Part shown: piece by piece, positions 1 to 64,000 of the stretch | Numbering within the stretch: the first letter of the stretch is position 1 | Layout: the number at the start of each line of letters is the position of its first letter | Assembly (NCBI RefSeq): GCF_019264375.1 | Contig: NZ_JAHVAI010000008.1 | Coordinates: forward strand, 1 to 64,000 | DNA from: Sedimentimonas flavescens | Lineage (GTDB): Bacteria; Pseudomonadota; Alphaproteobacteria; Rhodobacterales; Rhodobacteraceae | Reading direction: 5' to 3' | Length of the DNA: 64,000 bases | Position numbers and translations under genes: made by a program | The notes under the pieces: model-generated | What the model was told of the DNA's origin: nothing | What the model saw: only the letters and a program-made list of their open reading frames with translations | Databases searched by the model: none

Positions 1-18
1 GAAATTGCCTTTGCCCAT
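1..18 (-). CDS. 5' end of a divergent gene leaving the window
   Basis: The minus strand shows an ATG at position 18 preceded by a strong AGGAGG ribosome site about 5 bases upstream, then codons for M-G-K-G-N-F before the window edge. Only six codons are visible, so the product cannot be named. It is divergent from cysD and shares the upstream region with it. Confidence 0.4.
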
Positions 19-365
19 CTCGGCCTCCTTGCCTCAAAATTAGGGAAGAAGGCGTCTACAGATCTAGGGGCTATTCAAAGCACTGATACGAGGCGAACAT
101 AGCTGAGGCGCTTGCTGCAGCGCAACCTTTCAATTCACGAAATCGTATGTGTCGATACAATTTTTCCGAGTGCACCCTTTACCGCCGAGTCAAACGCGCA
201 CAAAAATCGGGCAGGAACGACCTTCCGAAGTTTCGGATGCAAAGGCGGCCATTATCCCGACGTTAACGGCTAATCTTGAAAACTCTCCCCCCAAACAGAG
301 GTGCGTTCCGCCGCGACCGCTGATAGAAAAGCGCCAGACGAACCCGAGGGATGCAAAGCGCCGCC
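19..365. other. intergenic region upstream of cysD
   Basis: About 350 bases, less GC-rich than the genes around them. Short open frames here are not protein-like. The one structured element is a 14-base palindrome at 224-237 (TCCGAA-GT-TTCGGA), which could be an operator or a small hairpin. No clear promoter boxes or riboswitch were recognised. The cysD promoter must lie here. Confidence 0.5.
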
Positions 366-1268
366 ATGACAAAGAACCTCACCCATCTGCAACGCCTCGA
401 AGCCGAGAGCATCCACATCCTGCGCGAGGTGGTGGCCGAGGCCGAGAACCCCGTCATGCTCTATAGCGTGGGCAAGGACAGCGCGGTGATGCTGCATCTG
501 GCGAAAAAGGCCTTCTACCCGGCCCCGCCGCCCTTCCCGCTCCTGCATGTCGATACGACGTGGAAGTTCCGCGACATGTATGCGCTGCGCGACCGCGCGG
601 CGAAGGCGGCCGGGATGGAGCTTTTGGTCTATCAGAACCCCGAGGCGAAGGCGAAGGGCATCAACCCGTTCGACCACGGCTCGCTGCACACCGACATGTG
701 GAAGACCGAAGGGTTGAAGCAGGCGCTCGATCACTACGGGTTTGACGTGGCCTTCGGTGGCGCCCGCCGCGACGAGGAAAAAAGCCGCGCGAAAGAGCGC
801 GTGTTCTCGTTCCGCTCGGCCAATCACCGGTGGGACCCCAAGAACCAGCGCCCCGAGCTTTGGCGGCTTTACAATGCGCGCAAGGCCAAGGGCGAAAGCG
901 TGCGCGTCTTCCCGATCTCGAACTGGACCGAGTTGGACATCTGGCAATACATCCACCTTGAGGGGATCGAGATCGTGCCGCTTTACTTCTCGGCCCCGCG
1001 CCCGACCGTGGTGCGCGACGGGCTGATCCTGATGGTCGATGATGCGCGTTTCCCGCTGCGCGAGGGCGAAGAGCCCGTGATGCGCTCGGTCCGCTTCCGC
1101 ACCCTTGGCTGCTACCCGCTGACCGGCGCCGTCGAAAGCGAAGCGCAGACCCTGCCCGAGGTCATTCAGGAGATGCTCCTGACCACCACATCCGAGCGCC
1201 AGGGACGCGCGATCGACCACGATCAGGCCGCGTCGATGGAGAAGAAGAAACAGGAAGGCTATTTCTGA
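366..1268 (+). CDS. cysD: sulfate adenylyltransferase subunit 2
   Basis: Small catalytic subunit of ATP sulfurylase. With CysN it makes adenosine 5'-phosphosulfate (APS) from ATP and sulfate in the cytoplasm. The 300-residue length is normal for the family. The N-type ATP pyrophosphatase PP-loop SVGKDS lies at residues 34-39, and the C-terminal region carries the family's RFRTLGCYP and KKKQEGYF-type ending. The start at 366 (MTKNLTHL) matches the family. An in-frame ATG at 351 would add five residues but sits directly against the GAGGG ribosome site, so 366 is preferred without certainty. It is followed after 46 bases by the cysN-cysC fusion, forming a two-gene sulfate activation operon. It is equivalent to NodP of rhizobia. 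Confidence 0.95.
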
Positions 1269-1314
1269 GCCCCTCCCCCCATCCGGCCCCGGCCGCTTGC
1301 GAGAAGACACGACC

Positions 1315-3216
1315 ATGACCGACCCCGTTTACAAGACCGACGCGCTGATCGCCCAGGATATCGACGCCTATCTTGAGGCGCATCAGCACAAGACCATGCT
1401 GCGCTTCATCACCTGCGGCTCGGTCGATGACGGCAAATCGACGCTGATCGGGCGGCTGCTTTACGACAGCAAGATGATCTTCGAGGACCAGCTGGCGGCG
1501 CTTGAGGCCGACAGCAAGCGCGTGGGCACGCAGGGGCAAGAGATCGACTTTGCGCTGCTGGTGGATGGCCTTGCGGCCGAGCGCGAACAGGGCATCACCA
1601 TCGACGTGGCCTACCGCTTCTTCGCGACCGAAAAGCGCAAGTTCATCGTTGCCGACACCCCCGGCCATGAGCAATACACCCGCAACATGGTGACTGGCGC
1701 CTCGACCGCCGATCTGGCCGTGATCCTGATCGACGCGCGCAAGGGCGTGCTGACGCAGACCCGCCGCCACAGCTACCTTGTGCATCAGCTCGGCATCCGC
1801 AACATCGTGCTGGCGGTCAACAAGATGGACCTCGTGGGCTACGATCAGGCGACCTTTGACGCCATCGTCGCCGATTATCGCGCCTTTGCCACCAGCATCG
1901 GGATCGAAGATTTCGTGGCCATGCCGATCTCGGGCTTCAAGGGCGACAACATCACCGCGCTCAGCGAGAACACGCCGTGGTACGCCGGCCCCGCGCTGCT
2001 GCCGCATCTTGAAACGGTCGAGCTGGACGCGACCTCGGATCAGGCACGCCCCTTCCGGATGCCGGTGCAATGGGTCAACCGCCCCAATCTCGACTTCCGC
2101 GGCTTTGCGGGGCTGATCGCCAGCGGCTCGGTCCGCCCTGGGGACGAGGTGCGCGTGCTGCCCTCGGGCAAGACCTCTACGGTCGCGCGGATCGTCAGCC
2201 TCGGCGGCGACCGTGACGAGGCCGTTGCGGGCGAATCCGTCACCATCACGCTCGCGGATGAGATCGACTGCTCGCGCGGGCAGGTGATCGTCGCCGCCAA
2301 GGAGCCGCTTGAGGTCGCCGACCAGTTCGAGGCCACCGTGGTCTGGATGGACGAGACCGAGATGGTTCCGGGCCGCGCCTATTGGCTCAAGATCGGCACG
2401 CAGACCGTCTCGGCGACGGTTCAGCACCCGAAATTCCAGATCAACGTCAACACGATGGAGCATCTGGCCGCGAAAACGCTGGATTTGAACGCGATCGGCG
2501 TGGCGAATATCACCACCGACCGCGCCATCCCCTTCGCGCCTTATGCCGAGAACCGAGATCTGGGCGGCTTCATCCTGATCGACAAGATGACCAACCACAC
2601 GGTCGCCGCCGGGATGATCCACTTCGCGCTGCGCCGCGCGCAGAACATCCACTGGCAGGCAACCGATCTTGGCCGTGATCACCATGCCGGGATGAAGAAC
2701 CAAAAGCCCGCCGTACTGTGGATGACCGGCCTTTCGGGCTCGGGCAAGTCCACGATCGCGAACATCGTCGAGAAGAAATTGGCGCGGATGAATCGCCACA
2801 CCTTCCTGCTGGATGGCGATAACGTGCGCCACGGGCTGAACAAGGATCTGGGCTTTACCGACGCCGACCGGGTAGAGAACATCCGCCGCGTGGGTGAGGT
2901 GGCCAAGTTGATGACCGACGCGGGCCTGATCGTGATCACCGCCTTCATCTCGCCCTTCCGGGCCGAGCGCGACATGGTGCGCGCGATGATGCAGCCGGGC
3001 GAATTCGTCGAGGTCTTCATCGACACCCCGCTTTCCGTCGCCGAAGGGCGCGACGTGAAGGGGCTTTACGCCAAGGCCCGCTCGGGCGCGCTGAAGAACT
3101 TCACCGGAATCGACTCGCCCTACGAGGCGCCGGACAGCCCCGAGATCCGCATCGATACCACGCAGATGACGCCCGAAGAGGCGGCCGATCTGATCATCGC
3201 CAAGCTGATCCCCTAA
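1315..3216 (+). CDS. cysNC: bifunctional sulfate adenylyltransferase subunit 1 / APS kinase
   Basis: A 633-residue fusion of CysN (GTPase regulatory subunit of ATP sulfurylase) and CysC (APS kinase, making PAPS). The GTPase half has P-loop GSVDDGKST at residues 35-43, [12 protein letters not shown] near 115 and NKMDLV near 169. The kinase half begins around residue 460 and has its own P-loop GLSGSGKST near 472-480 plus the [10 protein letters not shown] substrate motif. The same fusion occurs in NodQ and other alphaproteobacterial proteins. ATG 1315 is chosen ([15 protein letters not shown] upstream); an upstream in-frame TTG at 1297 is less likely. A strong terminator follows at once. Because PAPS is made, the product can serve sulfation as well as reductive assimilation. 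Confidence 0.95.
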
Positions 3217-3225
3217 GGGACGAAG

Positions 3226-3251
3226 CGGCGGGGCCCCGGCCCCGCCGTTTT
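3226..3251 (+). terminator. intrinsic terminator after cysNC
   Basis: A perfect 10-base-pair GC stem (CGGCGGGGCC at 3226-3235, GGCCCCGCCG at 3238-3247) followed directly by TTTT at 3248-3251. It lies 9 bases past the cysNC stop and separates cysDNC from gmd. Confidence 0.85.
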
Positions 3252-3318
3252 CACTCCAAGGGCCTTGCCCAAATTCGTCAAACACGTAAAGGTTGCATTA
3301 ACGCAACCGAGGGATGTG

Positions 3319-4440
3319 ATGGCGAAGAAAGCCCTGATCACCGGCATCACCGGACAGGACGGCTCCTATCTGGCCGAATTCCTGCTGGCCAAGGGCTACG
3401 AGGTGCACGGCCTCAAGCGCCGCGCCTCGTCATTCAACACGCAGCGCATCGACCATATCTACCAGGACCCGCATGAGGACGCGCGCCGCCTGCACCTGCA
3501 TTACGGCGATCTGACCGACAGTTCCAACCTGACCCGCATCCTGGCGGCGGTGGAGCCCGACGAGGTCTATAACCTTGGCGCGCAAAGTCATGTAGCGGTC
3601 AGCTTCGAGGCGCCCGAATACACCGCAGATGTCGATGCCATGGGCACTCTGCGACTGCTTGAGGCGATCCGATTTCTGGGGCTGGAGCGCAAGACGCGCT
3701 TCTATCAGGCCTCGACCTCCGAGCTATACGGGCAGGTCCAGCACAGCCCGCAGAGTGAGTCGACGCCCTTCCACCCTCGCTCGCCCTATGCGGTGGCCAA
3801 GCTTTATGCCTATTGGATCACGGTGAACTACCGCGAGGCCTATGGCCTCTTTGCCTGCAACGGCATCCTCTTCAATCACGAATCCCCGCGCCGGGGCGAG
3901 ACTTTCGTGACCCGCAAGATCACGCGTGGGCTGACGAATATCGCGCAGGGGATCGAGGATTGCCTCTTCATGGGAAATATCGACGCCCGGCGTGATTGGG
4001 GCCACGCACGCGACTATGTGCGGGCGCAGTGGCTGATGCTGCAACAGGATGCGCCCGAGGATTTCGTGATCGCGACCGGGCAGCAGCACTCCGTGCGCGA
4101 CTTCATCCGCTGGTCGGCCGCCGAACTGGGCGTGGCGCTGCGCTTTGAGGGCGATGGCGTGGACGAGGTCGCGGTTGTCGAGCGCGTGACAAGCAACATG
4201 GCCCCGGCGCTGCGGCCCGGCCATGTGGTGATGCGCATCGACCCGCGTTACTTCCGCCCCGCCGAGGTCGAGACGCTGCTCGGCGATGCCTCGAAAGCCC
4301 GCGAAAAGCTTGAGTGGCAGCCCGAGGTCTCGGCCCGGCAGATCTGCGCCGAAATGGTGGCCGAGGATCTGCGCGCGGCACGGCGCCAGCGCCTGCTGAT
4401 GGAGAACGGCCTTGGGCTGCCGGTCTCGATTGCAAGCTGA
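3319..4440 (+). CDS. gmd: GDP-mannose 4,6-dehydratase
   Basis: Converts GDP-D-mannose to GDP-4-keto-6-deoxymannose, the first step to GDP-L-fucose and related 6-deoxyhexoses. It is an extended short-chain dehydrogenase of 373 residues. The Rossmann motif [10 protein letters not shown] begins near residue 9; the STSELYG active-site segment and the catalytic pair in SPYAVAKLY (YxxxK) are present, as is the [12 protein letters not shown] substrate loop. ATG 3319 has a GAGGG ribosome site just upstream, and an in-frame start at 3265 is not supported. It lies 7 bases from fcl, so the two are co-transcribed. The cysNC terminator makes this a new transcript. Confidence 0.95.
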
Positions 4441-4447
4441 GGCCGGA

Positions 4448-5404
4448 ATGCGGATTTTCCTTGCGGGTCATCGGGGCATGGTGGGCAGCGCGATATTGCG
4501 GCGACTGTCGGCCGACGGGGCCGATGTCATCACCCGCGAACGCGCCGCGCTCAACCTGACAGATCAGGCCGCAGTGCGCCGCTTCATGCAGTCCGAACGC
4601 CCCGATCAGGTCATCCTGGCCGCCGCACGGGTCGGCGGCATTCATGCCAACGCCACGCGCCCGGCCGAGTTCCTCTATGAGAACCTGATGATCGAAGCGA
4701 ATGTCATCCATCAGGCCCATGCGGCGGGGGTGAGGCGGCTTTTGTTCCTCGGATCATCCTGCATCTATCCGCGCGCGGCTGCGCAGCCCATGCCCGAGGA
4801 GGCACTGCTGAGCGGCGCGCTCGAACCCACGAACGAGCCCTACGCCATCGCGAAAATCGCCGGGATCAAGCTCTGCGAAAGCTACAATCGCCAGCACGGC
4901 ACCGACTTTCGCGCGCTGATGCCCACCAATCTTTATGGCCCGGGCGACAACTTCCACCCCGAGAACAGCCATGTCCTGCCCGCCCTGCTGCGCCGCTTCC
5001 ATGAGGCCGTGCTGCGCGGCGAGGATGAGGTCACAATCTGGGGCAGCGGCACCCCCCTGCGTGAGTTCCTGCATGTAGACGATCTGGCCGAGGCCGCCCT
5101 GTTCGCGATGGCCGTGCCGGCCGAGGTCTGGCGCGCGCAGACACAACCCATGTGCAGCCATATCAATGTTGGCACAGGGTCCGAGATCAGCATCGCGGAT
5201 CTGGCGCGGATGATCGCGGGGGTCAGCAGTTTCGCGGGCCGGATCGTGTTCGATCCCACGCGCACCGATGGCGCGCCGCGCAAGCTGCTGGATGTCAGCC
5301 GCCTCGCCGGGATGGGCTGGCGCGCCCGCATCGCCCTGCCCGATGGCCTAGCGCAAACCTACCGCTGGTATTGCGACAATCAGCACGGCCTGCGGCAGTC
5401 CTGA
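4448..5404 (+). CDS. fcl: GDP-L-fucose synthase
   Basis: Bifunctional 3,5-epimerase/4-reductase that finishes GDP-L-fucose from the Gmd product. 318 residues, normal for the family. The nucleotide-binding motif [11 protein letters not shown] is at residues 6-16, the SSCIYP loop carries the catalytic Ser and Cys, and YAIAK provides the YxxxK pair. ATG 4448 starts 7 bases after the gmd stop. No glycosyltransferase or sulfotransferase is adjacent, so where the fucose goes is not shown here. Pairing with a PAPS-making cysDNC recalls rhizobial nodPQ with noeL/nolK. Confidence 0.94.
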
Positions 5405-5477
5405 AGCAGCCCGTCCAGCTTGCACCCGCGCGGGCGCTCGGGTCATATTGCCCGACCGCGACATGACAGGACCGCCC

Positions 5478-6224
5478 ATGACCGAGATGACCACCTTCGC
5501 CGAAGAGCTTCTGGCCGCCTATCGCGCGGGAACCCGGATCGCACCGCAGGGGGCGCTGCCGACCTCGGCGGCACAGGCCTATGTGGTGCAGTCGCATATG
5601 CTGGCAGCGCTTGGCCCGGCGGGCGGCTTCAAGGTGGGGCTGAAACCCGACGCGCCGCCGATCATGGCGCCGATCATGGCCGCGCGCTGTCAGCCCTCTG
5701 GCAGCCGCTACCCGGTCGCGGACCGTATCGGGGTCGAGCTTGAGGTCGGCTGGAAGATCATCGCCCCCCTGCCCGATCCCGCGCAGCCCGACTACCTGCG
5801 CGCGGTGACGTCCTGCATCGTCCCCCTGCCGGTGATCGAGTTGGTCGATACGCGCATCAGCGGCCCGGCGGCGGCCGACCCGCTGGTGAAACTCGCGGAT
5901 TTCCAGATCAATTCCGGGCTGATTCTAGGCGCCCCGCTGGCCGATTGGGATGGTGGCGATTTCACCCACCTGACGGGCCGGATGCAGGCAGGCGCGCAGG
6001 TTTTGCTGGACGGCACGACCGAGGTGCCCGGCGGCTCGGCCCTTGGCACCCTGCACGCGCTGCACCGCGCGATCGGCGATCACTGCGGCGGGCTGCAACC
6101 CGGCCAGATCGTCATCACCGGCACGATCCACCCGCTCACCTATGTCCCCGGCAATATCGAGGTCAGGGGCGAGATTTCGGGTCTCGGGACTGTTTCGGTC
6201 AGCCTCGAGACCCTCTCCGCCTAA
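5478..6224 (+). CDS. 2-keto-4-pentenoate hydratase / fumarylacetoacetase-superfamily protein
   Basis: 248 residues related to the hydratase/decarboxylase branch (MhpD-like) of the fumarylacetoacetate hydrolase superfamily. Family signatures visible are GFKVGLK, the acidic metal-site segment GVELEVGWKI, and the C-terminal GDHCGGLQPGQIVITGTIHP. Such enzymes hydrate 2-hydroxypenta-2,4-dienoates or decarboxylate oxalocrotonate in meta-cleavage pathways, but no aromatic ring-cleavage gene is nearby, so the substrate is unknown. Start 5478 is chosen because AGGA lies 7 bases upstream; ATG 5463 and 5448 are alternatives. It converges on cysK with only 5 bases between the stops. Confidence 0.75.
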   Translation: MTEMTTFAEELLAAYRAGTRIAPQGALPTSAAQAYVVQSHMLAALGPAGGFKVGLKPDAPPIMAPIMAARCQPSGSRYPVADRIGVELEVGWKIIAPLPDPAQPDYLRAVTSCIVPLPVIELVDTRISGPAAADPLVKLADFQINSGLILGAPLADWDGGDFTHLTGRMQAGAQVLLDGTTEVPGGSALGTLHALHRAIGDHCGGLQPGQIVITGTIHPLTYVPGNIEVRGEISGLGTVSVSLETLSA

Positions 6225-6229
6225 GCGGT

Positions 6230-7309
6230 TCAGCCCATCTGGAAGCCGGGCGTCGAGAGCGAGATCGACTGCTCTTCCGCGTCCATGTCATCGACGATCC
6301 CGTCAAACAGTGGCGTGGTCATGTAACGCTCGCCGGTGTCGGGCAGCATCGCCAGGATGACCGAGCCGGGCGCGGCGCGCTCGGCCACCTGCATCGCGAC
6401 GGCAAAGCTCGACCCGCCGGAAATCCCGGTCAGAATACCTTCCTGCGCCGCCAGCTTGCGGGCCCAGGCCACGCCCTCGGCGCCGGCAACCGGGATCAGC
6501 TCGTCATAGCCGCCGTTGTCGAGCGCCTCTTGCAACACGAGCGGGATGAAATCCGGGGTCCAGCCCTGAATCGGGTGCGGCTCGAACGCGGGATGGCTGA
6601 CCGCGGGCGAGCCATCCGAACCGCGCTCCTGCGCGATATCGCTGGCCACCAGTGCCGCGTTGGCAGGCTCGGACAGCACGATCTTGGTTTCGGGCCGCTC
6701 GCGCCGCAGAACGCGGGCAAGGCCCGTCACGGTGCCGCCGGTGCCATAGCCCGTGACGAAGTAATCAAGCCGGTCCCCCGCGAAATCGGCGAGGATCTCG
6801 CGCGCGGTGGTGCTTTCGTGAATATCGGCATTGGCGTCGGTCTCGAACTGCCGCGCCAGAAACCAGCCATGCTGCTCGGCCAGTTCAACCGCCTTGCGAT
6901 ACATGCCGGTGCCCTTCTGGGCACGCGGGGTCAGGATCACCTTGGCACCCAGCATCCGCATCAGCTTGCGCCGCTCGATCGAGAAGCTGTCGGCCATGGT
7001 CACCACAAGCGGGTAGCCCTTCTGCGCGCAGACCATCGCTAGGCCGATCCCGGTATTGCCGCTGGTGGCCTCGACCACCGTCTGGCCGGGCTTGAGCGCG
7101 CCCGAACGCTCGGCCGCCTCGATGATGTTCAGCGCAAGGCGATCCTTGACCGAACTGGCCGGGTTGAAGAACTCGGCCTTCACATACATGCGTACGCCTT
7201 CGGGCGCGAGGTTGTTGATGCGAATGACGGGCGTATCCCCGACCGCATCCAGAATGCTGTCGTAAAGCCGCCCGCGCCCATGCGTCGTGCGAATACCCTG
7301 TTCGGCCAT
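6230..7309 (-). CDS. cysK: cysteine synthase (O-acetylserine sulfhydrylase)
   Basis: PLP enzyme that makes L-cysteine from O-acetylserine and sulfide. 359 residues, slightly long for CysK (about 310-325) because of N- and C-terminal extensions. The PLP lysine is K55 in the motif NPASSVKDR; the substrate loop TSGNTGIGLAM and the phosphate-binding GTGGTVTG are intact. It starts at ATG 7309; the frame stays open upstream to 7609, but that stretch does not look like CysK. Convergent with the hydratase gene and divergent from the acyl-CoA synthetase. Its role fits the sulfate activation genes 3 kb away, though the APS/PAPS and sulfite reductase genes are not in the window. Confidence 0.92.
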   Translation of the reverse strand: MAEQGIRTTHGRGRLYDSILDAVGDTPVIRINNLAPEGVRMYVKAEFFNPASSVKDRLALNIIEAAERSGALKPGQTVVEATSGNTGIGLAMVCAQKGYPLVVTMADSFSIERRKLMRMLGAKVILTPRAQKGTGMYRKAVELAEQHGWFLARQFETDANADIHESTTAREILADFAGDRLDYFVTGYGTGGTVTGLARVLRRERPETKIVLSEPANAALVASDIAQERGSDGSPAVSHPAFEPHPIQGWTPDFIPLVLQEALDNGGYDELIPVAGAEGVAWARKLAAQEGILTGISGGSSFAVAMQVAERAAPGSVILAMLPDTGERYMTTPLFDGIVDDMDAEEQSISLSTPGFQMG

Positions 7310-7473
7310 TGTGCAGTCCCCCCTGTCTTTTTCCGACCGCGAAAACGCGTGGGCAAAGTGTAGCGCGTCGGCGCGCGCAAGACACAGGGAAACGCGTCTA
7401 ACCCACCTATAAAGACAGGTTTTCCGCCAGCGGCACATTGCGCGAACCGACTGCCCAAACTCGGCTTTCCGGC

Positions 7474-7488
7474 TGGACAGATTGTCCA
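7474..7488. promoter_or_regulatory. palindromic operator candidate between cysK and the acyl-CoA synthetase
   Basis: A perfect 6-3-6 inverted repeat, TGGACA-GAT-TGTCCA, in the 286-base divergent intergenic region (7310-7595), 108 bases before the synthetase start. Size and symmetry suit a TetR, GntR or MarR dimer, but no such regulator is adjacent, so the binding protein is unknown. Confidence 0.45.
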
Positions 7489-7595
7489 TGCGACCCTGCG
7501 TCACCTTCATGCCCGGTGGACAGCGAAGGCCACGCGCGCTTTTCTGTGAGCGGAGGAGGCGAGCCTGGTTTCCGGGCCTCGCAGGGGAGATCATC

Positions 7596-9263
7596 ATGCT
7601 GTCGGCCAAGGGCAGTTATGCCGCCACACGCGCCGCGTTTCAGTGGGATATTCCCGCGCGCTACAATATCGGCGTCGATGTCTGCGACCGTTGGGCCGCG
7701 ACCGAACCCGACCGCGTCGCGTTGATCGAGGTCGCGGATGACGGCTACGGCGCGATGCGCGAAACCAGCTACGCCGAGTTGCGCGATGCCTCGAACCGCT
7801 TTGCCAATGTGCTGCGGGGTCTCGGGTTGGGCGCGAATGGGGAGGAGGCCGGTGACCGGGTGGCGATCTTGCTGCCCCAACAGCGCGAGACCGCCATCGC
7901 GCATATCGCGGCCTTCAAGGCGGGCTGCGTGTCGCTTCCGCTCTTCACGCTCTTTGGCCCCGACGCGCTCTTGCTGCGGCTGCGCGACAGCGGCGCGCGG
8001 GTTCTGGTGACCGACAGCGCAAGTCTGCCGATGATCCGGGCCATCCACGACGCGCTGCCGGAATTGCAGACGATCTTCACCGTCGATGGTGCCAATGCGG
8101 GAACACAGGATTTCGCGGCCGCCTGCGCCAACGCCTCGCCCCTATTCACGCCGGTGGACAGTGGGGCCGAAGCGCCAGCCATCCTGATCTATACCTCGGG
8201 AACGACGGGCAACCCCAAGGGCGCGCTCCATGCGCACCGTGTCTTGCTCGGCCATCTGCCGGGGATCGAGATGAGCCACGACTTCCTGCCCCAGCCCGGC
8301 GATCGGATCTGGACCCCTGCGGACTGGGCCTGGATCGGCGGGCTCCTCGATGTGCTTCTGCCCGCGCTGCATCACGGTGTGCCGGTGGTCGCCTGCCGCT
8401 TTCGCAAGTTCTCGGCCAGAGCGGCGGCGGACCTGATCCGGCGGCTGGATATCCGCAACGCCTTCCTGCCGCCGACCGCGCTCAAGATGATGAAGGCCGA
8501 CCCGGAGAGCCTGAACTGGGGCATCCGGATGCGCTCGGTCGCAAGCGGGGGCGAGCCACTAGGCGCCCAGTTGCTTGAATGGGGCCGCGCGGCACTCGGC
8601 GTCACGATCAACGAGTTCTACGGGCAAACCGAGTGCAACATGGTGGTTTCCAGCTGTGCGGCCCTTGCCCCTTCGGCAGCGAGCGTCATGGGCTGGCCCG
8701 TCCCCGGCCATGAGGTCGACGTTATCGACGAGAAGACCGGGCTGCGCCTTGCCCCCGGTGTGGAAGGCGCGATCGCCATCCTGTCGCCCGACCCGGTGAT
8801 GTTCCTTGGCTATTGGCGCCAACCCGCTGCCACGGAAGCAAAATTCGTAACCGGACCCAAGGGGCGCTGGCTCGTGACGGGCGACCGGGGCGAGCGCTGC
8901 GCCGACGGGCGGCTGCGCTTCAAGGGGCGTGACGACGATATCATCTCAACCGGCGGGTATCGCGTCGGTCCGGCAGAAATCGAGGACTGCCTGATTGCGC
9001 ATCCGGCCATCGCCATGGCGGGCGTCGTTGGTCAACCCGATCCGCTGCGCGGCGAGATCGTCGCGGCCTTCATCACCCTGCGTCCCGGCTTCGCCCCCAC
9101 CGAAGCGCTGCGGGCTGAAATCGCCGCCCATGTCCGCGACCGGTTGGCCGCCTATGAATACCCGCGCGCGATCTACTTCACGGCCGATCTGCCCGTTACG
9201 ACGACAGGCAAGATCATCCGCAACGCATTGCGCCAGCGCCTGATCGACGGGCAGCCCGAGTGA
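7596..9263 (+). CDS. AMP-dependent acyl-CoA synthetase (acetyl-CoA synthetase-like)
   Basis: 555-residue member of the ANL superfamily that activates a carboxylic acid to its CoA thioester through an acyl-AMP. Visible motifs: the ATP loop IYTSGTTGNPKGALH near residue 200, YGQTECN near 342, TGDRG near 427, the hinge GRDDDIISTGGYRVGP, and the C-terminal catalytic lysine in TTTGKIIRNALR. The TSGTTGNPKG/GGYRVGP pattern is nearest to medium-chain or acetyl/propionyl-type synthetases (AcsM/ACSF-like), but the substrate cannot be read. ATG 7596 has an AGGGGAGA ribosome site; a longer frame to 7482 is not supported. It is a single-gene unit facing the kinase gene tail-to-tail. Confidence 0.85.
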   Translation: MLSAKGSYAATRAAFQWDIPARYNIGVDVCDRWAATEPDRVALIEVADDGYGAMRETSYAELRDASNRFANVLRGLGLGANGEEAGDRVAILLPQQRETAIAHIAAFKAGCVSLPLFTLFGPDALLLRLRDSGARVLVTDSASLPMIRAIHDALPELQTIFTVDGANAGTQDFAAACANASPLFTPVDSGAEAPAILIYTSGTTGNPKGALHAHRVLLGHLPGIEMSHDFLPQPGDRIWTPADWAWIGGLLDVLLPALHHGVPVVACRFRKFSARAAADLIRRLDIRNAFLPPTALKMMKADPESLNWGIRMRSVASGGEPLGAQLLEWGRAALGVTINEFYGQTECNMVVSSCAALAPSAASVMGWPVPGHEVDVIDEKTGLRLAPGVEGAIAILSPDPVMFLGYWRQPAATEAKFVTGPKGRWLVTGDRGERCADGRLRFKGRDDDIISTGGYRVGPAEIEDCLIAHPAIAMAGVVGQPDPLRGEIVAAFITLRPGFAPTEALRAEIAAHVRDRLAAYEYPRAIYFTADLPVTTTGKIIRNALRQRLIDGQPE

Positions 9264-9314
9264 CCGAGCACCCCGCTCGAACGTGAGCCGTCCCCGCGCA
9301 TCGCCATTGTGAAT

Positions 9315-9344
9315 GGCGCCAGGGAACCGATGGCCCCTGGCGCC
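9315..9344. terminator. hairpin between convergent acyl-CoA synthetase and kinase genes
   Basis: A perfect 10-base-pair inverted repeat, GGCGCCAGGG (9315-9324) and CCCTGGCGCC (9335-9344), with a 10-base loop, in the 115-base gap between the two converging stops. There is no U-run on either side, so this may be a bidirectional, partly factor-dependent terminator. Confidence 0.55.
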
Positions 9345-9378
9345 TGCAGAGAAGAGAGAAACTCTGCCGGGAACGTCG

Positions 9379-11535
9379 TTACGGCGTGCTCAGGCCAACG
9401 CCGATGATCTTGGTGGCGCCGTTGCGCTGGACGATCAGCTCGTAGGACGGCTGGCCCAGACGGCTGAAGCCTTCGAGGACACCGGACAGGTCCGAGGCAC
9501 GCTCGATCCGGCGGCCGGACTGGCGCTCGGACAGCAGGATGTCGCCCGCGATCAGGCCGCTGGCCTCCGAGGCCGCGCTGACCCGCACGCGCCATGCGTC
9601 GCGGTCGCGCTCCTGCACCACATCAAAGATCCCCATGCTCACCTCGCGCGTGACCTGCACGGGTAATTCGGCTTCGGTCGTGGTGCCAAAGAGCGGGTTG
9701 GTGACCTCAATCGGAAGCCCGGCAGAGGCCGGGTCGCTCAGCGCGAAATAGCTCGCCGCAAGCGCTGCGACACCAGCCGGGTCTCCGCCCACGGGCGCAC
9801 CACCAACGGCGGCCAGGATCGTGCCAGCCGGATAGGGGCTATGCTCGCCGCCCGAAAAGACGACCGCGGGCTTGCCCGCTGCATCGGCACCCTGCGTCAG
9901 GGCGAGTTCGATATCGATATGCCAGCCACCCTGCCCCGCATCCGGCGCGGCCGCAGCGGGTTTAGCCGGAGTAAAGAGCGCCGCCGGGGATGCGGGTTCC
10001 GCCGCAGGGGCGGCTGCGGGCGCGGGTGTCGTGATCTGCTCGGGCGCGGGTTCTTGCGCTGCGGGGGCCGGGGCCTGCGCCACGGCAGCAGGCGCCTGCG
10101 CGGCGGGTTCCACCACGGCAGGTTCACTCACCGCGACCTCCTCCCCCTTGTTTGCAAAAGCAAAATACCCACCCGCCGCACCGATCGCGATCGCTGCCGC
10201 AGCAAGGATCATCCCGAGGTTCGACTTGCCCCCCGTTTTCGGACGCAAAGCCGAGATGTCATCAGGGCCGGCGCTGACCAATGGCGGCAGCACCTCGGCC
10301 CCCGCGCGTTTGGCCCGGGCACTGGCCTCGGCGGACGCCGGGTCATGCACGGCGGTTGCGGTGCGCTCGACCTGGCGCGTCGCGGGCTTGGTGACCGGTC
10401 GACCCGGGGCGCAGGCCGCTTTTTGCGCGGGCGCACAGGCCGGGCGCGTTACCGGTTTGCAGGCCTGTCCGGGCCGCTCGGTCGTGCGCGCACCTGCGGG
10501 CACCGCCGGACGGGTCGGCACAGGAATGCGCGGCTCGCTTGCAGGATTTCGCCGCGCGGGGGCGGAATTCGCCTCTTGCCCGACGACATGCAGATGCGGC
10601 TTGCGCGGGCTGACCGGTTGGCCGTCGGCGTCATAGGTGGTCTGCATCAGTTCCAGCAACTCCGAGGCGCGCTGCGGCCGATCCTCGGGAGAAAGCGCCA
10701 TGGCCTTGTCGATGGCGCGCAGGAACCCCTCGGGGAAACCGCGCACCGCGCCGACCAGAGGGGCCAGCGGATCAGCCTGATCGTTCTGTTGCGCAACCAC
10801 GCGGCGCTGCGCATCGACCGGAACGTGCCCGGTGACAAGCGTGTAGAGCGTTGCGCCGAAGGAATAGATATCACTTGCGGCTGAATGCTTCTCGCCCGGC
10901 TGGTAGAATTCGGGCGGAGAAAAGCCGTCCTTCACCGCGAAGATCGACTGTGCCAGCGCGGCATCCACGTTGCGCGCGGCGCCAAAGTCGATCAGCACCG
11001 GCGTGTCATCCTTCGACACGATGATATTGTCGGGCGCGATGTCCCGGTGCAGCACGCCATGGCGATGCACATAATCCAGCGCGCCGACCAATTGCCGGGC
11101 CAGATCCATGATCCGGCGCGGCGTCAGGTAGCCGGATTTCTCATCGACATGGGTCGTCAGATCGACGCCATCGACATATTCCAGCGCCATATAGGCGGTG
11201 TCATTCTCTTCGAAGAAATGCAGCACCGGCACCACGTTTTCGTGCTTGAGCTTGGCCAGCTGGCGCGCCTCGCCCACGAAATTCTGGATCAGCTTTTCGA
11301 AATCATCCTCGTGCGAGCGGGTCTGCGGGCGCACCTGCTTGGAGCGGCGCAGACACACGCTGGCGGGGAAGCATTCCTTGAGCACCACCTTGCGGCCGAT
11401 CTGGTCGCCCGCAAGATAGGTCAGCCCGAAACCACCCGACCCAAGATGGTCGGTAATCGCATAGGTGCCATTCAGAAGCGTGGTCCCGACAGGCAGGAAA
11501 TCGTCACCGGGTTCAAGGCTTTCAGCGTAGTTCAT
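9379..11535 (-). CDS. membrane-anchored Ser/Thr protein kinase with extracytoplasmic PDZ-like region
   Basis: 718 residues. A Hanks-type kinase domain fills residues 25-285: glycine loop GSGGFG (32-37), ATP lysine K53, helix-C Glu E89, catalytic HRDIAPDN (163-170, with Ala where animal kinases have Lys), and DFG (183-185). A Pro/Ala/Arg-rich linker follows, then one hydrophobic helix (about 439-460, GMILAAAAIAIGAAGGYFAF), an Ala/Pro-rich spacer, and a C-terminal region (about 545-718) with a PDZ-like segment around SGLIAGDILL. The kinase is thus cytoplasmic and the tail periplasmic. It is the last gene of an operon with three periplasmic binding proteins, 28 bases after the preceding stop. 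MNYAES at 11535 is chosen over an in-frame start at 11559. No phosphatase or FHA partner is adjacent. Confidence 0.85.
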   Translation of the reverse strand: MNYAESLEPGDDFLPVGTTLLNGTYAITDHLGSGGFGLTYLAGDQIGRKVVLKECFPASVCLRRSKQVRPQTRSHEDDFEKLIQNFVGEARQLAKLKHENVVPVLHFFEENDTAYMALEYVDGVDLTTHVDEKSGYLTPRRIMDLARQLVGALDYVHRHGVLHRDIAPDNIIVSKDDTPVLIDFGAARNVDAALAQSIFAVKDGFSPPEFYQPGEKHSAASDIYSFGATLYTLVTGHVPVDAQRRVVAQQNDQADPLAPLVGAVRGFPEGFLRAIDKAMALSPEDRPQRASELLELMQTTYDADGQPVSPRKPHLHVVGQEANSAPARRNPASEPRIPVPTRPAVPAGARTTERPGQACKPVTRPACAPAQKAACAPGRPVTKPATRQVERTATAVHDPASAEASARAKRAGAEVLPPLVSAGPDDISALRPKTGGKSNLGMILAAAAIAIGAAGGYFAFANKGEEVAVSEPAVVEPAAQAPAAVAQAPAPAAQEPAPEQITTPAPAAAPAAEPASPAALFTPAKPAAAAPDAGQGGWHIDIELALTQGADAAGKPAVVFSGGEHSPYPAGTILAAVGGAPVGGDPAGVAALAASYFALSDPASAGLPIEVTNPLFGTTTEAELPVQVTREVSMGIFDVVQERDRDAWRVRVSAASEASGLIAGDILLSERQSGRRIERASDLSGVLEGFSRLGQPSYELIVQRNGATKIIGVGLSTP

Positions 11536-11563
11536 TGGTCTCCCCCCTCTTCGAGGCAAACGC

Positions 11564-12598
11564 TCATTCTTCGTTCAACGTCTTCATCACATCAAAGATG
11601 TTCGGGCCGTCGGCTTCGGCTTTCGGGGCGCCTTCCAGCACCTCGGCCACCAGCGATGCGCGTTCCCAATGCGGAACTTCGACGTCAAAGCTGAACTCGG
11701 CCCATTTCGGGTGGTGTCCCGGACCGCTGCGCAGAACCTGCTCGTTCGCCTTGATCTCGCGCACGAAGTTCCCGATCTTCTCGCGATCGTCGAGGCCCAT
11801 GCGCTGGCCCTCTTCGATGGCGAAGACGACGTCGACGGCCAGGCTCTGGGTCAGCTTGTCCGACACCAGCGCCGGGTAGTCATCGCCGGTGAACTCGGCC
11901 GGGCGGTAGATCGCGCCAAGCTCCTCGCTCAGCGGCACTTCCAGCAAACGCAGGCCGTCTTCGGGCTTGAGGCTGCGCAGAAAGCCGTTGGGCTTGCCGT
12001 AGAGCATGAAGACCGCGTCCAGTTCGCCGCGCTTGAGCGCCTGGATACTGTCGGTCATCGGCAGTTCGACGGCGCGCGGGCTGACCTTGAGCGCGCGCAT
12101 CACCAGCCGCGAGGTCAGCGAGGTGCCCGAGCCGGTCTCTCCGATCGCGACGTTGCGGCCCGACAGGTCGTAGACCGTGTCGAAGGTGCTGTCTTCGCGC
12201 ACCAGCACATGCAGCTCGCTGGTGAAGGCGCGGGCGATGAATTTCACATTCTTCAGCCGCTCATCATCGGGATGACGCAGGCGTTCGGAAATAAGCACGT
12301 CCGAGTTGATCACCGCGACGTCGGCAAAGCGGAAGTTCATCAGGTCGCGCAGGTTCTTCTGGCTACCCGTCGAGAGATATTGCACCACGCGCAGCTTCGA
12401 GCGGCCGTCGAGCGTGCGGGCGATCTGGTCGCCGATCTGAACCGCCGTGCCGACCGAGCTTTCCGAGACGAGGCCGAGCCGCCCCGCATTCGCATCGCGC
12501 ACCGCCGCGCCCTGGGCGTTGACCGGAGTGACGCCGCTTGAGGCCATCATCAATCCCACGCAGGCCGACCGGACAAACTTGGAGAAAGTAAGTTTCAT
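11564..12598 (-). CDS. TAXI-family periplasmic solute-binding protein (copy A)
   Basis: 344 residues with a signal peptide ending near PVNA. It belongs to the TAXI group of TRAP-transporter binding proteins, shown by the layout VLVREDSTFDTVYDLSG followed by NVAIGETGSGTSLTSR, which forms the ligand-binding loop. TAXI proteins usually work with a fused DctQM permease; none lies in this cluster. It is paralogous to the next gene upstream (shared DALKRGELD/DALKRGEID and HPKW motifs) but well diverged. MKLTF at 12598 is the start. The product should sit in the periplasm, where it could meet the extracytoplasmic part of the co-encoded kinase; that link is inference. Confidence 0.8.
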   Translation of the reverse strand: MKLTFSKFVRSACVGLMMASSGVTPVNAQGAAVRDANAGRLGLVSESSVGTAVQIGDQIARTLDGRSKLRVVQYLSTGSQKNLRDLMNFRFADVAVINSDVLISERLRHPDDERLKNVKFIARAFTSELHVLVREDSTFDTVYDLSGRNVAIGETGSGTSLTSRLVMRALKVSPRAVELPMTDSIQALKRGELDAVFMLYGKPNGFLRSLKPEDGLRLLEVPLSEELGAIYRPAEFTGDDYPALVSDKLTQSLAVDVVFAIEEGQRMGLDDREKIGNFVREIKANEQVLRSGPGHHPKWAEFSFDVEVPHWERASLVAEVLEGAPKAEADGPNIFDVMKTLNEE

Positions 12599-12632
12599 TG
12601 TCTGAGTCCTTATCAATGTCGGATGCCACGCA

Positions 12633-13580
12633 TCAGTTGGACGGGCGCGTGACGGCGTTGCGGAAGTATTCGAACTGGGTCCAGCCATCGACTTTCGCGG
12701 TCAGGTCGATCTCACGCCATTTCGGGTGACGCGGCGGCTGACCAAGGCGCGGAACCGTTGCCAGGAAGGCGTCGGTGAACCGCGTGAGGTTCTGGTAGCG
12801 CGCGCTCGACGGCGGGAACTTGTTATAAACCGCGAGGATCGTCGGCACCGAGATCGTCTCGACGAACTTGTCGTCCACGAGGTCGGGATAGGTCTCGGCC
12901 GAGATCTCGGCAGGGTTGTAGATGCCCTTGAAGGCGTCCGAATAGCCCACGTTGGCCAGCTTCAGCGCGTCTTCCTGTAGGATCTGGGTCAGGATCGGCG
13001 AGGGCGCCGGGCCGACGTAGAACATCCCGTCGATCTCGCCCCGCTTGAGCGCGTCGATGCTCGCTTCGGTCGAGAGGAACACGGCGTTGACCTTGACGCC
13101 GAGCATCCGCAGCACGAGGCGCGAGGTCAGCGCGGTATCGCTGGTGGTCGTGCCGACCGAGATGCGCTTGCCGTTCATGTCCTGCAGCGAGTCCGCGCCA
13201 CCATCCTTACGAACGATCAGGTGCAATTCGCTGTCGAACACCTTGGCAAGGTAGGCCAGACGGGTCAGCGCCGGGTGGTTCGGCTCGGTGAACTGAAGGT
13301 TGGCCATCTGGTCGGCGTTGACGAAGCCTAGGTCCACGCCGCGCAGATAGAGCAGATCGTCGATCGTCTGACGCGAGCTTTTGCCAAGCATCGTGCGGAC
13401 CTCGGTGCCCGACCAGCCGTTCAGTGCCTGGCCCAGTTCTTCACCCAGTGTCGCGAACGAGCTGCCGTATTCGCCTGCCATGACGCCGATCGACGGCAGT
13501 TCCTCTTCGGCCTTCGCGGTTCCGCTTAGTGCGGCGGTGACCGCGAGGGCTGCAAACATTCCTTTAAAGAAGTGACGCAT
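12633..13580 (-). CDS. TAXI-family periplasmic solute-binding protein (copy B)
   Basis: 315 residues with a clear signal peptide (cleavage after TAKA). TAXI-type fold: HLIVRKDGGADSLQDMNGK then RISVGTTTSDTALTSRL, where the usual GSGT glycines are replaced (TTSDTA), so ligand contacts may differ from copy A. The conserved tail ending PPRHPKWREIDL is shared with copy A. It lies 10 bases downstream of the NrtA-like gene and 34 bases upstream of copy A, so all are in one transcript. No permease is nearby. Starts at MRHFF, 13580; the frame is open further upstream, but that part overlaps the neighbouring gene in a non-coding frame. Confidence 0.8.
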   Translation of the reverse strand: MRHFFKGMFAALAVTAALSGTAKAEEELPSIGVMAGEYGSSFATLGEELGQALNGWSGTEVRTMLGKSSRQTIDDLLYLRGVDLGFVNADQMANLQFTEPNHPALTRLAYLAKVFDSELHLIVRKDGGADSLQDMNGKRISVGTTTSDTALTSRLVLRMLGVKVNAVFLSTEASIDALKRGEIDGMFYVGPAPSPILTQILQEDALKLANVGYSDAFKGIYNPAEISAETYPDLVDDKFVETISVPTILAVYNKFPPSSARYQNLTRFTDAFLATVPRLGQPPRHPKWREIDLTAKVDGWTQFEYFRNAVTRPSN

Positions 13581-13590
13581 GTTCCTGCCC

Positions 13591-14931
13591 TCAGTTCGTG
13601 TTGCCGATGGCCATCCGCGAGAGATAGCCGAGCGGATCGTGACCGTCGTATTCCACCCCGTCGATGAACTCGGCCGTGGGCGCGCGGTAGCCGTCGGTGC
13701 CTGCCGGGACTTCATCCTCGGTCAGATGACCCTCGGAGATCAGCGCCTTGGCGGCTTCCATGTAGATGTCGGGGCGATAGGTCGCCTTGGCGATGTCGTG
13801 ATACCACTCGGCCGACTTGGCTTCGGTGATCTGGCCCCAACGGCGCATCTGGGTCAGGTACCAGATAGCGTCCGAATAGTAGGGATAGGTCGCATAATCC
13901 GCGAAGAAGGTGTTGAATTCCGGGATGATACGCTTGTCGCCGGGCTCAAACTCGAAGGTGCCGGTCATCGAGTTGATGATCACGTTGGCATCGGCTCCGA
14001 CATATTCGGGGCGCGCCAGCATGTCGGCGGCCTCGGGGCGGTTGAAAGTGCCGCCATCATCAAGCCATTTCGCCGCGCGGATCATCGCCTTGACGATGGC
14101 AACCGTGGTCTTGGGGTTGGCCGAGATGAACTCCTCGGTCATGCCGAAGACTTTCTCGGGGTTGTTCTTCCAGATCTGGTGATCCGAGATCACCGGAACG
14201 CCCACGCCGCGGAACAGCGCCTCCTGGTTCCAGGGTTCGCCCACGCAGTAGCCCGCGATCGCCCCCGAAGCCATCGTCTCGGGCATTTTCGGCGGCGGGG
14301 TCACCGACAGCTCCACATCGGCGTTTTCGGTGCCGCCGGTGATGCCGGTGAGATCCTCGGCCTTGTACATGCCGGGGTTCAGCCCGCCAGCGGCCAGCCA
14401 GTAACGCAGTTCGTAGTTATGGGTCGAGACCGGGTAAACCATGCCCATCTGCAAGGGCTTGCCCTCGGCCTTCATCTTGGCGGCCACATCCTTGAGGACC
14501 GAGGCCGAGATCGGGTGCTTGGGGCGGCCGTAATCGTCGCGCGGCACGATACCCGCGATCTGCGCCCAGAGGTCGTTCGACACGGTAATGCCGTTGCCGT
14601 TCAGATCCATCGACAGGGGCGTGACGAAATTCGCCTGTACGCCGATCCCGATGCGCCCCGCCAGCGGCTGACCCGCGAGCATGTGCGACCCGTCGAGCGA
14701 GCCATCCGCGACGCCCTCGGACACCGCCGTCCAGTTCGGCATCGCCTTGAGCGTGACGTTCAGCCCTTCGTCGGCGAAATAGCCGTTCTCCAGCGCGACG
14801 GCGAGCGGAGCCATGTCAGTCAGCTTGATGAAGCCGAAGACGAGATCCGGCTTTTCGACATCGGCAGCCATCGCAGAAGATGCGAACGGAAGAGCAACCG
14901 TAAGGAGAGTTGAGAAGAAACCAGATTTCAT
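13591..14931 (-). CDS. NrtA/CmpA-like nitrate-type substrate-binding protein
   Basis: 446 residues with a Sec signal peptide (cleavage after SAMA). The mature part matches the NrtA/CmpA/SsuA-like binding proteins: opening [20 protein letters not shown], the ligand segment [12 protein letters not shown], and the hallmark GYCVGEPWN near residue 228. NrtA binds nitrate and CmpA bicarbonate. Here no nrtB/nrtC permease or ATPase is linked, so transport is doubtful. It is the first gene of a four-gene operon with two TAXI proteins and a Ser/Thr kinase, and is divergent from an NsrR-like regulator 660 bases away. Start 14931 (MKSGFF) gives the signal peptide. A sensing rather than uptake role is an inference. 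Confidence 0.82.
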
Positions 14932-15593
14932 CCGTGTAACCTTCGAGATTGTGTCAAATCGGCTGGCGCACATGGCTAACCACTGCTGTATTGTTAACAG
15001 CGACAATCTGGTCAAATTGGGGCGTCACCGTGGAGTATTTGGCCAATCTTCGGGCGTAAAGGTGACGACACCCTCCCTAGGAACACTTGGAAAAATCAGG
15101 GAAATTGCCGTTTCGAAGCGCTTTGGTCAGGCAATTTACGGTCACGTGACGCAACCGGCACCTCGTTCCGAAAGCCACATCGTTTCAAATTTTATGTTTA
15201 TCTTTCAATTTGCTACGAACATTTCGCTGAACACGCGGCTGTGCGCGTTGATCATCAGTGCTGCGCAAGCCAACTAAATGCGGCCACTTCGTGACCGCTC
15301 AGCGCGGCACCCAACCAGCGGATGAATCGATCATTCTCGCCGTTCGTGATTCTCGGATCGAAAAGCTTCCTCAACGGTGAATTGTTTCTGAGTGCCCTGA
15401 CGACAAGCCATCGACCGAGAAGGTCCGGAAGCGGCCCCCAAAACGTATCCAAAAGGATATGCCAGCCCCCCAATCCGTACAGCTTACCCAAGGTAATCGG
15501 AAAAAATATCGTGTTTTTAGCACTTTACAGGCGACACCTACAGCAACAGTAATGTGCCATCCGAAATGTAACAATAAGACGACGAGTACTATC
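14932..15593. other. long AT-richer divergent intergenic region
   Basis: 662 bases between the NrtA-like gene and the Rrf2 regulator, clearly less GC-rich than its surroundings (for example 15180-15230). It must hold both promoters. I found no convincing inverted repeat of the NsrR type in it. The only coding-like content is on the minus strand at 15255-15607, described separately. Reduced GC content and lack of an intact gene suggest decayed or acquired DNA. Confidence 0.5.
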
Positions 15594-15607
15594 GTGAATG
15601 TTTCCAA
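15255..15607 (-). pseudogene. possible frameshifted small membrane-protein gene
   Basis: Two overlapping minus-strand frames together read like one protein. The upstream frame (from TTG 15607) gives a hydrophobic start, METFTIVLVVLLLHFGWHI, continuing to RYFFRLPWV. The next frame (from about 15491) continues as KLYGLGGWHILLDTFWGPLP and ends at 15255 with SGHEVAAFSWLAQH. Trp/Leu-rich composition and the smooth join at LPW/GKLYGLGGW suggest a one-base frameshift near 15490. Neither half has a good ribosome site, and the 5' end overlaps the start of the opposite regulator gene. I do not recognise the family. It could be chance. Confidence 0.25.
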
Positions 15608-16025
15608 GTTTACCGACTACGCCCTGCGACTCTGCCTCTACCTGGTGGCGAACCAAGACAAGGTTGTCCCGGTTTCGGAGATTGCCGAAGCGCATCAGTT
15701 GCCGCAGAGCAGCCTGCTGAAGGTCGTCTTGCGCCTTGTCGAAGGAGAGTTTCTGGTCAGCACCCGTGGGCGCGCTGGCGGAGTTCAGCTATCCCGCCCC
15801 GCCGCCGAGATCCGGATCGGCGATCTGGTTCAGTTCATGGAGGGCGATGGAGAGATGGTGGATTGCACGGGCTGCCTGTTGCAGGGTTCGTGCGGGCTGA
15901 CGAAAACGCTGCGCGAGGCAAAGCGCGATTTCTACAAGAGCCTGAACCGCTCCAGCCTTGCCGATGCGGCGCTCTCGCATCCGCGCACGCTTGCGCTGCT
16001 GCTGGCGGCCAGCCCCAAGGGCTGA
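15594..16025 (+). CDS. Rrf2-family transcriptional regulator, NsrR-like
   Basis: 143 residues from a GTG at 15594 (VNVSKFTDYALRLCLYL, matching the standard family start). An ATG at 15552 would add a non-conserved extension. N-terminal winged helix (residues 1-60, with SSLLKVVLRL as recognition helix) and three cysteines, C91, C94 and C100 (CTGCLLQGSC), placed as in the iron-sulfur-binding Rrf2 proteins NsrR and IscR. NsrR senses nitric oxide and represses NO-detoxification genes. NsrR is the closest match by the FTDYALR start and Cys region, but spacing differs slightly from the E. coli protein. Divergent from the NrtA-like/TAXI/kinase operon and convergent with rpe. Confidence 0.8.
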   Translation: MNVSKFTDYALRLCLYLVANQDKVVPVSEIAEAHQLPQSSLLKVVLRLVEGEFLVSTRGRAGGVQLSRPAAEIRIGDLVQFMEGDGEMVDCTGCLLQGSCGLTKTLREAKRDFYKSLNRSSLADAALSHPRTLALLLAASPKG

Positions 16026-16037
16026 GGCCCCTCAGCC
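16020..16037. terminator. hairpin spanning both stop codons of the Rrf2 gene and rpe
   Basis: GGCTGAG (16020-16026) and CTCAGCC (16031-16037) form a 7-base-pair stem with a 4-base loop. Both converging stop codons lie inside it: TGA of the regulator (16023-16025) and the TGA of rpe on the other strand (16032-16034). No U-run, so termination strength is uncertain. Confidence 0.5.
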
Positions 16038-16706
16038 GCCCCGGATCGCGCGGATATTCGTGCCATAAGGCGACGGGTCATCGACCGAACCGCCCCGAAA
16101 GACCGCCGATCCGGCCACCAGAACATCGGCGCCTGCTGCCGCGACAAGCGGCGCGGTCGTGGCATCCACCCCGCCATCGACCTCAACATGGATCGGGCGA
16201 TCTCCGATCATCTCGCGCAGTCGTGCGATCTGGCTGACCTGCGAATGGATAAACCTTTGCCCGCCGAAACCCGGGTTCACGGTCATCACGCAAACCAGAT
16301 CGCACAGATCCAGAAGCGGTGCCGCGACCTCGACCGAGGTGCCGGGGTTGAGCGCCAGCCCAGCCCGCATCCCCGCCCTGCGGATCGCTTGCAGCGTGCG
16401 ATGAATATGCGGCCCGGCCTCGAAATGCGCGGTCAGGATATCGGCCCCTGCGTCGGCATAGGCGTCGATATAGGGATCGACCGGGGCGATCATCAGATGC
16501 ACGTCCATCACCGTGCGCACATGGCGGCGCAACGCCTTAACCATGGGCGGGCCGAAGGTGAGGTTCGGCACGAAATGGCCATCCATCACGTCGATATGGA
16601 TCCAGTCGGCCCCCTCGGCCTCGACGGCGCGGACCTCGCGCCCGAAATCGGCGAAATCGGCGGCCAGGATCGAGGGCGCGATCTTCAGCGAGCGATCGAA
16701 GCTCAT
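16032..16706 (-). CDS. rpe: ribulose-phosphate 3-epimerase
   Basis: 224-residue TIM-barrel enzyme (CbbE) that interconverts xylulose 5-phosphate and ribulose 5-phosphate, feeding phosphoribulokinase. Family motifs: [14 protein letters not shown] at the N-terminus, the metal/active-site [31 protein letters not shown], and the phosphate loop VDGGV plus VAGSAVF. The start is ATG 16706, with GGAGG 5 bases upstream; an ATG at 16721 overlaps the cbbX stop but lacks that spacing. Last gene of the Calvin operon, directly after cbbX. Confidence 0.94.
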
Positions 16707-16717
16707 CGCATCCTCCG

Positions 16718-17650
16718 TCATTCCGCAGCCTGTGCGCGGCGTACCCGGTCAACGTCCAGCCCGCCGCGGAACACGCGGCTTGTGCGCAGGTCGGCCTCGG
16801 TCAGTGTGGACAGGTCTGCGGCCGTCAGCGGCCCCTTGGCCTCGGAGAACAAACGGTTCGCCTGACGCAAGCGCGCTCGGTCAAGCGCATTGCGGATCGA
16901 GCGGGCATTGGCGAAATGCGGCTGGCCACGACGCAGCGCGATATATTCCTCCATCGCCGCGCGGGCAGCCGGGTCGAAGGTGTAGTTCTGCTGGCCAAGC
17001 ATGATGTCGGCGATCTTGAGCAACTCGGGGTCGCTATAGTCGGGAAATTCGATGTGATGCGCGATGCGAGAGCGGAAACCGGGGTTCGATTCAAAGAAGC
17101 GATCCATCCGGTCGGCATAGCCCGCCAGGATCACCACCAGATCGTCGCGATTGTTCTCCATCACCTGAAGCAGGATCTCGATGGCTTCCTGACCGTAGTC
17201 GCGCTCATTCTCGGGGCGATAGAGGTAATAGGCCTCATCGATGAACAGCACCCCGCCCATCGCTTTCTTGAGCACTTCCTTGGTCTTCGGCGCGGTATGG
17301 CCGATGTATTGCCCGACCAGATCGTCGCGCGTCACCGTCACCAGATGCCCCTTGCGCACATAGCCAAGCTTGCGCAGCAGTTCGGCCATCTTGAGCGCGA
17401 CGGTCGTCTTGCCGGTGCCGGGGTTGCCGGTAAAGCTCATGTGCAAGGTCGGCGTTTCGCTGGCCAGACCCAACTCGCGCCGGGCCTTGTCCACCAGCAA
17501 CAGCGCCGCCGTCTCGCGGATGCGCTGTTTGACCGGACCAAGGCCGATCATCTCTCGGTCCAACTCTTCCAGAACCTCGCGCACACCGCTTTCCGCATAG
17601 GCGGCGGCAAGGTCCACGGTCGCGGGGCGGGTCGGGGCGTCTTCGGTCAT
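16718..17650 (-). CDS. cbbX: red-type RuBisCO activase CbbX
   Basis: 310-residue AAA+ ATPase that removes inhibitory sugar phosphates from red-type RuBisCO by pulling on the large-subunit C-terminus. Walker A GNPGTGKT at residues 75-82, Walker B VLFIDEA, sensor segment VVILAGY, arginine finger region [20 protein letters not shown], and the pore-loop region around [11 protein letters not shown] are all intact. It starts at ATG 17650. Its place after cbbS is usual for form IC clusters. A hairpin in the 58-base gap after cbbS may lower its expression relative to the RuBisCO subunits. Confidence 0.95.
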
Positions 17651-17674
17651 GGCGGATCCCTTCGGGTGGCATGG

Positions 17675-17701
17675 GCGGCCCAAGGGAAGCCCCCGGGCCG
17701 C
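17675..17701 (-). other. intercistronic hairpin between cbbS and cbbX
   Basis: GCGGCCC (17675-17681) and GGGCCGC (17695-17701) form a 7-base-pair GC stem in the transcript just after the cbbS stop. Such stems often protect the upstream mRNA end or attenuate downstream genes, which would fit high RuBisCO and lower CbbX levels. No U-run follows. Confidence 0.5.
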
Positions 17702-17708
17702 GTATCTG

Positions 17709-18128
17709 TCAGGCGTAACGCTGGCCTTCGGGTTCGCGCACCGCGTAGCTTTCGATCGTGTAGCGCACCACGCGGCCCTCGCCCTCTTGCCGCACGACGC
17801 GGAAGCCCGGCTCGGTCTTCGGGCGGTTGACGATGAAGCTCATGCGGATCGACTCCCAGCCGGGGCTGGCGTCGAAGGCGATGACGCGGATGTATTTCCC
17901 GCCGTGCAGCTTGCGGCACTCGTTGACCTCGTAGACCACGGCGGCGGCGTCCGGGTTGTCGAACATCGGGTGGCCCCACATCTCCCAGTAGGTATTGCGG
18001 GGGTGCGGGTCGTCGGTGAACTCGACTGACACCGCCCACCCCTTGTCGATGGCATATTGGGCCTGAACGCGGATATCCTCATCCGTCAAATCCGGCAGGT
18101 AGCTGAACTGTCCTTGCGTAAGACGCAT
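17709..18128 (-). CDS. cbbS: RuBisCO small subunit, red-type form IC
   Basis: 139 residues. The N-terminus [19 protein letters not shown] and the C-terminal extension (about residues 110-139, ending REPEGQRYA) that forms the extra beta hairpin in the central channel are typical of red-type small subunits and absent from green-type ones. [12 protein letters not shown] is the conserved core. It assembles as L8S8 with CbbL, whose stop is 24 bases upstream. No carboxysome shell genes are present. Confidence 0.95.
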
Positions 18129-18152
18129 GTCTTTTCTCCTTTTCCCAATCGG

Positions 18153-19643
<1,491 letters not shown>

Positions 19644-20723
19644 TCAGGCGGCGCGCGCGGCCGCGATCCGGGGATCGAGCGCGCCCGAGGCGTAGCGTTT
19701 GGCCATTTCGTCCAGCGATACCGGCTTGATCTTTCCGGCTTGCCCGGCTGTGCCGAAGCGCTCGAACCGGTCGCGGCAGAGGGCTTCGAGTTCCTTCATC
19801 GCCGGGATCAGGAACTTGCGCGGGTCGAACTCGCGCGGCTTTTCGGTGGCGACCTTGCGGAACTGGCCGGTCATCGCCATACGGCAGTCGGTGTCGATAT
19901 TGACCTTGCGCACGCCCATGCGAATCCCGCGCTCGATCTCTTCCACCGGAACGCCATAGGTCTGGGGCATCTCTCCGCCATAGGCGTTGATCAGGTCCTG
20001 CAACTCCTGCGGCACCGAGGAGGAGCCATGCATGACCAGATGCGTGTCAGGGAGCTTTTCGTGGATCGCGGCGATGGTCTTCATCGACAGGATCTCGCCA
20101 TCGGGCTTGCGCGAGAATTTGTAGGCCCCGTGCGAGGTGCCGCAGGCAATCGCCAGCGCATCGCATTTCGTGGCCATCACGAAATCCACGGCCTGATCGG
20201 GATCGGTCAGCAGCTGATCGTGGCTCAGCTTGCCTTCCGCGCCTGAGCCATCCTCGGCTGCCGCCTCGCCGGTCTCAAGGCTGCCCAGAACGCCCAGTTC
20301 CCCCTCGACCGAGGCGCCGACCGCATGGGCGGCCTGCGTCACGCGGCGGGTGATGGCGACGTTGTAGTCATAGCTCGCCGGGGTCTTCATATCCTCTTCG
20401 AGCGAGCCATCCATCATCACGCTGGTAAAGCCGTGGCGAATGGCCGAAAGGCAGGTGGCCTCGTTATTGCCGTGGTCCTGATGCAGGACGACAGGGATAT
20501 CGGGATAGGTCTCGGCCAGCGCCTGCACCATGTGGCGCAGCATGATGTCGCCGGCGTAAGAGCGCGCACCGCGGCTGGCTTGCAGGATCACGGGCGCGTC
20601 GCAAGCGGCGGCAGCGGCCATGATCGCCAGCCCCTGTTCCATGTTGTTGATGTTGAACGCCGGGACGCCGTAGCCCTGCTCGGCGGCGTGATCCAGAAGC
20701 TGGCGCAAGGTAATCAGTGCCAT
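19644..20723 (-). CDS. fba: fructose-bisphosphate aldolase, class II (Calvin type)
   Basis: 359-residue zinc aldolase (CbbA) that forms fructose 1,6-bisphosphate and, in the Calvin cycle, sedoheptulose 1,7-bisphosphate. Zinc-site segments HQDHGN and MHGSSSVP, and the phosphate-binding [10 protein letters not shown], are intact. [24 protein letters not shown] is the usual CbbA-type start at ATG 20723, behind a GAGGGAGGA ribosome site. The frame stays open upstream to 21014 inside pgk without coding meaning. It lies 11 bases downstream of pgk and 24 bases before cbbL. Confidence 0.95.
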
Positions 20724-20734
20724 CGTGTCCTCCC

Positions 20735-21943
20735 TCAGGCAGCACATTCGGCGGCGTGAAGTGCCGCGATACCGGGAAGCTCCCTGCCCTCGATCCATTC
20801 GAGGAAGGCGCCCCCGGCGGTGGAGACGTAGGTGAAATCCTGGGCCGCCCCGGCCGCGTTCAGCGCGGCGACGGTATCGCCCCCGCCCGCAACCGAGACA
20901 GCACGGCCCGCGCGGGTCAGCTCGGCGGCCTTTTGTGCCAGCGCGACGGTGGCCGCGTCGAAGGGCTGCATCTCGAAGGCGCCAAGCGGGCCGTTCCACA
21001 GGATCGTGCGGCAATCCTCCAGCACGGCTGCGAACTCGGCCACGGCCTCGGGGCCAGCGTCCAGGATCATCGCATCCTGTGGGCAGGCATCGGCGGGCAC
21101 CACCTCATGGGCGGCATGCGCCTTGAATTCGCGGGCGACCACCACATCGCGTGGCAGGTGCAGGCAACAGCCATGCGCCCGGGCGAGAGCTTCGATCTCC
21201 CTGACGGTCCCGACCTGGTCGGCCTCGTGAAGCGACCGGCCCATGGCCGCCCCAGAAGCGAAGAGAAAAGTATTGGCCATGCCCCCGCCGATGATGACGT
21301 GATCAAGCTTGCGCACGAGGTTCTTGAGCACGGCGATCTTCGAGGACACCTTGGCGCCCCCTACGATGGCGACGGCAGGCTTTTGTGGCGCTTCAAGGGC
21401 CGCCGACAGCGCGTCGATCTCTTCGATCAGCAGCGGCCCGGCATAGGCCTGAAGCAGGCGCGCCAGCGCATCGGTCGAGGCATGGGCGCGATGCGCGCAG
21501 GAAAAGGCATCGTTGACGTAGATATCCCCGAGCTTGGCCAGTTCGGCGGCAAAGGCGGGCTCGTTATCCGTCTCACCCTCATTATAGCGCAGGTTCTCGC
21601 ACAGCAGCGCCTCGCCATCGCGCAGGGCATTCGACAGGATCACCGCCGAGTTGTCCGCGCAGACATCCGAAAAGCGCACATCGACCCCAAGCGCACGGCT
21701 GAGCGCCGGGCGCAGCTTGTCCACCGAATAGGCCGGGTTCATCTCGCTGCGCTTGGGGCGGCCGAAATGCGTCAGGATGACCAGCCGCGCGCCCCGTGCC
21801 AAGAGCGGGCGCATCCCGGCGGCGAAACGGTCGATGCGCGTGGTGTCGGTGACGCGCCCATTCTCGACCGGCACGTTCAGGTCGGCCCGCACCAGCACGC
21901 GCTTGCCGCGCACATCAGCCCGGAGGATCGAGGGAAGCGCCAT
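20735..21943 (-). CDS. pgk: phosphoglycerate kinase
   Basis: 402-residue monomeric kinase phosphorylating 3-phosphoglycerate, the first reductive step after RuBisCO. Conserved [15 protein letters not shown] at the N-terminus, [12 protein letters not shown]-type substrate loop, GGAKVSSKI, and the nucleotide loop WNGPLGAFE with GGGDTVAAL at the C-terminus. The start ATG at 21943 overlaps the gap stop by one base (TGATG), implying translational coupling. Having pgk and gap inside the cbb operon means this cluster encodes the whole reductive branch. Confidence 0.95.
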
Positions 21944-22944
21944 CAGTTCAGCCTCCCCATCGCCACGGCGGTATCGGCCATGCGGTTCGAGAAACCCCAC
22001 TCGTTGTCATACCAGCTCAGGATACGCACGAGGCGGCGATCCATGACCTTGGTCTGATCCATGTGGAAGATGGACGAGCGGCTGTCATGGTTGAAATCCA
22101 TGCTGACATTGGCCGCCTCGGTATAGCCAAGCACGCCCTTCAGCGGCCCGTCGGCAGCGGCGCGGATGGCCGCGTTCACCTCTTCGATCGTGGTGTCGCG
22201 GGAGGCCTCGAACAGCAGATCGATGACCGAGACATTGGGCGTCGGCACCCGGATCGCCACCCCGTCAAGCTTGCCGTTCAGCTCGGGCAGCACAAGACCC
22301 ACGGCCTTGGCGGCCCCGGTCGAGGTCGGGATCATCGACAGACCTGCGGCGCGGGCGCGGTAAAGATCCTTGTGCATCGTGTCCAGCGTGGGCTGGTCGC
22401 CCGTGTAGCTGTGGATCGTGGTCATGAAGCCCTTGTTGATGCCGATGGCATCGTTCAGCGCCTTGGCCACGGGCGAGAGGCAATTGGTGGTGCAGGACGC
22501 GTTCGAGACGATCCGGTCCTCATGCGTCAGGCTGCGGTGGTTCACCCCGAAGACGATGGTCTTGTCGGCGCCGCTCGCGGGGGCGGAAACCAGCACCCGG
22601 CGCGATCCGTTCTCAAGGTGCAGCGCGGCCTTGGCTCGGTCGGTAAAGATGCCGGTGCATTCCAGTGCAACGTCGACGCCCTGCCAGGGCAGCTCACGCG
22701 GGTCGCGCAGGGCGGTGACCTTGATCGGGCCGCGGCCGACATCCATCATGTCGCCTTCGACGGTGATCTCACCCGGAAAGCGGCCATGCACACTGTCGAA
22801 GCGCAGCAGATGCGCGTTAGTCTCGACCGGACCCAGATCGTTGATAGCGACGACCTCGATATCGTCGCGCGCCGCCTCCGAGATCGCGCGCAGAACGTTG
22901 CGCCCGATGCGGCCAAAGCCGTTGATGGCAACTGTAACGGTCAT
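21943..22944 (-). CDS. gap: glyceraldehyde-3-phosphate dehydrogenase
   Basis: 333-residue tetrameric dehydrogenase reducing 1,3-bisphosphoglycerate. NAD-binding INGFGRIGR at residues 7-15, catalytic C151 in SNASCTTNC, and the substrate loop TGAAKAVG are present. The acidic residue in VVAINDLGP after the second strand suggests preference for NAD(H) over NADP(H), as in other proteobacterial Cbb enzymes. The ATG overlaps the tkt stop by four bases (ATGA), and its own stop overlaps the pgk start. Confidence 0.95.
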
Positions 22945-24959
22945 GCCAGTTCCTCTTGCTTGCGGTTGTTTGCGATGGCCCGTTCAGCCGCCTCGGCGAC
23001 GGCGTCGGGCGTGATGCCGAAATGTTCGTAAAGCCGGGCCGCCGGGGCCGAGGCACCAAAGCCCGTCATGCCGACAAAGGCGTCATTGCGTTCGAGGAAC
23101 AGATCCCAGCCCTGGCGGATCGCAGCCTCGATACCCACACGCGGGGCCGAGCCGCGCACCCGCAGCCGATAGGCGGGGCCTTGCTCGGCGAAAAGCTCGA
23201 AACACGGGGCCGAGACGACGGCGGCACGGAGGCCACGCGCTTCGAGCAGGCGGGCGGCAGCAACAGCGATCTGCACCTCCGAACCCGTGGCGATCAGGGT
23301 GACGTCGCGCCCCTCGACCGGGTCACGCAGCAGATAGGCGCCGCGCGCGGTCAGGTTCTCGTCGATATGGCGGCCCCGGATCATCGGCAGGTTCTGGCGT
23401 GACAGGATCAGCGCGGTCGGCCTGCCCTCGGCGGCGGCGGCGATCTGCCAGGCCTCGGCAGCCTCAACCGCATCGGCGGGGCGGATCACGTTGAGGTTCG
23501 GCATCGCCCGCAGCGAGGCCAGATGCTCGACCGGCTGATGGGTCGGTCCGTCTTCGCCAAGCCCGATGCTGTCATGCGTCAGCACATAGGTGACCGGCAC
23601 GCCCATCAGCGCCGAAAGCCGGATTGCCCCGCGGGCATAGTCGGCAAACGCGAGGAAGGTGCCGCCATAGGGGCGCAGCCCCCCGTGCAGCGCGATCCCG
23701 TTCATCGCGGCGGCCATGCCGTGTTCACGGATGCCATAGTGGATGTAGCGCCCGCTGAAATCGCCGGGGCGGACCGAGATCATCCCCTTGCTGCGGGTAT
23801 TGTTCGAGCCGGTCAGATCGGCCGAGCCGCCAACGGTATTGGGCAGGGTCTCATTCAGCACCTCCAGCGCCATCTCGCTGGATTTGCGGGTGGCGACTTT
23901 GGGCGCGCTCTGGATCAGGCTGTGCTTGTAGGCGCCGATGGCGGCATCAAGCGCGCGGGCGTCCGGGGCGGCGTGGAAGGCTGTGAATTCGTCGCGCAGG
24001 GGCGACTTGGCCAGACGTGCGGCCCAAGCTGCATGGGCCTCACGGCCCCGTTCGGCTACGGCGCGCCATTCCGCATAAACCGCCTCGGGGATCTCGAACG
24101 GGGCGCTCGTCCAGCCAAGGGCCTCGCGCGCCGCCGCGATCTCGGGCGCGCCGAGGGGGGCGCCATGCACGTCGTGGCTGCCCTGCTTGGTCGGCGCGCC
24201 GTAGCCGATTACCGTGCGGCAGGCGATCAGGCTGGGGCGCGCGTCGGCGCGAGCGGCCTCGATCGCAGCAGCGATTTCCTCGGCGGCGTGGCCATCGACG
24301 CGCTGCACATGCCAGCCGCTTGCGGCGAACCGAGCAAGCTGGTCGGTCGAGGTCGAAAGCTCGGTCCCGCCGTCAATGGTGATACCGTTGTCGTCCCACA
24401 GAACGATCAGGCGGCCCAGACCCAGATGCCCGGCCATGTCGATCGCCTCATGGCTGATCCCCTCCATCAGGCAGCCATCGCCCGCGATGACATAGGTGAA
24501 ATGGTCCACCAGTTCGTCGCCAAAGCGGGCGTTCAGCATCCGCTCGGCCAGCGCCATGCCGGTGGCGGTCGCGATCCCCTGCCCCAGCGGCCCGGTCGTG
24601 ACCTCGATCCCGGCGGCGTGCCCGTATTCCGGATGCCCCGCCGTGCGGCTGCCGAACTGCCGGAAGGCGCGCAACTGGCCCATGGGCATATCGGCATAGC
24701 CCAGCAGATGATGCACCGCGTAAAGCAGCATCGAGCCATGCCCCGCCGACAGTACGAAGCGGTCGCGATCCGCCCAACCGGGCGCCGAGGGGTCGAGCTT
24801 GACGAAACGCTTGAACAGCACCGCCGCAACATCGGCCATGCCCATCGGCATCCCCGGATGGCCCGATTTCGCGGCCTCCACCGCATCCATCGTCAGCGCG
24901 CGGATGGCATTGGCCATCATCGTCTCGGCAGGGGTCGAAAGCTGGGCGATCTCGTTCAT
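22941..24959 (-). CDS. tkt: transketolase
   Basis: 672-residue thiamine diphosphate enzyme (CbbT) moving two-carbon units in ribulose 5-phosphate regeneration. The ThDP/metal motif GDGCLMEG through to LIVLWDDN lies near residues 155-190; [11 protein letters not shown] is the N-terminal signature and [13 protein letters not shown] the substrate/ThDP segment. Start ATG 24959 has GGAG upstream and gives the usual N-terminus; an in-frame start at 24989 overlaps prk and is rejected. Ten bases separate it from the prk stop. Confidence 0.95.
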
Positions 24960-24969
24960 GGCTGTCTCC

Positions 24970-25842
24970 TCAGGCGCGCCGCGCGTCATTGACGAGGCGG
25001 TGGATCATCGGCGTGAAGATCAATTGCATGGCGAGGTCGAGCTTGCCGCCGGGGATCACGATGGAATTTGCCCGGCTCATCCAGCTGCCCTGGATCATCG
25101 AGGTCAGGTAGGGAAAGTCGATGCCGCGCGGGTTGCGAAAGCGGATCACCACAAGGCTTTCATCCGCCGTCGGGATCCAGCGCGCGATGAACGGGTTCGA
25201 GGTATCAACGACCGGCACGCGCTGAAAATTTACATCCGTTTCAGTGAATTGCGGGCAGATGCAGTGCACATAGGCGTGCATCCGGCGCAGGATCGTGTCG
25301 GTCACGGCCTCGGTCGAGTAGCCCCGGCTGGCCTTGTCACGATGGATCTTCTGAATCCATTCGAGGTTGATGACCGGCACGACCCCGATCTTGAGATCGG
25401 CATGCGAGGCGATGTTCACATCGTCATTGACGACGGCGCCATGAAGGCCCTCGTAGAACAAGAGGTCCGAGCCATCCTCGAACGCCTCCCATTTGGTGAA
25501 CTTGCCCGGCGCGGTGCCCCTGCGTTCGGCCTCGCGGTCGTCATGGACGTAATGGCGGGTTTCGCCCCGGCCCGTCTCGCCATAGGTACGAAAAACCTCT
25601 TCGAGCTTGGCCAGTTCATTGGCCTCGTAGGAAAAATGGCTGAAGGTTGCGTCGCCGGCAGCCGTGCGGGCCTCAAGCTCGGCCTTCATCGCGGCGCGGT
25701 CGTAGCGGTGGAAGGCGTCGCCCTCGATGGAAACCGCCTTGATCCCCTCGCGGCGAAAGATCTGGTCGAAGGTCGATTTGACCGTCGTGGTGCCAGCCCC
25801 CGACGAGCCGGTCACCGAGATGACAGGGTGTTTCTTGCTCAC
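24970..25842 (-). CDS. prk: phosphoribulokinase
   Basis: 290-residue proteobacterial-type phosphoribulokinase (CbbP) that makes ribulose 1,5-bisphosphate. The P-loop is GSSGAGTTT at residues 12-20, with Thr where most P-loops have Lys-Ser, as in characterised Rhodobacter enzymes. Catalytic region [11 protein letters not shown] and [12 protein letters not shown] are intact. The start is GTG 25842, with GAGGA 9 bases upstream and 11 bases after the fbp stop. The bacterial octameric type is usually activated by NADH. Confidence 0.95.
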
Positions 25843-25853
25843 TTTGTTGATCC

Positions 25854-26861
25854 TCAGACTCGGAAAAGGCTGCGTTCAGAGAAGAGCGCCGATGTCTCGG
25901 CGGGGGGCAGATCGTGGTAGACGGTGACCCGGTCCATCTGGGCGGGCGACCCGAAGATCAGCGGCACACGCTCGTGCAGGTCCTCGACGCGCTGATCCAT
26001 GATGGCCAGCAACCCGTCGCTGGCCTTGCCCCCGGCCTGTTCGATGACAAAGGCGATGGGGGCGCATTCGTAAAGCATCCGCAGGCGGCCCCGCGTATAG
26101 CCACGCCGCGCGTCACCGGGGTAGAGGAACAACCCGCCACGGGTCAGGATGCGGTGCGTCTCGGCCACCAGCGAGGCGATCCAGCGCATGTTGTAATTGC
26201 GCGCATGCGGCCCCTCTTCGCCCGCCAGGCAGTCGTCGATATAGGCGCGGATCGGCACCGGCCAGTGGCGGTAGTTCGAGGCATTGATGGCGAACTCACC
26301 CGATTGCTCGGGCAGGCACAGATGGTCTTGCGCCAGTTCGAAGACCTGCGTTTCGGGGTCGAGCGTGTAGTAGCGCACGCCCTGCCCGAAAGTGACGATC
26401 AGCGAGGTCTGCGGCCCGTAGATGATATAGCCCGCCGCGATCTGGTCGCGGACCCGGCGCAGAAAGCTGGCCTCGGCGCCCCCACAGGCTTCGTAGATCG
26501 AAAAGATCGTACCGATCGAGACGTTGACGTCGATGTTCGACGAGCCATCAAGCGGGTCGATGGCCAGCGCAAGGTGGCCCGTGGGCTCAAGCTCGACGAT
26601 CTCCTCGCGCTCTTCCGAAGCGAAGTAGCGCACGCCCGTCCCGCTCAGCGCCGCGGCGAAGGCGGTATCGGCCAGCACATCCAGCGCCTTTTGCCCGTCG
26701 CCACCGGTGTTGGTGCCCACGTTGCGCCCAAGCGAGGCACCAAGCGGGCCGCGGGCAATCTGCCGCGACAGGCTGCGCCCGACCGAGCAGAGCGCGCTGA
26801 TCGCAGGCAGCAATGCGGTGGGTATCCCCTCGGGGGAAATCGGCGCGATCGTCGAACCCAT
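25854..26861 (-). CDS. fbp: fructose-1,6-bisphosphatase, class I
   Basis: 335-residue phosphatase (CbbF), first gene of the Calvin operon. Metal/active-site motif [12 protein letters not shown] and the acidic ASEEREEI segment are intact; [15 protein letters not shown] and [16 protein letters not shown] form the sugar-phosphate pocket. Many Cbb enzymes of this type also hydrolyse sedoheptulose bisphosphate, which this operon would need, since no separate SBPase is present. ATG 26861 follows a GGGAGGAAG ribosome site. The promoter is shared with divergent cbbR. Confidence 0.95.
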
Positions 26862-26964
26862 GGCTTCCTCCCAAGCTGATTTCGGCGTTTCGTTGAGCTG
26901 ACGCTTGCATGGGGTTTGTTTTTATGAAATTTAAAAGAAAGGAATTCCTCTTAAATAAAATCTA
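26862..26964. promoter_or_regulatory. divergent cbbR / cbb-operon promoter with CbbR-type site
   Basis: 103 bases, AT-rich from about 26920. It holds TTA-N7-TAA at 26922-26934, matching the CbbR/LysR-type TNA-N7-TNA rule, with further T-N11-A matches nearby. A perfect 10-base palindrome AGGAATTCCT lies at 26940-26949. Position between cbbR and cbbF is where CbbR binds in related bacteria. Exact promoter boxes are not assigned. Confidence 0.6.
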
Positions 26965-27891
26965 ATGATAGACCCTGACCGCATAAAGCTCAGCCAGTTG
27001 CGCGCCCTTGTGGCGGTGGTCTCGGATGGCTCGATCACCGGGGCGGCCGAGCGGCTGAACCTGACCGCACCAGCCATCCATACCCAGTTGAAATTGCTTG
27101 AAGATACCGTCGGAACGGCGCTGCTGAACCGCACCAGGGGCCAAGCAATGACGCTGACCGAGGCCGGGCAGGTTCTGTTCGACGCCGCCGCGCGGATCGA
27201 GGGGGAGCTGACGCGCGCCCTGCGCGACATTGTCGCAGTTCAGGAGGGGCACGAGGGCCGCGTGCATCTGGGCGTCGTGTCCACCGGCAAGTATTTTGCA
27301 CCGGGAATCGTGGCTGCGATGCGCAAGTGCTGCCCCGGCATCGACGTGCGCCTGTCGATCGGCAACCGGCAAGAGATCATCCACGCGCTCGACACCCGCA
27401 CCCTGCACCTGGCGATCATGGGGCGGCCGCCGCGCACGCCCTCGGTCATCGCCGAGCGGCTGGGCAACCACCCCCATGTCATCATCGCCGCGCCGGACCA
27501 CCCCTTGGCCGGGATCGGCGAAGTGCCCGACGCCGCGCTGCTGCGCGAAACCTTCATCATGCGCGAGGAAGGCTCGGGCACACGCATTCTGGCGAACCGG
27601 TATCTTGACCGGATCGGCAGCGGTCAAGGCTACGGCAGCATCGTCATGGACAGTAACGAGACGATCAAGCAGGCGGTGATCGCCGGCCTCGGGATCGCGC
27701 TAATCTCAGAGCATACCGTGATCGAGGAGTTGCGCAGCCGCAGGCTGGTCCGCCTGCCCGCCAAGGGGCTGCCATTGATCCGCGAATGGTACATCCTGCA
27801 CACGAGCGACACGCCCCTGACCCCGGCCGCCACACGCATTCAGGACGAGATCCTCGCCATGAATGGCTCTTACCTGCCGCATCTGGATTAA
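26965..27891 (+). CDS. cbbR: LysR-family regulator of the Calvin operon
   Basis: 308 residues. N-terminal LysR helix-turn-helix (about residues 8-65: LSQLRALVAVVSDGSITGAA, then LNLTAPAIHTQLKLLEDTVG) and a C-terminal effector domain containing GIALISEHTV. The alternation of helix SITGAAERL with APAIHTQLK is the CbbR pattern. Divergent from cbbF with the operator between them, so it most likely activates the cbb operon in response to metabolites such as RuBP or NADPH, and represses itself. ATG 26965 has only a weak ribosome site, consistent with low expression. Confidence 0.93.
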   Translation: MIDPDRIKLSQLRALVAVVSDGSITGAAERLNLTAPAIHTQLKLLEDTVGTALLNRTRGQAMTLTEAGQVLFDAAARIEGELTRALRDIVAVQEGHEGRVHLGVVSTGKYFAPGIVAAMRKCCPGIDVRLSIGNRQEIIHALDTRTLHLAIMGRPPRTPSVIAERLGNHPHVIIAAPDHPLAGIGEVPDAALLRETFIMREEGSGTRILANRYLDRIGSGQGYGSIVMDSNETIKQAVIAGLGIALISEHTVIEELRSRRLVRLPAKGLPLIREWYILHTSDTPLTPAATRIQDEILAMNGSYLPHLD

Positions 27892-27898
27892 GTGCCGT

Positions 27899-28630
27899 TC
27901 AGGCAAGCACCCGCGCCGCCAGATAGGCCAGGCCGAACAGGATCGGCTGGTGCACCAGATAGATCGCAAGGCTGTGCCTTCCGGGCCAGGCTAGCCAGCG
28001 CAGGCTTTCACCCCGCCCGCGCAATCCCTGCCAAAGGCCCGCGGCATCCGCCGCCTTGGCCAGCGCAAGACCCAGCAGGAACGGCCCGGCCCAGGGGAAG
28101 ATCGGCTCATAATCCATCGAGGGCGGGTGCTGCGCGCCAAGCCCGAGCCAGACCAGCGCGGGATGGTCGAACACCCCGCCGATAACGTACTGCGGCACCA
28201 CAAAGAACACCGCCGCGCCGATCAGGATCGCGACCGTGGGCAGGCGCAAGAATGCCAGCCCGATCAGGCTACTGACCGCGATCGAGTGCAGGATACCGAA
28301 GTAAACGAACCGACTGGGGTCAGCGACATAGGTGGCCAGCGACACGCCCGCCGCCGCCAATGCAATTACACCGAGGCGGCGCCAATACGCCCGCGACCGG
28401 AACTGATGCCCATGCGCCAGATAGAGGCTGACCCCCGCGAGCAACACGAAACTGCCCGCGACCATGCGCGCGAAGTAGGACCAGAAGCCCGTCGTCGCAA
28501 GCCCCGCCGGAAGCAGCCCGAACCACGTCAGGTCATAGACCGAATGGTAGATCACCATCCCGACAAGCGCGAAGCTTCGCGCCAGATCAAGGGCATGGAT
28601 ACGCGCGGTCTGGGGTTGGGGGGCGCTCAT
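27899..28630 (-). CDS. heparan-alpha-glucosaminide N-acetyltransferase-like membrane protein (DUF1624)
   Basis: 243 residues with about seven hydrophobic helices. The start RIHALDLARSFALVGMVIYHSVYDL matches the DUF1624/HGSNAT catalytic domain family, including the His in IYHS; the second helix region FARMVAGSFVLLAGVSLYLAHG is also typical. These integral membrane acyltransferases are thought to move acetyl groups across the membrane onto sugars. The exact bacterial substrate is unknown. Its stop lies 7 bases from the cbbR stop (convergent), and the gene is unrelated to the Calvin operon. Confidence 0.75.
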   Translation of the reverse strand: MSAPQPQTARIHALDLARSFALVGMVIYHSVYDLTWFGLLPAGLATTGFWSYFARMVAGSFVLLAGVSLYLAHGHQFRSRAYWRRLGVIALAAAGVSLATYVADPSRFVYFGILHSIAVSSLIGLAFLRLPTVAILIGAAVFFVVPQYVIGGVFDHPALVWLGLGAQHPPSMDYEPIFPWAGPFLLGLALAKAADAAGLWQGLRGRGESLRWLAWPGRHSLAIYLVHQPILFGLAYLAARVLA

Positions 28631-28809
28631 GCGGCACTCACGGCTGGTGACGGGTCTGGCCCGGCTTTAGCACGGCGCGTAAACCTTGACCGCGAAAATC
28701 GCCCGCCTCACGCAATCGCTATGGCCCGAAGGCTTAACGTGAGAATTCGCGGGGCGCATCGTCACAAGCCCATGCTAGGATGTGCCCGTCCAGCACCGGA
28801 GGGAACGCC

Positions 28810-29844
28810 ATGAAGCTCAAGATCGCCGCCCTGTTGTGCGCCCTGCTTGCCGCTGCGAGCGGCGCGCAGGCGCAAGATCAGATCCGCGAGGAAAGCGTGG
28901 CCTTTCCCGCAGGTCAGACAGGAACGCGCCAGAGCGGCACGATCACCGGATACGATGCGGTCTCTTACATGATCGGTGCGGAAGCCGGGCAGCGCATGGT
29001 GCTTGGCCTCGAAGCCTCCAACAACCAGACCTTTTTCACGGTATTCGGCCCCGGTCAGGCGCCGGGGGGCGCGGGGCTTGCCGCAAGCGACCTGACCGGC
29101 CCCATGGTGCCCGAGATTAATCGTTTCGACGTGACGCTGGACACCTCGGGCTATTACCGTGTGCTTGTCTATCAGATGCGCAATGCGGCGCGGCAGGGGC
29201 TGAGCGCGTCCTATACGCTCGATATCGCCGTGACCGGCACGACAGGCGCGATTGTCGAAGGCGACTTTGCCGACGGGCTGGCGGGTGGCCCGGATTACTA
29301 CGCCGTGCGCACCGCAATGCCGGGCGGCTCGCTGAATATACGGCAGAGCGCCAGCGCGGGTGCCGCGATTCTGGGTCAGGCGGCGAACGGGGCGCAACTG
29401 CGCAACCTCGGCTGCCGGATGGCCGAGGGGCGGCGCTGGTGCCGTGTCGCGACGCTTTCCGACCCCCGGCTGGAGGGGTGGGCCGCAGGCGAGTTCCTGA
29501 TCGAAGGCAGCGGCCCGATCGAGCCCGACATGACGCCCCTGCCCGCCGAACAGGACGCCATGGTCCCCGGCACCGCGTTCCACGCCACCGGGCCGCTCCC
29601 CTGCCAGCGCGACGGAATGGCGGCCGAGTGCACCTTCGGCGTAATCCGCGCAGGCAATGGCAATGGGCGCGTTGTCATCTCATGGCCCGACGGCAGCAGC
29701 CGGGAGATCACCTTCGAGGGCGGTCTCCCCACCGCATCGAACGCCGACGCCCCCATGATCGTGACGCGTGAGAGCGACAGGACAATCCTCACCATCGGGC
29801 CCGAGTTCTACGACATCCGCGATGCGGTGATCTGGGGCGGCTGA
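28810..29844 (+). CDS. secreted SH3b-domain protein
   Basis: 344 residues with a Sec signal peptide (cleavage after SGAQA). Residues about 20-150 form a pre-peptidase-like region with segments such as YMIGAEAGQRMVLGLEA and GYYRVLVYQM. A bacterial SH3 domain follows near 165-225 (SLNIRQSASAGAAILGQAAN, then GWAAGEFL), then a C-terminal region with paired cysteines (PCQRDGMAAECTFG). It likely acts in the periplasm or binds peptidoglycan. ATG 28810 has a GGAGGG ribosome site. Function is otherwise unknown and the gene stands alone. Confidence 0.7.
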   Translation: MKLKIAALLCALLAAASGAQAQDQIREESVAFPAGQTGTRQSGTITGYDAVSYMIGAEAGQRMVLGLEASNNQTFFTVFGPGQAPGGAGLAASDLTGPMVPEINRFDVTLDTSGYYRVLVYQMRNAARQGLSASYTLDIAVTGTTGAIVEGDFADGLAGGPDYYAVRTAMPGGSLNIRQSASAGAAILGQAANGAQLRNLGCRMAEGRRWCRVATLSDPRLEGWAAGEFLIEGSGPIEPDMTPLPAEQDAMVPGTAFHATGPLPCQRDGMAAECTFGVIRAGNGNGRVVISWPDGSSREITFEGGLPTASNADAPMIVTRESDRTILTIGPEFYDIRDAVIWGG

Positions 29845-30036
29845 GCGCCGCACTCAGATCCAACGCCGAAGCCCTGCGCCAACCGCTTCGCGGCCACGTC
29901 CGACACAAGAACGCGCTCAACTTCATCAGCGTGGCGCCCAAGTGATCGAAAATTGTGCAGCACCGACTTTTTCGCGCAGGCAGCATTTTGCTGCGATTGC
30001 ACGGTATGCATCTTCATATGAAATAAAAGGCGAACG

Positions 30037-30104
30037 GGTCCGGCAACGGTGTCGGCCCAACTGATCGCCCGAAAGGGCCCGCAGCAACGGCGCTGCATCT
30101 TTTC
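30037..30104 (+). ncRNA. nirB leader with paired ANTAR-type hexaloop hairpins and attenuator
   Basis: Two hairpins carry six-base loops of the A-x-x-G-x-x type recognised by ANTAR proteins such as NasT/NasR. Hairpin 1: CCGGC (30040-30044), loop AACGGT, GTCGG (30051-30055), extended by a GG/CC pair with a bulged T. Hairpin 2: GCAGC (30081-30085), loop AACGGC, GCTGC (30092-30096), followed by ATCTTTTC, so it can double as an intrinsic terminator. Between them is a GNRA-capped hairpin (GCCC-GAAA-GGGC, 30067-30078). In Klebsiella and Paracoccus such leaders let NasR/NasT prevent termination upstream of nitrate/nitrite assimilation genes. No nasS/nasT gene is in the window. Confidence 0.75.
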
Positions 30105-30148
30105 CCGAACCCGGCCGGTTTCCGGCCCTGGCGAAGATGGAGTGCCAC

Positions 30149-32596
30149 ATGTCCAAGCAGCGACTCGTCATCATCGGCAATGGTATGGCCCCCGGCCGTA
30201 TGCTCGAACATCTCTTCGAGGTGAGCGACGCCTTCGAGGTGACGATTTTCAACGCAGAGCCCCGCGTGAACTACGACCGCATCATGCTGTCGCCGGTTCT
30301 GTCGGGCGAGAAAACCTATACCGACATCATCATCCACGGCGAAGGCTGGTACGCAGAGCGCGGCATCACCCTGCACAAGGGCGAGAAAATCGTGCAGATC
30401 GACCGCGACGAGCGCAAGGTCGTCTCGGACAAGGGCACTGTCGCGCATTATGACCGGCTGGTGATCGCCACCGGCTCGTCCCCCTTCATCATCCCGGTGC
30501 CCGGCTCTGACCTGCCCGGCGTACTGGCCTATCGCGATCTCGACGATACCGAGGGCATGATTGCCGCCTCGACGAAAGGCGGGCGCGCCGTGGTTATCGG
30601 TGGCGGCCTCCTGGGCCTTGAAGCCGCCGCAGGCCTGAAGCTGCGGGGCATGGAGGTGACCGTCATCCACCTGATGCCGACGCTGATGGAGCGCCAGCTG
30701 GACAGCGCCGCAGGCTACCTGCTGCAACGCGAGCTTGAAGGCCGCGGCATCGAGGTGCTCTGCCAGGCCAACACCAAGCGCATCATCGGCACCGACCGAG
30801 TCGAAGGCGTGGAGCTGGCCGACGGCCGCATCATCGACGCCTCGCTGGTCGTGATGGCCGTGGGTATCCGTCCGAACGTCAAACTGGCGCAAGAGGCCGG
30901 GCTGGCCGTCAACCGTGGCATCATGACCGATGCGACCATGCGCACCTCGGACCACTCGATCTACGCGGTGGGCGAATGCGTCGAGGTCGGCGGGATGGTC
31001 TATGGCCTCGTCGCCCCCCTCTACCGCATGGCCAAGGTCGCCGCCGAGCATCTGGCCGGCCCGTCGAAGGCCGAGTTTGCCCATGCCGAGACCCCGACAA
31101 AGCTCAAGGTCACCGGCGTGAACCTCTATTCGGTGGGCGATTTCGCCGAAGGCCCCGACCGCGAGGATATCGTGCTGCGCGATGCAGCACGCGGCAGCTA
31201 CAAGCGCGTAATCCTCAAGGATAACAAGATCATCGGCGCTGTTCTTTACGGCGATGTCGCCGATGGCGGCTGGTATAACGAGATGCTGAAATCCGGCGAG
31301 GACGTCGAAGGAATGCGCGAGACGCTGATCTTCGGGCAGGCCTATCAGGGCGGCGGTAATGCTGACCCGCTGGCCGCCGTGGCGAGCCTGCCCGACGATG
31401 CCGAGATCTGCGGTTGCAACGGCATCACCAAGGGCCAGATCATGGCCGCGATCCGCGACAAGGGCCTGACCTCGCTGGCCGAGGTGCGCGCGCATACCAA
31501 GGCCTCGGCCTCCTGCGGTACCTGCACGGGGCTCGTCGAGAATGTCATGGGCCTGACGCTTGGCGATACCTTCGTCATCCCACAGGCTGCCGGCATGTGC
31601 CCCTGCACCACGCATGGCCATGGCGAGGCGCGCCGCCTGATCCGCGCCAAGGGGCTGAAATCCATCCCCGCCGTGATGCAGGAGCTGGAGTGGTCCACCC
31701 CCGAGGGCTGCGCCAAGTGCCGCCCCGCGCTGAACTATTACCTCGTGTGCGACTGGCCGGGAGAATACACGGATGATCAGCAATCGCGCTTCATCAACGA
31801 GCGTGTGCACGCCAACATCCAGAAGGACGGCACCTATTCGGTCGTGCCGCGCATGTTCGGCGGCCTGACCACCGCCGATGAGCTGCGCGCCATCGCGGAT
31901 GTGGCCGATCGCTACAGCATCCCCACGATCAAGGTCACCGGCGGCCAGCGCATCGACCTTCTGGGCGTGAAGAAGGAAGACCTGATCCCGGTCTGGAAGG
32001 ATCTCAACGACGCCGGGATGATCTCGGGCGCGGCCTATTCCAAGGGTCTGCGCACGGTCAAGACCTGCGTCGGCAAGGATTTCTGCCGCTTCGGCACGCA
32101 GGACTCGATGGGCCTGGGCGTCAAGCTTGAGAAGTTCCTCTGGGGTTCGTGGTCGCCCGCCAAGCTCAAGCTCGCAGTCACCGGCTGCCCGCGCAACTGC
32201 GCCGAGGCGACCTGCAAGGACATCGGAGTGATCTGCGTCGATAGCGGCTACGAGATCGTCTATGGCGGCGCGGCGGGCCTGCATATCCAGGGCACCACCA
32301 AGCTTGGCAACGTCAAGACCGAGGCTGAGGTGATCGAGGTCATCGGCGCCATGACCCAGATGTATCGCGAGCAGGGCTTCTACCTGGAGCGCATCTACAA
32401 ATGGGCCGAGCGCGTGGGCTACGAGCACATCAAGGACGTGATCCTGAACGACCTTGAGGCGCGCAAGGCCTTTTACGACCGCTTCGTCTATTCGCAGCAA
32501 TTCGCGCAGACCGACCCCTGGGCCGAGCGCGTCGCGGGCGCCGAAGCGCATGAATTCAGCAACATGGCAGAAATCAAACTGGAGGCCGCGGAATGA
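30149..32596 (+). CDS. nirB: assimilatory nitrite reductase large subunit
   Basis: 815-residue NAD(P)H-dependent siroheme nitrite reductase (also called NasB), reducing nitrite to ammonium. N-terminal FAD/NAD domains (IIGNGMAPGRMLEHL at 5-19; VVIGGGLLGLEAAAGL near 150), BFD-like 2Fe-2S region (CGCNGITKGQ and CGTCTGLV near 420-455), then the siroheme/4Fe-4S domain with C-x5-C (TCVGKDFCRFG) and C-x3-C (TGCPRNCAEA). All cofactor cysteines are present. Start 30149 (MSKQRLVIIG) has GGAG 7 bases upstream, giving about 45 bases from the leader hairpins. It overlaps nirD by four bases. Confidence 0.96.
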   Translation: MSKQRLVIIGNGMAPGRMLEHLFEVSDAFEVTIFNAEPRVNYDRIMLSPVLSGEKTYTDIIIHGEGWYAERGITLHKGEKIVQIDRDERKVVSDKGTVAHYDRLVIATGSSPFIIPVPGSDLPGVLAYRDLDDTEGMIAASTKGGRAVVIGGGLLGLEAAAGLKLRGMEVTVIHLMPTLMERQLDSAAGYLLQRELEGRGIEVLCQANTKRIIGTDRVEGVELADGRIIDASLVVMAVGIRPNVKLAQEAGLAVNRGIMTDATMRTSDHSIYAVGECVEVGGMVYGLVAPLYRMAKVAAEHLAGPSKAEFAHAETPTKLKVTGVNLYSVGDFAEGPDREDIVLRDAARGSYKRVILKDNKIIGAVLYGDVADGGWYNEMLKSGEDVEGMRETLIFGQAYQGGGNADPLAAVASLPDDAEICGCNGITKGQIMAAIRDKGLTSLAEVRAHTKASASCGTCTGLVENVMGLTLGDTFVIPQAAGMCPCTTHGHGEARRLIRAKGLKSIPAVMQELEWSTPEGCAKCRPALNYYLVCDWPGEYTDDQQSRFINERVHANIQKDGTYSVVPRMFGGLTTADELRAIADVADRYSIPTIKVTGGQRIDLLGVKKEDLIPVWKDLNDAGMISGAAYSKGLRTVKTCVGKDFCRFGTQDSMGLGVKLEKFLWGSWSPAKLKLAVTGCPRNCAEATCKDIGVICVDSGYEIVYGGAAGLHIQGTTKLGNVKTEAEVIEVIGAMTQMYREQGFYLERIYKWAERVGYEHIKDVILNDLEARKAFYDRFVYSQQFAQTDPWAERVAGAEAHEFSNMAEIKLEAAE

Positions 32597-32913
32597 ACGC
32601 CCCGCTCAGAAACTGGGTCGCGATCGGCTCGATCAACGACATTCCGCGCCAGGGCGCGCGTTGCGTGAAGAACGGCGAGATGACCATCGCGGTTTTCCGC
32701 ACCTCGGACGACCAGGTCTTCGCGCTCGAAGACAAATGCCCGCACAAGAATGGGCCGCTCAGCCAGGGGATCGTGCATGGCGGATGCGTCACCTGCCCCC
32801 TGCACAACTGGGTGATCTCGCTCGAAACCGGCGCCGCGCAGGGTGCCGACGAAGGCCAGACCGCCTCCTTCCCCGTCAAACTCGACGGTCAGACCGTACT
32901 GCTTGGTCTCTGA
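32593..32913 (+). CDS. nirD: nitrite reductase small subunit (Rieske type)
   Basis: 106-residue partner of NirB. The Rieske ligands are complete: CPH in DKCPHKNGP and CPLH in VTCPLHNWV, which supports a bound 2Fe-2S cluster; some enterobacterial NirD proteins have lost these residues. The ATG overlaps the nirB stop (ATGA), so the two are translationally coupled. In Paracoccus-type nas operons the next genes are a formate/nitrite transporter and a nitrate reductase; here only a fragment of the transporter remains. Confidence 0.94.
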   Translation: MNAPLRNWVAIGSINDIPRQGARCVKNGEMTIAVFRTSDDQVFALEDKCPHKNGPLSQGIVHGGCVTCPLHNWVISLETGAAQGADEGQTASFPVKLDGQTVLLGL

Positions 32914-32933
32914 CCTCTCCAACAAAGGGACAG

Positions 32934-33236
32934 ATTACGGCTTACGTCCAGCCTGCCGAATTCGCCGCCAAGATGATCGAGGCCGGTGAATCCAAGACCC
33001 TGATGTCGACCAAGGGCACGCTGATCCGCGCCTATATGGCAGGCGCGATCCTCGCGCTGGCCGTGCTCTGCATCGTGCTGGCGGGCTTCGCCTGTCGCCG
33101 ACCCATAGCAGCCAACAGGATGAAGCCGCGCCGATCCTGTCAGAAGACACGCCGAGAAATCCGGCGACGGCATCATTCGGCTATCGACTTCGACAGACCG
33201 TCACCCGCGTTTTCAACGCCAAGGGCGACCGCGTGA
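32934..33236 (+). pseudogene. truncated formate/nitrite transporter (FNT) remnant
   Basis: Codons from 32940 read AYVQPAEFAAKMIEAGES and then TLIRAYMAGAILALAV, the N-terminus and first membrane helix of FNT-family nitrite channels (NirC/NasH). The expected start codon at 32934 is ATT, not ATG, preceded by an AAAGGGACAG ribosome-site-like stretch. FNT similarity stops near 33061, after about 42 codons of the usual 260-plus; the frame then runs through unrelated sequence to a stop at 33236. Another frame reads protein-like from about 33062 to 33330 (including TVTRVFNAKGDRVKIEMRA), suggesting a deletion that joined the FNT start to the end of an unidentified gene. Confidence 0.75.
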
Positions 33237-33288
33237 AGATCGAGATGCGCGCGGCCAGTACCTGCAGTATCGCGCCAGGTAAGGCCGC

Positions 33289-33732
33289 TCAGCCCGCCAA
33301 AAGCGAACACACCCGGCGCACGCAAAGCGCGTAGCCCTCGACGCCGAAGCCCGCCATCACCCCGTCCGCGCGCAACGAGACATAGGAGTGGTGGCGAAAG
33401 CTTTCGCGCTTGTGCACGTTCGAGATATGGCACTCGAAGACCGGCCCCTCGAAGGTATTCAGCGCATCGAGGATCGCGACCGAAGTATGGGTATAGGCGC
33501 CGGGGTTGATCACGATCGCGCAGGCCTCGTCGCGCGCGCGGTGGATCAGCTCGACCAGACCGCCTTCGTAGTTTGACTGGAACAGCTGAACCTCGAACCC
33601 CTTCTCGGCCGCGACGGCGGCGCAGGCCCGCTCAACGTCGTCCAGCGTGTCATGGCCATAGATCTCGGGCTGCCGCTTGCCGAGCAGGTTCAGGTTGGGT
33701 CCGTTCAGAATAAAGATCGGCTTGCGGCTCAT
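33289..33732 (-). CDS. aroQ: 3-dehydroquinate dehydratase, type II
   Basis: 147-residue dodecameric enzyme of the shikimate pathway. Catalytic Tyr25 lies in RQPEIYG of the mobile loop; [11 protein letters not shown] starts the protein; the catalytic His and substrate contacts lie in [15 protein letters not shown] 33732 follows a GAGAGAACCCC stretch. The frame stays open upstream to 33933 but runs through a terminator and is not coding. No other shikimate genes are adjacent. Confidence 0.95.
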
Positions 33733-33822
33733 GGGGTTCTCTCCGGTCGTGCTGCGCCACTCCTTGTTAGCCCAGCATTCGCCCTGTGGCGAGTGTTTGC
33801 GCAACCTCCGAGGCGCAAAGCA

Positions 33823-33849
33823 AAAAAGCGCGCCATTCGGCGCGCTTTG
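33823..33849 (-). terminator. intrinsic terminator of the NDUFS4-like gene
   Basis: On the minus strand, AAAGCGCGCC (from 33849) pairs with GGCGCGCTTT (33835-33826) around a 4-base loop, a 10-base-pair perfect stem followed by a run of six Ts (33828-33823). It lies 32 bases past the NDUFS4-like stop and upstream of aroQ. Confidence 0.88.
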
Positions 33850-33880
33850 GTTCTGGTCCCCTGAAACGGGAAACGTTCGC

Positions 33881-34192
33881 TCAGTGCGTCCAGTTCGCGC
33901 GGCGATCCGAGGCGAAGTTTTCGCCATAACCACGGGTGCGGATGTTGGCGGCGCGCTTGTGCGGTTCGGTCACGGTGTACTCGAGGCCCTGCTCCTTGGC
34001 ATAGGTCTCGGCGGCCTCGCGGCTTTCGAACTTGAGGCGCACCTGCGACTGCGTGTCGTCCGAGCTGGTCCAGCCCATCAGCGGGTCGATATCGCGCGCT
34101 GTCGCCGGAGCGAAGTCCAGATACCAGATCTTGGTCTTGGCTTGGCCGGATTGCATGGCATTGCGGGCCGGCTGATAAATACGCGCGCGCAT
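33881..34192 (-). CDS. ETC complex I subunit, NDUFS4-like
   Basis: 103 residues matching the short alphaproteobacterial homologues of mitochondrial NDUFS4 (18 kDa/AQDQ subunit): [19 protein letters not shown], then [25 protein letters not shown], and [15 protein letters not shown] at the end. In alphaproteobacterial complex I this subunit sits on the peripheral arm near the FMN and Fe-S modules. It is encoded away from the nuo operon, as is usual. ATG 34192; its own terminator follows. Confidence 0.9.
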
Positions 34193-34316
34193 GGCTTATC
34201 TCCTCGGATGCTTGGCCTTTCTTAGTCAATCGGGCCAAAAGCGCAAGCCCTTTGGGCGCCTTGGCCTGTCAATTGCCGCCGATTGCCGCGCTGCGGCCAT
34301 AGCAGACCTTGCAAGA

Positions 34317-34331
34317 GAACAAAAATAGATC
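34317..34331 (+). promoter_or_regulatory. near-consensus alphaproteobacterial LexA (SOS) box
   Basis: GAAC-N7-GATC, one mismatch from the GAAC-N7-GAAC/GTTC-N7-GTTC direct repeat bound by LexA in Rhodobacter and relatives. It lies 28 bases before the uvrB ATG, in an AT-rich stretch fitting the promoter. uvrB is an SOS gene in many bacteria, which supports but does not prove the call. Confidence 0.4.
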
Positions 34332-34359
34332 AAATTAGGCAGGCCCCGGAGGTTTCGCC

Positions 34360-36539
<2,180 letters not shown>

Positions 36540-36543
<4 letters not shown>

Positions 36544-37289
36544 GATTTGCGACGCCGATACTCGCTGCCTTGCTAGCCTGCGCACTCCCGGCTCAGGCAC
36601 AGCGGATGGATTGCGCCCCGCCCCCTTTCCAATCGCACCAAGGCGTCGCGGATCTGGCTGCGGCGGTCGAGCCGGTCCTGGCGCGCTTCCCCGCTCTACG
36701 CGCGACACTTTTCCAGGAGGCGCGCTCGCTTTGTCTGGCCGACACCTTGCACGACGCGCGCGGATATCTTGAGGCAGACGCTCTACGCATCGTGATCGCA
36801 GCCGACCTGCCACCACGGCTGCAACAAGCCATCCTGATCCATGAACTGCGCCACCTGCAGCAGCAATCGGCGGGCACCTGCCCCGCCCCCGACCTGTCGA
36901 TGCGAGAAAACGCGCGGGCAATCTTTGCGATGGAGGCCGATTCCAGCGCCTACAGCCTTACCGTCGCTTGGGAACTATGGCAGGACGGCCTGCCCGATCT
37001 GTGGGAGGCTCTCTCACTCTGGCCAATGCAGGCGGATATCGCGCGGACTTACCGGCAGGCATTCACGCAAAACGGTAACGCGGCATACGCTGCCAGCGCG
37101 GCGTTCACGCAATGGTATGCGAACCCGATCCGGCGCGAGAGCTATTACATCGCGGCATGTTCCGATTATCTCGAACAGCTCGACCGCAACCATCTCCCGC
37201 CCGGCAGCGGGCGCCTGCCACCCGACTTCTTTCGCCAACTCTGCAAATTGCCAGACGGCTCGCCCTATCCCTGCGAAGAGGCGGGATAG
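36540..37289 (+). CDS. secreted putative metalloprotease-like protein with HExxH
   Basis: 249 residues. Signal peptide (cleavage after PAQA), then a zincin-like motif [11 protein letters not shown] near residue 100 with an acidic residue about 25 positions later ([20 protein letters not shown]), the layout of DUF6782-like putative metallopeptidases. Cysteines near both ends ([21 protein letters not shown]) suggest disulfides in the periplasm. It starts at GTG 36540, overlapping the uvrB stop (GTGA), with AAGGA upstream inside uvrB. No substrate is known. Coupling to uvrB is probably positional. Confidence 0.65.
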
Positions 37290-37301
37290 GGCGTCGCAAA
37301 C

Positions 37302-37901
37302 TCAGCTTTGCGGCGTCACCGTCAGCCCCAGCATCCGCCAGGCCTGCATACCGCCGCGATAATAATAGATTTTCTCGGCAGGGAAACCCGCTTCGATCAT
37401 GCGCCGGGCGGCGGTGGGCGACTGGCCGCACCAGGGACCGTTGCAATAGAGCGCGGCGGATTTCACGCCCTCGACCGAGCAGTCAAACCCGTCGAAATCA
37501 GGCTCGCAGCCCAGTTCACCCAAGCGGTCGGCGGCCTCGGTATAGGGAACGCTGATCGCTCCGGGGATGGCGCCCGCCTCGAAATCGGCGCGCACGCGGC
37601 CATCGATGACCACCACACTCGGGTCTTGCAGGAACTGCAGCATCTCAAGCTCGCCGATCGGTGTAACGCCCGGCGCCGGGATCATCGGCTGAAGGCAGAA
37701 ATTCGGGCAGGGACGCGAGGTGCGCGCCCATTCGCCGCTTAGCTCATTCGCGTTGTCCTGAATGCGCGCGATCTCGACCGGACCGGAGTCGGTCTCGACC
37801 GTGACGCTCATGATATCTGGGGTGATGCCCACCGGGGCGTTCTCGGCCAGAACCGGGGCCGAAAGGGCCAGAATTGAAACAAGACCCAAAGCAATGCGCA
37901 T
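37302..37901 (-). CDS. periplasmic rhodanese-like protein with CNGPWC motif
   Basis: 199 residues with a Sec signal peptide (cleavage after VLA). One rhodanese domain (about 80-195): VVVIDGRVRADFEAGAIPGAI, then the active-site loop YCNGPWCGQSPTAARRMIEAG and YYYRGGMQAWRMLGL. The C-x-x-x-W-C form resembles the PQQ-dependent-catabolism-associated CXXCW rhodaneses, but one residue is added. A second Cys pair (RPCPNFC) precedes the domain. It may handle periplasmic sulfur or thiol redox. Convergent with the HExxH gene, 12 bases between stops. Confidence 0.75.
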   Translation of the reverse strand: MRIALGLVSILALSAPVLAENAPVGITPDIMSVTVETDSGPVEIARIQDNANELSGEWARTSRPCPNFCLQPMIPAPGVTPIGELEMLQFLQDPSVVVIDGRVRADFEAGAIPGAISVPYTEAADRLGELGCEPDFDGFDCSVEGVKSAALYCNGPWCGQSPTAARRMIEAGFPAEKIYYYRGGMQAWRMLGLTVTPQS

Positions 37902-37967
37902 TACATCCTCCCTGATTGTAACGCGCGAACACTAACATGCGAATTATTGAATATCTATAGCTTCCGT

Positions 37968-38591
37968 TCAGTCTCTCAGCTCAGCCAACAGGGCCAGAAC
38001 CTCGGTATGGGCCGGGCCCTTACGCGCGGCCTCAAGCGCGCCAAGCCCCTGCCCGAGCGTTTCGGCATAGACCACGCGATGGGCCAGAACCGTGTCGAGC
38101 AGATCGGCATCAAGCTGTTCGGCGGATTCGCGCACCTCGGCGTCAAGCCGGGTGCCGCGCTTGACGCGGTTGAGGACAACCTTGGGCCGTTTATTCTCGC
38201 GTTTGGCGAGGTCAATCACGCCCTCGGTCGCCCAGAGGTCCACATGGCTGGCCGCGACCGGAACAAGGATTACATCGGCCTCGCGCAGCGCGGGGCGCAG
38301 GTCGCTGTCGACCTTGGGCGGCGTGTCGATGATCACCACGTCCACGCTGCGCTTGAGCTTTTCGACTTCATAGCTGACGCCCCAGGCCGAGGAGGTCGAG
38401 AACTCCAGCCCGGGCTCGCCCAGCACATCGCGGCGCGCCAGAAACCAGCGCCCGAGCGACCCCTGCGGATCGGTATCGAGCAGCGCCACGCTCAGACCTT
38501 GTTGCAGGAAGCCGACTGCCAGGTTCACCGCCAGCGTCGTCTTGCCAGCACCGCCTTTTTGCTGCGCAACCGTAATGACCAGTCCAGACAT
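37968..38591 (-). CDS. ParA/MinD-family ATPase (orphan)
   Basis: 207 residues. Deviant Walker A QQKGGAGKTTLAVNLA at residues 10-25, switch I DTDPQGSLGRW near 40, Walker B VVIIDTPP near 85, as in short ParA proteins that position plasmids, chemoreceptor clusters or other cargo. No parB, parS repeats or chemotaxis genes are nearby, so it is not the chromosomal ParA. ATG 38591 has GGAGG 5 bases upstream; an in-frame GTG at 38597 is an alternative. Cargo unknown. Confidence 0.85.
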   Translation of the reverse strand: MSGLVITVAQQKGGAGKTTLAVNLAVGFLQQGLSVALLDTDPQGSLGRWFLARRDVLGEPGLEFSTSSAWGVSYEVEKLKRSVDVVIIDTPPKVDSDLRPALREADVILVPVAASHVDLWATEGVIDLAKRENKRPKVVLNRVKRGTRLDAEVRESAEQLDADLLDTVLAHRVVYAETLGQGLGALEAARKGPAHTEVLALLAELRD

Positions 38592-38654
38592 CCCCACCTC
38601 CTATGCCGCAGCGCAGCATAGGCTGAGTCGTCATGGAATGCACGTCCTTTGGCG

Positions 38655-38972
38655 TCAATAGTCGCCGAAGACCTCATACATCACAGGTTCGAAGCTGCGG
38701 CACAGCGTAGCGATATGCCGGTTGCGGGTGATCATCTCGGCCGAGCGCAGCATGGCCTGGTAGTCGCCGCGCTTCTCCCATTTGGAATAGGTCGCAATGC
38801 GGGTATGGGCGTCGTTCATGTGAACACCGGCCCCGATGAAGCCGGGCTGGTGGCGGATGCAATTCTCATAGGCATCCGTCAGTGCCTCCATCAGCTCCAT
38901 CGCGGTGGCGGGCGTCATCTCGAACGTGCAGATGACGGTTTGTCCGGTGAAATCCTTGGTGATCTCGGTCAT
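38655..38972 (-). CDS. antibiotic-biosynthesis-monooxygenase (ABM) domain protein
   Basis: 105-residue dimeric alpha-beta barrel protein. Pattern of an ABM fold: a strand (GQTVICTFEMTPA), helices (AMELMEALTDAYENCIRHQ), the PGFIGAGVHMN strand and IATYSKWEKRGDYQAML. These act as cofactor-free oxygenases, heme-degrading enzymes or dehalogenation accessory proteins; conserved Trp in YSKWE is typical of the fold only. ATG 38972 with GGAGGA upstream. It lies between the ParA and TRAP genes without obvious operon ties. Confidence 0.7.
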   Translation of the reverse strand: MTEITKDFTGQTVICTFEMTPATAMELMEALTDAYENCIRHQPGFIGAGVHMNDAHTRIATYSKWEKRGDYQAMLRSAEMITRNRHIATLCRSFEPVMYEVFGDY

Positions 38973-39035
38973 GGCGGGTCCTCCTGCGGTCATGCTTGCA
39001 CAGCGACGCAGGAAAATCACCCGTTTTCAAAGACC

Positions 39036-40340
39036 TCAGAGCATCACAAGCGCGATCCCCGGCACTGCAAAGATCAGCGCTGTGCGCAGCAGGTCGCTCG
39101 CCACGAACCAGATCACGGTGCGCCAGGTGGCCGACATCGGCGTCGTCTCGTCGATGGCGTTGATGACAAAGAGATTGAGTCCCACCGGCGGGGTGATGAG
39201 GCCAACCTCCACCACGATCAGCACGAGAATGCCGAACCAGATCGCGGTCGCCTCGGCCTCCATGCCGAAATCAAGGCCCGCGACGATGGGCCAAAAGGTC
39301 GGGATTGTCAGCAGAATCATCGAAAGGCTGTCCATGAAACAGCCCAGCACGAGATAGAGGATCAGGATCAGCGCAAGAATCGCATGAGGGGTCAGACCCC
39401 ACGCGCCGATCACGTCGGCCAGTTCCTGCGGCACCCGCGTAATGCCCAGAAACCCGTTATAGACAGCGGCACCCAGGATGATGAAGAAGATCATCCCCGT
39501 GGTTTCGACTGTGGCCAGCAGCGCGCGGCGCAATCCACCGGCTCCAAGCGAAACCCAGGCCATCAACCCGACGCCCGCCGCACCGACCGCCGCACCCTCG
39601 GTGGGCGAGAAGAGCCCGCCATAGATCCCGCCGACGACCAGCATGAAGATCGCCACCACTTGCCAGATTTGTGCAACCGCGCGCAAACGCGCAGGCCAAG
39701 GCTGCGCGGCACGCGTGCCGGCGGCCTGTGGATGGCGCCGCAGGTAAAGCGCCACGACAAGCATATAGCCCAGCATCGCCAGCAGCCCCGGAACGATGGC
39801 GGCGGCGAAAAGCCGGGCGATGTTCTGTTCTGTCAGAATCGCGAAGATCACCAGCACGACCGAGGGCGGGATCAGGATGCCAAGCGTCCCGCCCGCCGCC
39901 AGCGCGGCGGTCGAAAGCCCACCTGCATAACCCGCCGCGCGCATCTCGGGCAGGGCCACGCGGCCCATCGTCGCCGCCGTGGCCAGCGACGAGCCGCAGA
40001 TCGCCCCGAACCCCGCGCAAGCGCCGATCGCCGCCATCGCCAGCCCCCCCTTGCGATGACCAATGAGCGCATCGGCCGCACGAAAGAGCGCGCGGCTCAT
40101 ACCTCCCTGCGTGGCGAACTGGCCCATCAGCAGGAAAAACGGCACGACTGACAGGTCGTAATTGGCGAAGGTCGAGAAGGCCTCGTTCTTGATCTTTGCA
40201 AGCCACATGTCGGGGCTGCCGGTGACCAGCCACAGCCCCCCTGCCCCGACCGCCAGCATCGCCAGACCGATGGGCGCGCGCAGCGCGATCAGCACCAGCA
40301 GCAGCGGGAACGAGACCAGACCAAGCGCCAGATCGCTCAT
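39036..40340 (-). CDS. dctM: TRAP transporter large permease (DctM)
   Basis: 434 residues with about 12 membrane helices, the Na+-driven channel subunit of a TRAP importer. DctM signatures: VPFFLLMGQFATQGGMSRAL, CGSSLATAATMGRVALPEM, AAGGTLGILIPPSVVLVIFA and VGLITPPVGLNLFVIN. ATG 40340 overlaps the small-permease stop (ATGA). Gene order P-Q-M on the minus strand. The ligand cannot be inferred from the permease. Confidence 0.9.
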   Translation of the reverse strand: MSDLALGLVSFPLLLVLIALRAPIGLAMLAVGAGGLWLVTGSPDMWLAKIKNEAFSTFANYDLSVVPFFLLMGQFATQGGMSRALFRAADALIGHRKGGLAMAAIGACAGFGAICGSSLATAATMGRVALPEMRAAGYAGGLSTAALAAGGTLGILIPPSVVLVIFAILTEQNIARLFAAAIVPGLLAMLGYMLVVALYLRRHPQAAGTRAAQPWPARLRAVAQIWQVVAIFMLVVGGIYGGLFSPTEGAAVGAAGVGLMAWVSLGAGGLRRALLATVETTGMIFFIILGAAVYNGFLGITRVPQELADVIGAWGLTPHAILALILILYLVLGCFMDSLSMILLTIPTFWPIVAGLDFGMEAEATAIWFGILVLIVVEVGLITPPVGLNLFVINAIDETTPMSATWRTVIWFVASDLLRTALIFAVPGIALVML

Positions 40341-40876
40341 CGCGCGCTCCGTCCGGGGCGGGCCAGCGCCGCACCGGTCTGCGCGGCAGCGACCAGCGCG
40401 GTCAACCACGCGCCGGGAAGGCAGGCCGCGTAGAACCACCAGAGCGGCCAGCCCAGCAGAAACGTCGTCGTGCCAGAGCGCATCTTGCCCAGCATCCCCG
40501 CCCCCAATCGCCATGCGATGACCGCCATCAGAAGTGCGGTGAGCGCGGGCCAAGCGATGGCCAGTACCCGCCGTGCAGGGTGCGGTAAACGCTCGGCCAG
40601 AAAATCGACGCGGGCATGGGCATGGTTATGCTGAACCAAGGGCAGCGCCGCGAAGACGATCATCGGCAGGCTGGCCTCGATCAGCTCAAAGCTGGCCTTG
40701 AGCGGCCCAAGCCCCGCAAGCACACCCGTCACGGTCTCTCCCAGCCACGCCGCGTGCGAGAGCTTCTGCGCCGCCGAGCCAAGCGCACTCAGCCCGACCA
40801 TCGCGATCAGCCCCAGCAGCGCCAGCCCACCGGCCAACGCCAGCGCTCGTACAGCGAAATCGAGCGCGCGGGCCAC
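40337..40876 (-). CDS. dctQ: TRAP transporter small permease (DctQ)
   Basis: 179 residues with four hydrophobic helices, the family topology. The LPLVQHNHAHARVDFLAERLP segment matches the DctQ N-H-R/VD core that faces the large subunit. It starts at GTG 40876, directly abutting the TAA of the binding-protein gene, and overlaps dctM by four bases. Confidence 0.85.
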   Translation of the reverse strand: MARALDFAVRALALAGGLALLGLIAMVGLSALGSAAQKLSHAAWLGETVTGVLAGLGPLKASFELIEASLPMIVFAALPLVQHNHAHARVDFLAERLPHPARRVLAIAWPALTALLMAVIAWRLGAGMLGKMRSGTTTFLLGWPLWWFYAACLPGAWLTALVAAAQTGAALARPGRSAR

Positions 40877-41893
40877 TTACCGCGAATGCGCGGAGATGCC
40901 CGCGCGGGCTTTCTCAAGAAGCGCCTGACCGTCGATGCCCTGCGCTGAAATCTCGGCAACCCAGGCGTCGATCGCGGGCGCGGCGGCAGCCTCCCATACC
41001 GGTGTCTCGACTGCGGGAATGGTGACGATCGCATTGCCGAGCTTTTCGGCCACCGCGCGCGAGGGGACATCCTCGGCCTGTTGCAGCTTGCCCGCCTGAG
41101 CCGAGAATGCCGCGCCCGAGGCCGAGTCGATTGCGGCTTTCAGATCATCGGGCAGACCTTCGTAGGCGTCCCTGTTCATCGCCAGAATGAAGGTCGCGGT
41201 ATAGATCGATGGCCCGGCAAACTCGGTATGGTTATGCACGATCTCGCCGACCTTGAGCGAGGCTGAGACCTCCCAGGGCAGGAGCGCCCCGTCAATCGTG
41301 CCTTTCGACAGGGCCTCGGGCACGGCCGGAACCGGCATTCCAACGGCGGTCGCGCCCAACTGTTCCAGCAGTTTCGTTGTCACACGCGACGGACCGCGCA
41401 GCTTCAACCCGGCCAGATCCTCAACCTTCGCGACGGGTTTGCTGGCGTGAATCACCCCCGGCCCATGGACCCAGGCGCCCAACAGGTGCAGATCGGCGAA
41501 GTCGGTCGCCACCATATCCGACTGAGCGAGATCCCAGAAAGCGGCAGACGCGGCCTCGGCATCGGCGACCATGAAGGGCAGTTCGAACACCTCGGTGCGC
41601 GGGAAGCGGCCCGGCGTGTAGCCCGGCAGCGTCCAGATGATGTCCACCACACCATCGACCACCTGATCGACCAGATCGCCCGGTTTTCCGCCAAGCTGCA
41701 TCGCCGGATAGTGCTGCACCTCGATCCGTCCGCCCGAGGCCGCCTCGACCGAATCGATCCACGGGTTGAGGATTTGCGCGGGCACGAAGCTTGTTTCGGG
41801 CAGGAACTGGTGCAGACGCAGGGTAACCTCCTGCGCGGCCAACGGGCCAGCAAGCCCAAGGCAAAGGGCGGCAAGCGTAAGGGTACGGATCAT
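40877..41893 (-). CDS. dctP: TRAP transporter solute-binding protein (DctP)
   Basis: 338 residues with a Sec signal peptide (cleavage after PLAA). DctP/7KD-type binding protein: LRLHQFLPETSFVPAQ, the helix VDQVVDGVVDIIWTLPGYTPGRFP, and the carboxylate-binding Arg in GLKLRGPSRVTTKLLEQLGA; VPEALSKGTIDGALLPWE is the usual selectivity helix. This predicts an organic acid ligand. ATG 41893 with AGGAGGAG upstream. It is divergent from the ABC transporter operon, with 338 bases between them. Confidence 0.9.
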   Translation of the reverse strand: MIRTLTLAALCLGLAGPLAAQEVTLRLHQFLPETSFVPAQILNPWIDSVEAASGGRIEVQHYPAMQLGGKPGDLVDQVVDGVVDIIWTLPGYTPGRFPRTEVFELPFMVADAEAASAAFWDLAQSDMVATDFADLHLLGAWVHGPGVIHASKPVAKVEDLAGLKLRGPSRVTTKLLEQLGATAVGMPVPAVPEALSKGTIDGALLPWEVSASLKVGEIVHNHTEFAGPSIYTATFILAMNRDAYEGLPDDLKAAIDSASGAAFSAQAGKLQQAEDVPSRAVAEKLGNAIVTIPAVETPVWEAAAAPAIDAWVAEISAQGIDGQALLEKARAGISAHSR

Positions 41894-42231
41894 GGCGGCT
41901 CCTCCTGTCCGGGTCAGTTTATTGCGGCCCGTCCCCGGCCTGTCCAGTGCCAGCCGCGACACCCGGGCCGCGCGGCGCGACACGCCCGCCGTCGCGCGAG
42001 CGGTTCGCCCCATGGCGAAGCATCGCGGATAGCGCTCAAAATTTCAGCAATCATGACAGGGAAGTAACGGAAATGTTGCAAGCCACGCGTTTTCAAGCAA
42101 GTCTTTCCCAGTCGGTCAAAGTTTGACGACCAATGAGCGCCCGCGTCGCAAGACTGTCACAGAAGGCGCCTAGCTGCTAGTCGGCGCCCATTCCGGGCCC
42201 GAGAGATCCGATTGACGGGGAGAGATCCGAA
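41894..42231. promoter_or_regulatory. divergent regulatory region with operator-like palindrome
   Basis: 338 bases between the TRAP operon and the ABC transporter operon. The best element is GTCAAA-G-TTTGAC (42115-42127), a perfect 6-1-6 palindrome about 105 bases before the ABC binding-protein start. An imperfect repeat GGCGCC..GGCGCC flanks 42165-42190. GGGGAGAGATCC provides the ribosome site at 42218-42229. No promoter boxes assigned with confidence and no gene seen. Confidence 0.4.
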
Positions 42232-43335
42232 ATGACGACGAAACCGATGCACTGGCTGGTAGGCGCCGCTGCGCTTCTGGCATCGACCGCTCTGGTCCAT
42301 GCCGAGGACATGGCCGCGCTCGAAGCCGCCGCCAAGGCGGAAGGCATGCTGACCACGATCGCACTGCCGCACAGCTGGTGCGGCTACGGCGACGTGATCG
42401 CCGGCTTCAAGGCCAAGTATCCTGAAATCAGCGTGAATGAGCTGAACCCGGATGCGGGTTCGGCGGACGAGCTTGAGGCGATCCGCGCCAACAAGGGCAA
42501 CACCGGCCCGCAGGCGCCCGACGTGATCGACGTGGGCCTGGCTTTCGGCCCGCAGTCGAAGGAAGAAGGGCTGATCCAGCCCTACAAGGTCTCGACCTGG
42601 GACGAGATCCCGGACAGCGCGAAAGACCCGGATGGCTACTGGTATGCCGACTACTACGGCGTGATGTCGTTCATGGTGAACAAGGACCTCGTGGACAACA
42701 CCCCCACCGACTGGGCCGACCTGCTCAAGCCGGAATACGCGGGCCAGGTGGCGCTTGCAGGCGATCCGCGCGCCTCGAACCAGGCGATTCTTGCGGTGCT
42801 GGCGGCTGGCATGGCCAATGGCGGCGCGGCCGGCAAGGAAGCCGGCGAGAAGGGTCTTGAGTACTTCAAGGCGATGAACGAGGCGGGCAACTTCGTCCCG
42901 GTCATCGGCAAGGCCGGCACGCTCGCGCAGGGCGCGACCCCGATCGTGGTGATGTGGGACTATAACGCCCTTGCCGCGCGCGACACCCTTGCGGGTAACC
43001 CGCCGGTGGACGTCGTCGTGCCGAAAACCGGCGTTCTCGCCGGCGTCTATGTTCAGGCGATCTCGGCCCACGCGCCCCATCCGAACGCCGCCAAGCTGTG
43101 GATGGAGTACCTCTATTCGGACGAAGGCCAGAACCTCTGGCTCAAGGGCTACTGCCACCCGGCGCGCTTCAACGCGATGGCCGCCGCCGGCAAGATCCCG
43201 CAAGAGCTGATGGACGCCCTGCCCCCGGCCGAATCCTATGAGGCCGCCTACTTCCCGACCATCGAGGAGCAAGGCACCAACAAGGAAGCCGTCGTGGGCG
43301 GCTGGGATGCCGTCGTCGGCGCCAACGTTCAGTAA
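42232..43335 (+). CDS. ABC transporter substrate-binding protein (spermidine/putrescine-iron-phosphonate superfamily)
   Basis: 367 residues with a Sec signal peptide (cleavage near LVHA). Type II periplasmic protein of the PotD/FutA/PhnS superfamily: LPHSWCGYGDVIAGFKAKYP, YADYYGVMSFMVNKDLV, ADLLKPEYAGQVALAGDPRAS, and VYVQAISAHAPHPNAAKLWM. Such proteins carry polyamines, ferric iron or aminoethylphosphonate, and the sequence alone does not choose. An iron role would need clustered Tyr ligands, which are not obvious. Downstream catabolic genes suggest an amine or related organic ligand. A strong hairpin separates it from the permeases, usual when the binding protein is made in excess. Confidence 0.85.
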   Translation: MTTKPMHWLVGAAALLASTALVHAEDMAALEAAAKAEGMLTTIALPHSWCGYGDVIAGFKAKYPEISVNELNPDAGSADELEAIRANKGNTGPQAPDVIDVGLAFGPQSKEEGLIQPYKVSTWDEIPDSAKDPDGYWYADYYGVMSFMVNKDLVDNTPTDWADLLKPEYAGQVALAGDPRASNQAILAVLAAGMANGGAAGKEAGEKGLEYFKAMNEAGNFVPVIGKAGTLAQGATPIVVMWDYNALAARDTLAGNPPVDVVVPKTGVLAGVYVQAISAHAPHPNAAKLWMEYLYSDEGQNLWLKGYCHPARFNAMAAAGKIPQELMDALPPAESYEAAYFPTIEEQGTNKEAVVGGWDAVVGANVQ

Positions 43336-43357
43336 ACGCGATCTATCGTGCCAGACT

Positions 43358-43385
43358 GCCGCCTCCGGTTTCCACCGGGGGCGGC
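43358..43385 (+). other. intercistronic hairpin after the ABC binding-protein gene
   Basis: GCCGCCTCCGGT (43358-43369) and ACCGGGGGCGGC (43374-43385) form a 12-base-pair stem with one G-U pair and a TTCC loop. It starts 22 bases after the stop and lacks a U-run, so it likely protects the binding-protein mRNA or partly stops transcription before the permease genes. Confidence 0.65.
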
Positions 43386-43424
43386 TCCTGCGCCCCTTGG
43401 GGCCAAGAAACGAGCGGAGAAAGC

Positions 43425-44300
43425 GTGAGCGAGACGCAATTGCCCCCACCGCGCCGGCGGATCAATCTGAACTGGCTGGGCCTTGTGCCCTTCGCGCTGT
43501 TCGTCGGATTGTTCCTGATCGCGCCGACGATGAAGATCGTGATCGGCGCCTTCCAGCGCGCCGACGGTTCTTTCACCTTCGAGAATATCGCGGGTCTCTT
43601 CACCCCCTCGATCATCGCGAGCTACTGGATCTCGATCAAGATCTCGGTCGCCTCGTCGGCGATCGGTTGCCTTGTCGGCTTCCTGATGGCGGCGGCGATG
43701 GTGCTGGGCGGGCTGCCCAACACGATCCGCTCGCCGCTGATGACGTTTTCGGGCGTCGCCTCGAACTTCGCGGGCGTGCCGCTGGCTTTTGCCTTCCTCG
43801 CCACGCTCGGGCCGCTTGGCCTCGTGACGATGTTCCTCAAGACGCAGTTCGGGATCAACCTGCGCGCCATGGGGTTCAACATCCTCAGCTTCTGGGGCCT
43901 GACGATCACCTATCTGTTCTTCCAGATCCCGCTGATGATCCTGATCATCACCCCCGCGCTTGACGGGCTGAAGCGCGAATGGCGCGAGGCCGCCTCGTGC
44001 CTTGGCGCGACGGGCACGCAATACTGGCGCATGGTCGCGCTGCCGATCCTGTTCCCGACGATCCTGGGCACCTTCGCGCTCCTGTTCGCCAATGCCTTCG
44101 GCGCCGTCGCCACCGCCATCGCACTGACCGGTTCCAGCCTGAACATCGTACCGATCATGCTGTTCGCGCAGATCCGCGGCGACGTTCTGGGCAACCCGCA
44201 TCTGGGCTATGCCATGGCCTTCGGCATGATCCTCGTGACCGGCATCGCCAACGTGATCTACATCTGGCTGCGGATGCGCTCCGAGAGGTGGCTGAAATGA
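43425..44300 (+). CDS. ABC transporter permease 1
   Basis: 291 residues with about six membrane helices in the PotB/PhnU-type permease pattern. The coupling (EAA) loop WREAASCLGATGTQYWRMVALPILFPTI is intact and would contact the ATPase. It starts at GTG 43425 (GGAGAA upstream) and overlaps the next gene by four bases. Acts with permease 2 as a heterodimer. Confidence 0.9.
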   Translation: MSETQLPPPRRRINLNWLGLVPFALFVGLFLIAPTMKIVIGAFQRADGSFTFENIAGLFTPSIIASYWISIKISVASSAIGCLVGFLMAAAMVLGGLPNTIRSPLMTFSGVASNFAGVPLAFAFLATLGPLGLVTMFLKTQFGINLRAMGFNILSFWGLTITYLFFQIPLMILIITPALDGLKREWREAASCLGATGTQYWRMVALPILFPTILGTFALLFANAFGAVATAIALTGSSLNIVPIMLFAQIRGDVLGNPHLGYAMAFGMILVTGIANVIYIWLRMRSERWLK

Positions 44301-45079
44301 AGAAAGCCGCCGCCTGGGCCATCCTCTTTCTCGGAATTACCTATTTCGTCCTGCCGCTGATCGGCATGGTCGAGTTCTCGCTGTCGATGCGCCGGGGGGT
44401 CTATTCCTTCGACGCTTACGCCAAGGTACTGGCCGATCCGCAATTCCGCCAGACCTTCTCCTATTCGGTGTTCATGGCGCTGCTGACCATCGTCTTCGGC
44501 ATGTTCCTTGTTGTTCCCACGGCTTTCTGGGTGCGCCTCAAGATGCCGCGCATGCGCCCGGTGGTCGAGTTCGTGACCCTGCTGCCGCTGGTAATCCCGG
44601 CGATCGTCGTGGTCTTCGGCTATATCCGGCTGTTCAACACCTCCAGCTGGCTGCCGCTGACCGGCACCACTTTCGGCACCAACATGCTTCTGATGTTCGG
44701 CTACGCGACGCTCTCGCTGCCCTACATGTATCGCGCCGTGGACACCGGCCTGCGCACCATCGATGTCGCAACGCTGACCGAGGCCGCCCAGTCCCTTGGC
44801 GCGGGCTGGTTCACGGTGCTCGCACGCGTGATCCTGCCCAACGTGCTGGTCGCGGTGCTCTCGGGCGCGTTTGTCACCTTCGCCATTGTCATGGGCGAAT
44901 TCACCATGGCCGCGCTGCTGAACCGCCCCGCCTTCGGCCCCTATCTTCAGCTGATGGGCGCCAACAAGGCCTATGAGCCCTTCGCTCTGGCGACCATCGC
45001 CTTCGTGATCACCTGGGCCTGCATGGGCCTGATCCAACTTGTCACCCGCTTCTCGAAACATACCAAGGCTGCCCGATGA
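44297..45079 (+). CDS. ABC transporter permease 2
   Basis: 260 residues with six hydrophobic helices (PotC/PhnV type). The EAA loop is LTEAAQSLGAGWFTVLARVILPNVL. ATG 44297 overlaps the permease 1 stop (ATGA) and its own stop overlaps the ATPase start, so all three are coupled. A longer open frame from 43979 is a shadow of permease 1. Confidence 0.9.
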   Translation: MKKAAAWAILFLGITYFVLPLIGMVEFSLSMRRGVYSFDAYAKVLADPQFRQTFSYSVFMALLTIVFGMFLVVPTAFWVRLKMPRMRPVVEFVTLLPLVIPAIVVVFGYIRLFNTSSWLPLTGTTFGTNMLLMFGYATLSLPYMYRAVDTGLRTIDVATLTEAAQSLGAGWFTVLARVILPNVLVAVLSGAFVTFAIVMGEFTMAALLNRPAFGPYLQLMGANKAYEPFALATIAFVITWACMGLIQLVTRFSKHTKAAR

Positions 45080-46122
45080 GCTTTCTGACCATCTCCCATC
45101 TGGAAAAGAGCTTCGGCCCGAACCGCGTGGTGAAAGACTTCAATCTCACCGTCGATCAGGGTGAGTTCATCTCGCTCCTCGGCCCCTCCGGCTGCGGCAA
45201 GACCACGGTCCTGCGCATGGTCGCGGGGTTCGAGTCCCCCTCGGCCGGCCAGATCACCATCGATGGCGCCGACGTCGTCCGCCTCCGCCCCAACCAGCGC
45301 AACATCGGCATGGTGTTCCAGGCCTATGCGCTGTTTCCCAACCTGACGGTCGCGCAAAACGTGGGCTTCGGCCTCAAGGTCAAGGGCGCGCCCACCAAGG
45401 AGATCGCGGCGCGGGTCGAGGAGATGCTCTCCCTCATCGGTCTGTCCGAACTCGGAAACCGCTACCCGTTCCAGCTTTCGGGCGGGCAGCAACAGCGCGT
45501 GGCACTCGCCCGTGCACTGGCACCCAAACCGCAGGTGCTGCTCCTCGACGAGCCGCTCTCGGCACTTGACGCCAAGGTTCGCGTCAGCCTGCGCAACGAG
45601 ATCCGCACCATCCAGCGTGAGCTAGGCATCACTACGATCTTCGTCACCCACGATCAGGAAGAGGCGCTCTCGATGTCCGACCGCGTGGTCGTGATGCACC
45701 AGGGCATCGCCGATCAGGTCGGCACCCCGTTCGAGATCTACAATCGCCCCGCCACCCGCTTCGTCGCGGGCTTCGTCGGCACGCTGAACACGCTCGAGGC
45801 GAAGGTACTCGACCCGGCCACCGGACGCGTCGATGTGGCGGGAACCGAGATCTTGCTGCATCGCGCCCTGACCGGCAGCAACGCGACCCTCGGCCTGCGG
45901 CCCGAGATGGTAAGCTTGGGACAAGGCGCACATGACACGGGCCTGCAAGGCACGATCACCGATGTCGACTTCCTCGGCTCGGTGATCCGGCTGCGTGCCG
46001 ATGTCGGTGGCCAAAGCATCGCCTTCGACACGTTCAACACCACGCAAAGCTCCCCCCCGCGCATCGGCGAAAAGGTCGTGCTCGGGCTGAACGCCACCGA
46101 CCTGCTGGTGATCGGAGACTGA
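45076..46122 (+). CDS. ABC transporter ATP-binding protein (PotA-like)
   Basis: 348 residues. Walker A GPSGCGKTT near residue 37, Q-loop VFQAYALFPNLTV, signature LSGGQQQR, Walker B VLLLDEPLSALD and H-loop FVTHDQEEA all intact. The C-terminal 110 residues form the regulatory TOBE domain (ATLGLRPEM, then ITDVDFLGSVIRL). It powers the importer encoded by the three preceding genes. The operon ends at a repeat-type hairpin shared with the convergent regulator gene. Confidence 0.93.
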   Translation: MSFLTISHLEKSFGPNRVVKDFNLTVDQGEFISLLGPSGCGKTTVLRMVAGFESPSAGQITIDGADVVRLRPNQRNIGMVFQAYALFPNLTVAQNVGFGLKVKGAPTKEIAARVEEMLSLIGLSELGNRYPFQLSGGQQQRVALARALAPKPQVLLLDEPLSALDAKVRVSLRNEIRTIQRELGITTIFVTHDQEEALSMSDRVVVMHQGIADQVGTPFEIYNRPATRFVAGFVGTLNTLEAKVLDPATGRVDVAGTEILLHRALTGSNATLGLRPEMVSLGQGAHDTGLQGTITDVDFLGSVIRLRADVGGQSIAFDTFNTTQSSPPRIGEKVVLGLNATDLLVIGD

Positions 46123-46130
46123 TCCGCCCT

Positions 46131-46192
46131 TTCTTCTTGGCCAAAATACCTCGGGGGTGAGGGCCATCTGGCCCGAGGGGGCAGCGCCCCCT
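46131..46192. repeat. Rhodobacteraceae-type intergenic repeat ending in a GC hairpin
   Basis: The segment reads TTCTTGGCCAAAATACCTC, a GGGGGTGAGGGCC stretch, then AGGGGGC-AGC-GCCCCCT (46176-46192, 7-base-pair stem). From general knowledge of Rhodobacteraceae genomes, near-copies of this string end many genes there, working as REP-like terminators. Only one copy was noticed in this window. It lies between the converging ABC ATPase and RpiR genes and abuts the RpiR stop. Confidence 0.55.
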
Positions 46193-47084
46193 ACCCCTTG
46201 CGCCCCCGGAAGAAGCGCGCCCTTGCGTAAAGCTCCTCAAGCCGCTTCATCCGTGCGGCCGTCTGCTCCCAGGTCAGCGATTGCACCGCCGCCATCAGGG
46301 TCTCGACCAGAACCTGGATCGCCACCGTCGAATCCCAGGCCGAGGGCACCTCGACCTGCGCCGACAGCCGATAGCGCGCATGGCTCGCGGCAGGGCTGAC
46401 CCAGGGATCGGTGATCAGCACCACCTCGGCCCCCTGCTCGGCCGCCATCTCGACCAGTTGCAGCACGTTGTTCTCGTAGCGGCGAATGTCGAAGGCCAGC
46501 AGCACATCGCCGCGACGCATCTCGATCAACGCGGGCGGCCAGGCGTTCGACACCGGCGCAAGCAGCTCCACCTCCGGCCGGATCACCTTCATATGGGTCA
46601 CGAAATACTCGGCCATCGCCATGGTGATCCGCCCACCCGTGGCAAAGACCTTGCGCTCGGGGTCCGCCAGAAGGCGCGCGATCGCGTCGAACTCGGCATG
46701 GTCGATCTGCTTGAGCGTCGCTTGCAGATTGCTCAGCACGGCATCGGCGAAACGGTTGAGGATATGCGCCTCGGGTGCGGTCTCGGCCCAACGGTCATGC
46801 TTGGCCAGCGGGCTTTCCAGCCGCGCCTCCAACTCCTCCTTCACGGCGGCCTGCAAGCCGGGATAGCCGCCGAACCCCATCTTCTGGGCTAGGCGAACGA
46901 CCGTTGGCGAGCTCACCTCGGCGGCCTTGGCTAGTTGGGTCACCGACCCAAGCAGCGCCACCGGATAGTGGCGCAGGATATGGCTCACCAGTTGCTTCTC
47001 GGCGCGGGTCATCGCCTCGATCCCGCCGCGCAGCTGCTCTTCGATGGTTTGCGTCACTGCCGCCAAATTGGGCATTCCCCCCAT
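46191..47084 (-). CDS. RpiR/MurR-family transcriptional regulator
   Basis: 297 residues. N-terminal RpiR helix-turn-helix (about 20-80: LTRAEKQLV-like MTRAEKQLVSHILRHYPV, VTQLAKAAEVSSPTVVRLAQK) and a C-terminal SIS sugar-isomerase-fold domain (VFATGGRITMAMAEYFVTHM, then GAEVVLITDPWVSP). RpiR proteins usually sense phosphosugars, but relatives regulate amine and other catabolic genes. Start ATG 47084 or 47075, undecided. It lies between the ABC operon and the divergent gamma-glutamyl operon, so it is the likely regulator of one or both. Confidence 0.88.
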   Translation of the reverse strand: MGGMPNLAAVTQTIEEQLRGGIEAMTRAEKQLVSHILRHYPVALLGSVTQLAKAAEVSSPTVVRLAQKMGFGGYPGLQAAVKEELEARLESPLAKHDRWAETAPEAHILNRFADAVLSNLQATLKQIDHAEFDAIARLLADPERKVFATGGRITMAMAEYFVTHMKVIRPEVELLAPVSNAWPPALIEMRRGDVLLAFDIRRYENNVLQLVEMAAEQGAEVVLITDPWVSPAASHARYRLSAQVEVPSAWDSTVAIQVLVETLMAAVQSLTWEQTAARMKRLEELYARARFFRGRKG

Positions 47085-47204
47085 GATGGGCCGACTCGGC
47101 CTTAGAACAGATTGTAACAGAAATTCTATTTTTGAAATGATGTTGACAGAACCGGTCTGCGCGAGAGAGCCTGACCAAAAGATAAAAAGAGAATCGACGG
47201 GAAA

Positions 47205-47969
47205 ATGACCGATCAGATTGCGGAAATCGCCGTATCTGTCGAAGGGCCGGATACCCCCGGCCGCTTCGTGGTGGTGTGCGAACATGCGTCCAACGCCTTC
47301 CCGGCGCCCTGGGGCGATCTCGGGCTGAGCGCTGCGCAGCGCGAGGCCCATATCGCCTGGGATCCGGGCGCGCTTGGGCTGGCGCGGGGTCTGGCGGCGC
47401 GGCTGAACGCGGCTCTCGTGCATGCCAACAGCTCGCGCCTGATCTATGATCTCAACCGCCCCCCGCATTCGGCAGGCGCGATGCCCGCGCGCTCCGAGAT
47501 CCACGACATTCCCGGCAATCGCAACATCACCCCGCAAGAGCGCCTGACGCGGACCGAGGCGCTTTATCTGCCCTTCCACGCCACGCTGCGCGCTCAGATC
47601 GCGCGCAAACTGGCCTTGGGGCACGCGCCGGTGATGGTCACCGTGCACAGCTTCACCCCCGTCTTCAACGGCAAGGCCCGTGCCGTCGAACTGGGCGTGA
47701 TCCATGACGCCGACCCCGCGCTTGCCGTGGCCTTCCATGCCGAGGCCCGCGCCGCGACCCAGATGGATGCCCGCCTGAACGAGCCCTACTCGGCCGCCGA
47801 CGAGGTCACCCACACCCTTGCCCTGCAAGCGACGCCTCTTGGCATCCCCAACGTCATGATAGAGTTGCGCAACGACCTGATCGCCACGCCCGCCCAGCAA
47901 GACACGATGGCCGAGCGCCTCGCCCCGCTGCTGCTCGCGGCCGTCGCCAAGATCGAGGAGGCGCGCTAA
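47205..47969 (+). CDS. N-formylglutamate amidohydrolase-family protein
   Basis: 254 residues. Family marks: VVVCEHASNAFP (metal ligands), HIAWDPGALGLARGLA, SSRLIYDLNRPP, and MVTVHSFTPVFNGKARAVELGVI. Classical members (HutG) release formate from N-formylglutamate in histidine breakdown, but no hut gene is here. As first gene of an operon with a glutamine-synthetase-like ligase, it may instead cleave an N-acyl- or gamma-glutamyl product. A perfect TTGACA (47143-47148) lies upstream as a possible -35 box. Divergent from the RpiR regulator. Confidence 0.82.
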   Translation: MTDQIAEIAVSVEGPDTPGRFVVVCEHASNAFPAPWGDLGLSAAQREAHIAWDPGALGLARGLAARLNAALVHANSSRLIYDLNRPPHSAGAMPARSEIHDIPGNRNITPQERLTRTEALYLPFHATLRAQIARKLALGHAPVMVTVHSFTPVFNGKARAVELGVIHDADPALAVAFHAEARAATQMDARLNEPYSAADEVTHTLALQATPLGIPNVMIELRNDLIATPAQQDTMAERLAPLLLAAVAKIEEAR

Positions 47970-48475
47970 TGCCCGGCTGGTGTCACGCCTATGTTCGCTT
48001 TGTCGAAGGCATGAACCGCCGCGTGGGGCGCTTCGCCATGTATCTGCTCTATGTGATAATGGCGATCTTGCTGTGGTCCTCGGTGACCAAGATCATGCAT
48101 GTGCCCGCGCTCTGGACGCTTGAGATGGCCCAGTTCACTCTGGTCGCCTATTACATGCTCGGCGCGCCCTACTCGTTTCAGCTCGGCACGAACGTGCGCA
48201 TGGACCTGTTCTATTCCCGCTTCACCACCAAGGGGCAGGCGATGTGGGACGTGTTCACCGTCTTCGTCCTGATGTTCTACCTTGGCGTGATGCTTTGGGG
48301 GGCGTTTGACTCGACCGTCTATTCCTTCTCGGTGAATGAGCGTAACCCGACCGCCTGGCGCCCGCCGCTCTGGCCGATCAAATCCATCATCACGATCAGC
48401 TTCGCGCTGATGCTGTTGCAGGCCGGGGTCCATCTGATCCGCGACATAGCGACCGTCCGCGGGGAGAAAATCTGA
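47969..48475 (+). CDS. dctQ: TRAP transporter small permease (second system)
   Basis: 168 residues, four hydrophobic helices. The LWTLEMAQFTLVAYYMLGAPYSFQLGTNVRMDLFYSRF region (wild-type DctQ core with NVRMD) is typical of the mannitol/2-oxo-acid TRAP group. ATG 47969 overlaps the preceding stop by one base (TAATG) and its stop overlaps dctM. Confidence 0.88.
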   Translation: MPGWCHAYVRFVEGMNRRVGRFAMYLLYVIMAILLWSSVTKIMHVPALWTLEMAQFTLVAYYMLGAPYSFQLGTNVRMDLFYSRFTTKGQAMWDVFTVFVLMFYLGVMLWGAFDSTVYSFSVNERNPTAWRPPLWPIKSIITISFALMLLQAGVHLIRDIATVRGEKI

Positions 48476-49800
48476 TGGATCACAACACGATCGCCCTTCT
48501 GATGTTCTCGACCATGCTGCTGATGATGCTCACCGGGCAGCGGGTTTTCGGCGCCATCGGCTTTGTCGCCGTAGCCGCCGCGCTGATGCTCTGGGGGCCG
48601 GGCGGGACGGACATGGGCTTTTCGGCGGTCATGAAGCTGATGAAGTGGACGCCACTGCTGACGCTGCCGATGTTCGTTTTCATGGGCTATGTGATGTCGG
48701 AAAGCCGTCTGGCCGATGACCTCTACCGGATGTTCCACGTCTGGTTCGGCCCGGTGCCGGGCGGCCTTGCCATCGGGACAATCCTATTGATGGTGATGAT
48801 CTCGGTGATGAACGGTCTCTCGGTCGCGGGCATGGCCATCGGCGCCACCATCGCGCTGCCCGAACTGATGCGGCGCGGCTATGACAAGCTGATGATATCG
48901 GGCGTGATCCAGGCCGGGTCGAGCCTTGGCATCCTGATTCCGCCCTCGGTCGTGCTGGTGCTGTTCTCGCTGATCGCGCGTCAGCCGGTGTCGAACCTGT
49001 GGCTGGCGGGCGCGGTGCCGGGCCTGTTGATGGCGACGCTCTTCATCCTCTACATTCTGATCCGCACCAAGCTGAACCCGGCCCTCGCCCCGCCGATGTC
49101 GGAGGAAGAACTTGCCTCGGTCAGTCGCGCCGAGAAGTTCCGCCTGCTGCGCGCCGGGCTGCTGCCGGTCTTCATCTTCGTCGCGATGATGGTGCCCTTC
49201 CTCAATGGCTGGGCCAGCCTGACCGAGGCCTCGGTCATCGGCGCGCTGGCAGCCGTGCTGGCCGCCATCGTCAAACGCCGTTTCACCCGCGAGGTATTCG
49301 AGACCGCGACGCGCCAGACGCTGGCGATCACCGTGATGTTCATGCTGATCATCACCGCCGCGCTGTCTTTCGGCGCCGTGTTCGACGGGCTTGGCGCGGG
49401 TCGCGCGATCAACAACTTCTTCCTCAACAGCCTGGGGCTCGAACCCTGGCAGATCCTGGTGCTGATGCAGGTCAGCTTCCTCGTGATGGGGATGTTTCTC
49501 GACGACACCGCCATGCTGGTCATCGTGGCGCCCGTCTATGTCAGCCTTGCCAAGACCCTGGGCTTCGATCTGATCTGGTATGGCGTGCTTTACACGATCA
49601 CCTGTCAGATTGCCTATCTCACGCCGCCCTTCGGGTATAATCTGTTCCTGATGAAAGCGATGGCACCGCCCGAGTTCACGCTGCCCGTCATCTACCGCTC
49701 GGTCGCGCCTTTCGTGCTGTTGATGCTGCTGACACTGATCCTCGTGATGATCTTCCCCGAACTTGCGCTCTGGCTGCCGCGCGAGGTTCTGGGCCGCTGA
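48475..49800 (+). CDS. dctM: TRAP transporter large permease (second system)
   Basis: 441 residues with about 12 membrane helices. Signatures include LTLPMFVFMGYVMSESRLAD, GSSLGILIPPSVVLVLFSLI, LVMGMFLDDTAMLVIVAP and ITCQIAYLTPPFGYNLFLMK. It belongs to the same group as its DctQ partner and is only distantly similar to the DctM at 39.0-40.3 kb. The length and ends are normal. Confidence 0.92.
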   Translation: MDHNTIALLMFSTMLLMMLTGQRVFGAIGFVAVAAALMLWGPGGTDMGFSAVMKLMKWTPLLTLPMFVFMGYVMSESRLADDLYRMFHVWFGPVPGGLAIGTILLMVMISVMNGLSVAGMAIGATIALPELMRRGYDKLMISGVIQAGSSLGILIPPSVVLVLFSLIARQPVSNLWLAGAVPGLLMATLFILYILIRTKLNPALAPPMSEEELASVSRAEKFRLLRAGLLPVFIFVAMMVPFLNGWASLTEASVIGALAAVLAAIVKRRFTREVFETATRQTLAITVMFMLIITAALSFGAVFDGLGAGRAINNFFLNSLGLEPWQILVLMQVSFLVMGMFLDDTAMLVIVAPVYVSLAKTLGFDLIWYGVLYTITCQIAYLTPPFGYNLFLMKAMAPPEFTLPVIYRSVAPFVLLMLLTLILVMIFPELALWLPREVLGR

Positions 49801-49813
49801 TGATAACGAACGA

Positions 49814-49826
49814 CCCCGAAACGGGG
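49814..49826 (+). other. small intercistronic hairpin before the TRAP binding-protein gene
   Basis: CCCCG-AAA-CGGGG, a 5-base-pair stem with a 3-base loop, 13 bases past the dctM stop and upstream of the AGGAGAGAG ribosome site of dctP. It may stabilise the downstream mRNA, whose product is needed in excess. Confidence 0.4.
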
Positions 49827-49850
49827 CGCTGAACCAACAAGGAGAGAGAA

Positions 49851-50888
49851 ATGACGACGACAAGACGTAAGTTCCTCACGACCGGTGCGGTGGGTGCTGC
49901 CGCGGCGGGCCTCGCGGCTCCGGCACGCGCGCAAAGCACGATCAAGTGGCGCCTGCAGACCTATGCGGGCCCCGCACTGGCCGAAGAGGTGGTCAAGCCC
50001 GCAATCGATGCGTTCAACGCCATCGCCAACGGCCAGATGGAGATCGAACTTTACACTTCGGACCAGCTGGTGCCGACGTCGGAGTTGTTCCGGGCCATGC
50101 AGAACGGCACGATCGACGCCGTGCAGTCGGATGACGACTCGATGGCCTCGCCGACCGAGGTGACCGTGTTCGGCGGCTACTTCCCCTTTGCGTTGCGCTA
50201 CTCGCTTGACGTGCCCGCGCTGTTCAACACCTGGGGCCTCGATGAGATCTGGAAGGAAGAATACGCCAAGGTGGGCATCAAGCACATCTCGGCCGGGTCG
50301 TGGGATCCATGCAACTTCAACATGAAAGAGCCGGTCAGCTCGCTCGCCGACCTTAACGGCAAGCGCGTCTTCACCTTCCCGACGGCGGGCCGGTTCCTCG
50401 CGCAGTTCGGCGTCGTGCCGGTCACTCTGCCCTGGGAAGATGTCGAGGTCGCTCTGCAAACCGGCGAGCTTGACGGCCTGGCCTGGTCGGGCATCACCGA
50501 GGACTACACCTCGGGCTGGTCGAAGGTCGCGCCCTATTTCCTCGTGAACAATATCTCGGGCGCGTGGATCGGGCATTTCTTCGCCAACATGGATCGCTGG
50601 AACGAGATTCCGCCGCATCTGCAGCAATTGATGACGACCTGTTTCGAGCAGTCGCACTACCGCCGCCAGTGGTGGTACTGGGCTGGCGAGGCCAAGCTGC
50701 GCGTCGAAGGCCCGGACATGAAGCTCACCAGCCTGCCCGACGAGGACTATGCCAAGCTTGAAGAAGCCGCGCACAAGTTCTGGGATGAGATCGCCGCCGA
50801 AAGCCCGCTCAAGGCGAAGGTTGTCGAGATTATCCGCAAGTATAACGATACCATGGTCAAGGCTGGCGCGCCCTATCGCTACAGCTGA
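49851..50888 (+). CDS. dctP: TRAP transporter solute-binding protein, Tat-exported (second system)
   Basis: 345 residues. The N-terminus MTTTRRKFLTTGAVGAAAAG carries a twin-arginine signal (RRKFL), so the protein is exported folded, as for TakP-like binding proteins; cleavage near ARAQ. Core: LAEEVVKPAIDAFNAIANGQ, PTSELFRAMQNGTIDAVQSD, LADLNGKRVFTFPTAGRFLA and EVALQTGELDGLAWSG. It belongs to the 2-oxo acid/mannitol-type DctP group. Gene order here is Q-M-P, unlike the first TRAP system (P-Q-M). Flanked by hairpins on both sides. Confidence 0.92.
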   Translation: MTTTRRKFLTTGAVGAAAAGLAAPARAQSTIKWRLQTYAGPALAEEVVKPAIDAFNAIANGQMEIELYTSDQLVPTSELFRAMQNGTIDAVQSDDDSMASPTEVTVFGGYFPFALRYSLDVPALFNTWGLDEIWKEEYAKVGIKHISAGSWDPCNFNMKEPVSSLADLNGKRVFTFPTAGRFLAQFGVVPVTLPWEDVEVALQTGELDGLAWSGITEDYTSGWSKVAPYFLVNNISGAWIGHFFANMDRWNEIPPHLQQLMTTCFEQSHYRRQWWYWAGEAKLRVEGPDMKLTSLPDEDYAKLEEAAHKFWDEIAAESPLKAKVVEIIRKYNDTMVKAGAPYRYS

Positions 50889-50926
50889 TCCGGCCGGGGC
50901 CACGCGCCCCGCCGCGCAATACCCGA

Positions 50927-50950
50927 GCCCCGCCCGCAAGAAGGCGGGGC
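50927..50950 (+). other. strong intercistronic hairpin after dctP
   Basis: GCCCCGCC (50927-50934) and GGCGGGGC (50943-50950) form an 8-base-pair GC stem with an 8-base loop, 38 bases past the dctP stop and 18 before the next ATG. No U-run. Likely an mRNA stabiliser or partial terminator that sets dctP above the enzyme genes. Confidence 0.6.
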
Positions 50951-50968
50951 CGTTCACAGGAGGAAAGA

Positions 50969-52333
50969 ATGCCCGCCAACCTCTCGCTTGAGGCTCTGAA
51001 ATCCGCCGTAGCTTCCGGCGACATCGATACTGTAATCGTGTGCATCTGCGACATGCAGGGCCGCCTTCAGGGCAAGCGCTTCCACGCGCAGCACTTCCTC
51101 GAAAGCGCGGTCGAGGAAACCCATTGCTGCAACTACCTGCTGGCCACCGACATGGAGATGGTCACCGTGCCGGGCTACGAGGCCTCGTCCTGGTCGCGCG
51201 GCTATGGCGATTACATCATGAAACCCGATCTGGCCACGCTGCGCCTGATCCCCTGGGCCGATGGCACGGCGCTGGTGATGGCCGATCTGTACGATCACCA
51301 CACGCATGAGCTTGTCCCCCACGCCCCGCGCACCATCCTGAAAAAGCAGGTCGAGCGCGCCCGCGCGATGGGCTTTGAGCCGATGATGGCGACCGAGCTT
51401 GAGTTCTTCCTGTTCGAGGAAAGCTTCGCCGAGCTGTTCGATACCGGCTACCCCACCCCCACGCCGATGGCGCGCTACAACGTCGATTACTCGATCATGG
51501 GCTCGACCCGCGACGAGCCGATCATGCGCGCGATCCGCAACAGTCTTTACGGTGCGGGCATCCCGATCGAATGTTCGAAAGGCGAAGCCGACGCCGGTCA
51601 GGAAGAGGTCAACGCCAAGTATTCCGACGCCATCGACACCGCTGACATGCACAGCCTGATCAAGCTTGGCACCAAGCAGATCGCGCAGGACTACGGCGCG
51701 AGTGTCACCTTCATGGCGAAATACGACGACAAGCGCGCGGGCTCGTCGAGCCATATCCACCAGTCGCTCTGGCAGGGTGGCGCCAATATCTTCTACGACG
51801 CGGACGCGGCCTATGGCATGTCGGACACGATGCGCCACTACCTTGCCGGGCAGCTGGCCTATACGCGCGACATCGCCGTGTTCCTCGCGCCCTATATCAA
51901 CAGCTACAAGCGTTTCTGCGTCGGCATGTTCGCCCCCACCAAGGCGGTCTGGTCGCTGGACAACCGCACCGCGGGCTACCGGATCTGCGGCGAAAGCACC
52001 AAGTCGGTGCGCGTTGAATGCCGGATCGGCGGGGCCGACCTGAACCCCTATCTGGCCTGCGCGGCGCTGCTGGCGGCGGGGCTAGAGGGGATCGAGCGCA
52101 AGCTGGACCCCGGCACGCCGATCTCGGGCGATCTTTATCAGAACGACACCGCGCCGCAGGTGCCGCGCTCGCTGCTTGAGGCGGCCGAGGCGCTGAACGG
52201 CTCGGAATTCCTGCGCAAGGCCTTCGGCGATGACGTTGTGTCACACTACCATCGCGCCGCGCGTTGGGAGATCGAAGAGGCAATGCGCGTGGTGACCGAT
52301 TGGGAACGCACGCGCGGGTTTGAGCGGGCCTGA
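50969..52333 (+). CDS. glutamine synthetase-family ligase (gamma-glutamylamide synthetase-like)
   Basis: 454 residues, the length of PuuA/IpuC/GlnT-type enzymes rather than GlnA. The beta-grasp N-domain is followed by the catalytic domain: metal Glu segment MATELEFFLFE near 143, EGDAGQEE-like SKGEADAGQEEVN near 205, ATP/His segment GSSSHIHQSLW near 260, and the Arg/metal motif RVECRIGGADLNPYLA near 352. The GlnA adenylylation Tyr region is absent, as expected of a catabolic ligase. Such enzymes join glutamate to an amine (putrescine, isopropylamine, methylamine, ethanolamine). With the next two dehydrogenases, an amino-alcohol or polyamine substrate is likely. Start 50969 with AGGAGGAAAG. Confidence 0.88.
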   Translation: MPANLSLEALKSAVASGDIDTVIVCICDMQGRLQGKRFHAQHFLESAVEETHCCNYLLATDMEMVTVPGYEASSWSRGYGDYIMKPDLATLRLIPWADGTALVMADLYDHHTHELVPHAPRTILKKQVERARAMGFEPMMATELEFFLFEESFAELFDTGYPTPTPMARYNVDYSIMGSTRDEPIMRAIRNSLYGAGIPIECSKGEADAGQEEVNAKYSDAIDTADMHSLIKLGTKQIAQDYGASVTFMAKYDDKRAGSSSHIHQSLWQGGANIFYDADAAYGMSDTMRHYLAGQLAYTRDIAVFLAPYINSYKRFCVGMFAPTKAVWSLDNRTAGYRICGESTKSVRVECRIGGADLNPYLACAALLAAGLEGIERKLDPGTPISGDLYQNDTAPQVPRSLLEAAEALNGSEFLRKAFGDDVVSHYHRAARWEIEEAMRVVTDWERTRGFERA

Positions 52334-52349
52334 GGCCCCGTAGATGGCT

Positions 52350-52369
52350 GCGTCCGGCCAGTCGGACGC
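52350..52369 (+). other. intercistronic hairpin between the ligase and aldehyde dehydrogenase genes
   Basis: GCGTCCG (52350-52356) and CGGACGC (52363-52369) form a 7-base-pair stem with a 6-base loop, 17 bases past the ligase stop. No U-run. The third such hairpin in this operon. Confidence 0.45.
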
Positions 52370-52406
52370 AAGGAACGGTGCCCCTTGGGGCGCAAGGAAG
52401 GTCGAT

Positions 52407-53795
52407 ATGACGAAGATGATCCAATGCATCTCGCCCGTGGACGGGCAGGTCTATGCGGAAAGGCCCGCTCTGAGCCTGTCCGAGGCACAGATGGTTGCCG
52501 AGCGCGCCCGCGCGGCGCAGGCCGAATGGGCCGCGCGCCCGCTGGAAGAGCGCATCGCGCTGGTCAAGGCCGGTGTCGCCAAGCTCAGCGAGATGAAAGA
52601 GCAGATCGTCGAGGAACTGGCCTGGCAGATGGGCCGCCCGACGCGCTATGGCGGCGAATTCGGCGGGGTGAATGACCGCACCGAGTATATGTCCTCGATC
52701 GCGGCGCAGTCGCTGGCGCCGATGGTGGTGGAAGACAGCGACCGCTTCCTGCGTCAGATCGCGCGCGAGCCGGTGGGTGTGGTCTTCATCATCGCGCCCT
52801 GGAACTACCCCTACCTCACCACGATCAACACGCTTGCGCCCGCCCTGATCGCGGGCAACACGGTCGTGCTGAAACACGCCTCGCAAACCCTTCTGGTGGG
52901 CGAGCGCCTGGCCGAGGCCTTCCACGCGGCGGGCGTGCCCGAGGATGTGTTCCAGAACGTATATCTGACCCATGACGTGACCGAGGCGCTGATCCAGTCG
53001 CGCGCCTTCGGCTTCATCAACTTCACCGGCTCGGTCGGTGGCGGCGCGGCGATCGAGCGCGCGGCGGCAGGCACCTTCACCGGGCTCGGGCTTGAGCTTG
53101 GCGGCAAGGATCCGGGCTATGTGATGGACGACGCCGATCTCGACGCCGCCGTGGACAGCCTGATGGATGGCGCGATGTATAACGCGGGCCAGTGCTGCTG
53201 CGGGATCGAGCGGGTCTACGTTCACGAAAGCCTCTATGACGCCTTCGTCGAGAAGGCCGTGGCCTGGGTGAAGAACCTCAAGCTCGGCAATCCCTTCGAT
53301 GCCGAAACCACCATCGGCCCGATGGCGAACAAGCGTTTTGCCTATACCGTGCGCGAGCAGATCGCCGAGGCCGTGGCCGAGGGCGCGACCGCGCTGATCG
53401 ACCCCGCGCTCTTCCCCGAGGATGACGGCGGCGCCTATCTGGCCCCGCAGATCCTTGTGAACGTGAACCACGAGATGCGCGTCATGCGTGAGGAAAGCTT
53501 CGGCCCCGTGGTCGGCATCATGTCGGTCGCGAACGACGCCGAGGCGATCGCCGCGATGAACGACAGCCCCTATGGCCTGACCTGCTCGCTCTGGACCTCG
53601 GACCCTGGGCGCGCGGCCGAGGTGGGCGCACAGGTGCAGACCGGCACGGTCTTCATGAACCGCTGCGACTATCTTGACCCGGCACTGTGCTGGACGGGCT
53701 GCAAGGACACGGGCCGGGGCGGATCGCTCTCGGTTCTCGGTTTCTACTCGGTCACCCGGCCGAAATCCTACCATCTCAAGAAGGTGACGAAATGA
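52407..53795 (+). CDS. NAD(P)-dependent aldehyde dehydrogenase
   Basis: 462 residues. Catalytic Cys lies in NAGQCCCGIERVYVH (the C-C-C run makes the exact residue one of three; the family aligns the middle or first), the general-base Glu in LELGGKDPGYV, NAD fold GSVGGGAAIERAA and VGVVFIIAPWNYP. Resembles betaine-/aminoaldehyde- and succinate-semialdehyde-type enzymes, but substrate is not fixed. It follows the ligase and overlaps the alcohol dehydrogenase gene by four bases, giving an alcohol-to-aldehyde-to-acid pair. ATG 52407 with AAGGAAGG upstream. Confidence 0.9.
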   Translation: MTKMIQCISPVDGQVYAERPALSLSEAQMVAERARAAQAEWAARPLEERIALVKAGVAKLSEMKEQIVEELAWQMGRPTRYGGEFGGVNDRTEYMSSIAAQSLAPMVVEDSDRFLRQIAREPVGVVFIIAPWNYPYLTTINTLAPALIAGNTVVLKHASQTLLVGERLAEAFHAAGVPEDVFQNVYLTHDVTEALIQSRAFGFINFTGSVGGGAAIERAAAGTFTGLGLELGGKDPGYVMDDADLDAAVDSLMDGAMYNAGQCCCGIERVYVHESLYDAFVEKAVAWVKNLKLGNPFDAETTIGPMANKRFAYTVREQIAEAVAEGATALIDPALFPEDDGGAYLAPQILVNVNHEMRVMREESFGPVVGIMSVANDAEAIAAMNDSPYGLTCSLWTSDPGRAAEVGAQVQTGTVFMNRCDYLDPALCWTGCKDTGRGGSLSVLGFYSVTRPKSYHLKKVTK

Positions 53796-54946
53796 CCGCC
53801 CCGACCGTCAACTGGTCCTACCCCACCGCCATCAAGTTCGGCCCCGGTCGGATCAAGGAACTGGCCGATCACTGCACGGCCGTTGGGATCAAGAAGCCCC
53901 TGCTGGTGACCGACAAGGCGCTGGCGGGCCTGCCGATCACGGCGGGCGCGCTGGATGTGCTGGAGGCGGCGGGCCTTGGCCGCGCGCTGTTTTCAGAGGT
54001 CGATCCGAACCCGAACGAAAAGAACATGACCGACGGCATCGCCGTTTACAAAGCGGGCGGCCATGATGGCGTGATCTGCTTTGGCGGCGGCTCAGCGCTG
54101 GATCTGGGCAAGATGATCGCGCTGATGGCCCGTCAGGCGGCCTCGCTCAGCGTCTGGGATCTGGAGGACATCGGTGACTGGTGGACCCGCGCCGATGCCG
54201 CGAAGATCGCGCCGATCATCGCCGTGCCGACCACCGCAGGCACGGGGTCCGAGGTCGGGCGCGCGGGCGTGCTGACCAACTCGGACACCCACAAGAAGAA
54301 GATCATCTTCCACCCCAAGCTCATGCCTGCGGTCACGATCTGCGACCCCGAGCTGACCGTGGGGATGCCCGCCTTCATCACCGCTGGCACCGGGATGGAC
54401 GCGCTTGCCCATTGCCTTGAGGCCTATTGCTCGCCCTTCTACCACCCGATGAGCCAGGGCATCGCGCTGGAAGGCATGCGTCTGGTGTTCGAGAACCTGC
54501 CAAAGGCCTACGCGAACCCGACCGATCTTGAGGCCCGTGCCAACATGATGTCGGCCGCGGCTATGGGGGCGGTTGCCTTCCAGAAAGGGCTTGGGGCGAT
54601 CCACTCGCTCTCGCACCCCGTCGGCGCGGTCTATGGCACGCACCATGGCACGACCAATGCCGTCGTGATGCCGATGGTGCTCGATTACAACCGCGCAGCC
54701 ATCGAAGACCGGATCAAGGCGGCCGCCGCTTACCTCGGCATCGAGGGCGGGTTTGACGGCTTCCGCGCCCGGGTCATGACCCTGCGCAGCGAGCTTGGCA
54801 TCCCCGAGAACCTCTCGGCCATGGGCGTCAAACCCGAAGACCTCGACATGCTGACCGAGATGGCGCTGGAGGACCCCTCCTGCGGCGGCAACCCGATCGA
54901 GATGACGCGCGAAAACACCCGCGCCCTCTTCGACAGCTGCATGTAA
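53792..54946 (+). CDS. iron-containing (group III) alcohol dehydrogenase
   Basis: 384 residues. NAD motif GGGSALDLGK near 90; metal-binding region MDALAHCLEAYCSPFYHP near 203-220 and HSLSHPVGAVYGTHHGTTNA near 270-290, giving the Asp/His/His/His set of the family. It would oxidise a primary alcohol to the aldehyde used by the preceding enzyme. ATG 53792 overlaps the aldehyde dehydrogenase stop (ATGA). Last gene of the operon, with a strong inverted repeat 8 bases past its stop. Confidence 0.92.
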   Translation: MTAPTVNWSYPTAIKFGPGRIKELADHCTAVGIKKPLLVTDKALAGLPITAGALDVLEAAGLGRALFSEVDPNPNEKNMTDGIAVYKAGGHDGVICFGGGSALDLGKMIALMARQAASLSVWDLEDIGDWWTRADAAKIAPIIAVPTTAGTGSEVGRAGVLTNSDTHKKKIIFHPKLMPAVTICDPELTVGMPAFITAGTGMDALAHCLEAYCSPFYHPMSQGIALEGMRLVFENLPKAYANPTDLEARANMMSAAAMGAVAFQKGLGAIHSLSHPVGAVYGTHHGTTNAVVMPMVLDYNRAAIEDRIKAAAAYLGIEGGFDGFRARVMTLRSELGIPENLSAMGVKPEDLDMLTEMALEDPSCGGNPIEMTRENTRALFDSCM

Positions 54947-54953
54947 CCGATCA

Positions 54954-54983
54954 GGCCGGGGCGCGTATCGCCGCGCCCCGGCC
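54954..54983 (+). terminator. terminator-like inverted repeat at the operon end
   Basis: GGCCGGGGCGCG (54954-54965) and CGCGCCCCGGCC (54972-54983) form a perfect 12-base-pair stem with a 6-base loop. It starts 8 bases after the alcohol dehydrogenase stop. No U-run follows, so it may act with Rho or mainly protect the 3' end. Confidence 0.7.
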
Positions 54984-55128
54984 CCACAGGAAGACCCCGC
55001 GCCGCAGCCTTCCGCAAATTCTTGCGAAAAAAGTGTCGCTTCGCGCCCATAGTGGCGGATGAATCGCGTGCTTCCTCTCGCGTTGTGCGCGCGTGCGCGA
55101 TAAACAGGGAAAAATCCTGGAGGGACAC

Positions 55129-57240
55129 GTGGCGCGCAAAGTCTCGAAGATCGCTCAGATCAGCACTCTTGCCCTGATCGCGGGCAGCCTGCCCATGGCA
55201 TTCGAAACCCCGGCTCATGCCGAAACCACCATCGGCTGGAGCCTTGGCACCTACGGCGCCCCGGGCCTGATCGACATGCCCACCGCCGAAGTCATCAAGG
55301 ATGGCGAGCTGGTCACCTCGGTCTATGGCTATGGCAAGACCGCGCGCGGCAATTTCAGTTTCCAGATCGCCCCGCAGCTGACCGCCGTTCTGCGCGTCTC
55401 GACCGAGGACGGGATGGCCGACGATGGCACCGCGCTGCGCGACCGGGGCTTTGACCTGCACTGGCAGGTGCTGAACGAAAACGGGATGCGCCCGGCACTG
55501 GCCATCGGCCTGCGCGACCTGATGGGCGGCGGCATCCACGGCTCGGAATATATCGTTGCGACCAAGACGCTGAACCCCTCACTGCGTGGCACCGTGGGCC
55601 TTGGCTGGGGACGACTGGGTTCCGAAGGCAGTTTTGGCGGCGGCACGCGGCCGGTGAGCGACCCCACCGGCGGCCTGAATTCAGAGGCATGGTTCCGTGG
55701 TCCGGCGGCGGTTTTCGCGGGTCTTGCCTGGCAGGCCAACGACAAGCTGACGCTGAAGGCGGAATACAGCTCGGACGCCTATGAAGCCGAAACCGCAGCG
55801 GTCGGGTTCGACCGCAAGTCCTCGCTGAACTTCGGTGCGGATTACAAGATCAACAGCATGGTGAAGCTGTCGGGTTACTACCTGGCCGGTTCCGAGGTCG
55901 GGCTGCAACTGACCGTCGCGCTTGATCCGCGCCACCCGCCAGCACCCTCGGGGCTTGAGAAAGCACCGCTGCCGGTGCGTCCGCGCCCCGCCCCCGCCGC
56001 CGACCCGGACGGCTGGTCGGGCGCCTGGACCGCCGACCCCACCGCGCAACCCGCGATTCAGACAGCCGTTGCCGATGCGCTTCGCAAGGACGGGCAAATC
56101 CTCGATTCGATGCGACTGTCGGCTGACAGCGTCAACGTGCGCGTGCGCAACCAGATCTACGCCGCTCCGCCGCAGGCCATCGGCCATACCGCCCGCGTCC
56201 TGACGCGCGCCCTGCCCCCCTCGGTCGAGACGATCACCGTCACGCAGGTCTCCAACGGGATGCCGACCTCATCGGTCACCTTCCGCCGGTCTGATCTGGA
56301 GCGCCTCGAAAACACCCAGGCGGGTGAGATCCTTGCCGCAACGCAGATCGGCGAGGCCGAGACCGCTGGCGCCTATGTGCCCACCGAAGGCCTTTATCCG
56401 CGCCTGCAGTTCGGCCTGCGCCCCTATGCCGAGTTCTCGACCTACGAGAAAGACGCCGATCTTTACGCCGACATGGGCGTCGAGCTGAGCGCGCGTTACG
56501 AGATCACGCCGGGCCTGATCCTGTCGGGCGCGATCAACCAGAAGATCTTCGGCAACCTCGACGAACAAACCAAGGTCTCGACCTCGACCGCGCCGCATGT
56601 CCGCTCGGATATCGCCGAGTATCAGAAGCATGGCGATCTGGCGCTGCAACGCCTGACGCTGGCCTGGTATAGCCGCCCCGCCGAGAACCTCTACAGCCGC
56701 GTCACCGTCGGTTATCTCGAGCAGATGTATGGCGGGGTCTCGGGCGAGATCCTGTGGAAACCCGTGGACAGCCGTCTGGCCTTCGGCGGCGAGTTAAACT
56801 GGGTCAAGCAGCGCGCCTATGACCAGCGCTTCGAATTCCTCGATTACGACACCGTTTCGGGCCACCTGTCGGCCTATTACGACTTCGGCGCGGGCGTCAC
56901 CGGCTCGGTCGATGTCGGTCGTTACCTGGCCGAGGACTGGGGCGCGACCTTCTCGGTCGATCGCGAACTGGCGAACGGCTGGAGCGTGAGCGCCTTCGCG
57001 ACGATCACCGACATGAGCTCGGACGAGTTCGGCCCAGGCGCCTTCGACAAGGGCGTCAAGCTGCGCATCCCGCTGTCCTGGGCAACCGGCAAGCCTTCGC
57101 TCGCGACCTTCACGCCCACGATCCGCCCCTATGTCGGCGATGGCGGTGCGCGCGTCGAGGTCGATGGCCGCCTCTATCAATCCGTGCGCAACACCCATAT
57201 GGGCGCCCTTTATGAGGATTGGGGGAGATTCTGGCGATGA
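55129..57240 (+). CDS. yjbH: YjbH-family exopolysaccharide export outer-membrane protein
   Basis: 703 residues with a signal peptide (cleavage after PAHA) and repeated amphipathic strands typical of an outer-membrane beta-barrel. GAPGLIDMPTAEVIKDGELV is the hallmark opening of YjbH (DUF940); NLYSRVTVGYLEQMYGGVSGEILW and YYDFGAGVTGSVDVGRYLAEDWG lie in the C-terminal barrel. YjbEFGH proteins support extracellular polysaccharide production. Start GTG 55129, with TGGAGGG upstream; an ATG at 55093 is in frame but poorly placed. The lipoprotein gene follows, overlapping by four bases. Confidence 0.85.
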   Translation: MARKVSKIAQISTLALIAGSLPMAFETPAHAETTIGWSLGTYGAPGLIDMPTAEVIKDGELVTSVYGYGKTARGNFSFQIAPQLTAVLRVSTEDGMADDGTALRDRGFDLHWQVLNENGMRPALAIGLRDLMGGGIHGSEYIVATKTLNPSLRGTVGLGWGRLGSEGSFGGGTRPVSDPTGGLNSEAWFRGPAAVFAGLAWQANDKLTLKAEYSSDAYEAETAAVGFDRKSSLNFGADYKINSMVKLSGYYLAGSEVGLQLTVALDPRHPPAPSGLEKAPLPVRPRPAPAADPDGWSGAWTADPTAQPAIQTAVADALRKDGQILDSMRLSADSVNVRVRNQIYAAPPQAIGHTARVLTRALPPSVETITVTQVSNGMPTSSVTFRRSDLERLENTQAGEILAATQIGEAETAGAYVPTEGLYPRLQFGLRPYAEFSTYEKDADLYADMGVELSARYEITPGLILSGAINQKIFGNLDEQTKVSTSTAPHVRSDIAEYQKHGDLALQRLTLAWYSRPAENLYSRVTVGYLEQMYGGVSGEILWKPVDSRLAFGGELNWVKQRAYDQRFEFLDYDTVSGHLSAYYDFGAGVTGSVDVGRYLAEDWGATFSVDRELANGWSVSAFATITDMSSDEFGPGAFDKGVKLRIPLSWATGKPSLATFTPTIRPYVGDGGARVEVDGRLYQSVRNTHMGALYEDWGRFWR

Positions 57241-57926
57241 GCCGCCCCCTCCTGACGGCTCTGGCCGCCGCCGTGGCGCTTAGCGCCTGCGCCAGCGACA
57301 CTGCCGGGGTGGCCCAAGGCGGCGCCTCCGCCAGCAGCACTCTGAAAGCGGGCCTCGCGCTGGTCATGCCGGGCAGCGAAGCCGCGCAGACCGCTCCGCA
57401 GAACCCCGAAGCGCTGGCGCAGGCCGCGCTCTCCTCGGTCAAGGGGCCGGTCATGCTGGCAACTTTCGAGGCATCGGGCGCCACGATGGTTTTCGGCATG
57501 GTCGGCGAGAATGGCGCGATGCGCAGCTACAACAGCCCCGATCAGCGCGGCATCGTGTTGCGCAACGGAATGCTGGCGGCAACGCGCGGCTTTGGCGAAG
57601 ACCTGATGTCAGCCGACACCGAGGGCGTCGCCAAACTGGTGACGTCGCGGAGCGCAGGCACCGCCGAGCGGGTGCAACGCTATCTTGACGGCGATGGCAC
57701 CGAGCGCCCCGTACCGATGCGCTGCGCCGTGAGCATCGGCCAGCCGGTCAGCCAGACCCTGTCGGGCATCGCCTATAGCGGCATGCAGGTGGTCGAGCAT
57801 TGCGAAGGCTCGGGCGCGGTGGTGGATAACGGATATCTGGTCAGCACCAAGGGGCGCGTGCTCGTCTCGAGCCAATGGGCGGGTCCGAGCCTGGGCTACG
57901 TAATGTTCCAGTCCCTACGGGACTGA
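57237..57926 (+). CDS. yjbF: YjbF-family lipoprotein
   Basis: 229 residues. Lipobox ALSACAS at residues 15-21 marks a lipoprotein anchored after Cys. The middle and end carry YjbF/GfcB-like features (DLMSADTEG, then RYLDGDGTERPVPMRCAV and VVEHCEGSG with a probable disulfide). In E. coli YjbF and YjbH are co-encoded and outer-membrane linked. ATG 57237 overlaps the yjbH stop. An in-frame start 18 bases earlier is disfavoured because the signal peptide would be less clean. Confidence 0.8.
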   Translation: MSRPLLTALAAAVALSACASDTAGVAQGGASASSTLKAGLALVMPGSEAAQTAPQNPEALAQAALSSVKGPVMLATFEASGATMVFGMVGENGAMRSYNSPDQRGIVLRNGMLAATRGFGEDLMSADTEGVAKLVTSRSAGTAERVQRYLDGDGTERPVPMRCAVSIGQPVSQTLSGIAYSGMQVVEHCEGSGAVVDNGYLVSTKGRVLVSSQWAGPSLGYVMFQSLRD

Positions 57927-57971
57927 TCGCGCAGTTCACGTTCCAGCAAACACCGCGCAACGCAAAATAAA

Positions 57972-58003
57972 AAAGATCGGAAAGCTTGCGCTTCCCGATC
58001 TTT
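57972..58003. terminator. bidirectional intrinsic terminator
   Basis: AAAGATCGG (57972-57980) pairs with CCGATCTTT (57995-58003), extended inward by AAG/CTT around one mismatch. A-rich on the left and T-rich on the right flank, so it can end both yjbF (plus) and the small membrane-peptide gene (minus). Confidence 0.8.
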
Positions 58004-58024
58004 CAAATTCAACCGAAGTCGAAA

Positions 58025-58210
58025 TCAGTCGTTCGCGGCAACCGCGATGCCGACGATCAGCAGGGCCGGGATCAGCCAAGCAGCGTTCGACGACGACGAA
58101 CCTTCGACGACGACCGGTTCGGCTTCCACGACCGGAGCGGTGTAGCCGCCAGCAAAAGCGGTCGAAGCCGACAGGCCGAGGGCCAGAGCGATGGTAGCGA
58201 TTTTTTTCAT
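58025..58210 (-). CDS. small exported membrane peptide, conserved-type
   Basis: 61 residues. Signal peptide MKKIATIALALGLSASTAFA, then a short acidic segment YTAPVVEAEPVVVEGSSSS and a C-terminal hydrophobic helix AAWLIPALLIVGIAVA ending AND. Good ribosome site (GGAG, 6-7 bases before ATG 58210) and its own terminator show it is real. Similar tiny proteins with a Pro/Val/Glu linker and a Ser run are common in Rhodobacteraceae, but no function is known to me. The upstream 297 bases (58211-58507) hold its promoter and that of ugd, including TTGACA at 58450-58455. Confidence 0.7.
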   Translation of the reverse strand: MKKIATIALALGLSASTAFAGGYTAPVVEAEPVVVEGSSSSNAAWLIPALLIVGIAVAAND

Positions 58211-58507
58211 AGTAATCTCCGTAATTACCGTTGACAGCCGCCACGCTGGCAGCCTCGGAGCGAGACTCTCACATGCGCAACAGATTGCAAAGGGGTAAAT
58301 TGGCACCTGTCGCATCAGCCGCAGCCAAGTGTTGCAGTTTAGCAAGAGCGCCGGCGACCGTCGGCGCTAACGGCTTCAAATCTTGTACATCATGCCATTG
58401 CGCGGCTGGAATTCCTATCTGATTTCGTGCATTTGCACCCTTTGCCGCGTTGACATCCCGCTTCGCCGAAACAACGCTTCGACCAGAGCAAGACTGAGGA
58501 GAGAACC

Positions 58508-59812
58508 ATGAAGATTGCCATGATCGGCACCGGCTATGTCGGCCTTGTCTCGGGGGTCTGCTTCTCGGATTTCGGCCATGAGGTGATCTGCGTGGACAAG
58601 GACCCGCGCAAGATCGAGATGCTCGAACGCGGCGAGATCCCGATTTACGAGCCGGGCCTCGACACGCTTCTGGCCAAGAACGTTGCGGCGGGGCGATTGT
58701 CGTTCACCGGCGACCTGAAAGCCGCCGTGGATGGCGCCGACGCGGTTTTCATCGCCGTGGGCACCCCCACCCGGCGTGGCGACGGACATGCCGACCTGAC
58801 CTATGTGATGGCCGCCGCCGAAGAAATCGCCGAGGCGATGACCGGCTACACGGTCGTGGTGACGAAATCGACCGTCCCGGTCGGCACCAACAAGGCCGTT
58901 CATGACGTCATCAGCCGCGTCCGGCCCGGTTTCGCCTTCGACGTTGCCTCGAACCCCGAATTCCTGCGCGAGGGGGCGGCGATCGACGATTTCATGCGCC
59001 CCGACCGTGTCGTTGTCGGTGTGACCTCCGAACAGGCGCGCCGCGTGATGGGCGATATCTATCGCCCCCTCTTCCTGCGCGAATTCCCGATCCTCTACAC
59101 CGATCTCGAAACCGCCGAGATGATCAAATACGCGGCCAACGCCTTCCTGGCGACCAAGATCACCTTCATCAACGAGATCGCGCGCCTGTGCGAAAAGGTC
59201 GGCGCGGATGTGAAGCAGGTCTCGCGCGGGATGGGCCTCGACAACCGGATCGGCAACAAGTTCCTGCATGCCGGGCCGGGCTATGGCGGCTCGTGCTTCC
59301 CCAAGGATACGCAGGCGCTGGCGCGGATGGGCCAGGACCACGCAGCGCCGATGCAGATCGTCGAGACGGTCATCAAGGTCAATGACGAGGTCAAGCGCCG
59401 CATGATCGAGAAGATCGTCGATCTGTGCGGCGGCTCGGTCAACGGCAAGACAATCGCGGTGCTTGGGGTGACGTTCAAACCCAATACCGACGACATGCGC
59501 GACGCGCCCTCGCTGACCATCGTTCCGGCGCTGGTCGGGGCGGGGGCGAATGTCCGCGCCGTGGACCCGCAGGGCGAGCGTGAAGGCGCCCATCTGCTGC
59601 CGCATGTTCATTGGCTGAGCGATGCCTATGGCGCCGCCGACAAGGCCGATTGCGTTGTCATCCTGACCGAGTGGAACGAGTTCCGCGCGCTTGATCTGCA
59701 AAAGCTTGCCGCCAGCATGGCGGTGCCGCGCATGGCCGACCTGCGCAATATCTACAACGCGCAGGACGCGAAGGCCGCGGGCTTTGCCGCCTATACCAGC
59801 GTGGGGCGCTAA
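58508..59812 (+). CDS. ugd: UDP-glucose 6-dehydrogenase
   Basis: 434 residues. Converts UDP-glucose to UDP-glucuronate with two NAD+, feeding acidic polysaccharides. NAD fold IGTGYVGLVSGVCF at residues 6-19, VGTPTRRGDGHADL near 83, KSTVPVGT near 118, catalytic Cys in GPGYGGSCFPKD near 263, and FKPNTDDMRDAPS near 328. GAGGAGAG precedes ATG 58508. Proximity to yjbH/yjbF suggests a shared part in exopolysaccharide making. Convergent with znuB, 6 bases apart. Confidence 0.96.
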   Translation: MKIAMIGTGYVGLVSGVCFSDFGHEVICVDKDPRKIEMLERGEIPIYEPGLDTLLAKNVAAGRLSFTGDLKAAVDGADAVFIAVGTPTRRGDGHADLTYVMAAAEEIAEAMTGYTVVVTKSTVPVGTNKAVHDVISRVRPGFAFDVASNPEFLREGAAIDDFMRPDRVVVGVTSEQARRVMGDIYRPLFLREFPILYTDLETAEMIKYAANAFLATKITFINEIARLCEKVGADVKQVSRGMGLDNRIGNKFLHAGPGYGGSCFPKDTQALARMGQDHAAPMQIVETVIKVNDEVKRRMIEKIVDLCGGSVNGKTIAVLGVTFKPNTDDMRDAPSLTIVPALVGAGANVRAVDPQGEREGAHLLPHVHWLSDAYGAADKADCVVILTEWNEFRALDLQKLAASMAVPRMADLRNIYNAQDAKAAGFAAYTSVGR

Positions 59813-59818
59813 GCCGCT

Positions 59819-60604
59819 TCAGCCCCGCCGCCGCAAGGGCAGCGACAGTGCGAACAGCACCGCCGCGCTTGCGACGATCGAGGGGCCAGCAGGCGTGTCA
59901 TAACCAAGCGAGGCCCAAAGCCCGCACAGCACCGACACCGCACCAAGCCCCGTGGCAAGGGCCGCCATCCCCTCCGGCCCGCGCGCGAACTGACGTGCGG
60001 TGGCGGCCGGGACGATCAGCAAGGCCGCGATCAGCAGCGCGCCGACGATCTTGATCGACACGGCAACCGTGAGCGCAAGCGCCAGCGTCAGCACAAGGCG
60101 CTCCACCCGCGGATTGAGGCCCGAGGCTTGGGCCAGTTCCTCATTCACCGTCGCGGTCAAGAGCCCCTGCCAGCGCCAGACCAAGAGCCCTGCAACAGCC
60201 AGCGAACCCGCCCAGATCACGCCGAGGTCGCCTCGGCTGACCGCCAGGATATCGCCGAACAGGAAGGCCGAGAGGTCTACCCGCAGCCCCGAGAAGAACG
60301 ACGCCGCGACAAGGCCGAAGGCCAGCGCCGAATGCGCCAGAACGCCAAGGATCGTGTCGCTCGCGTGACCCCTGCCCGACAGCATCGCGACCGTGATCGC
60401 CATGGCCAGCGCCACGAAAAGCGTGCCGATATAAACCGGCAGCCCGAGTCCGAAGCTGATCGCCACGCCAAGGATCGCGGCATGCGCGGTCGCATCGCCG
60501 AAATAGGCCATCCGGCGCCAGACAACGAAGGCCCCAAGCGGGCCGGTCGCCAGCGTCAGCCCGATCCCGGCAAGTGCGGCGCGGATCAGAAAATCGTCAA
60601 GCAT
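59819..60604 (-). CDS. znuB: zinc ABC transporter permease
   Basis: 261 residues with about eight hydrophobic helices. ZnuB signatures GPLGAFVVWRRMAYFGDATAHAAILG and the ABC-3 core FLFGDILAVSRGDLGV and IKIVGALLIAALLIVPAATA are present. ATG 60604 lies within the end of znuC (8-base overlap). It imports Zn2+ with ZnuA and ZnuC under Zur control. Confidence 0.94.
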   Translation of the reverse strand: MLDDFLIRAALAGIGLTLATGPLGAFVVWRRMAYFGDATAHAAILGVAISFGLGLPVYIGTLFVALAMAITVAMLSGRGHASDTILGVLAHSALAFGLVAASFFSGLRVDLSAFLFGDILAVSRGDLGVIWAGSLAVAGLLVWRWQGLLTATVNEELAQASGLNPRVERLVLTLALALTVAVSIKIVGALLIAALLIVPAATARQFARGPEGMAALATGLGAVSVLCGLWASLGYDTPAGPSIVASAAVLFALSLPLRRRG

Positions 60605-61397
60605 GGTCGTGCTCGCAGTCGTGGCTATGGGAATGGGCGGCATGCGGGTGGCTGTGGTCGTGGCCATGCCCCTCGTCATGATCGTGGTCATGATCGTGGA
60701 CGTGCTGGTAGAGCGCGAAGGCCCCGCCGGTTCCCAGACCGAACAGCGCGCGATACTCGGGCGCCGCCGAGACGACGCGCGGCGTTCCCTCACAGCAGAC
60801 ATGGCCGTTGAGGCAGATCACCCGGTCGGAGGAGGACATCACCACGTGCAGATCGTGGCTGACCATAAGGACGGCGCAGCCGGTTTCGCGACGGACCTCT
60901 TCGATCAGCTTGTAGAAACCCGCGGTGCCGGGCTGATCGAGGCCCTGTGTCGGCTCGTCGAGGATCAGGATCTGCGGCTTGGCCAGCAGGGCGCGCGCCA
61001 GTAGCACGCGCTGGAACTGCCCACCCGAAAGCCCCGCCAGCGGGCGCAACTCGATCCCGGAAACGCCAGTGCGGGCCAGCGCCTCGGCGGCCTGTGCGTC
61101 ACTGACACGGCGCGGCAGCGACAGGAAGCGGCGTACCGTCATCGGCAGGCTCGCGTCGATATGCAGCTTCTGCGGGACATAGCCGATCACCAGCCCCGCT
61201 GCGCGGCTGACGCGGCCGCTGGCGGCGGGCTCTAGCCCGATCAGCGCGCGGATCAGGGTGGATTTGCCCGAGCCGTTGGGGCCCACGACGGTCACGATTT
61301 CACCCGGCACAATGCGGAAATCGACATGGGTCAGCACCGTCGTCTCGCCATGGCGTACACCGAGATTACTGGCCTCAATCAGTGCGTTATCGCTCAT
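60597..61397 (-). CDS. znuC: zinc ABC transporter ATP-binding protein with His-rich tail
   Basis: 266 residues. Walker A GPNGSGKST at 39-47, signature LSGGQFQR, Walker B ILILDEPTQGLD and H-loop VSHDLHVV are intact. The last ~28 residues are a His/Asp-rich tail (HVHDHDHDHDEGHGHDHSHP and on to the stop), which likely binds Zn2+ in the cytoplasm and may couple transport to zinc level. ATG 61397 overlaps the zur stop (ATGA). Confidence 0.95.
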   Translation of the reverse strand: MSDNALIEASNLGVRHGETTVLTHVDFRIVPGEIVTVVGPNGSGKSTLIRALIGLEPAASGRVSRAAGLVIGYVPQKLHIDASLPMTVRRFLSLPRRVSDAQAAEALARTGVSGIELRPLAGLSGGQFQRVLLARALLAKPQILILDEPTQGLDQPGTAGFYKLIEEVRRETGCAVLMVSHDLHVVMSSSDRVICLNGHVCCEGTPRVVSAAPEYRALFGLGTGGAFALYQHVHDHDHDHDEGHGHDHSHPHAAHSHSHDCEHDHA

Positions 61398-61888
61398 TCT
61401 TGATGTTCCGCACAGGTCGGGCAAAGGCCGAGCGCCTCGATATTGGCGCGCTCGATGGCAAAGCCAAGATCCTGCGCCACGCTGTCAAGCGCCGCGCGCA
61501 CCGGGGCCGCGGCCGCCTCGGCCACGGCGTCGCATTCGCGACAAATCAGGAAAACCGGCGCGTGCTCCTCGCCCGGATGCATGCAGGCGGCGAAGGCGTT
61601 CAGCCGACGCACCCGATGCGCCAGACCGTGCTCGACCAGAAACTCCAGCGCGCGATAGGCGACGGGGGGTTGGTTGCCGAAGCCCTCGGCGGCCAGCCGG
61701 TCAAGCACCTCATAGGCGCCCATGGCACGATGCGCCTCCAGCAGGATCTCAAGCGTCCGTTTGCGCACGGGCGTCAGGCGCAACCCAAGCCGGAACGCCT
61801 CGGCCTCGGCGCGCGCAAGGGTATCGCCTGCGCAATGGCTGTGGTCATGCGCCGCAAAGGCGCGCGCTTCGGGCAAGATCTCAGTCAT
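61394..61888 (-). CDS. zur: zinc uptake regulator, Fur family
   Basis: 164 residues. N-terminal extension with HDHSHC, winged helix (LRLTPVRKRTLEILLEAHRAMGAYEVLD; PVAYRALEFLVEHG), then structural Zn sites CREC and CPTC. In zinc-replete cells Zur-Zn represses znuA and znuCB. First gene of the zur-znuC-znuB operon, divergent from znuA, and thus self-regulated. ATG 61888. Confidence 0.93.
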   Translation of the reverse strand: MTEILPEARAFAAHDHSHCAGDTLARAEAEAFRLGLRLTPVRKRTLEILLEAHRAMGAYEVLDRLAAEGFGNQPPVAYRALEFLVEHGLAHRVRRLNAFAACMHPGEEHAPVFLICRECDAVAEAAAAPVRAALDSVAQDLGFAIERANIEALGLCPTCAEHQE

Positions 61889-61915
61889 GTTACTCTATCA
61901 CCTTCCACTTGACGC

Positions 61916-61928
61916 GTTATGCTATAAC
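61916..61928. promoter_or_regulatory. Zur box between zur and znuA
   Basis: GTTAT-GCT-ATAAC, a perfect 5-3-5 palindrome in the 80-base divergent intergenic region, matching the core of alphaproteobacterial Zur sites (GTTATN-type ATAAC arms). It lies 27 bases before zur and 40 before znuA, so one dimer could block both promoters. Confidence 0.75.
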
Positions 61929-61968
61929 ATACATACATCGCCAGCGAACCACAAGCAGGAGACCCGCG

Positions 61969-62889
61969 ATGCGCGCATTCATCATAAGCCTTTCCCTCAG
62001 CGCCCTGCCCGGCATCGCTCTGGCCGAACCGCCGCGCGTGGTGACCGATATTCCGGCCGTGCATTCGCTGGTCTCGCAGGTCATGGGCGAGCTTGCGGCG
62101 CCCGAGGTGCTTCTGGATCGCGGCGCCGATGCGCATAACTACCAGCTGCGCCCCTCGCAGGCCCGCGCACTGCAAGAGGCGGATCTGGTGGTCTGGATCG
62201 GCCCCGAGATGACACCCTGGCTCGCGCGCGCGATCGAGGGCATGGCAAGCGGCGCCGAGTTGGAGCTTCTCGACGCGCCGCAAACCTTCCGGCGCGAGTT
62301 CGAGGAGACCGGGCATGATCACGATCACCCCGCCCCCGAAGCAGATGCTGAAGACCACGATCACGAGGGCATCGACCCCCATGCGTGGCTCGACCCGTCC
62401 AATGCCCGTGCCTGGCTGGATCTGATCGCTGGCCGTCTGGGTGAACTCGACCCGGAGAATGCGGCAACCTACACGGCGAATGCCTTGGCGGCCCAGGCAC
62501 GGATCGATCGAATGGAAGCCGATATTTCCGCGCAACTCCAAGATGTTGCAGGTCGTCCTTTCGTTGCGGCCCACGATGCTTATGGCTATTTCTCGGGGCA
62601 TTTCGGGCTGAGCAACGCTGGCTCTGTCGCCATGGGCGACGCGGCGGAACCGGGTGCCGCGCATCTAGCCGAGCTGCGCGCGCATATCGCCGAAGATGGT
62701 ATCCTCTGCGTCTTTCCAGAGGCACAGCACGACCCGCGCCTGATCGAGCGGTTGATTGAGGGCACGCCCGCCCGGCTCGGCGCGGCGCTTGACCCTTCGG
62801 GCTCCAGCCTCGGCTATGGTCCGGATCTTTACGATGCCCTGATGCGCGGCCTTGCGGAGAACATCGCGGGGTGCTTGGGCGCACAGTGA
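61969..62889 (+). CDS. znuA: zinc ABC transporter periplasmic binding protein
   Basis: 306 residues with a signal peptide (cleavage after IALA). Cluster A-I binding protein: zinc His ligand in RGADAHNYQLRPSQ, the flexible His/Asp-rich loop HDHDHPAPEADAEDHDHEG near residues 110-130, second His in DPHAWLDP, and third in VAAHDAYGYF. ATG 61969 has AGGAG 7 bases upstream; a longer frame from 61258 lies across zur and is not coding. Alone on the plus strand, facing the zur-znuCB operon. Confidence 0.95.
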   Translation: MRAFIISLSLSALPGIALAEPPRVVTDIPAVHSLVSQVMGELAAPEVLLDRGADAHNYQLRPSQARALQEADLVVWIGPEMTPWLARAIEGMASGAELELLDAPQTFRREFEETGHDHDHPAPEADAEDHDHEGIDPHAWLDPSNARAWLDLIAGRLGELDPENAATYTANALAAQARIDRMEADISAQLQDVAGRPFVAAHDAYGYFSGHFGLSNAGSVAMGDAAEPGAAHLAELRAHIAEDGILCVFPEAQHDPRLIERLIEGTPARLGAALDPSGSSLGYGPDLYDALMRGLAENIAGCLGAQ

Positions 62890-62936
62890 CTTGCGCGCCC
62901 ACCCCTTGCGTGCTTTCTGACGGCAAAGGGGGCGCC

Positions 62937-63656
62937 ATGAACAACGCAAACTGGCTGGCGATCATCGAGGAGCCGGGGCTGAGCCGAACGCTCTGCCTGG
63001 ACGGATCGGGCGCGCTATTGGCCGCGCGCGCGATCGAAGAGAGCGACCGGGCGAACGCGGCACTGATCGTCCGCGCCGATGCCCTGCACCGCCCCCTGCC
63101 CGCGCCACCATTGCCCGAGGGGCCTGTGCGCGAGGTTCCGGGCCTTGCGCAGGCGTCGCCCCCGGTCAGCATTCACCCCGCCGAGGCGCTGCGCCTTGCC
63201 GGGCTCTTGGCTGCACAACCGCAGTTCGACGGGGCCGTCTGGCTCTGCGGTCAGAACAACCTATGGGCGCATCTGAGCGCCGGCGAAGTTGTCAGCGTCA
63301 GCCGACTTGCCTCGGCGCGGCTTCTCCTCGCCCTGAATGAGCCGCTCAGCGCGCCCGAAGGCCCAGCCTTCGACCGCGCGCTGGACGACTGCCGCAGCCG
63401 CCCCGAAAGGGTGCTGCGCTACCTCGATGGCACAGCCGAGCCGGGTGCCGCCGCCGGGGCGATCCTGGGGGCCGAGCTTGCCGCAGCCAGGCCCTGGTGG
63501 CTAGGGCAGCGCGTCATCGCGCTCGACAGCGCCGCCGCGCCCGGTTGGGCCGAAACCTGCGCCCGCGCATTGGCGGCACAGGGTGGCGAAGTCATTACCG
63601 GCGACGGCGAAGCCGCCCTGATCGCGGGGCTCCAACGTGCACGGGGTGCAAAATGA
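62937..63656 (+). CDS. 2-dehydro-3-deoxygalactonokinase-like protein, possibly inactive
   Basis: 239 residues, shorter than DgoK (about 290). The middle matches DgoK (HPAEALRLAGLLAAQPQFDG, then WLCGQNNLWAHLSAGEVVSV, in place of the family GTHSKW). The N-terminal ASKHA phosphate motif DWGTT is replaced by IIEEPGLSRT-type sequence, and the GTH residues by GQN, so kinase activity is doubtful. It overlaps galM by four bases. A regulatory or vestigial role is possible; substrate assignment is only by family. Confidence 0.6.
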   Translation: MNNANWLAIIEEPGLSRTLCLDGSGALLAARAIEESDRANAALIVRADALHRPLPAPPLPEGPVREVPGLAQASPPVSIHPAEALRLAGLLAAQPQFDGAVWLCGQNNLWAHLSAGEVVSVSRLASARLLLALNEPLSAPEGPAFDRALDDCRSRPERVLRYLDGTAEPGAAAGAILGAELAAARPWWLGQRVIALDSAAAPGWAETCARALAAQGGEVITGDGEAALIAGLQRARGAK

Positions 63657-64000
63657 GCGCGGATATTCGCGAGTTCGGAAAGCTGGCAGACGGGCGCGTC
63701 GTTCGCGCGACAACGCTGCGCGCGGGAGAATTGAGCGCACGCATCCTGACATTGGGGGCCACGCTACAGGATCTGCGGCTGGCGGGCACGCCCTGGCCGC
63801 TGGTGCTCGGCTCGGACCTGCCCGGCGCTTATATGAGCAGCCTGAACTGGTGCGGCGCGGTCGTGGGACCGGTCGCGAACCGGATCGGCGGTGCGCGGGC
63901 GCGGATTGATGGGCGGGACCACCGCTTCACTCCGAATGAAGGGCCAAACCTGCTGCATTCCGGCGATGATGGCATCTCAGGGCTGATCTGGGAGCTCACC
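63653..64000 (+). CDS. galM: aldose 1-epimerase, partial at the window end
   Basis: First 116 codons visible. Family marks: LTLGATLQDLRLAG and VVGPVANRIGGARARIDG, then TPNEGPNLLHSGDDG, including the Asn-Arg segment that contacts the sugar. The catalytic His and Glu lie further on and are cut off. It catalyses anomer interconversion of galactose/glucose. ATG 63653 overlaps the DgoK-like stop (ATGA), so the two form an operon for aldose or galactonate use. Confidence 0.85.
   Translation, partial: MSADIREFGKLADGRVVRATTLRAGELSARILTLGATLQDLRLAGTPWPLVLGSDLPGAYMSSLNWCGAVVGPVANRIGGARARIDGRDHRFTPNEGPNLLHSGDDGISGLIWELT

Follow-up and report, generated by a model that had tools for sequence, protein, structure and literature searches.

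Our analysis identifies the leader of nirB, with very high confidence, as a NasT/ANTAR leader, that is, as a predicted target of the regulator NasT. The best explanation of how it works, which we favour with moderate confidence, is that NasT relieves the sequestration of the nirB Shine-Dalgarno (SD) sequence, the SD region being predicted to pair with a strand that forms part of the receptor structure itself. We infer that NasT binds at nirB, that its effect there is positive, and that it acts on translation and not on elongation. A second element of the same kind is found in the same genome before the nitrate-transporter gene nrtA, and we tentatively propose that, in a group of Rhodobacterales, one NasT would act through the same kind of three-hairpin receptor in two ways, by antitermination at nrtA and by activating translation at nirB. 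What departs from the ordinary in this proposal is that a single regulator would have two output platforms within one genome.

The nirB leader and its putative partner proteins

The window (the whole stretch of DNA analysed, 64,000 nucleotides) lies on contig C61, one of the 62 contigs of a 3.4-Mb draft genome; judged by NirB, the closest named relative of this genome is Sinirhodobacter sp. WL0062 (locus L003, 98%). On its forward strand it carries nirB, for the nitrite reductase large subunit (30149..32596; TIGR02374, 882.6 bits, above the cut-off, as translated from 30137), and nirD, for the small subunit (32593..32913; TIGR02378, 98.9 bits, above the cut-off). The start of nirB was taken to be the ATG at 30149, with GGAG at 30139-30142, rather than the ATG at 30137, because an in-frame ATG at the equivalent place is present in just three of the 15 short leaders defined below (the window, L003, and L007). 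A site scan found no sigma-70-type promoter site at the nirB leader. By eye, a recurrent TGCTGC-NN-YTGC-like motif, a possible activator site, was noticed upstream of P1 in several nirB and nrtA leaders (the window at about 29979-30004, L160, L161, L164, and L181); in the window and L003 it adjoins a perfect palindrome, GCAGCA-TTT-TGCTGC, and L002 and L175 carry TGCTGC-ATG/GAG-GCAGCA. Near nirBD, at 24970-27891, the window also holds phosphoribulokinase-like and fructose-bisphosphatase-like open reading frames (ORFs), recognised by eye, and a LysR regulator.

Three hairpins make up the receptor. P1 (30040..30055, forward strand) reads CCGGC-AACGGT-GTCGG, with its hexaloop at 30045-30050 and an outer extension of GGG (30036-30038) and CCC (30056-30058) containing one bulged T. 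P2 (30081..30096, forward strand) reads GCAGC-AACGGC-GCTGC, with its hexaloop at 30086-30091, and is directly followed by ATCTTTTCCC, which starts at 30097. Both hexaloops have A at position 1 and G at position 4, so that the leader fits the dual hexaloop definition, which asks for a pair of hairpins, each at least 3 bp long, with A1/G4 loops of six bases. The fold of the leader is better than that of its shuffled versions (z -2.9, 1 of 200 as good). A search of the window against Rfam gave no family over its gathering score; the best match within 29700-30500, ALIL, scored 12.2 bits where the gathering score is 50.

The middle hairpin, GCCC-GAAA-GGGC (30067..30078, forward strand), occupies the 25-base linker between P1 and P2, a layout that the nrtA leaders share. 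The initial annotation described it as a GNRA hairpin, which is accurate for the GAAA loop of the window and applies also to L003 (GAAA) and L114 (GCAA), but other loops are found in most of the 32 leaders folded; the hairpin mostly stands just before P2, and since its sequence and loop vary, GNRA is not a conserved feature. Its base pairs are formed in 38-70% of the aligned cells, a count that suffers from the variable length of the linker, and for this reason the hairpin was judged by an alignment-free shuffle test of the linker. The linker folds better than the shuffle mean in 29 of the 32 nirB and nrtA leaders (mean z -1.5) and is individually significant at p<0.05 in 10 of them, a modest signal; the window is at p=0.025, and in L017 the linker forms no hairpin. 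The middle hairpin could be a spacer that brings both hexaloops within reach of a NasT dimer.

Among the 15 NirB loci with at least 76% identity (L003-L017), a simple scan recovers the hexaloop pair in 14, and 14 match covariance model R1, most of them being members of its training set; L015 has neither the pair in the scan nor an R1 match. To avoid this circularity, model R2 was built from 30 leaders of other genomes, none from the present genome or L003, with the middle hairpin left unmodelled. With R2, the top two of 150 scored candidates in the genome are the nirB leader (42.8 bits, E 9.5e-8) and, after it, the nrtA leader at C56:133374-133440 (37.7 bits, E 1.8e-6), the third candidate reaching only E 0.176; R1 puts the same two sites on top. 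Across 149 genomes of the family and under stricter filters, R2 matched at least 25, which is a lower bound because that search missed the nrtA site of the present genome.

Covariation points in the same direction. In the P1 helix 88.1% of cells are paired and five of six pairs have changed on both sides, and in the P2 helix 97.2% are paired and four of five pairs have changed on both sides. Covariation scores 0.432; shuffles give 0.183, and slid partners do not exceed 0.088. It is important to consider that the 44 distinct sequences were aligned to R1, hence fitted to the model structure, and that relatedness and a structure-fitted alignment both inflate such counts; the slid-partner control argues against inflation as the whole cause. 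A1 and G4 are invariant columns in both hairpins over 32 and 30 leaders, which were picked for having the motif. The two hexaloop hairpins that the initial annotation had noticed are present, conserved, and covarying; the loops are retained in close relatives, and the covariance search that it had suggested ranks the leader at the top.

Some further sites touch on the same element. Additional R1 matches upstream of the nirB leader, possibly extra ANTAR targets, occur in L009 (550-609, E 3.3e-5) and L012 (377-433, E 0.003). In the long leaders L010, L011, L012, and L016, the 3' half of P1 and the bases that follow it pair with a downstream TGACAGAAA(T/C)CGCCGCGGC, with 0-3 of 100 shuffles as good; among the 18 leaders tested, this anti-P1 pairing is strong in some long leaders and absent from that of the window. 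In the nirB leaders L018-L082 (65 rhizobial and other loci), the hairpin pair was found in two, with 4-bp stems about 240 bases upstream, and was taken as noise.

The predicted protein partners are encoded in the same genome. A single protein matches the ANTAR domain (75.4 bits), together with a receiver-domain match of 22.0 bits that falls under the cut-off of 30.2. The solved structures that match it best are 1s8n (a putative antiterminator), 6wsh (a response regulator), which we take to be EutV, and the C-terminal part of 4akk (a nitrate regulatory protein), presumably NasR. The first of these is Rv1626 (PMC8934654). The gene lies on contig C56, outside the window as the initial annotation had supposed, and adjoins a gene for an NMT1_2 protein of the NasS type; further downstream are a second NMT1_2 protein, a permease, a two-domain ABC ATPase, an FAD protein like the NirB N-terminus, and a molybdopterin oxidoreductase. 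The names nasT, nasS, nrtABC, and nasC used here are assignments from domains and gene order. With these domain-based names, nasS and nasT are adjacent and close to genes for nitrate uptake and reduction, as in a NasST regulon. An ANTAR protein is likewise present in all 15 genomes of L003-L017, and three of these relatives (G412, G416, and G417, the genomes of L005, L009, and L010) have a second, more distant one at 39-43 bits. The FAD protein (C56:127798-129099; L002 5751-7094, minus strand) is 59% identical to the N-terminal part of NirB and, standing beside the molybdopterin oxidoreductase gene, is probably the electron-donor subunit of that enzyme. Conserved and covarying loops and stems, the NasT- and NasS-type genes, and the second element before nrtA jointly support the view that the nirB leader is an ANTAR target.

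Output of the nirB leader

The structure predicted to compete with P2 involves the start of nirB. Its 5' arm (30089..30102, forward strand) consists of the last three bases of the P2 hexaloop, the 3' arm of P2, and the next six bases; its 3' arm, GAAGATGGAGTGCC (30133..30146, forward strand), includes the presumed SD sequence; and an apical hairpin, GGCCGG-TTT-CCGGCC (30113..30127, forward strand), is enclosed between them. We call this the OFF helix, and 13 of its 14 positions pair in the window. It was studied in 15 short leaders (the window, L003, L004, L007, L015, and L159-L168), in which P2 stands about 60-74 bases before the AUG. This group was chosen by hand after the folds had been seen, although it coincides with a gap in the distance between P2 and the AUG, which is 102-138 bases in the long leaders, and its members are related to one another and hence not independent. 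In the minimum-energy folds of all 15, the 3' side of P2 is in a helix with the AUG region (in L015 partly beyond it). Forcing P2 to form costs 0.2-9.3 kcal/mol over the 15 leaders and 4.7 in the window, so the competing helix is favoured in the absence of protein, as a NasT-dependent switch would need. When placed in another stretch, L160 folds with P2 and not with the OFF helix, its two states being otherwise 0.2 kcal/mol apart.

The main rival to SD sequestration at nirB, which we regard as unlikely although it is the strongest competitor, is the canonical NasT antitermination that the initial annotation had proposed: an attenuator overlapping P2 would stop transcription before nirB unless NasT binds. 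It could take the form of an intrinsic terminator, at P2 with ATCTTTTC or at the OFF hairpin, or of Rho-dependent termination on the untranslated message. This mode of NasT action is the one described, in the parts of the papers drawn on here, at nirBD of Pseudomonas (PMC12830290) and at nas leaders (PMC3795266, PMC5424462), and it agrees with the UUUU that follows P2 in the window and L003 and with two long-leader relatives, L008 and L142, which have four and five U in the eight bases after a P2-overlapping hairpin. However, terminator-like sites of the P2 plus ATCTTTTC kind are at chance level (one found, against a shuffle mean of 0.6, sd 0.8), and in the other 13 of the 15 short leaders no four consecutive U stand between P2 and the AUG (longest run 2-3); with its U run not conserved, P2 plus ATCTTTTC was rejected as an intrinsic terminator. 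Moreover, NasT would stabilise P2 as a terminator rather than prevent it, and the start codon comes 2-5 bases after the OFF hairpin in 14 of the 15 short leaders; L165-L167 do have four U in the eight bases after the hairpin, but these bases include the start codon. A hairpin that takes up the P2 3' arm and ends in a U tract was thus not found at the nirB leader. The earlier proposal is supported for the NasT target and not supported for the overlapping attenuator and for the release of NasT preventing termination before nirBD: in the folds it is the nirB SD region that competes for the 3' side of P2, and a P2-overlapping terminator is seen at nrtA instead.

A quite improbable alternative is that the leader is an ANTAR target in which pairing of the SD arises by chance or as a by-product of GC richness, the output mechanism being another. 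Against it, the duplex between the P2 arm and the SD region in the window has an energy of -24.5 kcal/mol that none of 1000 shuffles equals, and of the 80 SD-bearing starts in the window one reaches this energy, presumably that of nirB itself. In 13 of the other 14 short leaders, 2-98 of 1000 shuffles do as well, with L160, L161, and L163 at the weak end (79-98), whereas L015 fails, its duplex being no better than shuffles (735 of 1000 as good). A second contrast also speaks against chance: all 14 short leaders scored have the sequence G[C/T]GCC, complementary to GGCGC of P2, next to the SD, and none of 13 long ones does. This count omits the repeat genomes L005, L006, L014, L085, L087, L113, and L169-L171, as well as L145 and L172 (the latter a match without N-terminus and with an internal stop); L009 and L015 were entered but do not count, no SD having been recognised in either.

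Evidence against the favoured switch, some of which would also fit chance pairing, comes from the folds and from the outer part of the helix. When P2 is enforced, pairing of the SD core, measured as four bases, rises in nine of 14 leaders (from 0.75 to 0.90 in the window) and falls in five (L003, L007, L165, L166, and L167), so the fold model shows no open ON state; the calculation is at equilibrium, on GC-rich RNA extended by 60 bases of coding sequence and with neither protein nor ribosome, and carries little weight in either direction. In the OFF helix, the six outermost pairs are nearly invariant (L004 and L007 have G-C in place of G-U, L160 has a single mismatch, and L015 does not fit), and because they hardly vary, covariation gives no support to the outer helix; the inner pairs are in different registers in different groups. 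For L159-L164 the pairing of the SD core with the P2 arm reaches just 0.05-0.14, the flanks being paired and the core lying largely in an internal loop.

It is highly improbable that NasT binding represses nirB translation, as binding is reported to do at mycobacterial ANTAR RNAs; in actinobacteria such RNAs often overlap the ribosome-binding site (RBS) or start codon (PMC8164766, from the part drawn on here). In the nirB leader 42 bases separate the end of P2 from the SD, which thus lies outside the dual hairpin, and a nitrate-repressed assimilatory nitrite reductase would presumably run counter to the nrtA leader of the same genome.

The nrtA leader and the proposed mechanism

The second ANTAR element, matched by both R1 and R2, stands before the nitrate-transporter genes (C56:133374-133440; L002 11375-11441, minus strand of L002), between nasS and those genes, and possesses a middle hairpin. 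The transporter ORF as listed starts at a TTG upstream of the element, and the likely start is the ATG at L002 11286, after it. Here a strand farther downstream, itself followed by six U, pairs with the hexaloop and 3' arm of P2. We examined 15 stretches downstream of nasS (L002 and L175-L188, with the genomes of L014, L159, L161, and L163-L168 excluded) and found a U tract of at least five behind a hexaloop P2 in 13; of the two remaining, L183 has U4 and in L184 no element was found. In all 12 nrtA leaders folded (12 of the 13 with a U tract, L187 and L183 being left unfolded), a hairpin begins inside the P2 hexaloop and ends in 6-8 U. Seven of these 12 belong to genomes that have a short nirB leader (those of the window, L003-L007, and L015). 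By these folds, the nrtA leader has the predicted layout of standard antitermination.

For nirB, the SD sequestration that we favour would operate as follows, with the biochemistry of NasS and NasT carried over from the Paracoccus papers. Without nitrate or nitrite, NasS would hold NasT, and the loop and 3' arm of P2 with the following bases (30089-30102) would pair with 30133-30146, locking the nirB SD. With nitrate or nitrite present, NasS would free NasT, which would hold P1 and P2 and make the 3' arm of P2 unavailable to the OFF helix; with that helix lost, the ribosome site would open and nirBD would be translated. The same NasT would act on the nrt/nas operon by ordinary antitermination.

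Comparison with known NasT and ANTAR systems

The known roles of ANTAR RNAs are those of antiterminator sites and, in actinobacteria, of sites where translation is repressed. If the present reading is true, the nirB leader would be a translation-activating ANTAR RNA that coexists with the ordinary version in a single genome and serves the same protein; this would show a modular receptor and an expression platform that differs between orthologous leaders. It would also provide a testable cis-element candidate for the post-transcriptional nitrate control of Nas proteins that has been proposed in Paracoccus (PMC5424462). Among the open-literature matches listed, we found no ANTAR RNA that activates translation, an absence that carries little weight. 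The comparisons that follow draw on parts of the cited papers.

A parallel in gene order is offered by Paracoccus denitrificans, which also has a NasS/NasT pair upstream of its nas genes and a leader with hairpins. NasT binds its nasA leader (PMC3795266), which contains the hairpins HI and HII, HI being needed for induction (PMC5424462). In that organism, however, a single leader with termination serves the whole nas operon, and the nrtA leader described here is its positional counterpart. Nitrate control at the translational level has been proposed there as well, with no RNA element named in the part of the paper drawn on here (PMC5424462). The NasT-controlled nirBD leader of Pseudomonas (NalA) shares the regulator, the nirBD target, and a leader RNA with a competing hairpin (PMC12830290). 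NalA is described as working by transcription termination behind a sigma-54 promoter, whereas the nirB leader of our study has no terminator above chance and a competing helix that includes the SD region.

The ANTAR motif, as defined by Ramesh et al. in 2012, consists of two hairpins with six-base loops, A at position 1 and G at position 4 (PMC3369931), and in these two small hairpins the nirB leader resembles the EutV and NasR ANTAR RNAs. In those RNAs, unlike the nirB leader, P2 overlaps an intrinsic terminator. In the case of EutV, whose RNAs have P1 and P2 a short distance apart, lengthening the linker by 20 nt abolishes antitermination (PMC8934654), whereas the linker of the nirB leader is 25 bases long and holds a third hairpin. 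The same 2012 study suggested that some ANTAR RNAs lacking a terminator act on translation initiation, with an example in its Figure S3 (PMC3369931). As regards position at a translation start, the nirB leader resembles the actinobacterial ANTAR RNAs, nearly 37% of which overlap an RBS or start codon (PMC8164766). In actinobacteria it is the dual hairpin that covers the RBS or AUG, and its binding is reported to be repressive, whereas at nirB binding is predicted to activate by removing the partner that sequesters the SD.
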